This document shows positions 1-64,000 of a stretch of 64,000 nucleotides of DNA, one piece after another (the stretch's first letter is position 1; each line of letters begins with the position of its first letter). The translations under genes were made by a program, and so were the position numbers. Origin of the DNA: Terebella lapidaria (lineage: Eukaryota > Annelida > Polychaeta > Terebellida > Terebellidae); the NCBI GenBank assembly GCA_949152475.1, contig OX424561.1:18718481-18782480 (forward strand), in the 5' to 3' direction. The notes beneath the pieces were generated by a model, which made no database searches, had not been told where the DNA came from, and saw only the letters and a list, made by a program, of their open reading frames with translations.

Positions 1-412
1 TTTCTTGTCTTGATATTTTGAATCAGTACTATTTATTCACCCAGAACGGAGGTTTGTTGAACTGCAAGATGTCCAGTATTTGCTGGTTTAAGCGTGTTTT
101 CTGTTGAATCACATGCATTTTAGAAAGATTTTCCATCTTTGAGCTGACCGCCCAAATTACGTATTTTACGTTTTTGGCGAGCCATCAAAGCACATTTTGC
201 CTCAACTGACGTCACGATTACGGAAACTGCCGAAGCTATTTTTTTCAAGGGCATGAGAAGGTGATTGTAATACCGGCTCAATATACTCGATTCCATGTCG
301 CAGTTTTTAGTTACCAACTAACGCGAACATCTTTTTTATCACCAAGTGTCCACAATGGCTTCTTCTGAACATTAATAAAACCATATAATGGTACCTTGCT
401 ACTATGACTTTA
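1..412 (+). repeat. Dispersed repeat P1, copy 1 (cut by window edge)
   Basis: This stretch is closely matched by 19,190-19,602 in the same orientation, through a shared TGACGTCA-containing segment and up to a shared GACTTTAAAT; after that the two copies diverge completely. The left limit is the window edge, so the unit may be longer. No coding potential was recognised. Confidence 0.75.
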
Positions 413-3400
413 AATGAATAAAAAATATGTTAATTTCGTCGATTACAATTGCGCAGCATCTCATAAAAAATAACACTCCCAATTCTTTGTGAGTAACAAG
501 TATATTTGCTATAGGGGAGCACTTTTAAAACTCCAATGAAGTGTCCATTTGCAGCTAGTAGTGGTTCAACTAGTTGTTTTACCAGTTACTAGTTTTTTTT
601 TACACACACCTTTGTGGTATATAGACACCAAGCTAAGCCCTCTTCCACATGAGATTGTGATACCATATAACGCAAGTAACCTACTCTAACAAATAAACGA
701 TGCAATGATTACGTGGTGCATTACAGGAATAAGTCGATAGGCAGAAACGTCCAAATAAGCTGGATAAATGCATTTATTTGCTGCCATATTCCCGTGGAGC
801 TGCCGTATGGTGAGGATTCATTTCATGGCAGTCGGGTGTCGATGAATTTGACAATAAACATATTCTAGAGAAAACTCAAACAACTATCCGAAGTATAACA
901 AGTCCTACTAAAGTTTCGGAAGTAATGGGAGCCTCTGTTGTTTTTACAGTAAGCTTACCTAGTTGCTGATTGGCAGTTCAATTCCATCCAAATATTTCTA
1001 CTCTTGCCTACTACCGAACAGTTTTTTCAATCGTGCAAGATGTATTATGCTTTAGTTCATACAACTTTTCCTCGTTTTAACGACTGGTAATAATATCGAA
1101 TTCATGGATGATCATTGATCTGCGATATGAAACAGGTCACTTTTCTGGTCAATTATGTTGTCTCTCTTTATATTATTTATCGCATAACATATCAAATATG
1201 GATTGCAAAGTTGGAATGCTGAATTATTTGCAGCAGCTTGCCTGTCTTGCTTTTTCTGAAGTGTGGGTAAAAATCACCATTTGTTACAATTCCTGTAATA
1301 TTATTCATGAAATCACGTTTCTGGTCTTTATCCATGGGCAGAGGGAAGAAGAGTTAGGTAATTTTGACAAATTTGTTCCCATCAATGAGGTGGCTAGGGA
1401 AGGTTGGCTCACCACGGTCACTAGCTTCTCACGTTCACTTCACCTTGGAAAGAACTACGATAAGCATACAAGGCTACAAGTTCGATGTCGACATTTCTCT
1501 GACAACTCCTAACCACGCATGCTTAAAACACATCATCCTCAACTTTGAAAATATTATGTAGACAAATACATTGTCGTGGTCAGTTTGCAACATTTTCATG
1601 TATATTATACCATTGTGCACATAACAGACATGCATTTATCGGGCCACATATAAATGTGCGACTATTTCATTGATGGATAGTTTACAGGTTAAGTTGGTAA
1701 TTGCGGCAAATTACAGCAGGTCGTGATCACGGCAGGGTTTCCACATAATGAAATACTTGGTACGATCGTCAGCATGGTGTCAATGCACTGAATTCTTGTT
1801 GTGACAATCAGGTGAGTCAAACATTCCACCCTTATAACCTTCACTGGATTTTTGGTGGATACATGTAAATTCCTATAGCAATTCATCCAGATATTCGTCC
1901 AATCCAGGGATCGTAGTCCCATTTTAGTGGGATTGTGGTCTATATTTGAAATACGGTATCTCGGTCGAGTGTACCGCGGGGTTTGTCTCAATAGTATGGT
2001 AAACAAAATCTGATAATGGCATGGTGTGCGTTGCACTTCTTTGACTTAATCAATGGCTAGATCACTTCCCCTTACTCTCCCAACAAACTGGACGGTTTGT
2101 CACCAGTGTGATTTTGTTTCCCATGTGCACAAATTTCACCAGGGCTACATTAACATGCGCCACGAAATCCCTATGTTCCAGCGGTACTTTGTAATTTCAG
2201 TACATGGTAATCGTGTAATTGATGGTCTATAAAATTAATTGCTGATGTTTATTCTTCTGTGTTTACTTCTTGTTGGTGTTTATTTTTGTTTTATAATGAA
2301 TGCCGTGACACAACAAATGTACCGGCAGCTGGATAAGCAAACACTAAATTTGGGTTATCGTTTGGGATTTGGGATTCCAGATAATTTTACGTATTACTGG
2401 TCTCACAGCGTATAGTGGATAAGTGAACAAATGTCAAATGAAGAAATAATGTCTGCTACGAAACATAATTAGACAAGAGTTGGATATGCATGGCAAACTT
2501 CTGATCATCTAGGAAAATAGTTATTTGAAATTGTAAATTGACATCAGAAAAACTTCAATGACAAGTCAAAGTTGCATCCTGTCTGATACAAAAGTCTTCC
2601 TGAGGTTTTGCAGTTTGCATAGTGTCGCATCATGCACACGTTCTTATTGTGGACATGTTCATTAAATGTCATGATCTATGTGATATTGTAATTCAAACGT
2701 ATGTAGTTTTGCTGGTGAGCCAATGAACTTGCGAGAAAAGAGCACCTAGCAAAATAGTCTTTTAATTAACTTTATCAGCAAATAATTCTTGGGACATTAT
2801 GCTCTATTTCATGTAACACAGACTGTGATATGATGGTCCCGCTGCAGTGTGACTCCCTCGATATCCTATAGGACGGTCTGTCTGGAAACTTATCTGAATG
2901 TGATGAGAAACATGCCAGTAGTGGTGTCGTCTATTTGTTTCTGGCTTTCCTCAGAAATTGTAACGTCAATGAAAAAAATGCATATTCGTCGAAAAAGTCA
3001 CTGGCATTGGACTGAAATGTATATTGATAGCATTATTCCCTTTTAGCTTCATGATCCCAAGGGTTTTCAAGATACCACCCACTGTAATAAGCTTATCCAG
3101 CACAAATGCCAGAAAGCAGACACACATTCCAAATCTTGATCCACAAGATCAGCAAATCGGTAGAAAATCGATAGAAGCGACCAGAATTCGAGTGGTATGC
3201 GGAATTCTGGGTCATCAAACATTCTTCAAGACATTCGGATGATGGAAAAATGTCGACAGTTCAAACTGAATAATGAGAATTTTTCGATTATCTGTAAATG
3301 TTAGCAATGTGTGAAGTGGCAGCAATGAATTCTATATCGTAGCAGTTGACGTGTCGGTATTCGCTCATCTCAGTATCAGACAGCTCATGTGGTGTAACCC

Positions 3401-3960
3401 TCATCTATATTATTGTGTGTCATTACACCACGTGACAACAAGGTGAATGCGATGATTTATCGCCCGTTATACTGCCAACCAGATGGGAGATGTTGAGTGA
3501 TGCATTATATGTCAAGAATGACTCCAAAACAGACCGTATGAGTTCTGTTATAAGTTCTGTTGTTCATTATGTTCACATGTTTTAACGTTAAACCACATTT
3601 TATCTCTATCACATTTTAGAGGTCTTTATTTTGGGCATATAGCTAATACCAAAGATTGTTTGATTATATTATAGTGTAGGTTGTCTTTACTTTTCACAAA
3701 TTTGATATGCTCACCAACAAACAAAAACATTTGTACTGTCTATGATATTACGTACTTAACAATAAAGAGAAAAAACACCTGGATAAACTCGAAATGGGAC
3801 ATTTAGCACATTTCTGTTTCAGGAAATTACTGGAACACGAGTTCATTGTTGCGTTTTGTACGTCATACTGTGTATGCTGGTTACACAATGGATTAAATAG
3901 AATGTACACATCTAAAGATTATATATGTCCTTAATCCAATCGATGTGCTCATTCTCCGTT
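413..3960. other. AT-rich region without recognised gene
   Basis: Open frames here are short. The longest, 134 codons at 1,108-1,512 on the plus strand, is about what chance gives in AT-rich DNA, and none shows a known motif. No RNA gene or tandem array was seen. Confidence 0.5.
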
Positions 3961-3964
3961 GGTC

Positions 3965-4270
3965 ATTCCAGAAGTGGTATCGTGCATAGAGTCGCTGACC
4001 ATCGACTTTGTGTCAAATCGGATCGGCCAGTCAAGTTATCATGATGGATTATCATCCCACAAAGTATCGTCATCAAGATCGTCCATCAAATAAAACATAC
4101 CATCACCGTTCCTTACAGGGAAGCATAGCCAGTGGACATATTACATTTTTGAAAGTAAAGATCACTATCCTTGGACAGTGCTTTACCTAATCATGTTTGA
4201 AATTGGGTGTAAATCGACGCAATTATTATGTCATTGTTTTTTTTATTTATTCATTTTGTTTTGAAAACAA
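3965..4270 (+). repeat. Dispersed repeat P2, copy 1
   Basis: Diverged match to about 12,118-12,370 in the same orientation. Shared blocks include AGAAGTGGTA, TTTTGTGTCA, GTCCATCAAA and TTCCTTACAGGGA in the same order. The distance between copies is about 8.15 kb. The nature of the unit is unknown. Confidence 0.6.
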
Positions 4271-5572
4271 AATACAAGATTATAATATATGTGATTTACA
4301 CTTTTTGAATCTCAACTATTCCTGATAATCAGTTCAATATTGTCAGTAATATACATGACGAGATTTAGGAAGGGGGTCAAAGAGTTTTTTTTCAAATAAA
4401 TAACTGTATCAAAATATTCTAGAGCTACAAAATGACATATTTTATAGAGTAACTGATCAGCATCTCAAAACTGAAAAGAAAATAGGTCATTTTGAAGAGA
4501 TAATATTCAAGAAATAACTTTAAAATTTTGACTCTCCGTTACCGCACCGTTCGTAGCGGACTACGTTAACATCAGCTTAACATGACGAGATTAACATGAT
4601 GAGATCAATTTTCACAAGATGGCAATACACTCGTATATGCGTCAAGTAAATTGGGTCGATTACTTTGCAGTGAGCGGAACATTTGAAGTTGAATATAAAG
4701 TGGGTTAACTTCCATTAGACATTTCCTACCAATATGAGAAGGATCAAGAAGACATTTGGAAGAAAATACCAAACCAACCAATGAGTCATCTATGTGATCA
4801 TTGGTGAGAATTTGGGTCTCTTCGGAAGTGAATACATATCCTAGCAAAACACATATTCGTGGTCCAATACAAGAGGTCGAGTGAAAGAGGCTGTGAACAT
4901 ATGACAAATGTTCTGGGCGAATCAGTAAGCATTTATACAATAGGAATTGAAGGAACAAGACTGTTCATACGTTTGTTATCGTGCATGTATGTCAATAATA
5001 GGCGCTAAAATGTCTCAGTCTAATAACACGACCATGATGCGATAATTGATATCATGTGAATTCTGAAGTGCCAGTAGGCCTACAAATTGCCAGCAGCTTC
5101 CGTGGTGTAGGCGTATGAAAGGAGACCGGACCTTGAGAATGTGTCAAATCACCGTTCATCTTCACGTGAAGAGAAGAGTACCCAAAGTTATCTCGAAAAT
5201 ACTCTGTGCACTCTTCAGCTAGCCAAATGTTACCAGACCTAATTCTGTTGCGTTGGGCTTGTGTAGATGTGAGGTCATGTATATGTTGACGTTCCAATAC
5301 GCCCCGAATATCGGACAAAAACATAACACATGGTGTAAAATGCTGAAAAATAACACTATAAGTAGGTAATCATTTACAATTGATCCAATTCCATGTCCGA
5401 AATTATTATTACAAGATTTGCATTGAGGTTACTACAAAAAACACGAGTTTGTCTGAAATGTGTCTTGTACTATTACCATGGTTACGATGTAAAACTAAAG
5501 TCAGGGATGAATACTAACTCCCTTCAATTTGGAGCATGAAAAATTCGCATTTTCGAGAGAAATGTAGGGAAA
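4271..5572. other. AT-rich region without recognised gene
   Basis: Two open stretches on the minus strand (117 codons at 4,605-4,958 and 90 codons at 5,052-5,324) were looked at. Neither resembles a family I know, and both are of chance length. Confidence 0.4.
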
Positions 5573-5608
5573 GGGTACCAGTGATCGGACGGGTACCAGT
5601 GATCGGAC
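5573..5608 (+). repeat. Two perfect tandem 18-bp units
   Basis: The unit GGGTACCAGTGATCGGAC occurs twice in direct contact, just outside the reversed satellite element. Confidence 0.8.
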
Positions 5609-5729
5609 ACTCTTAAATATTGCCATAAAAAAGGTAAAATATCTATAACTCGTATAAAAAAATATCAGTTCACGTTGCGCAATTCATTGTTCACATTTCT
5701 CGTGCTATTTTATCTTCTGGGATGGCCTG

Positions 5730-7437
5730 TGCATCCTATACGTCCACAATTGATTTCTAAGCTGTAAAGTAGGCAATAAGTGAGATATGCGCCATTTTGT
5801 GCTCTGCCCTTGAAAATGAGATCAAAGGTCATATTCAAGGTCTTGAGAACATTCAGTATATATCATTTCTAAAATGTCCACAATTGATTCCCAAGCTGCG
5901 CCATTTTGTGCTCTGCCCTTGAAAATGAGGTCAAAGGTCATATTCAAAGTCTTGAGAACATTCAGTATATATCATATCTAAAATGTCCACAATTGATTCC
6001 CAAGCTGTAAAGTAAATAATAAGCGAGATATTAGCCATTTTGTGCATCGACCTTGAAAATGAGGTCAAAGGTCATATTCAAGGTCACGAGAATATTCAGC
6101 ATATATCATTTCTTATATGTCCACAATTGATTCCCAAGCTGTCGAGTAAATAATAAGCGAGATAATAGCCATTTTGCTCTTTGACTTAGAAAATGAGGTC
6201 AAAGGCCAAATTCAAGGTCATCAGAATATTCGGCATATATCATTTCCTATATGTGCGCAATTGATTCCTAGCTGTAAAGTCGATATTGAGTGATATATTA
6301 GCCATTTCGTGCTTTGACCTTGGAATGAGGTCAGAGGTCAAATTCGAGATCACGAGAATATTCAGCATATATAATTTCCTATATGTCCACAACTGATTCC
6401 AAGTCTCTAATCTCAATATTAAGTGAGATTTCAGGAACAATGGGAAGGAAGGGAATTTATTTCACATGTGTACAACACAATAATCAAAAATAAGGTACAC
6501 ATATTGGACATCAAAGAAGAAGTAGTCTTATTGAATTGATAACCATAGAAAGAGAGAAAAAAGACACATGCTAAAAAAAAAATCAAGATGACGTACAAGA
6601 ACTGGAGTCAATACATTAAATATGAAAAAAAAACAATAATGCCACACTATTATGAATAATACACTTGAGTTATGTACAATATAAATACACGCCTTATGTA
6701 TGCTGTAATGCTACAGATACTTATGCTACAAGTTATGTTCAATTGCAATTAATGTTACACTTACACTTACAGATATGTACATTATAAATACATGCCTTAT
6801 GTACCTATGCTAAAGATAAGTTCGAGCAAATAACACAAGCAGACAAAAAATCCTAAGGTGTTACTATTTGACCAATAAATATTCCTTCAAATGTTGAGCT
6901 CTGACTTATATTACATGGGAGGCCATGCCATATCTTTGTACAATAATTGTTAAGCAAAAGTTTACCATGCTTTGAATGATAACAATGTGACCCATTATAA
7001 AGCATAGGAGAATTTAGCATGAGAAAGTCCCATTTGGGCCCAGTAGAAAAAATCAAAATGGCTGCCACACGCAGACCTGCGATTCAAGAGTAACGAAACT
7101 TATACATATTATAACGATAAATGAGGGGAACATTTTGAAACTAAAATCTCAAAATTGATTAGACAGTTTTTGAGAAAATAATGTTTAGAGTTGAAAAACA
7201 TGCAAAAGCAGCCATTTTCGTCATAAAAATGGCCGCCAAAACTGCATAAACGATTCAATAATAAAAAAAAAAACGTCTGGGGGTTTTGACCCAACACATA
7301 TTCACACAAATTTATGGACAAATTCATCAACCCGAGAAAAAGATAAAAAATGTTAACAGTAGATGCGGACGACGCCGACGACGACGGATGAAAAACCACG
7401 ACAATAGCAGCTAAAAACGTGACCCCCCCCCCCCCCA
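5730..7437 (-). mobile_element. Reversed copy of the 134-bp-satellite element (HINE-like)
   Basis: Read on the minus strand this matches the family member at 41.05-45.8 kb. From the high-coordinate end it shows a GTCGTC-rich head (about 7,370-7,400), a head segment containing GCCCAAATGGGACTTT (about 7,030-7,050), then about five diverged 134-bp units down to about 5,760. Those units carry AGGTCAAAGGTCA and TTCAAGGTC. A run of 14 or more C bases lies at about 7,420-7,437. A LINE fragment interrupts it at 6,443-6,980. The true outer ends are not sharply defined. Probably an old non-autonomous element. Confidence 0.65.
6443..6980 (-). mobile_element. 5'-truncated LINE fragment with 7-bp target-site duplication
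   Basis: On the minus strand the open frame near 6,853-6,970 reads IWHGLPCNISQSSTFEG, the typical C-terminal end of a CR1/L2/Jockey-type LINE ORF2 (family pattern W-x-x-LP...S..F). A 3' untranslated part follows, with an AATAAA signal close to the left end. The 7-mer AACAATG flanks it at 6,436-6,442 and 6,981-6,987, and the satellite-element sequence resumes on each side, so this is a later insertion. It contains an internal direct repeat of roughly 100 bp around 6,670-6,810. Confidence 0.7.
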
Positions 7438-7851
7438 TCGTCTACTTCGAGCCATAATGGGGAGTTCTGGACGGTACGTACAACATACGATCGGGAATTA
7501 GGAAGAATAGGAAAATAAAACGATAGTTAGAACCGGAGTTATAGGCAATTATGAAAATTTGTATTTTATTACAACCGTTGTATTCGATTTGGACCAAAAT
7601 TGATAATGAGGGTCCATTCAAGTCGAACGGACCGTTAGTCTTCCAATTATGGACGCAAACAGAAAACAAACAGACAAACACCCTTGAATCGGGAGCGAGG
7701 GTAAAAAAACCTTTTCGTTTATCACACACTATAAACTACAATGCTAGAGGACTCCCAAAGGTGTGATAACCTTTTCTATATCAACCTACTTCAACTTTAT
7801 CTATATAACTCGCTGATCTACGTCGGGCCGAAACTACCGAAGCCGACTGAA

Positions 7852-7966
7852 GCAAAAAGATATCGGTCTCGTTTGGTCTGGCGGATGAACAGAGAATACA
7901 CCCGTCCTTCGGACTCGTGCATCCTAAATTCATCTGCAAGATCAAAGTCGACCGATATCTTTTTGC
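7852..7966. repeat. Imperfect 115-bp palindrome
   Basis: The arms start GCAAAAAGATATCGGTC at 7,852 and end with its complement at 7,966, meeting around 7,909. Arm identity falls towards the centre. Because of the symmetry both strands give similar peptides, KRYRS...TDIFL. It is probably a small foldback or MITE-like repeat rather than a gene. About 7,100-7,440 and 7,440-7,850 show nothing further beyond the satellite-element head. Confidence 0.6.
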
Positions 7967-8066
7967 AGAAACCACAAACACACTGGTCGCATGACCAGTC
8001 CCAGAAATCGAATTCGCCGCCAAACTCAGACCAGTAAATCAATAGAAACAAAAAAATTAAGGTCAT

Positions 8067-8539
8067 AAGGGTGCCCGGAAGGAATCCAACGCATTATTTA
8101 AAAAATCGTTATTTTCATCCTGAGAAAAAGGCTGCCAACAAGGAAAAAATGGACGTTTATTTTTTTTTTAAAAATGGTCATTCTTACCTTTCAAGGTTAT
8201 GTCAATGTCAAATTCAAGTTCACTACTCGAATGACTTCCCATTTGAATGTGCCAATATCTGAGCTTTATTACGAAGCATTCTATGGGTAATGACCACCGA
8301 GTCCAACAGAATTGTTTTCAAAGGTGAAAACAATTTTTGATAGACTTGAAATGGGTATTATATCAGGTCATGACTGCGGTAACCTCAAACTGCACTGATT
8401 CTGTTTGATGTTCAACTCTCACATTGAAAAATGTTTTATTGGGGATATGAATACATACTTTCTGTGAAATGGGTGGTGGTTACATTCTTAGTCACGAATC
8501 ACATCCTGTAACCAACATGGTTAGTTTTGATATTTGATA
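8067..8539. other. Region without recognised gene
   Basis: AT-rich sequence with no long open frame, known repeat or RNA gene that I can support. Confidence 0.4.
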
Positions 8540-9400
8540 GCTAAATATCACGCGCCACTGTGTGATATATCCATGATTCATCAATTATGTTCGAGCCTTA
8601 ATTACCTGGAATAGACTTACTCCAGTGTCATTTCATTTTCCTGGAGGACAGCATTGGCTATCATACGAGATCAGGATATCACAATGTGTTTTGATATTAT
8701 TATGTGAATCATTGGAATGATATTTCAAACTTGCCATGAAATGTATTTCAGTCAGTCAACGATTCATTATAATTGAGGTATATCTTCACAGTCATTCCTC
8801 ATAATATCAGGTTCAATCTTGTATTTCACCATATATCAAAACAGAAAGTCATTTTTTTGCAATGTCATGCAATCCGTGTGGTATCTGATATCAAATAAGA
8901 CAATAATATGAACAGCTAGCATCTCATTTATTGGAGGAATGTCAAATCCACACTGATGCCCGGATCAAATAGTATACTTGCTAGCATTTCATTTATTGGA
9001 GAAATGTCAAATCCACACTCATGTTATGTAATGCCCGGATCAAATAGTATACTTGCTTTGTCATGTCACGATTCAGCCTTCCAAATTATAATAATAGCGT
9101 CAGCAAGACAGAAATATCACGATTTCAGACTCCAGCGAATTTGCAACAGACGTCAACAAAATGCTAACGTGTGTTTTTTATCCGGGCCGAAGCACAATAC
9201 GCATACGGCTCAATCTTGGGAGTGTCTGATTAATTGGATGATGTCATATCCAGACAACAAAAGATAACCCATTTCTGTTGACCCAAACAATATCGTCTTC
9301 CATCATGTGTGATGATGACACAGATTGACTGGGTATAAGGTTTTCCACGTTTTTAAATTGACGATAGGTATAACCATCATCTCCATTTGATGAGAAGCAA
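8540..9400 (+). repeat. Dispersed repeat P3, copy 1
   Basis: Diverged match to about 13,225-14,000 in the same orientation, with shared blocks such as ATATATCCATG, TTACTCCAG and, near the right end, a common segment around the word TATCAAAACATC or its variants. It contains its own local direct duplication: the block GCCCGGATCAAATAGTATAC occurs near 8,958 and again near 9,032. Function unknown. Confidence 0.55.
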
Positions 9401-9959
9401 ATTATTGGTCGGTTGTTATTCAATTAGGTGTTTTTCATGTAATGAATCAATTGAATTTTCGATGCTATTGTTATTTTGAGTTGCAACTAATGAGCCTTAG
9501 CCTTGACGGGTGAAGGAGAAGTATTTTAAGCATGGTAATCGTCATTGTTGTTTCTTCGGTGGGTAGGCTCACATTGCCTCCAAGGACATGCAAAGTGAAA
9601 TGTTTTGTTCATGTTCACTTTTATCAGTTAATGAGTATATTGAAGCGAATTTCCAAAATATGGTCATCTGACCAGGTGGCATCAGTCATGTCTGTCTTTT
9701 TACGGATGTTTGTATTATTAAAGAAGTGCCTTTTCAGCAAGTCGATAGTGGTAGCCCGATTTGTCATCAAATAAACAACTGTATCTTGAGAGGTTTATTT
9801 GCTCCATATCATACTGAGAACTACTCATACATAAAATGCCATGGTTTATTCAACATGAAGTATTGAAAATGATATGATTTGATCGACAGAGAAATAATGC
9901 AAATTTACTAGTTCCATCTTGCGAAACAACTTTAGACATCAGGCATGAAAGACAATATT

Positions 9960-10800
9960 GTGCAATAAACATATATGGCATAGACCAAATGACGCCAAGA
10001 GGCAGACAAATACAATGTTTAATCTAACAATGCCTATTAGTCCTGTTTTATTGAGAACGAGTGCAATAAAATGGTCATACACAGAGGTGAACGGACGAAT
10101 ACTGGGTAAAAGCTCGAACAGATCCATCCAGTTATATTGCCAGTGTTCATGGCCATGGGATCTGTGTAAGGATGCCGAGAGAAAGAAGAGATTTTCCAGC
10201 CAATGGTTTCATACCCCGGAAGGGATGAATCAGATGGGTTGTTAGTTGATAGTACCGTGTCTTTCTTCTACCACACTGTCAAACAACTTAACCCCCTGAG
10301 GCAGATTGAATCGTTTCAAGGCTAACACACACCTGGGACATTATCTCACTGTTGATGATGGTGGATATAGTGACCTTGTGACCAAAATAAAATATTGATA
10401 TTAGCCTCATTTTTTGCTGGAGTGCCACGTCTTTTAGAATTCTAAAAGATTTCTAGAAGAATCTTCCCACGTTCCCACTCCTTGTAACAAAAATGTACAT
10501 GGTCTTCCTACCAAAACATCCGTGTGGAAGTGTGATGAATTAATTTCATCATGTCTTTATGTAAATGAACGTTGATTTTAGAACTTTAATCCGTTTAGCC
10601 CCATGGACGTTTATGGTCCGAGATAATGACATAGTTAAAGGACAGAACTATTGCGCCGAAGCCTATCATTCATCTTTAGTAATGCTGGTCAACTGCCGGA
10701 CGTAAGGGTCCCATGACAGATTGCCCGTGACCTGTTGTCGTGTCAGGAAAAATGAACTTGATGTGAACGATGAATAATACGATGATCAAGAATGCAAGAA
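9960..10800 (+). repeat. Dispersed repeat P4, copy 1
   Basis: Collinear but diverged match to about 21,040-22,000. Shared blocks include TTTTCCAGCCAATG, ATCTCACTGTT, ACCTTGTGACCAAA, GGACGTTTATG and CGGACGT in the same order. The offset of about 11.1 kb differs from those of P1-P3, so these are not one simple tandem duplication. Confidence 0.6.
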
Positions 10801-11486
10801 TGCAAAAAAAAGTTGACACTATCCGGAAATATACATAGATCAGCTGCTCGCGAAGTGTCTTGTGACATAACAGGGCGGCTCAAACAAAAAATAAAATATC
10901 CCCCCCCCCCCCCAAACGAAATAATGTAATAAATAGGTTATTATTGGTTAACAGATTGACGGATTGTATTTCACACACCTCTATTATGTATAATGTACAG
11001 AGTCTCCTCTCAGCAACATTCATATGTCGACAGCATATGGTGTGTTTGTTCCACAACTGGTACGCTATTCCAGAGCTCACTGCAGATATGAGGGCTTTGT
11101 TCACGAAATCCTCATGTTTTACAGAGACATATAGCTGCTTCCAAGAAATTGTATATATGTCACGAACCGGCTAGTAAATACACTGAATTTGTCACCGGTA
11201 TGAATCTAAACCTGTTTGCACGTTATTTTTTTAAAATTCATGTTGGGTACCACATGTGGGTCAATAAATTCTCACTCTTTCCGGAACACCTGATTGCCCC
11301 TCCTTATGGACATATATGAGGGTTGATGAAGTTCCTTAAAATTTCCTCGATATTGGCTGGCACTAGACTTCTGAGTTTGGATAACTGACTCGGTTTTGTT
11401 CGTTTGAAATACTGTGTACATGAGTATTGGTTCAATGTTCACCAGCACATTTCAAGTTTCAAGACCAGTACATTCCCAGTATCAAT
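10801..11486. other. No gene recognised; contains a 16-C run
   Basis: A homopolymer of C lies at about 10,898-10,913, next to ATTTCGTTTGGG on the minus strand. Such runs recur through the window. Otherwise nothing was recognised. Confidence 0.5.
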
Positions 11487-11826
11487 GTGAGTATCAATTT
11501 ATTAACACCAGTACCACTAGATTTTGATGATCCCAATAACAAATCTAAAATACAACCTTTTGGAATAGAAACAAAACCCGACCAAATAGTTTATCCAAAG
11601 ATACACTGGCGCAATCAGGGACAGACAGTGTGAGAAATGTAGCTGTTCCTACTGTATACATGATGGAATTAGCACACAACTGCCCAACAACCTGTGAAAA
11701 ATAATTTAGAAATCCGAAACAAGCCCCATGGAATAGATGTATGACAAGTACCTAATCACAAGCCAAAGGCTACAGAATTCATGGTATCCTCGGGGACAGA
11801 TTTAACGTCCATCAGCACTGACACTG
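11487..11826 (+). repeat. Dispersed repeat R1 (about 340 bp), fullest copy
   Basis: This copy contains TATCAATTTATTA, GATTTTGATGATCCCAATAA, CCCGACCAAATAG, ACACTGGCG, CAACTGCCCAACAACCT and, at the right end, GGACAGATTTAACGTCC. Other copies or fragments lie at about 12,445-12,600 (-), 15,085-15,350 (+), 21,600-21,690 (+), 42,935-43,445 (-, two pieces) and 50,600-50,832 (+). No open frame or tail was found, so it is probably a non-autonomous element (MITE-like). Confidence 0.75.
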
Positions 11827-12117
11827 GCTCAGTAAAAACATAACACGTGGAAAAATAAAAGTGGAAAAATATCAAATATCACGGAAACAAGAATGCATAT
11901 TTGTTTGGCTTTGTACGTTTTGTTTTTGTGCATTGCATTGTCGGTTGCGTAAAGAACGAAATATAATGTACCCGTCTATATCATTTGTATCAATGATTTT
12001 TGTGTCGAGATACACACTGGGTTATAAATGTACAATACATACATGTATTCCCGGAGTATTACATAGCACATAACTCTCTCGATATACATGATATATATGT
12101 ACTTAGTCTGCGTTCGA

Positions 12118-12370
12118 ATCAGAAGTGGTACCCGGCACACAGCTTCCCCGGCCATTGATTTTGTGTCACATCGGATCGCCCCCATCAAGTTACCATGATG
12201 GAATATCAATCAAAGCTCGTCCATCAAAAAAAAAACATTGCACCACTCATTCCTTACAGGGAGGACGTACACAAATTCCCGTGTATATTAGATGCAATAC
12301 CAAACTGCGACTGCACCAAATTATGTTTGTGATAAGCAAATGATTTTTCTATTTTGTTTGAAAATGTGTA
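12118..12370 (+). repeat. Dispersed repeat P2, copy 2
   Basis: Partner of the copy at about 3,965-4,270, with the same block order. A run of nine A bases interrupts one shared segment. Confidence 0.6.
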
Positions 12371-12444
12371 TTTAATTGCCTATTATGCGTTTGTTGCTCC
12401 AATGTTATTATGTCTAGTTGAATGTCATTTGAAAAGACTGCATT

Positions 12445-12600
12445 TTGCACACTGTCTGCCTCTGGTGGCGCCGATGTGTTTTTGGATTAAAATGATCGGT
12501 TATATAGCTTTGTATCTATAAAACTTTATATTCCATATTGTTTCATTCTAGGTTTTTGTTGGTATCATTAAAATCTTGTGGTGGTGGGTTGATATGCTCA
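12445..12600 (-). repeat. Dispersed repeat R1, diverged partial copy
   Basis: On the minus strand it matches the R1 core around ACACTGGCG and GATGATACC-type blocks, with many differences. It is clearly older than the copies at 42.9-43.4 kb. Confidence 0.5.
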
Positions 12601-13224
12601 TATTGTAATGTTTCAAAAGAAAAGTCTATAATGAATATTACTCTCAATTTCAGGAAGTGCACTGTGCAGGGACCATCCTAATAAATACCCACCAAAGATT
12701 GGTTACACTTACCGGGTTTTTTTTTCACATTTTGAACTGTTGTCAATTAAATACACAAAACGATCCATCATTGAAAGGTTCTTTTTGCAGATGTAGGCCC
12801 TAATGGAATTTAATGTAAATATATTTCAATAACATATCACAGTTCTGTCGCTAGTGAAATGAGTCGATTATTCCTAGTGGTCGGTACATCTTGCGGCGAA
12901 TTAAGCAATTTATTCATTGCAATATCGAACTTCACATCAGGGGTGTTACAAATATTCAGTATTAAACAACGCAATCATGAAGAAGTTCTACCTTGTTATC
13001 TATCGTGTACTTGCAACTATCGAAATTGCAAATATTCGTAATTTCTGGCTGCAACATAACATAATTTATTGAACGGGCACATGGTGATCACAGACACATT
13101 TGGAAATAAATCTGATCAGTATTCACAGAGTTATTGACTAAACTACAACAGCATACTTCGTCTAAAATTATTAATTCTCAGATGATAACCACCCTTAGTT
13201 TGCATCTTTGTACGAAGAATATAT
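12601..13224. other. Region without recognised gene
   Basis: No supported coding region, RNA gene or repeat. Confidence 0.4.
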
Positions 13225-14000
13225 CCATGGTGTAACGCTGTGTTATTTATCTATGAATCATCAGTTGGGTTTTAGTGTTGTGTAGATGAAATGTCTAGTG
13301 GGGACAATCTTCTTACTCCAGCGTCTTCTGTTTTCTCGGGCGTCATCATTGAAGTACAATATTACTCTTTTGATCACCGAAATATTATTTGAACTTATCA
13401 TGATATATATTTCATTCAGTAACTCATTATACTTCCGATAAATCATCATGTCAGGTTCAAATATTTCTCCGCAGATACCAGCAGTATTCATTTAATTTCA
13501 TTATAATGCAATACTGACTAGCATGTGTTACCTGGTATCAAATATGGCAAGAGCAGTCGATTTATTGGATGAATGTGAATTACACACCTAAGTTATGCAA
13601 TGCTGAAAATAGAGAGGTAATCAGTCTACAACGTGAAGATTTAGCCTTCGACAGTCTGGAAGTAGCGCCAGTAACACAAGGAGTATCACGGTTTTTGCCA
13701 TAAAATAATATTACAACTCGTGAAAAGCCACAATAGACGTCATCAAAACGTTGATGTGAAGGTGTGTTAGTGCGAAAACACAAAAGGGATATGACCAATC
13801 CAGAGAGTGGGTTTAAGTGGATCATGTCACATCTAGACAATGAAAGATATCAAAACATCTCTGTTGACCCAAAACAACAACACATCCATGATTCACGAGG
13901 ACACCACAGGATGAATGATTGGACGTTCCCTACTTTTGTGAACAGACGAATCGGGTATGATATACATTAACCCAGTTTCATGTAAACAAAACACTGTCCA
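13225..14000 (+). repeat. Dispersed repeat P3, copy 2
   Basis: Partner of 8,540-9,400. It lacks the local duplication of the first copy. The open frames inside do not correspond between the copies, which argues against a gene. Confidence 0.55.
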
Positions 14001-15084
14001 GTTGTTATCAAAGGTGATTTCCATGTTATATTTTCATGCTGCAAGGTTCCATTTTTCTTAAGGTTACTTCCTTTTAACATGCACGAGTGAAAACTACAAT
14101 CATTTTTCAGCAAGAGAATTTATCTGCAGAATTTCTCTTTATTTCAGAAACACAGTGCAGTATAGTCAAATGATTTGGATTCGGGAGACATAAATCAATT
14201 CTTGCACTATTGTGGCTTCTTTGTGCTTGTTCAATAAAAGTCTTAGCTGGTAGCCTTGACCTAGTTCGAATGATCTGATGTCTGCACATGAAAGCTGTTA
14301 TCGTGAATATGACATACTAAATGCTCATATTATCGTGTACATGGAACATTGTAGATTTTCGAAAAGGAAACATAAACTTGCCGCTCATAGAACTACCCCC
14401 TGACACAATACAAGACTATGTACATTGCGTGACCTATTCGACTGCCGAGTCATAACGATCCAAGTCTCAAAGATTAGATACAAACAAATATTAGATACAA
14501 ACAAAAACGCAGATAACCACTGATAACCCTCAGACTCAAACGACATGTTTGTAAGATATACCGACTCAGCAAAAAAGTCTGGGGATGAACCATTCAGATC
14601 ATCCCCAATACCACAAAGACATATTTGCCTGAGGCAATGAGCCTGGGAATAATCATCGATGAAATAATCATGGATGAAACATCCATCCCTAATACCCCTA
14701 AAACATGTTTGTTTACCATGTTTACGGCGACAAGTCCTAAAATAGTGTCCGTTTTGTTCTGCCAAACACTGTTTCCGAGATATCGACGGATACACCTTTT
14801 TTTTTAATTTCAAGATTTTGAAGTGGACATTCACCCATAATACCCCTAAGACATGTTCGTCTATAGTGTCGAGTCTTCTGAAAATAATATTCGTTTCCGA
14901 GATATCGATTAAAATGAAAAATGCCGACTAAGCGAAAATTTGCAGGTAAAAGTCGACAGATCCGACTCCAAAACTGTACAGCACATCTACATAATATATC
15001 TGACCAGTGATGAAAAACGGCGGAAGAGAAAAAAGAATTCTGATAAAGCCATAAAGGCATTTCTGCGGGGGGGGGGTTTACGGC
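14001..15084. other. No gene recognised; short imperfect internal repeats
   Basis: The blocks AATACCCCTAAAACATGTT and AATACCCCTAAGACATGTTC lie about 148 bp apart (14,691 and 14,839), each followed by GTTTCCGAGATATCGA. A related block lies near 14,609. A run of ten G bases lies near 15,067, directly left of an R1 copy. The longest open frame (149 codons, minus, 14,385-14,834) spans these repeats and shows no known motif. Confidence 0.45.
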
Positions 15085-15350
15085 CTGAATTACAACATTT
15101 TGAAATACAAACAAAGCCCGACCAAATATTATACTCGAAGATATACTGGCGTCGCCAGGATGCAGACAGTTTGTAAATGGTAGTTGTTTCTACGGTAAAC
15201 CTGGTGGAATTAGTATACAACTACCCAACAACCTAGTAGAACAGTTAGAAATCCGAAACAAAGTTCATGAGTACCCAATCACAAGACAAAAAGCTACAGA
15301 GCTTATTGTATTCTCTCGGACAGATTCAATGTCTAACAGCAGTGACATCG
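15085..15350 (+). repeat. Dispersed repeat R1, partial copy
   Basis: It shares CAAAGCCCGACCAAATA, ACACTGGCG-like and CAACTACCCAACAACCT blocks with the copy at 11,487. The left part of R1 is missing, and the copy starts next to a G run. Confidence 0.65.
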
Positions 15351-17346
15351 ACAATTTACTATATTTTGGAATAGAAACGAAGCCTAATTACGACTCAAAC
15401 GTATTAGATTTAAGGCGACTGTTCCCAGATGTAAGCCTGTGTAAGTAGCAACTACTGTTATTTATAAAATTGCTCTAATTATTATAGGCAATAAAATATG
15501 CTCACCCCATACCAATGATTCCCCTGCAATTAAATGTTAGTACATGTAATTGCATTACAAAACCATAACTGTATTATTTGCAATATACGGTTCTGTAGTA
15601 CCTGACTATATCAACCATCATTTGAAATAGCCTACTTGTTGTGAATGTAAGTGTACTAGTGGAAAGAAGATGATGTCATAGCCAACGACTGTAAATATCG
15701 CCTCCTAAATATTATCCTATACTCCCGTGAAATGTCAAAATCAGCCAACTGTAAGGCCAATTCCCTTCGATACTGTCCTGTTTGCACATATCTAGTGTGA
15801 CATTAGGCTATTGCTCCGGGAACACCACGTGGGCAAATATTCTCCCGAAGTATGACGTCTAATAACTTCAATTTCAGATATATTATATTTGCGAGGTTGA
15901 AATTCTCTTTAGGTTAAAATTCTTTTTATTCTCGGGCAACATTGTCTTGATATTAGACTAATAAGTGAGAGTTGCCTTTATTTTGTAACTTTCGTTTTGC
16001 AATACATTATTTTAAAATTAACTGTCTGCAAAAAAAACTATATTAATCATGTGGAATTGACTGAATTAGCGACTATTATTCAATCATTAACTAACATCAA
16101 CTATTATGCGAGCGGTCCTCTTTGAAACTTTACTACGACCAGTCCTCGGGAAATTTTACTCATTTGTAAATACAGAAATTGTATCCATCACACGCAGTGG
16201 TAGACAAGCATAAAATTGCATACACACACCCACACATACACACGAACACACACACACCTGCACAACCAAACACACACCAAATACACTTTGCGTAGAGGCA
16301 CTAAAAGCGAAACAAGTGAAATATATAATACATACAATGTTGCGTTTCTGATGCCTCTTAGTTTAGATCACTCGTTATCTTATAACTACTATATATGCTG
16401 AAACAAACTGGAATGTGTTCAAATGGAAGGAAATTTCACTTTGACGGATAGTAATCGTCGAATCATTATGCACATGTTTTGTAATCCTGTCTTAGATATG
16501 TTGAACTTAAATTTAGTTTTGAAAAATAAAGTTGATATTTGAAATATCAAAGTGTCATAACCGGTTTTTGGTTTTCCTTGCGAAAGTGATCAGTAGATGC
16601 CTACAAGACAGACGAACACTAGATAATTTTCACTGCAACCTCAAATTCGTCAAAATTTGACATTAAAAGTCAGCTTTTTTGCATAGTTTCATGCAAAAAC
16701 AGTTCCCACGCAGTGATAGCTAGTGATATCAAAACATCAGAGATACTGGAAAAATACAGCTTATTTACTCTGATTCGCTTGTACCTCAGATATGTAAACT
16801 GTATGATAGCGATATAGTATTCGATTCGAATCGTGTATGCCCCAGATAACAACAATAAATGCCAATACGTCACTTTGTTTATGTTTGCGCAAATGTAAAC
16901 AATTCGTTCACATCGCGCGTTTTTTCAGTATGTGCAATCTTCAACATGTTCAATGTAGGGTCATCCGGACGTAGTTTGAAGGATCTATTGGTGCTATTTC
17001 ATCAGGAATATGCTAGCCAGTTGTTTCATAGCAAATTCCAAAAACGGATTATGTCACTTCAAAATATATATTGGATATAATAGTCGTTTCAAATGATGTC
17101 GGTGCTCAAAGTGATGGAAAAAATAGTCGGTGATGAGAGAACCATAAAGTGGCAAACATTTTCATAAAATGCCTTACATAATTGCTGCTGATTTTTTTTT
17201 ATGAAGTGATTACTTTCAAAAACTCAAATTGGTAAAGAGTACAGACCAATTTAATCCCGATTATTTTATCATGGAACATATATGCATAGACTTATTAATC
17301 ACCGCTACATGAGATGATGTAAATACGTAGTGGATAGGAACAAGTA
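15351..17346. other. AT-rich region; CA-rich microsatellite at 16,218-16,290
   Basis: No gene was recognised. A CA-rich simple repeat, interrupted by single changes, lies at about 16,218-16,290. Confidence 0.6.
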
Positions 17347-18132
17347 CGGTGGCTTATTTCTGACACAATTATATTATTTTTGTTCAAAGAACAAATCCAA
17401 CAAAAATATCGTAATTACAGACGGAACTAATAGTTTTCTACACGTAGCAAATGTTTCTTCCGTGGTGCAAACGATTTCTACACGAAGCAAATACTTTCCT
17501 ACGTGGAGCACGTACCTACGTACTTTCTACACAAAACAAATAGTTTCCTACGTGGAGCAAATGTTTCCTTCGCGAAGCAGACGTTTTCTACACTAAGCAA
17601 ATAGTTTACTACGTGGAGCAAATGTTTCCTTCGCGAAGCAAGCGTTTTCTACACGAAGCAAATAGTTTATCACGTGGAGCAAATGTTTCTTTCGCAAAGC
17701 AAACGTTCTCTACACGTAGCAATTAGTTTACTACGCGTAGCAAATGTCCTTTAGTTTTCAACTTTTTTTTTCAAGGAGGAAATTATTCAGTTCATGAATG
17801 AAAGGTTTCCTAGAAGTAGCAAATATTGATTCCGTGTAGCAAACTATTTGCTACTCGTACAAAACATTTTCTTCGCAAATGAACATTTCCTTTGTGGAGA
17901 AAACCATTTGCTTCTTGTAGGAAACGTTTGCTACGCGAAGGAAACATTTACTCCGCATGGGAAACTATTTGCATCGTGTAGAAAATGTTTCCTTCGCAAA
18001 GGAAGCTATTTGCTACGTGGAGGAAACATTTCCTTCGTGGAGAGACTATCCGCTTCATGTGTAATTACAATATTTATGTTTTAATTTTTTTTTCAACAAA
18101 AATAATATTATTGTGGCAGAAATAAGCCACCG
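17347..18132. mobile_element. Foldback element with minisatellite arms
   Basis: The two ends are inverted copies: the left starts CGGTGGCTTATTTCTG at 17,347 and the right ends with its complement at 18,132. Subterminal AT-rich parts, including GTAATTAC-containing segments, also pair. Inside, 17,440-17,760 is built of roughly 60-bp units alternating AGCAAATGTTTCCTTCGCGA and AGCAAATAGTTT-type halves. Then 17,830-18,065 holds the same unit in the opposite orientation. The RNA or single strand could form a long hairpin of about 780 bases. No transposase; target-site duplication unclear. Confidence 0.7.
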
Positions 18133-19189
18133 CAATAAAGCGTCTCACAAACTGATTATATCCCATCACAATATTCAGGGGTAGACTGTAGTGTCGGTTG
18201 TGTTACCTGTACACTTGACAACTTTCGAGTACAGCTGCACAACACGTTCTCATCATAGAAGATATAGTATTTGTAATCACACCAGTAGCATGACATAAAT
18301 ACAAAACACAAATAGAAACTCTTTAGACGTGTGACAAGTCTATATACATGTATCCCGCTTCCATGAAACGATGCTGTAGATCTTTGGATATCTCTTTGGG
18401 ATGTGAGATGCAGGCGCGCCCGCAGATAGAAGCACTGGAAGCACGTGCTTCCAGTAAATTTTTGAAAAAAATTGTGGTAAATATATTTGTTATAAAAAAA
18501 AACTTCTGATTGGACTAATGAGAAGGTGAAAACTGCTAGGCTTTCTGGAATAACCGGGGTACAATCAACAAATAATGGAATAAGTGAACTCAAGAGATGG
18601 TTTATCGTAACGGCACACCGGTAAAGATCTTGTTTATGAACCCTGAAGATGAAAACTCGATAATCACTTGATCAAATCATTTAAAATCAGTTGAATTGAT
18701 CAGTTAACAGATCAAATAAAGGATATGACATAATTTTTCGTTAAGGTTCTCCTTAAATATTGATAAGGTTGTCCAGGTTCTGGTGTATGTCATTAAAATT
18801 AAGTTATTTTATTATGGCAAATATTGTGGTAACCAGGGATTTACAACAATCTATCTACAATGATAATCTACAACGGTTAAAGACCTAGTAGCATGCCGAT
18901 GAAAGTGCTTTTCATTTAGTCCATTATGAATAGTTATCAATGAATTCGAAAGAATTTTACAAATACAATCACTGGGTTTCGAGATATTGAATCAAATAGG
19001 CACTCCTTCCGTAAATTGCCGAAGATTTTGATCACGATTTTAGTATGGGTCACGTGGTTGGTGACGTCAGTTGAGGCAGAACTGAAAGTACATGTAGCCA
19101 GCAAGGTAAAACTGCATGTCGCATATTCATCCCCGTTGTGTATGTTTGACAATTCAAGTGAACGGGTGAGATGGTGGGAATACGGCATT
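18133..19189. other. Region without recognised gene
   Basis: A 145-codon open frame on the minus strand (18,156-18,593) has no recognised motif. About 18,890-19,080 is partly complementary to 19,380-19,450 (shared TGCCTCAACTGACGTCAC and TTCATCGGCATG), so an old hairpin spans the left edge of P1 copy 2. Confidence 0.4.
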
Positions 19190-19602
19190 TCTTGTCTTGA
19201 TAGTTAGAATCAGTACTATTCATTCTCTCAGAAGGGAGGTTTGTTGAACTGCAAGATGTCCAGTATTTGCTGGTTTTCGCGTGTTTTCTTTCGAATCTCA
19301 TGCCTTTTGGAGTGGTTTTCTATCTTTCAGCTGACCGCCCAAATTACGCATTTTACGTTTTTGGCCAGCCATCAAAGCACATTTTGCCTCAACTGACGTC
19401 ACGATTACGGAAACTGCCGAAGCTATTTTGTTCATCGGCATGAGAAGGCGATTGTAATACTGGCTCAATATACTCGATTACATGTCGCTGTTATTAATTA
19501 CCAATTATCGCGAACATCTTTTTTTATCATCAAATGCCCACAATGCCTTCATCTGAACAGGAATAAAACCATATGATGGTACCTTGCTACTATGACTTTA
19601 AA
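19190..19602 (+). repeat. Dispersed repeat P1, copy 2
   Basis: Closely matches 1-412 in the same orientation, with scattered single-base differences. Confidence 0.75.
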
Positions 19603-20245
19603 TCTATACAAAACATTGTCGAACCGTGTTGCCATGTACTATGAAGTAGTTTGCTTGACCGACTTCATATTTAAAATATGTTGTGGACAAAGAAATTGGT
19701 TCAGACGACATAATCAGGGTCCTAATATATGAACAGAGCCCATCACAGAGCACCTAGTAACCGCCAGTTTCTGGGGCCCTGGGTGAGCCCCAGACCCCAC
19801 GCCGACATATCCTGTCCCAATCGCATCGGTCGTTTGTGCTTTTGCACGTGATATTAAGATCCTTGATATTAGCATGATTCGCGAGTTTGATAGGATAGCA
19901 AAAACAGACCAAAAACGAACACATTATGACGGCGAACATATGTAGTTGGTTTTTGTATTATGGAGTTTTTCGGAGCCCCTGATCTCACATACGACTATAG
20001 TGATATTTGTATGCTGTATAATTACTTTAATACTGCAATATAACTCGGATTTTAGCTATTTCAGTAATTGTAGGAAGTATTTTCTTCCTCCGTGCATTAG
20101 AATGTGACCATGTTTGATTGTGGATATCGATGGCGTCTGTCTGTTCGGTTATAGTACCACGGCGTTATCGGCCCTTCATGCCTTTTGTGTAATGTATACT
20201 CTGATTTTTCTAACTTGTTTACACCGGTTTTTTTAAGATATTTTT
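19603..20245. other. Region without recognised gene
   Basis: Nothing supported. A short GGGGCCCTGGGTGAGCCCC-type segment near 19,772-19,800 resembles the GGGGTCTGGGGCCC words of the 48.1-49.1 kb repeat, but is too short to assign. Confidence 0.35.
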
Positions 20246-20412
20246 GTGATGCTAAATTTTATCGTTCTATAACTTGGCATAGTATCACCTGGGAGTCAAA
20301 CGGCAATTCTCTACCAAATTTCATATATTTCTGTGATGCTAAATTTTATCGTTTATAACTTGGCATACTTCACCTGGGAGTCAAACGGCAATTCTCTACC
20401 AAATTTCAGACT
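20246..20412 (+). repeat. Tandem duplication of about 85 bp
   Basis: Two adjacent copies begin GTGATGCTAAATTTTATCGT and run through GGGAGTCAAACGGCAATTCT to CCAAATTTCA. The same family of ends appears at 31,640-32,115 inside the dioxygenase gene, so this may be a terminal part of that small element. Confidence 0.75.
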
Positions 20413-20705
20413 ATTATCGCAAAAATTGAGAAGATGGCATTCTGCCTCAATGTTAAATTTCAGCTCAAAAACGGGATCTCGAGAATCTGAGCATATTCCA
20501 GGATTTGGTCCTGATCAGGATTCGAAATATTATTGTAGCTTTGGACCACAAGACACATTGGCGGTGTATTCTACACAAACATGTTGATTTTGAAAGATCG
20601 CTCAGCCACGGATATGCGCAAACCCAGAAATTGTGTGCGAACCCAGAAATTGAAATACAGGGTTAAATTTAACATTGGGATAGATAGCCTACATGGCGCC
20701 CTGTT

Positions 20706-21015
20706 CATACCACAAAAAAGTGAAGTTAAATTTTTTCATCTCATACGTGTGAAATCATAAGTCATACTTAAGAGAAAAAGAGCAAATAAGTCAAACGTAT
20801 GAGATACTAAATCATACGTATGATATAATAAGCCATACTTGGATACTAACACATACGTATGAGTTATTAATACCCGTTCGTGCCACAAAAAAGTGAACTT
20901 TTTATATCTCATAGGTATGAAATAATAAGTCATACTTATGAGATATTAACTCATACGTATGAGATAATAAGTCATACATATGAGACACTAACACATACGT
21001 ATGAGTTATTAACAC
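20706..21015. repeat. Minisatellite of about 20-bp units with CATACGTATG cores
   Basis: Imperfect units alternate TCATACGTATGAGAT with ATAATAAG-type spacers. The core CATACGTATG is a self-complementary 10-mer, so the array can pair with itself on one strand. Confidence 0.7.
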
Positions 21016-21039
21016 ATAGCTAGGGAAAAATATTGAAAT

Positions 21040-22000
21040 ATTTCACAAATAAACTACGATACACAAAACGGTACAAATAACACGAAACCGATGCAAAGTC
21101 ATCCGTAATAGAAAGCTTCAGCAGATTCCTACGCGGTTCTGTTGACAGTGGCCAAGTCCTAAGGACATGTCTGAGGATGCCGACAGGATAAACATATTTT
21201 CCAGCCAATGATCTTATCGATCGATAATACAATGACAGATCTGAGTGTGATTGGGAAAATTGGGGTTAATTGGGAAATACCAGCACACTTGTGTCTTCCC
21301 TGCCACACAACTCAACCCCCGTTCGGCATATTGAATGGTTTCAAGGTTAGGACACACCCAAGAACTTATCTCACTGTTCTTGGTGTTGGTTATAGTAACC
21401 TTGTGACCAAATTAAAATACTGATAGTTTTGTAGCCAATGTGTAATGTCTTCATTCTTCTAGGATTATAGAATCTTCAATATAACCTTAGTCTTGTGTAC
21501 CAAATACCTAAGTATAATATGGTTTTCAGAGTCAAGTTATTGAAGTGTCATGAATTTAGGTTATCTTGAAACAAGCGCTTATTTTTAGGATGCGCATGTA
21601 TAAATCTATTACCACAAATACAATTAGATTTTGATGATTCCTACAGCAAACGTAGAATACAGCATTCTGGAACAGTAATATAGCCCGAATTTGAATCTGA
21701 TTTTTGTATATGCATGGACGTTTATGATCTGACATAAGTACATAATTATATGCCATAAAAAAAGTTCACTATCCTCGTATTGTTCAGTCTTCATTTTTTC
21801 ACGGGAAAGAGTCGTTTATTTTGGCCAAAAATCTATCATTTACATTTCGCGTAATGCTCAGTCATCTGTCGGACGTGAGGTTCATATGACAGATGTCATA
21901 AGTGTGGTGTCCGGTGCCATGTTATTACGGAAAAACATGTCATAAGTACATTACGATGAGCTGAGCATCTTAAAGAACATGGAAAATCGCTATTTTAAAA
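21040..22000 (+). repeat. Dispersed repeat P4, copy 2, with an R1 fragment inside
   Basis: Partner of 9,960-10,800. Near 21,600-21,690 it contains a diverged piece of R1 (AGATTTTGATGAT, TAGCCCGA). Confidence 0.55.
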
Positions 22001-24867
22001 AAAAATACAACTGTTTTTATGATCACATGCTAAGAAACTAAAACAAAATAGAACACGAACATGATGTAAACCATCATCAATACAAAGAACTTGTCTGGAA
22101 AACAAGACATAGTATGGTGGTGTAATAGTCCGATCTGTATATCTTAAAGACCGTTGAAATGCACTGAACAGTATAAAATTGGTTTCAGTATACATATTTT
22201 TAAAGTTGGAACTCTTTAAAATAATCCAATTAAGCATTCGTTTTCGTCACAAAAACCTGAAAGTACATATCGAGACTGTCATAAATAAACAGGAATTTAT
22301 TTATGCACAATTCGATGACGGTTACTCAGATTATCGCAGGAAATCGTGCATGAACACACATGATAGAGAATGAGTGGCTATCCGACATTGTAGTTGCCAC
22401 AGTCTCTAGACAAAAAACAATGACGTCATGAGACTGTGTGTAGAATTCGCCCACTACGCGGGCCGTTTCGAGCACGAAATGGATGAGAGATTGATTGGCT
22501 CGTGTTTTAGACACATAATACCTAGTTTCGAACCACCGTAATTTCTATGAGAATTTTCATTCTGTAGACAAACCAAAGCTTCGGCATAACAGTAAATTTT
22601 GTCAATTCTGAAACTGGTTCTAGCTTTCCGAATATATATTTTGTACTATATCTTTATGTTTGATTTTTGATACATGTACAACTGACCCCAGTGACCGTAT
22701 AGAAGATGTGTCAGTACGTCTGTTTCCCGCCTCCACAAATCGAGTATTTTAAGAAAGTCTCCACTCATGGCGAAAAACATAACTCAACGAAAATATATGT
22801 CGATCTACTCGAAAAGTGTCTGTAAAATCGTACATTTTAAATTGCCTTGGTGGGTTACGCCAGGATCAATCCATTATCCGTGACTGTAGTTGTAATGGGC
22901 GAAAAGCTTACTTCTGTGGTATGGGTTCTTTAGTGAACAGTCTAGCATTGACTTTGTAAATACTCACATTGTCCTCCGATACACATGGTTAGACAAAACA
23001 AAATGAAGTGACGAGTTCTCGACAGTTTCTCTTGTGTTTTCAGTGCAAGTTGATTAGCCACTGCTGTGATTAGCCAGTCGAAGACGTGTATAAATGTATA
23101 TTGTGGAAGGTAAATGGTCAGTCTTAGAACGATCTTTGTGAATGAATGTCTCTGGGTGTTGTAGATATAACATATGTGGCAGTCTAATTGTCGGAGTTAG
23201 ATTGTACAGAATTCTACTCTCAACATTCACATTCACATAAGAGATATTGAGTAACTAGTATGCGCCATGCTTCTGTTGTGACAAATATGTTATACCACAA
23301 TCTCGCTCATTCAAGGGCATGCTCTCATCGAAATGCATTTTTTACGTTTTCACGCTACCAATCTTATTGTAGGAGAACCTATTGGCATGTTGTTGTGTTG
23401 TTCTTTTTGTGGTTTATTGCATTTTTTTCTCGAAATAGCAGCCATTTTCGACGAAAAAAAAGCACACGAATTTGGACTTTAGTGGAAATTTTCTCAAAAT
23501 CTGCTCAGGCATCTTTTTGCATCAGTTTTATGCTGGTGTACTTTTTCTTCAGATTTAGGCTTGTGTATTTATTCTTGTGTACTTTCTCGATGTGTGGGAA
23601 TGATGGCCTTGGCAGCAGCACGTTACTTACCATGGCATAATATATGACCTTGTCTATTGCTACTCTGTCACCATGTAATGTATTCTGGTCCACAAATCAT
23701 TGTGCATTTCAGAAAACATCACCTGGAGACTCACAATGTTGCGAAATTAACAGCTTCAGGAAGCCACTGGATTGAACCCTATGGTCGTAAATAACGCCCA
23801 CGCCTGCGACCACCAGATGATTAAAGGTATATACATATGGGGAATCATTTAATGGACCCGGGTTCAATGATAGGAAGACAAATCAGTATGTTACATAATA
23901 AAGCAGGTAATCTAAATCAGTTCTACTTTGGGACTAAATATCTGAAAATTGATATACAGTATGTACCTCATACCGCCATAGATCACCCATGGACAAACTT
24001 CAGTTCGAACACACAGGTCACTCAGGTCTAGTTAGAGATCACTCAAAACTGCAGCATATATGTCTTGCTATAAGCTCATAATATAAACTAAGCTTTATTT
24101 TCGAAACATGGTGGTTAAATTGTTTCTAATGGTCAATTTGCACATATTGATGTGCTCATAACTAGAGATTTCAGCATTATGGTTGTTTTCTATTACCTTT
24201 CAAGGTCACCGCAGGTCAAACTTAATGTCATCTTTGAAATTGCAATTTCACACCAAATATATCTTGGGGTCTATAATTAATATTTACTGATCAAAACTCT
24301 TTAATTAGTATTCAATTCTCGTGGCAGAAAATACACTACACTGCACTGCGGTTGAAGACAATTTTAGTTGGTTTCCCATCGTTGAACTCGTTAGCCAGCA
24401 GCTGGGTCCGGGATCGTACCTCGTCAATCGGTAGATAACATCCCTGCGTGAGACACACACATGTCACAAGGTGTCATGTCATAATCTAGTTTTTTCTTAA
24501 TCTGTCAAGTTTGTCATGTTCGCTTTTGTTTGTCACTGGAGATCCAGTGAAAGTGACGGACATCCAATGACTATATGTGTCACTCCCAGTACCTATTATA
24601 AATTCGTATTACTGTGCTTATGGAAATGAATTCATTTCATTTTAATATCGTATGCAATGATATATTTGTACCGTGAACACTCGTTTTCCGCCGTTTAAAG
24701 TGAATCCGTTGCGCGCATGCGCTAAACGTCTATTGTTGAAACCCAACATCTCCCCTTCCTTCAGTCTGAATTCCACCTGCAAATCTTTGAATCATTACCT
24801 GCAATCCTCATTTATATATATATGTCATGATAATTCTGGTATTCAGCATTAATAACGGTATTCAGAA
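22001..24867. other. Region without recognised gene; satellite-element head fragment at about 23,395-23,600
   Basis: The stretch about 23,395-23,600 matches the head of the 41-kb element (AGCAGCCATTTTCGACGAAA, TTGGACTTT, TTTTCTCAAAATCTG). No other feature was recognised. I searched the minus strand here for the missing C-terminal exons of the dioxygenase gene without success. Confidence 0.5.
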
Positions 24868-25510
24868 TTAAAGGCGACGGACGGCGAAAAAATAATATTC
24901 AGGATTTTTTCCTTATATGATAGAGTCGTATGAGTTATAAATGATAGCAACAATATTTTCAATGAATATGCATCCTGTTGCCCTGTGGGCGCTCTGTAGT
25001 GGAGACTCCCTTCAAGAAGCTTCCAGCGAATGATGTGACGTCACGATAGGTAAACCTCTGACGTTTTGGTGGCAAACGGGCGCACGATCCTAGTCCGACA
25101 TACAACATTCAAATGCAGATTGCGAAAATTCTGCCGCAGTGACCCCCAATTTTTTTTTCATTTTTTACATGTGTACAATCCACTGGACATGTATACTAAA
25201 TTTTATAAGTTTTTACCGTATGGATTTTTTTCTGGGGCTGTTAATTCAATTTGAAATTAATAATATGGCGGATTTCGAAGGATAGCTAAACTCTTTCGAA
25301 AGTGTTTTGCAACAAATCCAACGCGGTGACCCCCAATTTTTATTCAACAATTTCAATCTACACATATCACTTGATAATCAGACAAATTTTGAGAAAATTC
25401 TGATTAGCACATATTTACCTGTGGGTTATAACTCATCACCCCTCTTGAAATATTTTCCGATTAGAGACCATGTTAGGGCATTAGTGCGGTACGACTTGTC
25501 ACCAAAATAG

Positions 25511-27118
25511 CTCCCGTAGGATTTTTGTGTCAAAATTGATATTTTTGCATTTCTTGGTTCACTTGGGTGCATAGTATTGGAAAATGGCGGGGTACAAATT
25601 TTCCGACCTCTGGACCCCCCTGTGGGGGACCTTTCCTGTCTGGGGGGTCCTGGAACTGATGATACTATCAGATCCACCAATATTTGACCGATTTTTGTGG
25701 TTTCAATGTCAAAATGGGGGTTTCTGATGACGATAAATCCACTGATGACATTTTCAAAGTGATCCGAAGTGAATATGATCAATTTCCAACGTACGCGTAA
25801 TGGTCGCGGTGGCCGAACGGGGGTCCAATAATCAAAATTCGTCAATTTAACAAATAATGTCATGTAGTATATTTTTTTCAGGGTTTTCAGGTATGAGAAA
25901 TTGAATGAAGCAATAATTTATGTCATCAGACCACTCATTTTAGAGTTACTGAGCTTCCAGATATATTAATCGAAGCAATTAAAAGTCTTCATTTTTTTAC
26001 GGAATTTGTATTTCTTCATTTTAGAAATGCATAATTATACATGATGATGCAAATGTAGATTAATAACGAAATATAAGAAGCAATAACAATATGATACACA
26101 ATTACTGGAATAAAATCACACTTCAGCTGAAATATGAATAAAGGACATTATTTTGAAATGATGGACAAAGATTGCATGATATCGGTTATATATCTGATAA
26201 CATGATTTCTCAAGTTTACACAACTGATCATATAAAGTAATACATCTGTATTGTCAATACTCGGTTAATACTACAATTCACATACTTGAAATAAAATCAA
26301 TGGAAGAAAAATCGCATCGACCAATTAAATCAAATTACAAACGAAAGTAAATCGCCAATAGAAGCACTTCAAGAAAACAAAAATAACAAGGTTTCCATAA
26401 CACCATTAAAATAGCACCAGTCAAAGAACAAAATGCCTCATCGACTAGAAAAAAACCAGAGAGCAGAGGATGGTGAACCAATCAACCAGGCCAAACGAAA
26501 CCTCAACGAAACTTCTCCACCATATTCCTTGAACAACAAGTACTTGGAGGAACCAATCATAAAGAAGAAGCCATTACGTTCTGAGGAATCCCTTTTAGGC
26601 GAACGTCATGTGAAATCCAAGGACTACACAAAAATTGGTTCCTTGCAAGCCATTTTACAGCTAAAACAACAGTCCCGGAGAAGGATCAGCAGATCATCTA
26701 ATATTGACCAGCACGAGATTACAAGAACAGGTCAACATATGATCGTAGATCACCAAGTTAAGCCAAGAGGTGAATGACCATCAACTGGAAACAGGTGATC
26801 ATGCGAATTTCCAATCAGACAGTAGAAACTCAGATCCCAGCATGTGAAGTTGACAAAGACAGACATGATGCCAATCTGGGTAGCACCAACTCACTGCTCC
26901 TGTCACAGTCCTCTTCACACCAAAGCCAGACGAACTCGAAGGTCATCACTCCTCTGTTCGGGAAGTCAACTACAGAGACTATGAAACGTTGTACACATTC
27001 CTGATGCTGACTCAGGGGATCTGCAATGTTGTTGTCAGACCAGAGAGGGAAACAATCATCACTCTGGATCTGGACAATGTACAAACGTGCCCTCCAGATT
27101 CAGCAGTCAGTTGGCAAT
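25511..27118. repeat. Left inner arm of the foldback element
   Basis: Inverted partner of 27,508-29,112. The terminal segment shares CTCCCGTAGGAT and a C/G-rich block with GGGGGGTCC words. Differences between arms are scattered single bases and small indels, which suggests an old but not ancient duplication. Confidence 0.8.
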
Positions 27119-27500
27119 AAGAACTGGATTTTCCAAGCAGGTGCACTTCACATTGCATTCTTTGCTCTGCATAGTCTGGGAGAAACCATTGACGCGAGTG
27201 GTATCGACACAGGTTCCATCGAGAGTGGTACATACACTTCTGCAGCCCTCTGTGGAAGCTTCAGTGGCAAATACTACTTGTACAAGCATGGAATTGAGTA
27301 TCACATCACAACATGTATGGAAATCATGATGATGAAATATGATGCAATCTTTTCAGTCATACTGCCTGGACCACTCTAAGTTCAATGCCATGATCACAAG
27401 GCAGCTTTCCATGACCGAAATCCTGAGATGACTGAGCTTGCAGACGACATACAGTCATTGCATCCTGATCCAGAGGCCCACATGAAACATCACGAAAAAC
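26433..27500 (+). pseudogene. Fragment of an unrecognised transposon-type protein
   Basis: Open frames in the left arm and centre give KSKDYTKIGSLQAILQL (about 26,610-26,670), then across the centre a stretch with KRALQIQQSVGNKNWIF, ALHIAFFALHSLGETID, SGTYTSAALCG and GIEYHITTCMEIMMMKYDAI (about 27,075-27,350), then AFHDRNPEMTELADDIQSLH (about 27,410-27,470). The pieces are in different frames; one frame change lies near 27,075, where a LDLD reading is followed by MYKRALQIQ. The pattern resembles a family of hypothetical proteins repeated in cnidarian and other invertebrate genomes, which I recall but cannot verify. Function unknown. Confidence 0.5.
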
Positions 27501-27507
27501 GCGAGGG

Positions 27508-29112
27508 GCCAACCGACTGCTGAATCTGGAGGGCACGGTTGCACATCGTCTAGATCTAGAGTGATGATTGTTTTCCTTTCTGGTCTGACAACAACATTGC
27601 AGATCCCCTGAGTCAGCATCAGGAATGTGTACAAAGTTTCATAGTCTGTGGTTGACTTCCTGAACAGAGTAGTGATGACCTCCGAGCTCGTCTGGCTTTG
27701 GTGTGAAAATGACTGTGACAGAAGCAGTGAGTTGGTGCTGCCCAGGTAGGCAATATGCCTGTCTTTGTCAGCTTGGCATGCTGGGATTCGACGTCTTAAC
27801 TTTCTGACTGGCAATTCGGATGATCACCCGTTTCCAGCTGATGTTCTTTCACCTCTTGGCTTGCTGTCACTTGTTGATCTATGACCATATGTTCACCTGT
27901 TGTTGTAATCTGGTGCTGGTACTCATCAAATGATCTGCTGATCCTTCTCCGGGACTGTTGTTTTAGCTGTAAAATGGCTTGCAAGGAACCAAGTTTTGTG
28001 TAGTTCTTGGACTTCACATGACGTTTGCCTGGTAGGAATTCCTCAAAAGGTATTGGCTTCTTGTTTATGATTGGTTCCTCCAAGTACTTGATGTCTAAGG
28101 AATATGGTGGAAAAGTTTCGTTGGAATAACGAGGGGCTGGTTGATTGGTTCACTATCCTCTGCTCTCTGTCTTTTCTGGTCGATGAAACATTTTGTTCTT
28201 TGACTGGTGCTATTTTAATGGTGTTATAGAAACCTTGTTATTTTTGTTGTCTGGATGTGCTACTGTTGGCGATTAAGTTTCCTTTGAATTGTGACTTGAC
28301 TAGTGGATGAGAGTTTTCTTTGATTGATTTTATTTCAAGTATGTGCATTGTAATATCAACAGGGTATTGACAATATGGATATATTATTTTATATGGTCAG
28401 TTGGGTATACTTGAGAAATCATGTTATCAAATATATAACCGACATCATACAATCTTTGTGCATCATTTCAAAATAATGTCCTTTATTCATGTGTCAGCTC
28501 AAGTGTAATTTTATTTCAGTAATTGTGTATCATATTGTTATTGCTTCATATATTCCGTTATTAATTCACATTTTCATCATCATGTATAATTGTGTATGTC
28601 TGAAATGAAGAAATACAAAATTCGTAAAAAACGAAGACTTTTAATCTCATCGATTTATATATCTGGAAGCTCAATAACTCTAAAATGAGTGGTCTGATGA
28701 TATAAATAACTGCTTCATTCAATTTTTCATACCTGAAAACCCTGAAAAAAATATACTACATGACATTATTTGTTAAATTGACGAATTTTCATTATTGGAC
28801 CCCCGTTCGGCCACCGCGACCATTACGCGTACGTTGAAAATTGATCATATTCACTTCTGCTCACTTCTAAAATGTCATTAGTGGATTTATCGTCATCAAA
28901 AACCCCCATTTTGACATCAAAACCACAAAAATCGGTCAAATATTGGTGGATCTGATAGTATCATCAGTTCCAGGACCCCCCAGACAGGAAAGGTCCCCCA
29001 CAGGGGGGTCCAGAGGTCGGAAAATTTGTACCCCGCCATTTTCCCATACTATGGACCCAAATGAACCACGAAATGCAAAAACATCAATTTTGACACAAAA
29101 ATCCTACGGGAG
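27508..29112. repeat. Right inner arm of the foldback element
   Basis: Inverted partner of 25,511-27,118. On the minus strand it holds the same protein fragments in slightly different form (KSKNYTKLGSLQAILQL; TDYETLYTFLMLTQGICNVV). The arm therefore contains an inverted second copy of the front of the gene, but not the part found in the centre. Confidence 0.8.
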
Positions 29113-29556
29113 TACATGTCATACTACACTACATGGACTGTGCATATTTTTCAGGTTAACAATATATTTCACCATAACAGTGTCATCTATATACTCTCCT
29201 GAACATGGTGGCAAATTTTCATATCCTTCTGCCCAAAAATGGGTGTGTCGCAAATATTTAATGAATGCCATATCATCGCATGAAAATTCTTTGACCTCAC
29301 CACGGTGATCACAGCAGCCGCGGAAAACGTTCAGGTATCTATACAGCGGTATGGAAAACGTAATGACCTATCGTGACATCACGATTCTTTTACCTGAAAC
29401 ACACGGCATGGCTGGGGCACTGTGAACAGCATTTTGATCGTGCCAGACGCGCATTATATCGATGGAATTCGTACATTTATTTATTTCGTAGCATATTATA
29501 TGAACATAAGCAGTATATTTGTGCAAGAAAAAAAATTTACTGTCCGTCGTCTTTAA

Positions 29557-30142
29557 GAATTTATCAATTCATGGTTGTTTTTGCGCAATTTCAGAATAAC
29601 AGAATAGGAATGAGTTCACCTTGGATTTGGAATCTCTAAGCATTGTACAGTATTTATGATAAGCTTTGTAGTAAGGTTCAACATCCTCCTGTCAACAGAA
29701 TATCGGCATATAACCTCTGTTCTCTTTAGTGTTTTAATGACTATTAGCTACCAAAACACACTTATGTCCACTACTACTCATGGTCCAGATGCAAACATAA
29801 TTTTGCATTTACACATCTACATTGAAGTTACATTTCTTATTGGTTCTAAATGGGAGCTATCAGGGAGAGTATATTGCCACTCATCCGTACATGTGAATTC
29901 CAGCATTTAAAATTCCAGGCATTGCCGAAAAAATTCTATATTCCACTGTCGCAAATATTTCACGTAGCATTGACGATAGGTGTCGCAAATTTATTGTTGT
30001 CTTTACAAACAACATCAACGAAACCTTCGGGAATACAGGTAAAAAATATCACCTAATTCCTAAACGTTGTGCATAAAGTGTATATGTTCTGAGAACTTTC
30101 GAATTAGTTCGATATTTGTTTGAAAAGTGTTTTGTTTAATAC
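29557..30142. other. Between the foldback element and the last recognised dioxygenase exon
   Basis: The missing 3' exons of the minus-strand gene would be expected here or beyond. I could not find the family C-terminal motif (FDN-x-R-x-LHGR) on the minus strand. Confidence 0.4.
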
Positions 30143-31581
30143 CTCAGGAATCCATAGAGGACCTTGCAGAAGTACAGATATAGTCACACCGATAATCTGA
30201 AATAGTAAACATTTACAGTGTCTTATAAATTACCATATAGTTCAGTTTCGAAAACATCGTTGGATTCGAATAAAATGGATAGTATTTCGTATCGTTTCAG
30301 GCCACATTAATTATAAGTACAGTATAATGTTATGAAATCTCGCACCTCATAAACTCACCTCGCCTGAAATATTGTCGACCATGAAGTGAGGCCCTCGGTA
30401 TCTCATGTCCACACGGTCCCTATGACAGATATCATAGTTATTTTAACTTTCAGCAGCGCCCAGTACTGCTATTATATTTATTCATACTGTGTTCACAACA
30501 TTATATTCCTGAAACAAGACAGTTCGCCTGTTTTTTCGATCTATTTGGTATCTTGGTAATTCTTTCGCCAACTTATCCATAATGCATGTGTTTTGCGGTG
30601 TGATCAACTGGAACATCACTTATGAAGTCAAGTTACTAATAAATTTTGTTCAAATATTCAAAATTCGTTTCGATGAACAGCACCAAAATGGATTTGTCGA
30701 GCACTAAGAGTACTGACGGTTCTGAGTGTAGTCACGTGCTGAATGTACACACGAGTGTATTCATGAGTGTATTCATATGTTTTGTGTACGTGCCGAGCAT
30801 ACTCACGTGCTGAATGTACTTGCATACTGAATGTACTCGTGTGCTGAATTTACTCACGTGCTGAACGATTTTATGTGTTTTGTGTTGGTGCCGAGCGTAC
30901 TCACGTGCTGAGTGTACTCATGTACTGAGTGTACTCATGTACTGAGCATACCCACATGCTGGGTGTATTCACGTGTTTTGTGTATGTGCTGAGCATACTC
31001 ACGTGCTATGTGTACATTGAGCTTAAAGTACTCACGGTGCTGACTGTATTCACGTGTTATGTGTACATGCCGAGCGTACTCATGTATGTGCTGAGTGTAC
31101 TCACTGGCTGCGCATACACACGTGCTGAGTGTACTCACGTGCTAAATGTGCTCACGTGCTCAGTTTATTCACGTTCTGAGCGTACTCACCTGTCGAGCGT
31201 ACTCACGCGGCATATTGAACGTTGTAGAAGGAGACAGGGACTGTCGCCAGGACCTGGAAATCCTCGGGGTGGAGCTGCTGCATGCGTTTCGCCTCGTACC
31301 ACGCATCTACAAGTATACTCTCTCCTCCCACCACACAGTCGTCAAACCTACACCGAAAACAATGTCAATGTGCACTAAATCAGCCACAGACAGCCCACAA
31401 CAGCAGGGTGATACGAGCTGTCCAGTGGGATATGTGCAGCAAACATCCCCGCATTTAATTGTCTGGCTCAAGAAGCGCACACCTTTCACACAATAGGAAC
31501 TGATATCCCGGGCAGTCGGACTGGTACGGCATGTCCATGTGCGCCGCCAGAGGGTAGGTCGTCTTTGTACGTCGTGAAATT
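30143..31581 (-). CDS. Dioxygenase exons 7-10: iron-binding core
   Basis: Exon 31,581-31,483 reads PLAAHMDMPYQSDCPGYQFL. His and Asp of HMD are the first two iron ligands (H-x-D), and CPGYQFL matches the family PPGVQLLHC. Exon 31,347-31,207 reads GGESILVDAWYEAKRM then PEDFQVLATVPVSFYNV, matching GG-x-x-x-VDGF...P-x-x-F-x-x-L. Exon 30,419-30,359 reads DRVDMRYRGPHFMVD, and exon 30,196-30,143 reads IIGVTISVLLQGPLW. Introns are 135, 787 and 162 bp. The exon at 31,347-31,207 ends in a GTGAGT donor, which is also the first unit of a minisatellite. Confidence 0.85.
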
Positions 31582-34572
31582 CTGCAACAAGGGTTTCTTG
31601 TCCTCTGACTCTTTTACACCTTTTTCGCTCATTTATTATGAAGCTAAACGGTATCGTGTTATAACTTGAGACTCTCCAACTACGAGTCAAACGGCAATAT
31701 TTTTACCATATTTCAGACTTCTGTCGCAAAAAAGGAATTTGGGAGTTGGTAATCTACGCCTATCTTATTTTAAGCCTGCCCATCGTATAATTTCTTTGTA
31801 CGCAGGTGATTTTGTGTGCATTCCTGCTTTCTTTAGTAATCTTTGAGAACATCATATTTGTGTAGAATACATTCCAATGTGAATTCTGGTGTGAACATTA
31901 CAATGATACTTCCATTCCTGGTAGATGTAAACACAACGTTGTAACTACCCGAAATAGGCTCAGGTTCCTGAGATGTCGTTATGTACGTCGTATTCGGCTG
32001 ACATTCAGCATCGAGGTAGACTGCTAACTTCTTTATTTATTGCGATATAAGTTTAGAATTGGTGAGAAATTGCCACTTGACTCTCAGGTGAAGCGTGGTA
32101 GACTGTGTAATACAATACCTTTAAGCACCGTAATAATATGAGCAAAAAGATGTTTAAACGACTTTAAAATATCAGAGTATACATTGATATGTTTCAAATC
32201 GGATTCTGAAAACGGGACAATTATTTTACAGCTTGTTATTTATTCTCTTGTACCTTTTACAAAATGGACACAAAACTCTTCACATACCTCCCCATACACT
32301 GTAGTCTGGATAGGGCATACTCGCTCTAGGATCTGCAATATCGTTGTCACATAGATTATTGCACAGAATCGCTATTGCTTGCAGCAGTGGTGATGCATAA
32401 TGATTGGTGATTACCTGTTTTGCTGACACATCTGATGGAATGCCCTGCATCAGACACATTCCCTCTTCGTTTAGATGCTTTAGCCACCTGTATCGATGAA
32501 GTTTTATTACCTAAATATGATCGAAACCATAATATCTCCTTTAACGCATAATCACATATATCACGACTGGCATGTGTACGATTGCTAAATTTCCGAACAC
32601 TTTGACATTTCATTCATCATGAGTTCAATCGAGACATGTATGTATTGACGATGATACATACTTCCACATGCCCCGATCTGTTGTCATCGCTTCTGAATAT
32701 AATACTTTTGGAATTTCTCCCTGAAAAAATATTGCATCATAGATCTACTTGAATTTAATCCTGGAAAGCAACCGAAAGTGAATAATATTATTATGACTAT
32801 CAAAACATCATAAAATGCAATATATAATACTAACCTAAACATAGTCTTCAAGAGTTTTGTCTTTAAATGACACAAACTGTTCGAACAATCATGGTCATTT
32901 TAGGTCAACATTATATGACAACACTTTATAGTTTCCATAGGCAATTGAAGTGTTATGTGGAAATCACACAGTGTTTGAGTACAGATCGAGGGTCATCTCA
33001 CGTCAGGTTCAAGATAAAATGCACTATATCATGTGTATATCTCCATGTCATAATGCACAACTGAATGGTTTTTAGTGCACATAGAATTCAGTGCACACGG
33101 ACCAGTCATAATTTCAGGATGACATAACTTTGATTTTGAGTAGTCAAGGTAAACCGATGTCAAGTTCAAGATTTTCCTTATGAATTCCTACATGACATGA
33201 GTCCCACATCCCAATTGCCATCAAGTGGAGGAATCTTCAAGCACTAATTAAAATATCTTGATGCAAACATGATATTGAATTTGAGCATTCAATCGAATCT
33301 TAGGCCAAGTTCAAGGTCAACCTACGAGGTTCCATATATAACTTCCTGTGTGCACATGGAATAACCCTTTGAGTTCTATCGTGGAGTATTTGGTGTCGAT
33401 ATGGCCATGTTTGAGTACATTTTACCATAACCGTGTGTTGGTAGACGTCTACCATCGTAGATCGTCTTTGTACGTCTTGTCTAGCTTATTTTAGCTCAAG
33501 AAAGTTCAAGGTCACGAACTCCAGCAATATACATGATTCCTCACGAGTTACCATATTTCAGCATTTTTAATGAAATGCAATGAAATTTTATTGTGTAGCC
33601 TACAATAACCCAATATATAATATTGTTGTGGATGTACACGTATATGAATATTCAATATATCGTATATATTTGTCGGAGGACGAACGAAAAAACATAACCT
33701 TATGGGGAATAATAATTGCACTGTTCGTTTTGTATTATGAATGGTCATATAAATAAATGATATCAAATTGTCAAGTACATCTAGTGTGCTTTCGACGATT
33801 CTGTATGAATATTGGGGTTAGTCTGCAGTTCAAGTATGTGGGATTGACGAGTGTCGTGCTTCTAGTTTGAGCTGGTGCAATGGTTCTGTTGTAGATTTGG
33901 TGGTCTGGAATTCTTTCTTTGATCCTTTTATCTCTCGCTTCCTTGGAATAACTGTTCTCCTCTAAGTAATTCAGAAGCATTTCCACAATGTGATCTTCCT
34001 CGTTGAACTCCACAATCAGCACATCGCCTGATGTGAAACCAAACATAGATTTCAATCATAGCGAAATGTCCGATCAATAGTAACAGTCAAGTGCATCGCT
34101 TAAGCTCATATACCCTGTACGTGCGCTCGTTTGATTGAATACAGAGGGGCCAAATCGGCTGGCTCGAAGCTTCGCTGAGCAGAGATGGGATGTATACACT
34201 TCTCACATCGGCAATGGTGCCTTAACCAGGTGGCATTGAATCTAATAAAAATGAAAAACAACCAGACAACCAACAACCTAACGATGACAAATTACCAAAG
34301 TGTTTATCAGTACTAATAATGAATATATATATTCAGATACATACGTTGCTATCGATGACATGAACTAACCTGTCTCTATTCCCTCCACGCCCCACAATAT
34401 TCACCAGCTTTTTGTCACTAGATACCGTAACTTCTGGGTCCATAGCGGTGCTGAAAACCTTCAGGGACGCGAACAATCGACTAACAATGAACTCTCGATG
34501 ATTAATAACTCCCAAAGTTATTATATAAACAACTGTTACGATTGTTGCTTGTTTACAAGACATGCATTTCAT
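30143..34572 (-). CDS. Gamma-butyrobetaine dioxygenase-like gene, ten exons placed, 3' end not found
   Basis: The family (BBOX1/GBBH, related to trimethyllysine dioxygenase) consists of Fe(II)- and 2-oxoglutarate-dependent hydroxylases; BBOX1 makes carnitine from gamma-butyrobetaine. Exons on the minus strand, 5' to 3': 34,572-34,370; 34,241-34,114; 34,027-about 33,849; 32,720-32,662; 32,487-32,415; 32,332-32,288; 31,581-31,483; 31,347-31,207; 30,419-30,359; 30,196-30,143. Most junctions show GT/AG with matching phase. Two points are unresolved: the 3' edge of exon 3, and the join between exons 6 and 7, where about 8-15 family residues are missing and phase does not match, so a micro-exon or a break must be there. 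The C-terminal exons with the third iron ligand were not found. It may be active or a decaying copy. Confidence 0.85.
30712..31206 (-). repeat. Intronic 17-bp minisatellite starting at the splice donor
   Basis: On the coding (minus) strand the intron after the exon ending at 31,207 begins GTGAGTACGCTCGACAG, then GTGAGTACGCTCAGAAC, then GTGAATAAACTGAGCAC, and so on for about 500 bp. The consensus unit is near GTGAGTACACTCAGCAC. The first unit is the splice donor, and about ten units keep an exact GTGAGT. Unit junctions make CACGTG. All reading frames are open in places because 17 is not a multiple of three; these open frames are not genes. Confidence 0.9.
31640..32115. mobile_element. Small foldback element inside dioxygenase intron 6
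   Basis: The left end 31,640-31,735 (GAGTCAAACGGCAATA, TTCTGTCGCAAAAAA) is inverted at about 32,030-32,115, giving terminal inverted repeats of about 85 bp with many differences. The same ends occur at 20,246-20,412. The interior holds an open minus-strand stretch of about 66 codons (containing SGSYNVVFTSTRNGSIIVMF) without recognised homology. No transposase. Confidence 0.55.
32288..32720 (-). CDS. Dioxygenase exons 4-6: start of the catalytic domain
   Basis: Exon 32,720-32,662 reads GEIPKVLYSEAMTTDRGMW and has a TTTTTTCAG acceptor and a GTATGT donor. Exon 32,487-32,415 reads WLKHLNEEGMCLMQGIPSDV, and human BBOX1 has a corresponding WLSTLKKVGIVRLTGA segment. Exon 32,332-32,288 reads ILERVCPIQTTVYGE, matching the family R-x-x-F...T-x-YG segment, with a GTATGT donor. 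Introns are 174 and 82 bp. The join of exons 4 and 5 makes a Lys codon across the intron. The agreement of three independent phases supports a real spliced gene. Confidence 0.85.
33849..34572 (-). CDS. Dioxygenase exons 1-3: N-terminal zinc-binding domain
   Basis: Exon 34,572-34,370 ends KKLVNIVGRGGNRDR. An alternative 5' edge is an acceptor (TTTTCAG) at 34,451, giving an exon from 34,450. Exon 34,241-34,114 reads FNATWLRHHCRCEKCIHP, matching the family WLRDNC-x-C-x-x-C-x-H zinc site of the GBBH N-terminal domain. Exon 34,027-about 33,849 reads GDVLIVEFNEEDHIVEML then SYSKEARDKRI, matching the second half of that domain (pattern W-x-DGH...WL...R). Introns between them are 128 and 86 bp. Phases agree: AG plus A gives Arg, and G plus GC gives Gly. 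The exon-3 donor is uncertain; a weak GTCAAT at 33,848 would keep phase 0. Confidence 0.85.
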
Positions 34573-34796
34573 TGAATTCCAACCTGAACAAACTGCAAGA
34601 ATGCATTGTTCGGTGTAACTCGATGATTATGGAGACTCCAGTTCGGCCAAGTACACGGACGTGACAATGGTGCAGCTATGATATAGAGGTAACATACGGT
34701 AAAAATTCAAATTATTCTCGTACGTAGTAATGCACTACATATGCCACTTAACAGTTTTTCCCGTCAGTTAAGTTTATTGTGGATATGGATACGGAC

Positions 34797-34935
34797 CTTG
34801 CTGTGTGCACAGCCTGCGTTCAGTCCTGCTGTACTGCGTTGCACGGTGCAGGATACCAAGCGTTCCCAGTGGTGTTCTGCCCCACACAAGCGCCCCAATG
34901 AAGCGTGAACAACTAGCAGAGGCGTGTCCAAACAT
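34797..34935 (-). other. Possible 5' exon with presequence-like N-terminus
   Basis: A minus-strand ATG at 34,935 opens a frame beginning MFGHASASCSRFIGALVW and continuing with several Arg and no acidic residue for the first 30 or more codons, like a mitochondrial presequence. A possible donor (CAAG, then GTCCGT) lies at 34,797. Its phase does not fit the alternative acceptor at 34,451 without assuming another donor, so the link to the dioxygenase is only a suggestion. Confidence 0.25.
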
Positions 34936-35669
34936 ATCGACTTTGCTAGTTGCCTTTCATATGTGCTGTAGTATCAGTGACGATATATTTAGACGTACGC
35001 TAGTAATGCTGAGGCAGTTGAAACAATGTGTTTAATACGTGAACTTTGTATGTATAGACACTCCTGCCCGAATATGTTGTATGCATTTATTTCACGAATA
35101 ACTATATATATATATATATATATATTAGTCGTGTGTTTGACACGTATTATAGGACTGTAATAAGCATGATCATAAGAGTACAATGTTCAAAGACCATGAT
35201 TTCTGTGGTGCACAGATATGCATTTACCAACGTAAAACGTCGAGATACATATATATAACGAAAAGCATCACATGACTAAGCATAATCAGAATACTGACAT
35301 TCTTTTTTCCCATCATATCCAAATGTTGTATAAAACATGCGTTAAAGAGAAACCATATTTTTGTAGGCAAGCAATGCTTGCCTTCAATTCATTCATTGAG
35401 CAATCAATCAAACCTGACATCAAAACAGCACATAAACGTGACTAGAAGTTCCACATAATATCTCAACGCTTGGAAGACCTACAACCGACATAATCGCAAT
35501 CTCATTTTGGAAGGTCTGGTCTGAACAAGACGATTCTTGACTACAGCTGCTGCTGCTGCTGCTGCTTGAATTCAACATTGTCAACGTGTATACATGTACT
35601 CAAGAAACAATGTATATATTACACGATCTAATAAAACGATCTCCTTGCTGTGTGCAGTGAAGTCGAAAT
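34936..35669. other. No gene recognised; TA and CTG microsatellites
   Basis: A (TA)n run lies at about 35,103-35,126 and a (CTG)n run of about six units at 35,547-35,564. No core promoter could be assigned with confidence. Confidence 0.5.
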
Positions 35670-36512
35670 AGACCGTACCTCTGGTCCAATAACCTATTGT
35701 CGTGGCGTTGCGCCCGTCGTCTGTCCATCTCTAAAGTTTACCGGCATTTTTGATAATTTTGTTTCAATAGATTTCCAATGTGTACCTTGATTGCCCTTGA
35801 ATTGCCGGTTTTTTGACGGATAGGTAAAACAATTTCTTGGCCCCAAATCGCATTACTATTCATTTTGGCCATTTCTAGGTAGAGAAAAATCACCCTTTGA
35901 AAAATATTTTGGACTTTTTTGGCACTTTTTTCCTTTATAATGTGAGCTGCCGCCAATGTACTTCTAGAATGCATGAAGACAGTGCGTAGATTTTCGTTAC
36001 TTTCAAATGGAAAGTCATAAACGTTTCTGTCCAAAATCGCATTACTATTCGCTTCTCTAAACAATTTTCACTCTTCAACAAACATAAAATTCACTCTTCA
36101 GAGTGAATTGACCTCGGATGACCTTGAGTGCTGAATATCTGACGTGGAATGTAAATTTTGACCTCATAGGCGTGAGCGCTTGCACCTAGAGTTAGTACTG
36201 TGTTATAAGCGTTTATAAAGTCACATATATGGCACATCTTCTGGAGACCCTAAATGACCTGGAAGGCTAAATATCAAAGTAACGCCTGACCTTTAAATTG
36301 GCTTGTACAGATAAAATATTTGTTGTCGTGTTGTTCATAGAGCTTATACGTATGTACTATGAACATATACGATGCCATATGCAGCACACCATCTAATGGG
36401 AACAAAGAAGACCCTGATTGGTAAATCTCAAGGTCATGTGTCAACTGCAGTGCTTCAAAACCGAAACTCTCTGGTAACCTATCTTAGCACTTGGCAAATT
36501 TTTATTTATTTA
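35670..36512 (+). mobile_element. Short diverged member of the satellite-element family
   Basis: The left end reads TGGTCCAATAACCTATTGTC followed by GTGGCGTTGCG. The right end reads TCTGGTAACCTATCTTAGC then ACTTGGCAAATTTTT. Both match the ends of the 41-kb element. The interior has only degenerate TGACC-type units, so this copy shows the element without its large array. Confidence 0.65.
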
Positions 36513-37005
36513 TATGTTTTTCATAGTTAAAAAAAAAATTATTAACAATACATGCATCTATCCAGCAGCAGTATATAATACGTAGAACGTGAACACTCGC
36601 AGCCACGCTATTTTTATTGAATGAGCCCCGGTCGAGCCTATTGCATCCGGGAATCTCGACTACTCCCGCTCAGCCCCTCACCACCCCCCCCCCCCCTCAA
36701 CGTCAGAGGCATTTTCATTTTATTTGGTAGCTGTTCGGTGTCTCCTGTGTTTAAATTTAGCATATACTCATTCTATTGACCTTGTTTTGGAAAAACATTC
36801 AAATCTTTCTTTCGGAGGGGGGGGGGGGGGGTTGTCTGCTATAAGTACGACCAATGCAGCTGTGAAATGCCTAAGCATCATACTTGTCTGCTAATGCACT
36901 TACAGTCAACTAGACGGCAATTTCCTCCCAGGACCTAAGTGTGGCCGAGAAATCAGACATCAAACTGACATCATACTCTCGAAGCTTGGGGTTCCTTGAA
37001 ATGGC
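36513..37005. other. Between repeats; C-run and G-run
   Basis: Homopolymer runs of C (about 36,685-36,698) and G (about 36,818-36,831) lie about 130 bp apart. Otherwise nothing was recognised. Confidence 0.5.
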
Positions 37006-37524
37006 AAGATATTCTCAAAGCTTCGGGCTCCACGAAATGTTACTCCCATTATTGTGAACTGCCAGGACGAGGTATGGTCGAACGCACCGTCTGCAAGCAC
37101 ACTCATGAGAACGTGTTTATTATTCAGTGTATGGATTATCAGTATTATCGTTAATCTGCTTTTGTAAGTCAATTTACACTAAGGGCAATGTTGTCGAACT
37201 AAATGACTTGGAACAAACAAGTTCTCATTATCATATGTAAAGCAATGTCGAAAGAATTTCAATTATTAGGAACCTAGAATATGAGCACTCAAGGTCGCAT
37301 TCAACGCCAAGGTGATGTATCAGTATATACCGGTATGTGTAATACATGTACATACATCAGACTTCCTAAGCTCGTGATACAAAGCTAATCTGTACTTCCA
37401 AGTCCCCAATGACCATGTCTTCATGTAGGCATTGTATTCAGTTTGACCAATCGAGGACACATCAGGTCAATTTAAATTTCAAACATGTTTCCTAATGACC
37501 CAAGCTCTAACATCAAGCATGTGT

Positions 37525-37572
37525 TATATCAGACTCCTGAGATAGCATGTGCTATCTCAGGAGTCTGATATA
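37525..37572. other. Perfect hairpin with 23-bp arms and 2-base loop
   Basis: Arms 37,525-37,547 and 37,550-37,572 are exact complements around TG. The hairpin sits exactly where the insertion in unit 1 begins, since unit 2 lacks it. It is not followed by a T run, so it is not read as a terminator. Confidence 0.85.
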
Positions 37573-37861
37573 TATGTATATTAGTTTTGTATTCCTGTTT
37601 TCAAATATCAGTATTGTTAATTATTTTTTTTAAGTTAGTCATTGTTTGTATTTTCTACTTTTTTCATTTACATCCTGTTCTTGCCCTTGTCATTTTTGTT
37701 TCTTTTATACATATGGGACCGCAATGGAATTAAGTCTTTTGACTTTTTGCGCTATCCCAGGTAGACATTCATGTGTTATATACTATATGTACTTTTATCA
37801 TATTTTTATATTGTACATGTGTTTACTGAATAAACTCAAATCAAATCAAATCAAATCAAAT
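37573..37861 (+). mobile_element. LINE 3' tail ending in (CAAAT)n
   Basis: Unit 2 of the duplication joins GTGTT directly to CATAGGCCG (near 40,545), whereas unit 1 has this extra segment. It contains GGACCGCAATGGAATTAAG and a GAATAAACTC signal, and ends in four CAAAT units. This is typical of a 5'-truncated LINE or its SINE partner. The coding part is gone. Confidence 0.7.
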
Positions 37862-40800
37862 CATAGGCCGATTTACTTATTGTCTTTTCTGAAGCGGGTG
37901 GGGGGGGGGGGGGTGGACGTACCTGGTGTTTGAGATGAAGTTCATTGTCACTAATGATACATCATATATCAGGTTTTAAATACAAAGAACAGATAAGATG
38001 TGTTATCCATTAATACTACTCGTCAATTTGGAACATGCCATTTATCCCTTCTGGCACCTTTTTCATCTTCACTGATTATGGAAAATCATGCAGCATGCAA
38101 ACTGATCATTTGCAAATCATGCAAAGTTTTTTTTTACACATATTATATCAAATAAATTGCACAATGTTATCCTCACACAAAATAAAGAAGAATTTGAAAT
38201 AAATTTTGAGAAAAAAATCATATGCTGGCCTCAGTAGGCCTACGCTATTTTTGCCCAACAAAAGACCGCCAAAACAGCAACAACAAAAAACGAATAAAGA
38301 AAAAGACACAGCTAATGATATCCCGGACTATCTTCTGAAGAGATATATTTTTATCGACTGGCGGTGCTTTTTAATTATCGGCATGAATGAGTCGCTAGAC
38401 TTCAATATATGCCTATCCACAATTAACTAGTGTCATGATCAATGCACCCAGGCCAGTAGTGGGATAATTACACTGTGATATTAATGTACATGTGCGTTTT
38501 ACGGGTACGAAATGAATGATTTCATTGAATTGCCTCATCGGGCAATATCCTCAGGTACATGTCATTGCCAGTCTGGGATGCCGTCATCTCAAGTCCCATT
38601 TCACGGCTCTAGCCATCTTGATTTCCAGCACATCATTCACAAGAACTTGTAATTATTCCCTTTGACCTTCATGGTCCATTTTGCCGTTTCCTGCTGGCAA
38701 TCCCAGAAACGTTAAGGGAAAGTATCGTGGACCTGCCGGAGGTTTAACGGAAAGACCCGTGCCAGGGATTCGGAAGGGAGGAACAAGACGTCAAAGACCG
38801 TTGCTTCCTTTGACTATTAAGTGCAGATGAAAACATATCCATAGCCTTTCTTTGATATTCTTGAGGAATTCTTAATTTTCTCATGCTTAAAACATGGCTG
38901 ATCCCAAGCATGTTCGCTTGGTCAGACGAAGATATCCATAATTGGAATCCGAGTGATACCAAATATAGCCTAGGCCATATAGGTCTACAAGTTTCCCCAC
39001 AAAATTCAATGGTTGGTCTATCACCGGCTTTATCAATCAAGTATTATTGTCGTATATTTTGCTTGTTGTTTTCGGTTTACGAACATTTTGAATCAGTTAG
39101 GCTATAGACAAATGCATTCACTAGTTATTTTTGGGACGGAGTAATCGGGGAAATATTATTTGTATTTGGTACGTGCAGATCAATAGCTCGCAGGCCTACT
39201 AACGGATTACTAATTTGTAAGTACAAGCTACTTGTAAAGTACAAACTGCAAACTGAAATGGATAGAAGTATCATCATCATCATACCGGTGTGATATAAAC
39301 ATGTAATGTTAAAAATGCGGTGAGCGTTATGACGACCTGCTTGCGTCGGGTATCCCAAAGTAACCCAGACAAGCATCACACCTACAGATCACACCACTGA
39401 TGCGGCACATTTTGGCGACCTTGAAATTCAAAGCTAATCTCAAGGTCACAATGTGTAAATTGGCCGCTGCAGACAAAATGCTTGTAGACATATATCTTAT
39501 GTTTCTGTGGACATATACATAGAAAGTTGTATGGCACAGCTAATAGTGAACTTGACGTCAGATGATTTTGAATGTTCTCAATGTCACGTCTGATACGAAA
39601 TGTGTAAATTGACCTTTGGGTATGAAACACTTGCACATGTATACAGCTTAGGATTGTATTATAAACGTATGGAGTCATATATATATAACATATCTTTTGT
39701 TAACTTCGAACTTGACTGTAGACGAACTGAATATTGAATATCCCTGTACAGAGAAAATGCTTGTATACTCGAATCTTATCACTCATTTACCCAGATTTTT
39801 GTTGATATGTATGTATTGCTAAATGATATCGTATCATAGATTGGCACATTTCTATCCAGTGTCAGACTTTTATCGCGGAAACTAAAAACAAGAAAATGCA
39901 GCAAACTGCGGAAGACGACATTAGAGCTTGAGCACATCATCAGCACCACGACAGCTGAATGTAGGCCTATCTTACACAACGTAACCCCCCCCCCCCCCTC
40001 CCCCACCTCCAAAAAAAAAAAGAAGCCAAGATATTCTCAAAGCTTCGGGCTCCACGAAATGTTACTCCCATTATTGTGAAATCCCAGGACGAGGTATGGT
40101 CGAACGCACCGTCTGCAAGCACACTCATGAGAACGTGTTTATTATTCAGTGTATGGATTATCAGTATTATCGTGAATCTGCTTTTGTAAGTCAATTTACA
40201 CTAAGGGCAATGTTGTCGAACTAAATGACTTGGAACAAACAAGTTCTCATTTCATATGTAAAGCAATGTCGAAAGAATTTCAATTATTAGGAACCTAGAA
40301 TATGAGCACTCAAGGTCGCATTCAACGCCAAGGTGATGTATCAGTATATATGTGTAATACATGTACATACATCAGACTTCCTAAGCTCGTGATACAAAGC
40401 TAATCTGTACTTCCAAGTCTCCAATGACCATGTCTTCATGTAGGCATTGTATTCAGTTTGACCAATCGAGGACACATCAGGTCAATTTAAATTTCAAACA
40501 TGTTTCCTAATGACCCAAGCTCTAACATCAAGCATGTGTTTTCCATAGGCCGATTTACTTATTGTCTTTTCTGAAGCGGGTGGGGGGGGGGGGGGGGTGG
40601 ACGTACCTGGTGTTTGAGATGAAGTTCATTGTCACTAATGATACATCATATATCAGGTTTTAAATGCAAAGAACAGATAAGATGTGTCATCCATTAATAC
40701 TACTCGTCAATTTGGAACATGCCATTTATCCCTTCTGGCACCTTTTTCATCTTCACTGATTATGGAAAATCATGCAGCATGCAAACTGATCATTTGCAAA

Positions 40801-41689
40801 TCATGCAAAGTTTTTTTTTACACATATTATATCAAATAAATTGCACAATGTTATCCTCACACAAAATAAAGAAGAATTTGAAACAAATTTTGAGAAAAAA
40901 ATCATATGCTGGCCTCAGTAGGCCTACGCTATTTTTGCCCAACAAATGACCGCCAAAACAGCAACAACAAAAAACGAATAAGACACAGCTAATGATATCC
41001 CGCACTATCATCTGAAGAGATATATTTTTTATCGACTGGCGGCCCTTTTTAGGTTACCGGACCATTGGTCCGATAACCTATTGGCATGGCGTTGCGTCCG
41101 TCGTCCGTCGTCCGTCATCCGTCGTCGTCGTCCGTCAACAATTTTATCTTTAAAGTTTAAGATCGAATTTTTCTGAAATTTTGCACAAAAATGCCTAAAA
41201 ATATTTCGAGAGGGAGGTATTTTTTAGTTTTTAGGTTACCGGACCTATGGTCCGATAACCTATTGGCATGGCGTTGCGTCCGTCGTCCGTCGTCCGTCCG
41301 TCCGTCGTCCGTTCACATTTTTATCTTTAAAGTATATGATCGAATCTTTCTGAAATTTTGCACAAAAATACCTAAAAATATTTCAAGGAAAGGTTTTTTT
41401 TTGTTTTTCGATTTTCGCATTTTTTTCAAAATGGCGGCCGTTTTCAACGAAAACTGCCTGATTTTGGACTTTGGCGGCCATTTTCTCAAAAACTGTTCAG
41501 TAACTTTTTTTCTTTTTGATACACAACACTCCTCATATGTAAACCTGTGATGTGTATAAGTTTCGTTGCGCTTGAATCGCTCGAAGTGGGCCATTTTGGG
41601 CCAAACTTGGCCCAAATGGGACTTTCCCATGTTAAATTTTCCTATGCTTTATAATCATGATAATGGGACACATTATGCCTTATATCTCG

Positions 41690-44600
41690 CTTAATATTGA
41701 GATTAGAGACTAGGAATCAATTGTGGACATATAGGAAATGATATATGCTGAATATTCTCGTGACCTTGAGTTTGACCTCTGACCTCAGTTTCAAGGTCAA
41801 AGAACAAAATGGCTAATATCTCGCTTATTATCGACTTTACAGCTTAGAAATCAATTGTGGACATATAAGAAATGATATATACCGAATATTCTGATGACCT
41901 TGAATTTGACCTTTGACCTCATTTTCAAGGTCACAGGACAAAATGGCTAATATCTCACTTCTTATCGACTTTACAGCTTAGGAATCAATTATGAACATAT
42001 AGGAAATGATATATGCAGATTATTGTCATGACCTTGAATTTGACCTTCGACCTCATTTTCAAGGTCACGGGACAAAATGGCTAATATCTCACTTATTATC
42101 GATTTTACAGCTTAGTGATCAATTGTGGACATGTAGGAAATGATATATGCTGAATATTCACGTGACCTTGAATTTGACCTTTGACCTCATTTTCAAAGTC
42201 ACAGGACAAAATGGCTAATATCTCGCTTATTATCGACTTTACAGCTTAGGAATCAAATATGGACATACAGGAAAGGATATACGCTGAATATTCTGATGAC
42301 CTCAAATTTGACCTTTGACCTTATTTTCAAGGTCATAGCACAAAATTGCTAATATCTCGCTTATTATCGACTTTACGGCTTAGGAGTCAATTGTGAACAT
42401 ATAGGAAATGATATATGCTGAATATTCTCGTGACCTTGAATTTGACCTTTGACCTCATTTCCAAGGTCACAGGACAAAATTGCTAATATCTCGCTTATTA
42501 TCGACTTTATGGCTTAGGAATCAATTGTAAACATATAGGAAATGATATATGCTGAATATTCTCGTGACCTTGAATTTGACCTTTGACCTCATTTTCAATG
42601 TCACAGGACAAAATGGCCAATATCTTGCTCATTAGCGACTTTGCAGCTTAGGAATCAATTGTGAACATATAGGAAATGATATATGCTGAATATTCTAGTG
42701 ACCTTGAATTTGACCCTTGCCCTAAATTTCAAGGTTAGTCATTTTATTTTCAAGGTCAGAATACAAAATGGCTTATATCTCGCTTATTATCAAATTTACA
42801 GCTTAGGGGTCCATAGTGAACATATAGGAAATGATGTATGCTGAATATTTTGGTGATCTAGAATTTGACCTTTGATCTCATTTTCAAGGTCAGAGAACAA
42901 AATGGCTAATATGTCGCTTATTATCATCTTTACATCTGCCCCTGATGACGCCAGTGTGTCTTTGGATAAACTATTTGGTCGGGCTTTGTTTCTATTGCAA
43001 AATGTTGTATTTTACCTTTCTTATTGGCATCATCAAAATTTGATTGTATTGGTGGTAATAGATTGATACTTACATTTGTACCACTGAGTCGGTGTCACTA
43101 CTGGCGGACGTTAAATCTGTCCCCGAGGATACCATCAACTCAGTAGCCTTCGGGCTTGTGATTGGGTACTTTTGTACTTGTCATGTATCTATTCCATGGG
43201 GTTAGATTCGGATTTCTAAATTATTTTCATAGGTTGTTGGGCAGTTGTATACTAATTCCATCTGGTGTACAGTAGAAACAACTACATTTAACACATTGTC
43301 TGCCCCTGAAAACGCCAGTGTGTCTTTGGATAAACTATTTGGTCGGGCTTTGTTTGTTTCTATTGCAAAATGTAGTATTTTACGTTTCTTATTGGCATCA
43401 TCAAAATCTGATTGTATTGGTGGTAATAGATTGATACTTACATTTACAGCATAGGAATCAATTGCGAATATAGAGGAATGATATATACTGAATATTTTCA
43501 TAACCTTGAACTTGAACTTTGACCTCATTTTCAAGGTCACATCACAGAATGGCTAATGTCTCACTTATTATCGACTTTACAGCTTAGGAATTTATTGTGG
43601 ACATACTAGAAGTGATATATTTGTTGAAAATTCATGACCTTGAATTTATCAGTGACTTTATTTTCAAGGTCACTGGACAAAAGGCTAATATCTAAAATGT
43701 ATATTGTCCGGTAACCTTTCTTAGCCCTTGGGCTAATTTTTTATTTTCGCATTTTTTTCAAAATGGCGGCCGTTTTCGTCGAAAAATGGCCAATTTTGGA
43801 CTTTGGCGGTCGTTTTCTCAAAATCTGTTCAGTAACTTTTTTTTTATTGATGCATAACACTCCTCATATGTACCCCTGTGACATGTATACATTTCGTTGC
43901 CCTGGAATCGCTCGAAGTGGGCCATTTTGGGCCCAAACTCGGCCCAAATGAGACTTTCCCATGTTAAATTCTCCTATGCTTTATAATGGGACACATTAAA
44001 GCCTAATAGCTCACTTAATATTGAGATTAGAGACTAGGAATCAATTGTGGACATATAGGAAATGATATATGCTGAATATTGTCGTGACTTTGAATTTGAC
44101 CTCTGACCTTGGTTTCTAGGTCAGAGCAGCCGTTTTCGTCGAAAAATGGCCAATTTTGGACTTTGACGGTCGTTTTCTCAAAATCTGTTCAGTAACTTTT
44201 TTTTCTTATTGATGAAAAACACTCCTCGTATGTACCCCTGTGACATGTATAAATTTTGTTGCCCTTGAATCGCTTGAAGTGGGCCATTTTGGGCCCAAAC
44301 TCGGCCCAAATGTGACTTTCCCATGTTAAATTTTCCTATGCTTTATAATGGGACACATTAAGCCTAATATCTCACTTAATATTGAAATTAGAGACTAGGA
44401 ATGAATTGTGGACATATAGGAAATGATATATGCTGAATATTCTCGTGACCTTGAATTTGACCTTTGACCTCATTTTCAAGGTCACATGACAAAATGGCTA
44501 ATATCTCGCTTATTATCAACTTTACAGTTTAGGAATCAATTGTGAACATATAGGAAATGATATATGCTGAATATTTTCGTGACCTTGAATTTGACCTTTG

Positions 44601-45720
44601 ACCTCATTTCCAAGGTCACAGGACAAAATTGCTAATATCTCGCTTATTATCGACTTCACAGCTTAGGAATCAATTGTGAACATATAGGAAATGATATATG
44701 CTGAATATTCTCATGATCTTGAATTTGACCTTTGACCTCATTTTCAAGGTCACAGGACAAAATGGCCAATATCTTGCTTATTAGCGACTTTACAGCTTAG
44801 GAATCAATTGTGAATATATAGGAAATGATATATGCTGAAAATTCTCATGACCTTGATTTTGACCTCTGACCTCATTTTCAAGGTCACATGACAAAATGAC
44901 CAATATCTCGCTTATTATCGACTTTACAGCTTAGGAAACAATTGTGGACATATAGGAAATGATATACGCCGAATATTCTGATGACCTTGAATTTGACCTT
45001 TGACCTAATTTTCAAGGTCACAGGACAAAATGGCTAATATCTCGATTATTATCGACTTTACAGCTTAGGAATCAATTGTGAACATATAGGAAATGATATA
45101 TGCTGAATATTCTCGTGACCTTGAATTTGACCTTTGACCTCATCTTGAAGGTCACAGGACAACATGGCTAATATCTCGCTTATTATCGACTTTACAGCTT
45201 AGGAATCAATTGTGAACATATAGGAAATGATATATGCTGAATATTCTCGTGACCTTGAATTTGACCTTTGACCTCATTTCCAAGGTCACAGGATAAAATG
45301 GCTAATATCTCGCTTATTATGGACTTTACAGCTTAGGAATCAATTGTGAACATATGGGAAATGATATATGCTGAATATTCTAGTGACCTTGAATTTGACT
45401 TTTGACCTCATTTTCAAGGTCAACAGGACAAAATGGCTAATATCTTGCTTATTATCGACTTTACAGCTTAGGAATCAATTGTGAACATATAGGAAATGAT
45501 ATATTCTGAATATTTTAATGATATTGAATTTGACCTTTGACCTAAATTTCAAGGTCAGTCATTTTATTTTCAAAGTCAGATTACAAAATGGCTTATATCT
45601 CGCTTATTATCAAATTTACAGCTTAGGGGTCCATAGTGAACATATAGGAAATGATGTATGCTGAATAGTTTGGTGATCTAGAATTTAACCTTTGATCCCA
45701 TTTTCAAGGTTAGAGATATG
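41690..45720 (+). repeat. 134-bp satellite array with nuclear-receptor-like half-sites
   Basis: The unit runs CTAATATCTCGCTTATTATC, GACTTTACAGCTTAGGAATC, AATTGTGAACATATAGGAAA, TGATATATGCTGAATATTCT, CGTGACCTTGAATTTGACCT, TTGACCTCATTTTCAAGGTC, ACAGGACAAAATGG. More than twenty units are present in blocks at about 41,690-42,935, 43,445-43,700, 43,990-44,110 and 44,350-45,720. Each unit carries TGACCTTGA, TGACCTTTGACCTC and TTCAAGGTCA, that is, AGGTCA half-sites including a direct repeat with one-base spacing. Confidence 0.9.
42935..43445 (-). repeat. R1 element inserted in the satellite array, in two overlapping pieces
   Basis: Both pieces match R1 on the minus strand (CCCGACCAAATAG, ACACTGGCGT, CAACTGCCCAACAACCT). 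The right parts of the two pieces are nearly the same, so R1 is partly duplicated in place, and the array resumes on both sides. Confidence 0.75.
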
Positions 45721-47411
45721 GCGATTTCAGTGGTCACCTTGAGTTTGACCTTCAACTTTCTCGGCTTAACTCTGTATATTTCTCCGGTAACCTTTCTAGC
45801 CCATTGGGCTAATTTTAATTATCGGCATGAATGAGTCGCTAGACTTCAATATATGCCTATCCACAATTAACTGGTGTCATGATCAATGCACCCAGGCCAG
45901 TAGTGGGATAATTACACTGTGATATTAATGTACCTGTGCGTTTTACGGGTACGAAATGAATGATTTCATTGAATTGCCTCATCGGGCAATATCCTCATTT
46001 ACATGTCATTGCCAGTCTGGGATGCCGTCATCTCAAGTCCCATTTCACGGCTCTAGCCATCTTGATTTCCAGCACATCATTCACAAGAACTTGTAATTAT
46101 TCCCTTTGACCTTCATGGTCCATTTTGCCGTTTCCTGCTGGCAATCCCAGAAACGTTAAGGGAAAGTATCGTGGACCTGCCGGAGGTTTAACGGAAAGAC
46201 CCAGGGATGCCAGGGATTCGGAAGGGAACAAGACGTCAAAGACCGTTGCTTCCTTTGACTATCAAGTGCAGGTGAAAACATATCCATAGCCTTTCTTTGA
46301 TATTCTTGAGGAATTCTTAATTTTCTCATGCTTAAAACATGGCTGATCCCAAGCATGTTCGTTTGGTCAGACGAAGATATCCATAATTGGAATCCGAGTG
46401 ATACCAAATATAGCCTAGGCCATATAGGTCTACAAGTTTCCCCACAAAATTCAATGGTTGATCTATCACCGGCTTTATCAATCAAGTATTATTATCATAT
46501 ATTTTGCTTGTTGTTTTCGGTTTACGAACATTTTGAATCAGTTAGGCTATAGACAAATGCATTCACAAGCCTACTTACGGATTACTAATTTGTAAGTACA
46601 AGCTACTTGTAAAGTACAAACTGCAAACTTGAATGGATAAGAGTATCATCATCATCAGCATCATACCGGTGTGGTATAAACATGTAATGTTAGAATCGCG
46701 GTGAGCGTTATGACGACGAGCTTGCGTCGGGTATCCCAAACGAATCCAGACAAGCATCACGCCTACTGATCACACCATTAATGCGGCACATTTCGGCGAC
46801 CTTGAAATTCAAAGCTAATCTCAAGGTCACAATGTGTAAATTGGCCCCTGCAGATAAAATGCTTGTAGACATATATCTTATGTTACTGTGAAAATATACA
46901 TAGAAAGTTGTATGGCAGAGCTAATAGTGAACTTGACGTCAGATGATTTGAATGTTCTCAATGTCACGTCTGATACGAAATGTGTAAATTGACCTTTGGG
47001 TATGAAACACTTGCACATGTATACAGCTTAGGATTGTATTATAAACATATGGAGTCATATATATATATATAACACATCTTTTGTTAACTTCGAACTTGAC
47101 TGTAGACGAACTGAATATTGAATATCCCTGTACAGAGAAAATGCTTGTATACTCGAATCTTATAACTCATTTACCCAGATTTTTGTTGATATTTATGTAT
47201 TGCTAAATGATATCGTATCATAGATTGGCACATTTCCATCGAGTGTTATCGCGGAAACAATCGCGGAAACAAAAAACAAGAAAATGCAGCAAACTGCGGA
47301 AGACGACATTAGAGCTTGAGCACATCATCAGCACCACGACAGCTGAATGTAGGCCTATCTTACACAACGATACCCCCCCCCTTCCCCCACCTCCAAAGAA
47401 AAAAAGAAGCC

Positions 47412-48009
47412 ATAATTTTATCCCCTACATATTTCCAATTCATTTCCGTATACCAGGATGAAAAACATGGCCTACTTCATTCATATTACTAATAAGTAAA
47501 CATTTATTCTAAAATCGATCAATGGAACAGATAAGCTTGAACCTCATTAGAATATCCTCAAAACATTGGAAATTATGAGGAATATCTGCATCTGATATCA
47601 TCAGATATAGCCTAACACATGCCTTTACTGGGCAAATTAAAATACCAGTTAAGACTTCGCAATCCAACACAGAACAGAACACCAGCTTAATTGTCATTTA
47701 TAGAATAAGTCAAATTACGGTAAATGTAGCCGTGGCATCGCAGACGAATCGTTGTGTTTACTTCATAACGCCAAAAATGTCCACACGCAGATGCCCACTG
47801 TCATGGATGCACGAATTGCTGAACAGAAATTGTGTTCCAAAATACGCGTGATTGTGGTAAAATTTGCTTTGCATTCTGGGAACGTCATTTTCCATCGGCT
47901 CCGCCATTTTGGGACGTTTTTAGATAATTTGAACATTTTACGTAATTTTCTCAAACCTAGCACATCGATTCATGCCTCCTCAAGCGGAGTGTTGAGGACG
48001 CGACTCTGA
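47412..48009. other. Region without recognised gene
   Basis: No supported feature. Open frames on both strands at 47,752-48,009 overlap each other and show no motif. Confidence 0.4.
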
Positions 48010-48120
48010 CTTTTGTTCACTCACTCTACCAACACCTCGACTCCCCCGGGTAACTATGCCAGAGTTCTAATGGTAGACTTTTCCAGCGCGTTTAACACGA
48101 TACAACCGCACATACTCAGG

Positions 48121-49150
48121 GGCGGATCCAGGAATTTGAAAAGAGGGGGTCCAACATAATACGGCGTGGGGTCTGGGGCCCGCTCAAGGGCCCCAGAAAC
48201 CAAATCCTTTTTATGTCCTGTGGTAGCTTCCTGGCATCTCCTGGGTATAAATCCCACTTCATGCCCCTGGTATCCTGGTATATATATAAAAAAATATGGA
48301 GTGAAGCGAGCCTGTCGTGGTGGGGGTCTGGGGCCGTTCAAGAGAAGAAGCAACCTATAAGCAAGAGTCTTTTTCATGTTCTGTGGTAAGTTGATGGCAT
48401 CTCCTGGGTAAGAATTCCACTTGAATACAAAATGATCGCCATACTTTCATATTTAATGTCAAAAATAGAAACGAATCGAGCTCGTCTCAGCTGAGGATCT
48501 GGGGCCTGCTGAAGGGCCCAGAAGTCAGAACCTTTTTTTTATGTTCTGAATTAATTTTGTGGCCTTTCCTGGGAATAAATTGGACTCGAAAACTCATCGA
48601 TGACCATGTTCTGAAAAATTCGTAAAAATGTAGAAGGAAAGCTGCACATTTGGGCCGGGGGTCTGGGGCCCGCTGATAGGCCCAAGAAGTCAGAGCCATT
48701 TTTATGTTCAGAACTAATTTAGTGGCCTTTTCTCAATATTAATTACTGTCATGAGCGGGGTCTGGGGCACGCTGAAGGGCCTAATATGTTCTGAATTAAT
48801 TTTGTAGCCTTTCCTGGGAATAAATTGCACTTAAAAATTATTGATTACCATGTTCTGAAAAGTTTGTAAAAAAAAATGTAGAAGAGAAGCTGCACATTTG
48901 GGCCAGGGTTCTGGAGCAGGCTGGAGGGCCCCGGAAGTCAGAGCCTTTTTTATATTCTGCATTAATTTAGTGGCCTTTTCTAGATGAATTGCACTTAAAA
49001 ATTCATTAATGACTATGTTCTGAAAAGTTTGTAAAACAAATGTAGAAGCTTGGGAAACTGCACATCTGGGCCGGGGGTCTGGGGCCCGCTGAAGGGCCCC
49101 AGAAGCCAGAACCCTTTTTATGTTCTGTGGTAGCTTGCTGGACTCTCCTG
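48121..49150 (+). repeat. Imperfect roughly 190-bp repeats inserted in the LINE
   Basis: It begins GGGGCGGATCCAGGAATTTG. Units restart with GGGTCTGGGGCCCGCTGAAG near 48,170, 48,325, 48,495, 48,658, 48,758, 48,905 and 49,077, each followed by GGGCCCCAGAAGYCAGA-like and TTTATGTTCTG words. Unit length varies through deletions. A fragment of a widespread non-autonomous repeat is likely; no gene. Confidence 0.75.
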
Positions 49151-49931
49151 AATATACATTTCAATTGGACGGCTATAATTGGACGGTTAACCAAAAATGA
49201 TGGTGTTAACACAGAATTCCATACCTGTATTATAATTGACTTTGTTAACGGGTGTGAAACAAACTTTCTCGAGCTGAATGTTTCAAAAACGAAAGAGCTG
49301 CTGTTTGATTTCAGAAAAAAGTTATCTCCGATACCACCCATTGTTATCAAGGGCAGCGCGGTGGAAAGAGTTAGTGAGTACAAATATCTTGGCACTATAA
49401 TAGATGATAAACTAAAATGGTCGTCAAACATCAAAAATATGTACAGAAAATCACAACAAAGATTGTACTTCCTTAGAAAATTACACGGTTTTAAAGTCGA
49501 TCAAACAATCATGATCATGTTTTACAAGTCTGTTGTCCAAAGTGTGTTTACTTTTTGTCTCACTGTGTATTTTGGAAATGGTAACAAACACGATTTGAGT
49601 AAACTGTCTATGATTATCAAACAGTCAAGCAAGCTTACCGGATATAGCTACCAGTCTCTGTCTGCTATCTATGAATCAATGTGTATCACCAGAGCCAAAC
49701 ATATAATTGATGATGAGTCACACCCTCTCCACTCAAATTATGTCCACATGAGATCAGGAGTCAGACTACAAGTACCCAGGTGTAAAACCACTAGGTTTAA
49801 TCGATCGTTTGTCCCGCGCTCTATCGTATTTTTAAACTCTAACTGTGCTCGCTAGTCCAACACTACTAGTCAATACGGTCTATTCTTTACGGTGCTTATC
49901 ATCTAGTCAACTATTTCACTGTCTTTCTCAT

Positions 49932-49969
49932 TATATTATTATTAGTAGTAGTAGTATTTTTTTTAAAAA

Positions 49970-50002
<33 letters not shown>

Positions 50003-50006
50003 TTCT

Positions 50007-50041
<35 letters not shown>

Positions 50042-50042
50042 T
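49932..50042 (+). repeat. (TTA)n microsatellite
   Basis: Two TTA/ATT runs lie in the LINE 3' region, separated by TTTCTG. Confidence 0.9.
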
Positions 50043-50280
50043 GTAATATTACAGTAATATTATTTTTCATCACCATATTAACATTTTACTTTAGTGCTTC
50101 AATATTTACCACCCATTCAATGTTCCGCTCTGTATCTGTGGTTCTGTTGTGTATGTACTGTATGTGTTGTTGTTCATTCTGTCCTATTTTATGTATGTGT
50201 TTTTATTTATCCGAGAATGTTTTAGTCGTAAGACAAGTTTCCGATTGGACATAATAAAGTATCTATCTATCTATCTATAT

Positions 50281-50599
50281 CTGTGGAATAGTCAAAGTTT
50301 CCCATCAATACGAGAAATTTTATGTCAAGGACGAAGAAAATCCTCATTTGAAGTAGGTATCTAAACGTTTACATGCCAAAACGAGCGTCGATAGGTTGGC
50401 GTGAAACCTCCATAAAAAGTCAGCACATAGACATGTAGAGGGTTGGGGGCTTCGCCCCCAACGATCTAATGTCAAAAAAGACAATCTACCCCATTGTTAA
50501 ATTTCTGGGTGTGCACACGATTTGTGCATTTTCTCGGTTTTGTAGTGGTGCAATCTTTCAGAGTCAACATGTTTGTGTAGAATACACCCAATCTGTCTT
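50281..50599. other. Repeat-derived spacer with small hairpin
   Basis: GTTGGGGGCTTCGCCCCCAAC near 50,443-50,463 is a perfect hairpin with a TTC loop. The segment about 50,505-50,625 matches, on the opposite strand, 20,500-20,640 (shared CAACATGTTTGTGTAGAATA), so it is a piece of another dispersed family. Confidence 0.6.
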
Positions 50600-50832
50600 T
50601 TGGTCCGAAATTCCAATGTAAGTATCAATTTATTACCACTAGTACAGTCAGATTTTGATGATGCCAATAACAAACGTAAAATACAACATTTTGCAATAAT
50701 AACAAAGCCCGACCAAATAGTTTATCCAAAGACACACTGGTCATCGCGGGCAGACAGCGTGTTACATGTAGTTGTTTCTACTGTACACCTGATGGAATTA
50801 GTATACAACTGCCCAACGACCTATGAAAATAA
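50600..50832 (+). repeat. R1 copy cut by the LTR element
   Basis: It runs in register with R1 at 11,487 up to CCTATGAAAATAA and then stops where the LTR begins. The right part of R1 was not found beyond the element. Confidence 0.75.
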
Positions 50833-51684
50833 TGTGGCGATTTTGCCCTAAGTTCACGGCAGGTGATTGTAAACACATAACTCATTTATACGGCCTTTTC
50901 TGTCTTGGCCTACTCGGTTCGAGTGTGCGTTGCCACGGTGACGCTCGTGATTATTTACGTTCCCAGTAAACTATAACAATGGTTGACCTAGTTTCGCGTG
51001 CAGGCTCTAGTTTCTGGTGTATTATATATACACTGGAAGCGACTCGATCGAGGAGATTGTCCGAGAGAGAGTGTCGGGACAGCACGCAAGCTCACCATGA
51101 GCTTTGCGTCCCTGTCTCGTGAGTAGAGACCCTTGGGGCCTGGGGACGATTTCCAAAGGGGGGCCCGGGCCGGGGGAGACGAGTTGCTGACTCGGGGGCG
51201 CAAGCCCTGTGGATCGCCAGCTCTCTCCCGCCCCGGGACGGTGTGACACAGGCTCTGGCAGACCGTCGGGCTGGCTCAGAGTTCTATCTCTGTGACAGTG
51301 CCTTCGGCGAGACCGGCCAGCAACATGCCCACGTGTACGTGCTCCGTGGAGCCGCTCCATGGCTCCTCGGACTCTACACACGGCTACATTACCATAACGA
51401 ATGTATAATGTGCATGTTGTAGATAAGGTGATGATGATGATATGTGTTATGTTGTGATGTATGACGGCCGGACCCGTTCCGGATATGCGGAGCCCGTTCC
51501 GGATGTGCGGAGTCCCGTTCCGGATGTGCGGGACTCTTTCCGCAGCTCGTTCCGGATGTGCGGGACCCGTTCCGGATGTGCGGAACCCGCTCCGCATGTT
51601 CTGGATCCGATCCGGAGGTGCTGTTACCTGGTTGTAGTTGTTACCGTAGAGAGCGGCGCCCTGTAGCGGGCACCGAACTTTACA
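50833..51684 (+). repeat. 5' LTR of the gypsy element
   Basis: It starts TGTGGCGATTTTGCC exactly where the R1 repeat is interrupted and ends TTACA, one base before the primer site, so it follows the TG...CA rule. TATATATA near 51,026 could be the promoter TATA box (inference). The right part, 51,470-51,610, is a run of TTCCGGATGTGCGG-type words. Confidence 0.65.
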
Positions 51685-51685
51685 T

Positions 51686-51703
51686 TGGTGCCGTGACCAG
51701 GAT
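51686..51703 (+). other. Primer-binding site, tRNA-His-like
   Basis: TGGTGCCGTGACCAGGAT: the first 12 bases complement the 3' end of animal tRNA-His (acceptor GTCACGGCACCA, from memory), and 16 of 18 positions agree overall. Confidence 0.7.
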
Positions 51704-51802
51704 CAGTCCGACGGCGTCCCATTGCAGCCTAACGTCACAGTGTCGTAGCCTCCTTCGTCCCTGGGGATCCTCCGCTCCTCCGGGACCATCTCCGCACGAG
51801 AT

Positions 51803-53629
51803 ATGAGTGAGAAAGATAATGGGAGGGAAAAGGGAGGAAACGTTGCGGACCGGACCCGGTCCCGCGACGGCCGGGAGCCGCTCCAGGGTGGCTCCGGCGA
51901 TGGTGCGGAGCGCGCGGAGCCCTCCGCAGACAGTACCCAGTCTGCGGAGTCGACTCCGGCGTCCGCGGCTCCGTCTCCGGACGTGGAGCCGAGCCCTGCG
52001 TGGCTGCAACATGTGTTGCCATCGAGGCCTAGTCTTGATGTGTTAGGTGCGGTTGGCGGAGCTGGCAACGGCTCTACACCGCGCCTGCCCTTGTCCGGAC
52101 GACGTTCGTGGCAGGCGGCGCTCTTCCAGGGGACGTCTCCGGACGTCCGGAGATCCAGACATTCGGAGATCCGGACATCCGGAGATCCGGACATCCGGAA
52201 TAGAGTGCCAACTGCTGCAATCAACTCCGGATCTGCGGACCAACTCCTCCGGTTACCTAACCCGGCTGGGTGGACCCCCTCGAGGGTCTCCGGCCCGGAT
52301 ACCGGATGGTCCGCACTGGGCGAGATGGACCAGCTCACCAACACACTGAGTGCGCTGGCTCCTCTAGGGCGCTACGGCCGCGCCCGGTCGCCCCAACAGG
52401 GACGATCAGATCGGCGGATCCGCTCACCCTCACCGCGGCCACGGAGCCCTTCGGGGCCCATGTCGGAGAGGGAGCAGCGGCTGATAAACATGGCGCTTGA
52501 CCAGTACAAGTGCAGTCAGCCAGTTCCGAGCGTGGATCCGACGATCCCTTACAGTCCAGGGATGACTGGGCCTATGGCTCCTCCCCAAGTCCTGCCAAGT
52601 CCGCAGGCGCCAGTGGTCTCAGCAATGGGATCCGCGCCTGCTCCGTGGCTTGGAGGCACCACGCTGGCTACCGCTCCGACCGTTCCTGCGGCCGGAGTTA
52701 ACGCCGCGTGGTCGACTTACCCTGGTGCGCCAAGTGTGTTGGGCGGGCAGTGGCAACCGGTGGCTCCGGCCCCGAGCTATGCTAGCTTTGCCGCCCCATC
52801 TGGAGCCTACCCCGTAGGTTCGATGAGAGCCCCGCCCGCACCTAGCCAGGGTGGGCTACAAGCGGGAATGTGCCCGGCGGCGAGCGTGAGCTTTCCTGCT
52901 CCTATGTCCGCGGCGTCGATGTTTGCTCCGGCAGACTCCGCCGCAGGCGCGGGTAGCTCGCGGAACTTGCCGCTGTACACGGACGACCCCGGAGCCGGGA
53001 CCGCACGTCGGGCGCGTAACAAACGCGATGACGGGCCCGACCACTCTTCGTGGCGGAAACGGTTCAACGGGGATAACGCCGACTTGGAGGACTACTTACT
53101 CCAGGTGTGGCGTACCGCCGTGTACGAAGGATGGTCCCAGCATGAAGCTGGACATGTCCTCGCGGGGAGCTTAGAAGGAAAAGCTCTCCACGTGATGCCG
53201 TGTCTGCCGGTGGGAACAGTGACTTTCGGCGAGGTTGCCCGTCAACTTCGCCTGCTGTTCACGCCGACGACCAATCGGCGGCAGTCTGAACGAGAGTTCA
53301 AGGCGCGTACCCGCCAACCGACTGAGTCCGTGACAGACTATGCGTTTAACCTGCGCATACTCGGCCGGAGAGCTTATCCGGACATGGACTCCAGACGGTT
53401 CGAAACGATGCTGATCGATCAGTTCATCGATGGCCAGCCTTACCACTTAGCATACGGGCTGGCCACCCATGAAAAGCGATCGATGGAGGAGGCAATAGAC
53501 TCCGCGCTTGCGCTCGAGGTAGCTGTCCGCCCTAGACAGTTGCCTCCGGCCCCGGCTCCGGCCTCGGCTGTTCCCGCACAGGCGGTGACCCCTCCTCCGG
53601 CCAAAGCATCGCAGGTAACCCCGTGGTAG
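51803..53629 (+). CDS. Gag-region block of the gypsy element (fossil)
   Basis: A 608-codon block. The first two thirds are rich in Pro, Ala and Ser. About residues 410-560 (RKRFNGDNADLEDYLLQVW and following) resemble the retrotransposon Gag capsid domain. A zinc knuckle of the CX2CX4HX4C type (CYFCGKQGHFWLKC) lies at 53,873-53,914 downstream. Part of a broken element. Confidence 0.75.
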   Translation: MSEKDNGREKGGNVADRTRSRDGREPLQGGSGDGAERAEPSADSTQSAESTPASAAPSPDVEPSPAWLQHVLPSRPSLDVLGAVGGAGNGSTPRLPLSGRRSWQAALFQGTSPDVRRSRHSEIRTSGDPDIRNRVPTAAINSGSADQLLRLPNPAGWTPSRVSGPDTGWSALGEMDQLTNTLSALAPLGRYGRARSPQQGRSDRRIRSPSPRPRSPSGPMSEREQRLINMALDQYKCSQPVPSVDPTIPYSPGMTGPMAPPQVLPSPQAPVVSAMGSAPAPWLGGTTLATAPTVPAAGVNAAWSTYPGAPSVLGGQWQPVAPAPSYASFAAPSGAYPVGSMRAPPAPSQGGLQAGMCPAASVSFPAPMSAASMFAPADSAAGAGSSRNLPLYTDDPGAGTARRARNKRDDGPDHSSWRKRFNGDNADLEDYLLQVWRTAVYEGWSQHEAGHVLAGSLEGKALHVMPCLPVGTVTFGEVARQLRLLFTPTTNRRQSEREFKARTRQPTESVTDYAFNLRILGRRAYPDMDSRRFETMLIDQFIDGQPYHLAYGLATHEKRSMEEAIDSALALEVAVRPRQLPPAPAPASAVPAQAVTPPPAKASQVTPW

Positions 53630-54240
53630 GACCCGGTCGTCCGGGAACCCGCCAGGGAACCTACCCCGCAGTGGGTTAGTGCGTCGGCACCCTCCACAGG
53701 GACGCCCGCACATGCGGCACCAGTCGCCGCGCCGTGCTCGTCCTCGGACGAGTGCGACATGGAGGAATACGATTTCGGCGCCGCGCAGATGATTGCGCAC
53801 TGCGCCGGGATCGAAGCTCCGGGACCCGCAGAATGTTGCGAGTTCACCTCCGGACCAGCCCAGAACCGTCCCTGTTACTTCTGCGGAAAACAGGGACACT
53901 TTTGGCTGAAGTGTCCGGAGTTGTTGGAATGCCTGCGGTCGCGCGGATACCAGGGAGCCCTCCCTGGCCCGCAACGGAGGAATTCCTTCCGGTCTGGTCC
54001 TCCGGGACAGCAAGGTCGGAACCCGTGGCAGGGAAACTAGATCCGGACGTGGTGGCGACCAACACTACGTCCGGGGATAGTTGTTCCGTGGCAAAAGATG
54101 CCGCCCCACCCGCTGATGAGCAGGACGAACCCCAAGTTGATATGACTTCTCCGGAAGTAGTCCTTGGGGATCAGTCTAGCTCCTCCGCGGCTGAGGCGGA
54201 TGGTGAGGACTCCGTAGATGAGCCCAGTGCATGCGAAAGG

Positions 54241-56583
54241 TATCGCCCTACATGCGCGCTGGTGAGGGACCCCTGCTGGTACCTGCCCCTGTCCTTCGGA
54301 CGGGAGCCGGTCCGGTTCCTCGTGGACTCGGGCTCGGAGGTTACCCTCGTAGCCACAGGAACGTTCAGGAAGGAGCCCGCGCTCCGCAACCTTGAGTTGC
54401 GGGATCCCGGACCTTACAAGCTCTACGGAGCAGGTAATGACCGCATCCGCGTCCATGGCATCATCGATCTGCCTATTACCCTTGGGGACAAGGTGTACCT
54501 AACAGAGGCAATCGTTGCGGATGTCGGAGCGGCCGGGATTATTGGGATGAATTTTCTCCGGACCCACCGGGTGACCGCCAATTTCAATGCTGGCGAATTC
54601 CGGATGGGAGAGGACACACATTTCCTCTTCCGCACGGGTCCGGCGCATTCATTTCAATTGCGGGCGGCACGCACTACGGTTGTGCCGCCGATGAGCGAGA
54701 TGATCATTGAGGCGAGGCCGCGTCGTCCCTGCATGCCCCTCGATGGTTGTCCGTGCATAGTGCAACCGGTGAGCAGTTTCGCCAAGGGAACTGGACTCGT
54801 GTTGGGTGGGGCTCTGGTCAAGTCCGATGCCCGCTCGATGCCCATCCTTGTGGTGAATCCTACGGATGCTCCCGTTGTACTGCGGCGCGGCTGTGTGGCA
54901 GCTACTGCTACGCCCGCGTCGTCGAGTCGTGTCCTCCCCGACGATCCTGTCTGCCGCGCTGCGTGCGCGGCGGCAGCCGCCAGAGATGACCCATTCACCC
55001 TGCCGGACCATTTGGAATCTCGGGTTCCGAAGGACCGGTTGGATGAAGAGCAGCGCCAAGCGCTCCACAGACTGCTGCGGCAGTATGCGGATGTGTTCAT
55101 GGGTCCTGATGGTGCGGTTGACAAGACTGACGTCGCCAAACACCGCATCGACCTCGTGGACGAGCGTCCTCTCAAGCAGCGTCTTCGTCGGGCAGCGATA
55201 GTGCACCAAGAGGTCATAGACCAGGAAGTGCAAAAGATGCTCGACTTGGACATCATCGAACCCAGTGACAGCCCTTGGGCCAGTCCTGTGGTTATGGTGA
55301 AGAAGGACGGCTCGTGGAGGTTCTGCGTGGACTATCGGAAACTCAACGATGCCACGCGGAAGGACTCATATCCTCTCCCGCACATTGAAGATACCTTCGA
55401 TGCCCTGGCCGGGTCGCACTATTTCTGTGCTTTGGATCTGGCCTCCGGGTATTGGCAGGTGGAGATGGAGGAGAGGGATCGGGCGAAGACTGCCTTCGTT
55501 ACCAAGAACGGGCTCTACCAATTCAAGGTAATGTCGTTCGGGCTCTGTAACGCACCAGCGACGTTCGAGCGCCTCATGGAGATGGTACTTGAAGGGTTCC
55601 TCTGGAAGCGATGTATGGTCTACATCGACGATGTCGTCGTGTATGGCCGGTCGTTCGAGGAAACCCTCACCAACCTCCAGATGGTGTTCCATCGCATCCG
55701 CGGAGCAGGGCTTAAATTGAAGCCAAGTAAGTGCGAACTATTCGCGCAGGAAATCCTGTACTTGGGCTTCATGGTAACGGGCACCGGAGTGAGACCAGAC
55801 CCCGCAAAGGTGGCGGCCGTACAGAAATGGCCTCCGCCATGTAACGTGGCGGACGTGAGGTCCTTCTTGGGCTTCGCGAGCTACCACCGCAGGTTTATAC
55901 GCGGCTTCGCGGAGATCGCGCGTCCCCTTACTATCCTCACGGAAAAGGGCGCCGATTTTGTTTGGTCCGCCGAGCAGGCTGATGCCTTCTCGGGACTCCG
56001 GCAGGCCTTGGTAGCGGCCCCGGTGCTGCGGCACCCTCGTCCGGACTGCGAGTTCATCCTGGACACTGACGCGAGTAACTTTGCACTCGGCGGTGTCCTC
56101 TCGCAGATCGTGGACGGGCAAGAGCGGGTAGTAGCTTATGCGAGTGTGGCCTTGAGCCGCTCTCAAATGAACTACTGTACCACTCATCGCGAGTTGCTCG
56201 CGGTGGTTACGATGACCAAGAGGTTCCGGCATTACTTGTTGGGACGCCATTTCCGCTTGCGGACTGATCACAGTTCGCTGAGATGGCTCCTCAACTATAG
56301 TGAGGCCGATGGCTTGGTGGCGCGGTGGCTGGTCAAACTCCAGGAGTATGACATGCAGATAGAGCATCGCGCTGGTAAATTGCACGGCAACGCGGACGGC
56401 CTGTCCCGTTGTCATAAGTGCAAGAATCCGGGCTGTGCAGGGATGGCGCCATTCCAGCAAGCCGCGGATTCGTCCTCAGACTCGGAATTGGACGTTCCGG
56501 GGAGACCGCAGGCTGCCGCCCCCTCTAACAACACGGCGGCCGGAGCGTCTAGGGCTCATCTCCGCGCGCGGACCCGCCGATAG
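54241..56583 (+). CDS. Pol region: protease, reverse transcriptase, RNase H (fossil)
   Basis: Inside a long block (53,734-56,583) the aspartic protease site LVDSGSEVTLVA lies near 54,315-54,350. Reverse transcriptase follows with CVDYRKLNDAT, ALDLASGYWQV and the catalytic YIDDVVVY at 55,621-55,644. RNase H shows LDTDASNFALGG near 56,058 and LRTDHSSLRWLL near 56,260. These motifs and their order place it in Ty3/gypsy. Confidence 0.85.
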   Translation, partial: YRPTCALVRDPCWYLPLSFGREPVRFLVDSGSEVTLVATGTFRKEPALRNLELRDPGPYKLYGAGNDRIRVHGIIDLPITLGDKVYLTEAIVADVGAAGIIGMNFLRTHRVTANFNAGEFRMGEDTHFLFRTGPAHSFQLRAARTTVVPPMSEMIIEARPRRPCMPLDGCPCIVQPVSSFAKGTGLVLGGALVKSDARSMPILVVNPTDAPVVLRRGCVAATATPASSSRVLPDDPVCRAACAAAAARDDPFTLPDHLESRVPKDRLDEEQRQALHRLLRQYADVFMGPDGAVDKTDVAKHRIDLVDERPLKQRLRRAAIVHQEVIDQEVQKMLDLDIIEPSDSPWASPVVMVKKDGSWRFCVDYRKLNDATRKDSYPLPHIEDTFDALAGSHYFCALDLASGYWQVEMEERDRAKTAFVTKNGLYQFKVMSFGLCNAPATFERLMEMVLEGFLWKRCMVYIDDVVVYGRSFEETLTNLQMVFHRIRGAGLKLKPSKCELFAQEILYLGFMVTGTGVRPDPAKVAAVQKWPPPCNVADVRSFLGFASYHRRFIRGFAEIARPLTILTEKGADFVWSAEQADAFSGLRQALVAAPVLRHPRPDCEFILDTDASNFALGGVLSQIVDGQERVVAYASVALSRSQMNYCTTHRELLAVVTMTKRFRHYLLGRHFRLRTDHSSLRWLLNYSEADGLVARWLVKLQEYDMQIEHRAGKLHGNADGLSRCHKCKNPGCAGMAPFQQAADSSSDSELDVPGRPQAAAPSNNTAAGASRAHLRARTRR

Positions 56584-56612
56584 CTTAGCTGCGGAAAGAA
56601 GTACTCCACCAG

Positions 56613-57914
56613 TTGCATGACCTCCGGGTGACCGGTCACTTGGGAATCCGGAGGACCGTCCATAGGCTACAACAGCGCTTTCATTGGCCTGGTAGCAGCT
56701 TGGACGTGCAACAGTGGTGCGCAGCCTGCCCTCGGTGTCAAGCTCGCAAAGGATTTCTGACTCCTGGCCGCCACCCCTTAACCACGGTTAAGGCGGGCGC
56801 GCCGTTTGATCAGATAGCCTTGGATATACTGGATACCCACCGGGTCACCCCGCGCGGTTTCCGTTACATCCTGGTGATTTCCGACTATTTTACCAAATAT
56901 ACCGATGCCTACCCACTGCGCCGCCAGACTGCGGACGAGGTAGCTCGGTTGCTGGTAAATAGATGGGTGGTGTACCATGGGGTACCTAAACAGGTACATT
57001 CGGATCAGGGCACGCAATTTGAGAGCAACCTGTTCCAGAACCTAGCACAGATGCTAGGCAGTACCAAGGTGCGGACCACCCCCTACAGGCCCCTGTCTGA
57101 TGGCCAGGTCGAACGCTTTAATCGATCGGTCCTCAACATGCTGGCGGCCTTTGTGAACGATCGTGCGAATGATTGGGATGACCACCTCCCATATGTCTTA
57201 ATGGCGTACAGGTCGTCGGTCCACTCTTCGACCGTAGTTACTCCGCACGCGATGTTGTACGGCCGGGAGCTAAATTTGCCCGTGGATATTATGTATCCAA
57301 CTGCGGCAGAGACCGGCGCAGTACCCCAGTGCGGTCCGGAGTACGTGGAGTGGATTCGCCGCGCCCTGGCGAACGCCCATGATTTCGCGTGCGCGCGCCT
57401 GGACAAGTCTGCCATCCGGCAGAAGCGAGGCTATGACGCCCATGCTAAGGGTAGGCCAGCTTTTGCGGAAGGCGACAAGGTGCGCTACTATTATCCGCCG
57501 CTTAAGCAAGGTAATAAATTTGCTAAGCCGTGGATAGGCCCGTTTACGGTACTGAAACAGGTGACAGATGTGGACTACCGGATCCGGAGGGATTCCGATC
57601 CGGACAGGGTTCTGGTTGTCCATATAGATAATCTGAAGAAGTACGAGGGCCCGCTTGTCATGGATCCGCTCGTTCAAGATGCGGAACCGGATGATGCTCC
57701 CATATGGGATCCGTCCGGTCATCCGCGGACTCCGGACGAGCGTGTGCGCCGTATGGTGGGCCTCCCGGACCTCTCTGACCCGTCAGATGATGGACTGGGT
57801 GGCTATCAGCCAGATGACGGCGATCCGCAGGTACCCCCACTCCCTCCAGTACCTGCGGATGACGGGCGGCCACGCCGGAAACCACGTGCGCCGGCCCGGT
57901 ATGGGTGGGAATAA
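56613..57914 (+). CDS. Integrase region of the gypsy element (fossil)
   Basis: A block of 433 codons holds an HHCC zinc domain (H...H then CAACPRCQARKG, about 56,630-56,750). The catalytic core follows with ALDILDTHRV, HSDQGTQFESNLF and SDGQVERFNRSV, which supplies the D, D and E positions. The C-terminal GPF/Y-like module is WIGPFTVLKQV near 57,530. The tail is Pro- and Asp-rich. Typical of gypsy integrases. Confidence 0.85.
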   Translation: MHDLRVTGHLGIRRTVHRLQQRFHWPGSSLDVQQWCAACPRCQARKGFLTPGRHPLTTVKAGAPFDQIALDILDTHRVTPRGFRYILVISDYFTKYTDAYPLRRQTADEVARLLVNRWVVYHGVPKQVHSDQGTQFESNLFQNLAQMLGSTKVRTTPYRPLSDGQVERFNRSVLNMLAAFVNDRANDWDDHLPYVLMAYRSSVHSSTVVTPHAMLYGRELNLPVDIMYPTAAETGAVPQCGPEYVEWIRRALANAHDFACARLDKSAIRQKRGYDAHAKGRPAFAEGDKVRYYYPPLKQGNKFAKPWIGPFTVLKQVTDVDYRIRRDSDPDRVLVVHIDNLKKYEGPLVMDPLVQDAEPDDAPIWDPSGHPRTPDERVRRMVGLPDLSDPSDDGLGGYQPDDGDPQVPPLPPVPADDGRPRRKPRAPARYGWE

Positions 57915-59045
57915 CATTCCGCCCATGCGGATGCGTCTGCGGTGTCCATCTATCACACCAGGGATGGATTTTAGGTCGTTCCGCGAGGATCCGCACGACT
58001 TTCCTCCGTGAGCGGTCACCTTGTGGCTATCTCCGGAGTTGAGGGTCCGCGGATATCTTTGCGTCGTAACGCCGCCGCTCCGCATCCGCCCTCCCGTAGT
58101 TTCCAGCGCCAGGGACGTGCGGATGGCCTGTCCGCACATTGTGGACGGCTGTCCGGCTTAATCCGCACAACGGTTACGCTGGCCGGACGAATTTACTGAT
58201 CCGGCCGGACGCCCCTGGTCCCGGGACAGCCTCTTATATGGCCAGACTGAGGTTGGGATTTACGTCCGCTACGGGAGAAGCGCCTTCCCACGGATTTGGG
58301 GAACTGGCTCTGGACGCGGGGATAGTGTCCGCACGTGAGGACTGATGTCTGCGGTTCGTCCACGTGACTCGTCCGGCGTTGTGGACGCTTTAAGATGATG
58401 CATTTCGGTGCGTTATCCCCCGTGAGCCACTACTGTAATTACGGTTATAGTAGGATAAGGTTTCTAGCAACAGGAAACCGTTTACCATTATTGTTAATGG
58501 ACCGGCTGTTAAGTCCGCACGTGCGGACCAGCCGCGGCAGTGGGGGACGCTCATTTTCGTCCGGATAGTACATTATAATACACGGTCCGGCCGCGATGAC
58601 CGAATCCCCGGCCTCCTTCTAAGAAGGGGGTCGTATTGTACATGCGCAGTAATACTTGGTGGCTTTTAATCCCTATCATTACCATCGGATAAGGTCAATA
58701 TGCCATTTCATGGTACTTGTCTGGATCTGGACTCTGTCCGCAGGCAGTTCCGGACGAGCGCCGGCTATTGATTTCATCATGTTTGGGATCCTCTAGATTG
58801 GGCGCCGGCATGAAGGGTACAGCCCCCTAACCGTTGCAGTTATGGCCCATGCCGGCCCCGCGTCTAATCTATTGGTTCCGCGCTCCGGTGGTCGTTTGTT
58901 TAGGCTCTGGGTTTGACCGGCTTTGCTCCGTGGCTCTGCTGTACGTTGGGGTTGCTAGCGGGCGTCTGATCAACGCCCGCAGGGCGCTCAATTGTCTGTA
59001 GGGCTACCATGGGCATACCCGATCGCCTTGTAAGTGTACCAGCGG
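57915..59045 (+). other. GC-rich non-coding 3' part of the gypsy element
   Basis: No open frame of note. GTCCGCAC, GTGCGGAC and TCCGGAC words are frequent. CAGTGGGGGAC at 58,538-58,548 is a possible polypurine tract. No copy of the 5' LTR follows. Confidence 0.5.
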
Positions 59046-59538
59046 CTATGGGGAGTGTTTATGTTTATTTTCCATCTCATGATTTTATTTACTGAGTGGA
59101 TTATTTAAACCACAAGTATGCGGCATGTCTCTGGAGAATTCTGTTCTTGCTCGATTAATGACACAATTGAAACAAGTTTGTGAAATTTCCTTTCCGGTGC
59201 AGTAGAGGGGTGTAAGGAATTGCGTTAATTTTGACAGTGACAGTGTGATGTGATATCCGAAAAGACTGGAGAATAACAATTTATTGTTGTTTTCGTCTGA
59301 CATAATCGTAACAACCACAAGTTAGTGGTTACTGTCAATTTTAAGCCAATTTCTACCTTGCTGGGGTGATTAATTTCACGTCATTTACCGCCAGTGCGGA
59401 AGCTATAGCTAATGACTGATTTTAATTACTGTATGATATTTGCGAGGTCCCCCGGGATAGAAATGTTCATTTTTTACCCGTATACACGGTTTGATTTGGA
59501 GTCACCGGAGGGAAATGATTGCTCCCGCATGAGTTTAT
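59046..59538. other. AT-rich spacer between the gypsy and DIRS elements
   Basis: No gene or known repeat was recognised. Confidence 0.5.
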
Positions 59539-59672
59539 TGTGTATTTAATCTTGTTTAAATGAGTTTAAAATGTTGTGCTCCACGCATTACTCCGCGTCG
59601 ATATTTCTTATTGCAGGTGTAACTCTTGTACAGGTTTTATTGTACTCTGCCCTTGGTAACGGTTATTACTCA
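59539..59672 (+). repeat. Left direct repeat of the DIRS element
   Basis: TGTGTATTTAATCTTG to GGTTATTACTCA; the same 134 bp recur at 63,595-63,728. Confidence 0.9.
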
Positions 59673-59698
59673 ACTTCCGAGTGTTGTAGTATATATGG

Positions 59699-60817
59699 GT
59701 GTCATACTCTAGCGTTTTTTCATTGTCGCATTTCTGCCAGCAGGCGTGTCAAACACTTTCGCAAACGTGTACAAGTTACCAAAAAATGCCGGAAAATACA
59801 GACGAGACGGGCAGGAAGAAATCCTTTGCTTCCGTCGCAAAGGCAGCGAATATCAAGCCGCCAACAGTGGCAAAAATGCTGGAGCAGGATTTTGACACAG
59901 TCGAGGCAGTGAAAGAGATGCGCGACGATGACATTGAGGAGTTGGACATCACACGTGGCCAGATGCGACTACTTACGAAGTGGCGAAACAGTCTGTGTGC
60001 ACCCCCGACGCCGGAACCAGAGCCATCAGTACCCCCCACTGATGTCGACAGTGGTGCAGGACCGTCGACAGACACTCAAGATTCAGCCACGCCAACCGGG
60101 GAAGTGACGTCACAGACCATGGCGAAGGACAAGGAGCTACAGGAGCTCTTAGACTCGCTGCGCCAGGGAACGTCAGGAGACGGCTTGTGGGACAACGTGC
60201 CACGCGAGACCACCAGAGACACGCGCAACGCCGGTAAGCCTCTGCTGATTCCTGATTTTGTGTCCCGTTCCCTGCGTGGAAGCTCTGACAACGAAGAACA
60301 CGAACTGGTCAGCAGGGCTTCGTCAACGTTGGTCCTGCGGTCGTCACGTGCCAAGCCCCAGGTAGACCAAGTCTCGCTGGCGGAATGGATCGGCGCCAAC
60401 GCTCGCATTATGGCGAGCCTTATCTCAGATGGCAAGCTGTCGTCTCAAGAAGAAATCCTGGGCTATCTGCAATATGTGACTGACTTTAGTGACTATGCAC
60501 AAGTTTGTGAACTGAGTACGCTCATGATATACGATAATGAGTATCGTACGAAGCAAGCCGCACACAAAAAGAAGTGGGGTGAAGATGACATTCACCTTGC
60601 GACTTTCTACTTGCAGCGGAAAACACATCTACCCAGTGCAAGTCGTCAGGCCGGTCGACGTGACAACAGACCACCGCGGCTGACAGACAAAAAGGGTGTT
60701 GAAATATGTAGAAACTACAACGCTAAAGGCTGTATAAGGTACCGATGTCTTTTCTCTCATGTGTGCACAATTTGCAAGCAAGACCACCCCAGATCACAGC
60801 ACGACTCGGAACATTAG
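59699..60817 (+). CDS. DIRS ORF1, gag-like (fossil)
   Basis: The likely protein begins at an ATG at 59,786 (MPENTDETGRKK). The middle is acidic and low in complexity. The C-terminus has a Cys/His cluster, CRNYNAKGCIRYRC then HVCTICKQDH, like the zinc-finger end of ORF1 in DIRS-group elements. It presumably binds the element RNA (inference from the family). Confidence 0.7.
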   Translation: MSYSSVFSLSHFCQQACQTLSQTCTSYQKMPENTDETGRKKSFASVAKAANIKPPTVAKMLEQDFDTVEAVKEMRDDDIEELDITRGQMRLLTKWRNSLCAPPTPEPEPSVPPTDVDSGAGPSTDTQDSATPTGEVTSQTMAKDKELQELLDSLRQGTSGDGLWDNVPRETTRDTRNAGKPLLIPDFVSRSLRGSSDNEEHELVSRASSTLVLRSSRAKPQVDQVSLAEWIGANARIMASLISDGKLSSQEEILGYLQYVTDFSDYAQVCELSTLMIYDNEYRTKQAAHKKKWGEDDIHLATFYLQRKTHLPSASRQAGRRDNRPPRLTDKKGVEICRNYNAKGCIRYRCLFSHVCTICKQDHPRSQHDSEH

Positions 60818-60847
60818 CAGCAGATTTCCAACCCCCTGAGAGCCCGG

Positions 60848-62437
60848 TTGTTTGAATGGCGTAACGAACTTGAAACAGATCCCGACAGAGACTTTCTAAT
60901 AACCGGTATCACACATGGCTTCAGGGTCGCCGACACCAGTAACCTGAAACCCGTCGAGTGCCCGAACTACAAGTCCGCCACTAACAGTCACAACAGGACT
61001 ATCGTCGAGAAACAACTCCGAGATGAGATAGCTGCTGGCCACTACGTCATCCCCAAAGACAAGCCGACTATAATCAGTGCCATTGGTGCAATCCCCAAGC
61101 CTGGCAGTAGCGATCTCCGCATCATACATGACTGCAGTCGTCCGACAGGCGCCAGCGTCAACTCCTACGCGAACCCGGACAAGTTCTCCTTCCAGAGTGT
61201 GGACACGGCGGTGTCACTGCTCTCGCCAGGGGCGTGGATGTGCAAGGTTGATATCAAGTCCGCATACAGGCATGTCGGGCTCCACCCGGACCAGTTCCCC
61301 GCCACGGGTATCAAGTACCACTTCTCCGGTGACCGCCAGCCCACCTATCTCCACGACACACGACTGATGTTTGGAGCGTCGCAGTCTGTGGGGATCTTCC
61401 ACAGGATCTCCCAAGCTGTGGTCCGCTGTATGGAGCGTCGCGGTTTCACCAGAACGCTGTGCTACCTGGACGATTTCTTGTGTATTGAGGACACACAAGA
61501 ACGGTGTCAAGACGCAATGGACGCCCTGACAAGTATCCTAAGAAATCTCGGCTTCACGATCAACAGCAAAAAGAGTGTCACCCCAACGCAACGCATCACA
61601 TTCTTAGGTATCATTCTAGACACTAAGACTAATATGATGTTCATTCCGGAAGACAAGTTACATGAAATTCGCGCGTGTTGCTCTTATTGGATTGACCAAC
61701 GCAAGATCACCAAAAAACAGCTGCAATCGATCGTCGGAAAAATCAGCTGGGGCGCCAAATGTGTAAAAGCCATGCGACCGATCCTACGGTCACTGATCGA
61801 CCTGCAAGCAACGCTCAAGCATCCGTCACACCGGATTCGCCTCCCGGCCTTTGTGAAAAAGGACCTTGCTCTGTTCCATGATTGGTGCATAAAATTCAAT
61901 GGCGTGGTCTATTTCCCGGGAAACCGCAGGCCCCAGCCCGACACCGTCGTGTACACAGACGCCTCCTTGGACGCAGGCGCCGCATACTGCAGTAGTGATT
62001 TCCTGTACTGTGCATGGGAAAGAGATTTCCCAGGAATTGTCTCTCAGTCTATATTCATAAAAGAATTGTGTTCAGTGTTATTGGCTTTCCATCGGTGGTG
62101 CTATGCGTGGAAAGACAAATGTGTTCTCATTAAAACAGACAATCAGGGGGCCGAATGGGCCATACGTAAAGGAACTTCTCGCAATTTTGTCGCTAACTCA
62201 GTTGTAAGGGAAATATTGTGGATTGCCGCTTTGTTCAACATACGAGTTGTTGTGTCATATATCAATACTCATGATAATGTCATTGCCGATGCTATTTCCA
62301 GAATGCATGACAATTACTTTCTGGCACAGGCCATCAATTGTTTCAAAAAAGAGGGTGTTCATATTTATCATAAGCGTTATAACATGTTAAATCACATGTC
62401 CGTAGCTAGCTATAAATTTGTGTTCAGCCTTGCGTGA
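60848..62437 (+). CDS. DIRS reverse transcriptase and RNase H (fossil)
   Basis: RT motifs in order: IGAIPKPGSSDLRIIHDCSR, VDIKSAYRHV, LMFGASQSVGIFHRI, and the catalytic YLDDFL near 61,463. RNase H follows with VYTDASLDAGAAY near 61,950, IKTDNQGAEWAI and NVIADAISRM. The DIRS-group RT and RNase H lie in one block with no protease or integrase. A part of it (61,830-62,100) is repeated, inverted, at the window end. Confidence 0.85.
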   Translation: MFEWRNELETDPDRDFLITGITHGFRVADTSNLKPVECPNYKSATNSHNRTIVEKQLRDEIAAGHYVIPKDKPTIISAIGAIPKPGSSDLRIIHDCSRPTGASVNSYANPDKFSFQSVDTAVSLLSPGAWMCKVDIKSAYRHVGLHPDQFPATGIKYHFSGDRQPTYLHDTRLMFGASQSVGIFHRISQAVVRCMERRGFTRTLCYLDDFLCIEDTQERCQDAMDALTSILRNLGFTINSKKSVTPTQRITFLGIILDTKTNMMFIPEDKLHEIRACCSYWIDQRKITKKQLQSIVGKISWGAKCVKAMRPILRSLIDLQATLKHPSHRIRLPAFVKKDLALFHDWCIKFNGVVYFPGNRRPQPDTVVYTDASLDAGAAYCSSDFLYCAWERDFPGIVSQSIFIKELCSVLLAFHRWCYAWKDKCVLIKTDNQGAEWAIRKGTSRNFVANSVVREILWIAALFNIRVVVSYINTHDNVIADAISRMHDNYFLAQAINCFKKEGVHIYHKRYNMLNHMSVASYKFVFSLA

Positions 62438-63429
62438 ATGCTATGTTTCCAGATGTCCGGGCACAAGAGGCGAGGCTAGACCAGGAAATGGCGGCTTACC
62501 GGAAGCTGACATTCGCAGTAAGCAGCCAAAACGCGTACAGATCACAACAAACTGCATTCCTCCGCTTCTGCGTCTACTTCAAGTACACACCGGTGCCGGC
62601 AAAATCCATCACAGTGTGTCGCTACGCAGTGTTCCTAGCCAGGACTCTTCACCCATCCAGTGTGGTATCGTATCTGAACGTTATAAGGATCATGCACTTG
62701 GAAGCCGGAGTGAGTAATCCTCTAGAGGAGAACTGGTACTTAAACACTGTATTACGGGGTATAAAGCGAGCACATGGACGCCCACCTCACCAGAAGCTCC
62801 CTATAACCCCCAGCATCTTGTACGCCATTCATAGTAAATTGGACATGAAATCCCCTTACCATGTTGCGTTCTGGTGTGCATGTGTATGTGCCTTCTTCAG
62901 TTTCTTCAGGAAGTCGACACTCCTTCCCGTGTCCAGCGCCGAACACGCGACGGGACTCCGCAGGCGCGATGTCAGCTTCGACCAGGACATGGTGATCATC
63001 AGAGTCCAGCACACTAAAACCATCCAGTGTGGAGAACGTACACTGGAGATACCAATTCCGCGGATCCCGGGATCCGTCCTGTGTCCGGTAACGGCCATGA
63101 CGCGCCTGTTGCGGCTCCCGAGGTCACAATGCATACCTAGTGAGGCTCCACTATTCTCCTACCCCACGGGCGACAGCTTCACGTTTGTGACACACGCGAC
63201 GTTCGTGAGCACGCTACACAGAGTGTTACTAGCGTCTGGATACAACCCATCTCAGTACTCCGGACATTCTTTCAGGCGAGGAGGTGCATCGTTCGCTTAC
63301 AGTTGCGGCATCCCACCGGCATTGATAAAACTTCAGGGGGATTGGAAATCTTCGGCATATGAACGCTATATTACACTGCCGCTAGCCCTACGTAAAAAAT
63401 TGTCTCGTGTTTTTACCCTTTCTTTGTAA
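62434..63429 (+). CDS. DIRS tyrosine recombinase (fossil)
   Basis: The first ATG in this block is at 62,443 (MFPDVRAQEA). Recombinase motifs: an SFFRKSTLL segment (first Arg), HSFRRGGASFA near 63,264 (H-x-x-R), then GDWKSSAYERY with the tyrosine. This is the R-H-R-Y set of tyrosine recombinases, the enzyme DIRS elements use in place of integrase. It abuts the RT/RNase H block. Confidence 0.85.
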   Translation: MNAMFPDVRAQEARLDQEMAAYRKLTFAVSSQNAYRSQQTAFLRFCVYFKYTPVPAKSITVCRYAVFLARTLHPSSVVSYLNVIRIMHLEAGVSNPLEENWYLNTVLRGIKRAHGRPPHQKLPITPSILYAIHSKLDMKSPYHVAFWCACVCAFFSFFRKSTLLPVSSAEHATGLRRRDVSFDQDMVIIRVQHTKTIQCGERTLEIPIPRIPGSVLCPVTAMTRLLRLPRSQCIPSEAPLFSYPTGDSFTFVTHATFVSTLHRVLLASGYNPSQYSGHSFRRGGASFAYSCGIPPALIKLQGDWKSSAYERYITLPLALRKKLSRVFTLSL

Positions 63430-63594
63430 CTACTTTCTACAATTGGATTGGAGTATTCACTTGTCAATTTTACATTTTATACATGTATGTATTGTATTGT
63501 AATATGTCATGTCAATATCGTAGTAAATATAGATCAGCCCAATACATGTCTCCTTATTATTTCACGTGTTGGTTTATTCACATATATATTTTAA
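63430..63594 (+). other. DIRS 3' non-coding segment
   Basis: AT-rich, lying between the recombinase and the right direct repeat. In split-direct-repeat relatives a copy of this segment would be expected again further right; it is not there. Confidence 0.5.
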
Positions 63595-63728
63595 TGTGTA
63601 TTTAATCTTGTTTAAATGAGTTTAAAATGTTGTGCTCCACGCATTACTCCGCGTCGATATTTCTTATTGCAGGTGTAACTCTTGTACAGGTTTTATTGTA
63701 CTCTGCCCTTGGTAACGGTTATTACTCA
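63595..63728 (+). repeat. Right direct repeat of the DIRS element
   Basis: Same 134 bp as 59,539-59,672; no difference was seen by eye. Confidence 0.9.
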
Positions 63729-64000
63729 GCACCACCGATGGAAAGCCAATAACACTGAACACAATTCTTTTATGAATATAGACTGAGAGACAATTCCTGG
63801 GAAATCTCTTTCCCATGCACAGTACAGGAAATCACTACTGCAGTATGCGGCGCCTGCGTCCAAGGAGGCGTCTGTGTACACGACGGTGTCGGGCTGGGGC
63901 CTGCGGTTTCCCGGGAAATAGACCACGCCATTGAATTTTATGCACCAATCATGGAACAGAGCAAGGTCCTTTTTCACAAAGGCCGGGAGGCGAATCCGGT
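63729..64000 (-). repeat. Inverted copy of part of the DIRS RT/RNase H region
   Basis: 63,730-64,000 is the exact reverse complement, by eye, of 61,830-62,100 and runs off the window. It joins the right direct repeat with one base between. Either a second DIRS copy in opposite orientation starts here, or this is a rearranged or misassembled end. Confidence 0.85.

What the first reader, a model, noticed from the sequence alone, without database searches (positions are those of the whole stretch)
30712..31206. Minisatellite that is a chain of splice donors, starting at the exon edge
The intron of the dioxygenase gene begins on the coding strand with a 17-bp tandem array whose first unit is the real donor (GTGAGTACGCTCGAC...). 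About ten units keep GTGAGT, so there are about ten equal-looking donors in a row. Each can in principle pair with U1, so donor choice, intron definition and copy-number change are linked. I recall a class of amphioxus intronic minisatellites that begin at 5' splice sites; this could be a member or a parallel case in another animal.
Basis: partly seen in the sequence, partly recalled or inferred. Interest (0 to 1): 0.8.

Follow-up and report, generated by a model that had tools for sequence, protein, structure and literature searches.

The report
Intron-start repeat copying a splice site
In an enzyme gene of what is probably a segmented worm, about thirty copies of the first 17 letters of an intron run on from the exact edge of the exon, giving nine look-alike splice sites; a few other genes of the same genome carry similar arrays at exon edges, a pattern known from lancelets.

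Summary
The array is real and starts at the exon edge: about 30 units of GTGAGTACNCTCAGCAC from 31206 (first intron base) to 30704, minus strand; nine keep GTGAGT. Reading frame and homology fix the exon edge. The donors are not all equal: unit 2 (CAG|GTGAGT) pairs with U1 far better than the in-frame donor (-13.6 against -7.2 kcal/mol), yet its use would bring an in-frame TGA. The array's only genome match is itself and six paralogs sharing the intron position lack it, so it most likely grew in place from the donor. The donor hexamer is not better kept than the rest of the unit, so inner donors look like unselected decoys. The animal is probably an annelid. Of 5 readable AG|GTRAGT arrays elsewhere in this genome, 3 start at exon ends (MORC2-like, MOV10-like, one unnamed) with exon bases in the unit, like lancelet "mirages"; 1 is ambiguous, 1 is not. 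The window array holds no exon bases: a boundary-abutting variant. Motif hits exceed reversed controls in total, but a few long arrays dominate, so no genome-wide excess is shown. Splicing is untested.

The parts
31207..31347 (-). Exon of a TauD / gamma-butyrobetaine dioxygenase-like gene, ending GCC GC at the donor
   Evidence: translation; Pfam TauD E 2.6e-13 together with neighbouring exons; PDB homologs align across the junction
30420..31206 (-). Phase-2 intron, 787 bp; donor G at 31206, acceptor ..TCATAG ending at 30420
   Evidence: sequence; frame and homology; same position in 6 paralog loci
30704..31206 (-). Minisatellite, about 30 units, consensus GTGAGTACACTCAGCAC
31190..31206 (-). 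Unit 1 = in-frame donor (CGC|GTGAGT), U1 duplex -7.2 kcal/mol; of 29 units compared, the closest to the intron start of paralog L029 (13/17)
31173..31189 (-). Unit 2 = strongest decoy donor (CAG|GTGAGT), U1 duplex -13.6 kcal/mol; its use would add 17 nt with in-frame TGA
   Evidence: reading of the sequence (GCG TGA)
30359..30419 (-). Next exon, DRVDMRYRGPHFMVDNISGE
   Evidence: sequence
30143..30196 (-). Following exon, IIGVTISVLLQGPLWIPE
   Evidence: sequence
24672..24785 (-). Exon near the C-terminal end of the TauD domain (distal histidine region, named from memory)
   Evidence: Pfam TauD E 2.8e-6, profile 228-261 of 267, for the open frame 24642-24791

Best explanation
A minisatellite born in place from a real 5' splice site. 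The first 17 or so bases of an old, conserved intron were tandemly duplicated and the array then grew into the intron by slippage or unequal exchange; it could not grow into the exon, because coding sequence and the functional donor are held by selection. The exon-edge unit stays the working donor; inner units are unselected decoys that decay or lose GTGA by short deletions. Shown: position, periodicity, exact anchoring, no second match found in the genome, absence in six paralog loci sharing the intron, no preferential upkeep of the donor hexamer, in-frame stop if inner donors are used. Inferred: the direction of growth, the mutational mechanism, and that splicing still uses unit 1 although unit 2 pairs better with U1.
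For: The array alignment begins at intron base +1, taking in at most one, uninformative, exon base. Only one match in the whole genome, itself. Intron position and phase shared by L029 and L030-L034, none of which has the 17-bp array; L029's intron is 116 bp with head GTGAGTACCCTTGAACGC. Unit 1 is the closest of 29 units to that head (13 of 17), unit 2 next by alignment score (12). Mean information of unit columns 1-6 is 0.94 bits against 1.16 for columns 7-17, gaps counted as a state (worked out); in the 22 full-length units, 3 of 6 hexamer columns and 4 of 11 others are at least 90% constant: no sign of selection to keep inner donors. Coding constraint: window against L029, 3 nonsynonymous against 21 synonymous differences in 42 codons. 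Other arrays at exon ends in the genome: MORC2-like exon + 37-bp units, MOV10-like exon + 26-bp units, an unnamed exon + 38-bp units, with 10, 15 and 7 of 9 exon bases shared with the next unit.
Against: Synonymous sites between window and L029 are saturated (pS 0.79), so the likeness of unit 1 to the paralog's intron head beyond +6 (7 of 11, binomial P 0.0076, uncorrected) may be chance or constraint. At least two further paralog loci were matched but not fetched. Donor-motif hits are not interpretable as an excess. The window unit carries no exon sequence, unlike the other anchored arrays. No transcript was seen.
Confidence: 0.62

Rival explanations
1. Inner donors are really used: the array acts as a ladder of alternative 5' splice sites, and unit 2 is a poison donor that lowers output through nonsense-mediated decay, so copy number or strength tunes the gene, as the minisatellite of human IFI6 supplies extra donors.
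For: Unit 2 (31189) has by far the best U1 match in the scanned stretch (-13.6 against -7.2). In human IFI6, downstream repeat units serve as splice donors (passage in PMC4526556). Any inner donor puts TGA in frame in unit 1.
Against: Inner donor hexamers are not better conserved than the rest of the unit. Amphioxus arrays with repeated splice signals are reported not to disturb splicing (passages in PMC3087553, and PMC3902484).
Confidence: 0.18
2. An ordinary intronic minisatellite that lies next to the donor by chance; the GTGAGT content is incidental.
For: Tandem arrays are common in this genome (45 TRF rows in the window; 160 rows in 264 kb). Hits of donor-motif arrays exceed the reversed control only modestly outside one satellite. 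6 of 6 readable GTRAGT arrays without AG show no exon at the edge.
Against: The first unit of the array is itself the donor, in register, with the array ending at the exon. Three other arrays with full donor motifs (a fourth is ambiguous) also start at exon ends and contain exon bases.
Confidence: 0.12
3. Intron sliding: an array formed inside the intron and the splice site moved to its edge because array units are good donors.
For: The last exon bases differ among paralogs (GCC GC, GCC AT, GCC AA), and the window donor is one of several equal sites.
Against: Intron position and phase are the same in six paralog loci without the array.
Confidence: 0.05
4. The repeated donors are kept as a platform for U1 snRNP or other RNA-binding factors, or the RNA folds to hide inner donors.
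For: Nine GTGAGT within 503 nt; each unit can form UGAG/CUCA pairs (85.7% of cells pair).
Against: Folding is no better than shuffles (z -0.98; z 0.47 around the donor); pairing and covariation are within the range of shuffled columns (99 and 72 of 500 shuffles reach the observed values); hexamer not preferentially conserved.
Confidence: 0.03

Closest known systems
Amphioxus 'mirages' (minisatellite-like tandem duplications of exon-intron boundaries; BflGb6, BflGb9, Adh3; also reported for PGBD5)
   Same: Tandem arrays at splice sites, many units with splice signals; [quoted passage not shown] PMC3902484).
   Different: Probable annelid, not lancelet; the window unit is 17 bp and purely intronic, starting at +1, while mirages as described span the boundary. 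L046, L048 and L049 in this genome do span it.
[quoted passage not shown]
   Same: A minisatellite whose units are donors beside the authentic one (title in a reference list and a passage of PMC4526556; reference also in PMC2572611).
   Different: There downstream units are used as donors and yield several mRNAs; here use is untested and would bring a stop. The 1995 paper itself was not held.
Intron gain by tandem duplication of AG/GT sites
   Same: Same raw event, duplication of a stretch carrying a splice site (passages in PMC3087553, and PMC2812944; PMC4974935 seen in search listings only).
   Different: No new intron here; the intron is shared by paralogs.

Membership tests
Mirages (as described in amphioxus) | Tandem repeat located at an exon-intron boundary | tested here: met
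   Array starts at intron base +1
Mirages (as described in amphioxus) | Repeat unit spans the boundary (contains exon bases) | tested here: not met
   Window: 2 of the last 6 exon bases match the next unit; L046, L048, L050 match 6 of 6, L049 5 of 6
Mirages (as described in amphioxus) | Found in cephalochordates | tested here: not met
   Mitochondrial code 5 and gene order, read by eye and compared from memory, fit an annelid
Mirages (as described in amphioxus) | Normal splicing not disturbed | not testable with these tools
   No transcript data
Mirages (as described in amphioxus) | Length instability between alleles | not testable with these tools
   One assembly only
IFI6-type minisatellite of splice donors | Units carry donor consensus next to the authentic donor | tested here: met
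   Nine GTGAGT, first one in frame
IFI6-type minisatellite of splice donors | Inner units used as donors in mRNA | not testable with these tools
   No RNA; inner use would give TGA in frame
TauD / gamma-butyrobetaine dioxygenase-like gene (host gene) | TauD domain homology across the intron | tested here: met

The most novel reading that the evidence does not exclude
5' splice sites are recurrent birthplaces of minisatellites in this probable annelid genome, as in lancelets: a transcription- or donor-linked process duplicates the donor region in many genes, sometimes with exon bases and sometimes without, and leaves ladders of decoy donors that the spliceosome must ignore.
Probability: 0.35. 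Interest if true: 0.72.

Novelty: new variant of a known kind. Interest (0 to 1): 0.52.

Why it matters
If donor-born arrays recur in an annelid as well as in lancelets, the class is not a lancelet oddity, and one can ask directly why 5' splice sites seed tandem repeats and how the spliceosome picks the exon-edge donor when a stronger copy lies 17 nt inside the intron. The unit-2 donor makes the window gene a clean natural test of donor choice.

Tried and rejected
Dispersed repeat family: not supported, the array's only match in the genome is itself (the tool warns that DNA search skips very common words). RNA structure: whole array z -0.98, donor region z 0.47, unit hairpin within the range of shuffles. 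A second unit in the paralog intron L029: not supported (best 9 of 17, shuffles P 0.60). Similarity of the rest of the intron with L029: score 25 against shuffle mean 24.45 (that script took the intron as 780 bp, 7 bases short of the acceptor). Hexamer test on 35 arrays (9-100 bp, at least 3 copies; window array included) in 264 kb: GTGAGT in 3, reversed TGAGTG in 3. Two-copy donor duplications in the same 264 kb: 0 of 10 AGGTRAGT sites and 3 of 252 GTRAGT sites, against 0 of 25 and 4 of 420 for the reversed motifs.

Edges of other arrays. GTRAGT without AG: nine places fetched (L036-L044). L039 is no tandem array by TRF at the matched place. L036 and L041 run past the fetched end. The six readable ones (L037, L038, L040, L042, L043, L044) showed no exon by eye; no database search was run on them. 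L045 shows no coding exon on the array strand; a frame that I read on the other strand had no Pfam hit. L046's exon had no Pfam hit and a MORC2 hit at E 2.7e-4. L048's exon had the Pfam hit given, and only weak, apparently unrelated PDB rows. L050's 30-bp unit is a multiple of three and stays open through the fetched units, so it may be a coding repeat: I call it ambiguous. L049 and L050 exons had no Pfam or PDB hit; ACOX3 for L049 is a recalled resemblance only. The Fisher test printed (4 of 5 against 0 of 6, P 0.015) counts L050 as anchored and should not be leaned on. On C1-C3 the listed places hold 4 arrays of the reversed motif against at least 8 of AGGTRAGT; control edges were not read. 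Papers opened without use: PMC4039745 (passages; a C. elegans minisatellite near alternative exons) and PMC3862624 (passages).

Full report
Where it is. The window is part of contig C7 of a 761.6-Mb, 438-contig genome. A 15,973-base contig holds COX1; it reads with code 5, with AGA at serine places, and its long frames lie on one strand in an order that I read by eye as cox1-cox2-cox3-nad6-cob-atp6-(repeat region)-nad5-nad4. That order is, from memory, the annelid one; I name no species.

The gene. On the minus strand lies a gene of the TauD / gamma-butyrobetaine dioxygenase type: joined exons give Pfam TauD E 2.6e-13, the best solved relatives are TmpA and gamma-butyrobetaine dioxygenase and the alignment runs across the intron in question, and a frame at 24672-24785 matches the end of the TauD profile. 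The exon 31207-31347 ends GCC GC; the intron runs from 31206 to 30420 (787 bp); the next exon begins G GAC CGT. With that acceptor the 31206 donor keeps the frame. Any inner donor reads GCG TGA and stops.

The array. Wrap-around alignment finds about 30 units from 31206 to 30704. Lag-17 autocorrelation is 0.516 against a shuffle maximum of 0.354 over lags 10-39, and GTGAGT occurs nine times against a shuffle mean of 0.36. A few units lack GTGA and are 13-14 bp long. Mean column information, worked out with gaps counted as a state, is 0.94 bits for the donor hexamer and 1.16 for the rest; among the 22 full-length units, 3 of 6 hexamer columns and 4 of 11 others are at least 90% constant. Nothing suggests that inner donors are kept by selection.

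Donor strength. With U1 RNA (ViennaRNA duplex, best pairing) the in-frame donor gives -7.2 kcal/mol; seven inner GTGAGT give -7.1 to -7.7; unit 2, preceded by CAG, gives -13.6, the best of the GT sites in the scanned stretch 30420-31500. How the exon-edge donor wins, if it does, is the open question.

Origin. The array's only match in the genome is itself. A protein search gave 17 exon matches, three of them in the window gene; seven other loci were fetched (L029-L035) and at least two weaker ones on C7 were not. Six of the seven share the intron position and phase: L029 has a 116-bp intron beginning GTGAGTACCCTTGAACGC and no array; L030-L034, neighbours on C7 at 36.3-36.5 Mb, begin GTCAGTC followed within a few bases by a CAA repeat, 5 of 5, probably one inherited event. 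L035 shows no intron there in my alignment. Of 29 units compared, unit 1 is the closest to L029's intron head (13 of 17), unit 2 next by alignment score. But synonymous sites between the two genes are saturated (21 differences over 26.7 sites), so this likeness beyond the donor hexamer is only suggestive. Absence from six paralog loci favours birth of the array in this gene.

Is it a class? Five pattern scans give hits, forward + reverse, against the reversed motif: GTGAGT 469 + 1464 against 536 + 962 (the rows shown are mostly GTGA microsatellite), GTGAGTH 19 + 664 against 80 + 143 (one 20-bp satellite on C2 fills most listed rows), GTAAGTB 51 + 90 against 68 + 25, AGGTRAGT 80 + 277 against 58 + 186, AGGTAAGT 54 + 133 against 47 + 127. 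Totals exceed the control each time, but hits overlap within a few long arrays, so I claim no excess. The edges are more telling. Of nine places with GTRAGT but no AG before it, one is no array, two ran past the fetched end, and six readable edges showed no exon by eye. Of six AG|GTRAGT arrays fetched, five had a readable edge: L046 starts at the end of a MORC2-like exon (PDB search E 2.7e-4); L048 at the end of a MOV10-like exon (Pfam MOV-10_beta-barrel E 9.2e-12, above its cut-off); L049 at the end of a 60-codon open exon with no database hit; L050 at the end of an open exon, but its 30-bp unit stays open and may be coding; L045 shows no exon on that strand. In L046, L048 and L049 the unit contains 10, 15 and 7 of 9 exon bases. 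These fit the description of amphioxus mirages. The window array shares only 2 of the last 6 exon bases and begins at +1.

Known relatives. Passages of PMC3087553 describe mirages in amphioxus globin genes and Adh3, which are said not to interfere with regular splicing; passages of PMC3902484 describe repeats that abut a 5' splice site in lancelet PGBD5. A passage and reference of PMC4526556 report that repeat units in human IFI6 serve as splice donors. Literature searches of the held library brought no annelid case in the titles and passages that I saw; one search lists four further papers with the word mirages (PMC7710358, PMC13078855, PMC3188502, PMC6537219) that I did not open, on other topics by their titles. 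In the passages read, an earthworm metallothionein paper (PMC12783039) describes first-intron minisatellites and does not speak of donor anchoring.

Verdict. A local, donor-born minisatellite; a boundary-abutting relative of mirages in a probable annelid, with three boundary-spanning ones, and perhaps a fourth, seen elsewhere in the same genome. The arrangement is shown; splicing behaviour, growth mechanism and genome-wide frequency are not.

Noticed in passing
25511-27115 and 27508-29112: Large inverted repeat, 1.6 kb arms, 89.5% identical, inside the same gene's span.
   Followed up: no
41675-42934, 44364-45710, 5734-6442: 134-bp tandem arrays in two neighbouring blocks, with an inverted relative near the window start.
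   Followed up: no
37005-40028 against 40027-41051 and 45813-47412: Several direct duplications of 0.5-0.9 kb at 92-98% identity.
   Followed up: no
61830-62102 and 63728-64000: A 273-bp stretch with a 100% identical inverted copy reaching the window end.
   Followed up: no
L030-L034, intron start: CAA microsatellite a few bases behind the donor GTCAGTC in five of five neighbouring paralogs, with different lengths.
   Followed up: partly
L036 (C2:49.780-49.788 Mb): Long 20-bp satellite GTGAGTCTCTATAGCAAGGA, hits spread over about 15 kb from C2:49.773 Mb, perhaps interrupted; all GTGAGT in L036 on one strand.
   Followed up: partly
L003/L004 (C417:44633-46450): COX1-like frame with TGA codons on a 61-kb contig separate from the mitochondrial contig; nuclear copy or foreign mitochondrial DNA.
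   Followed up: no
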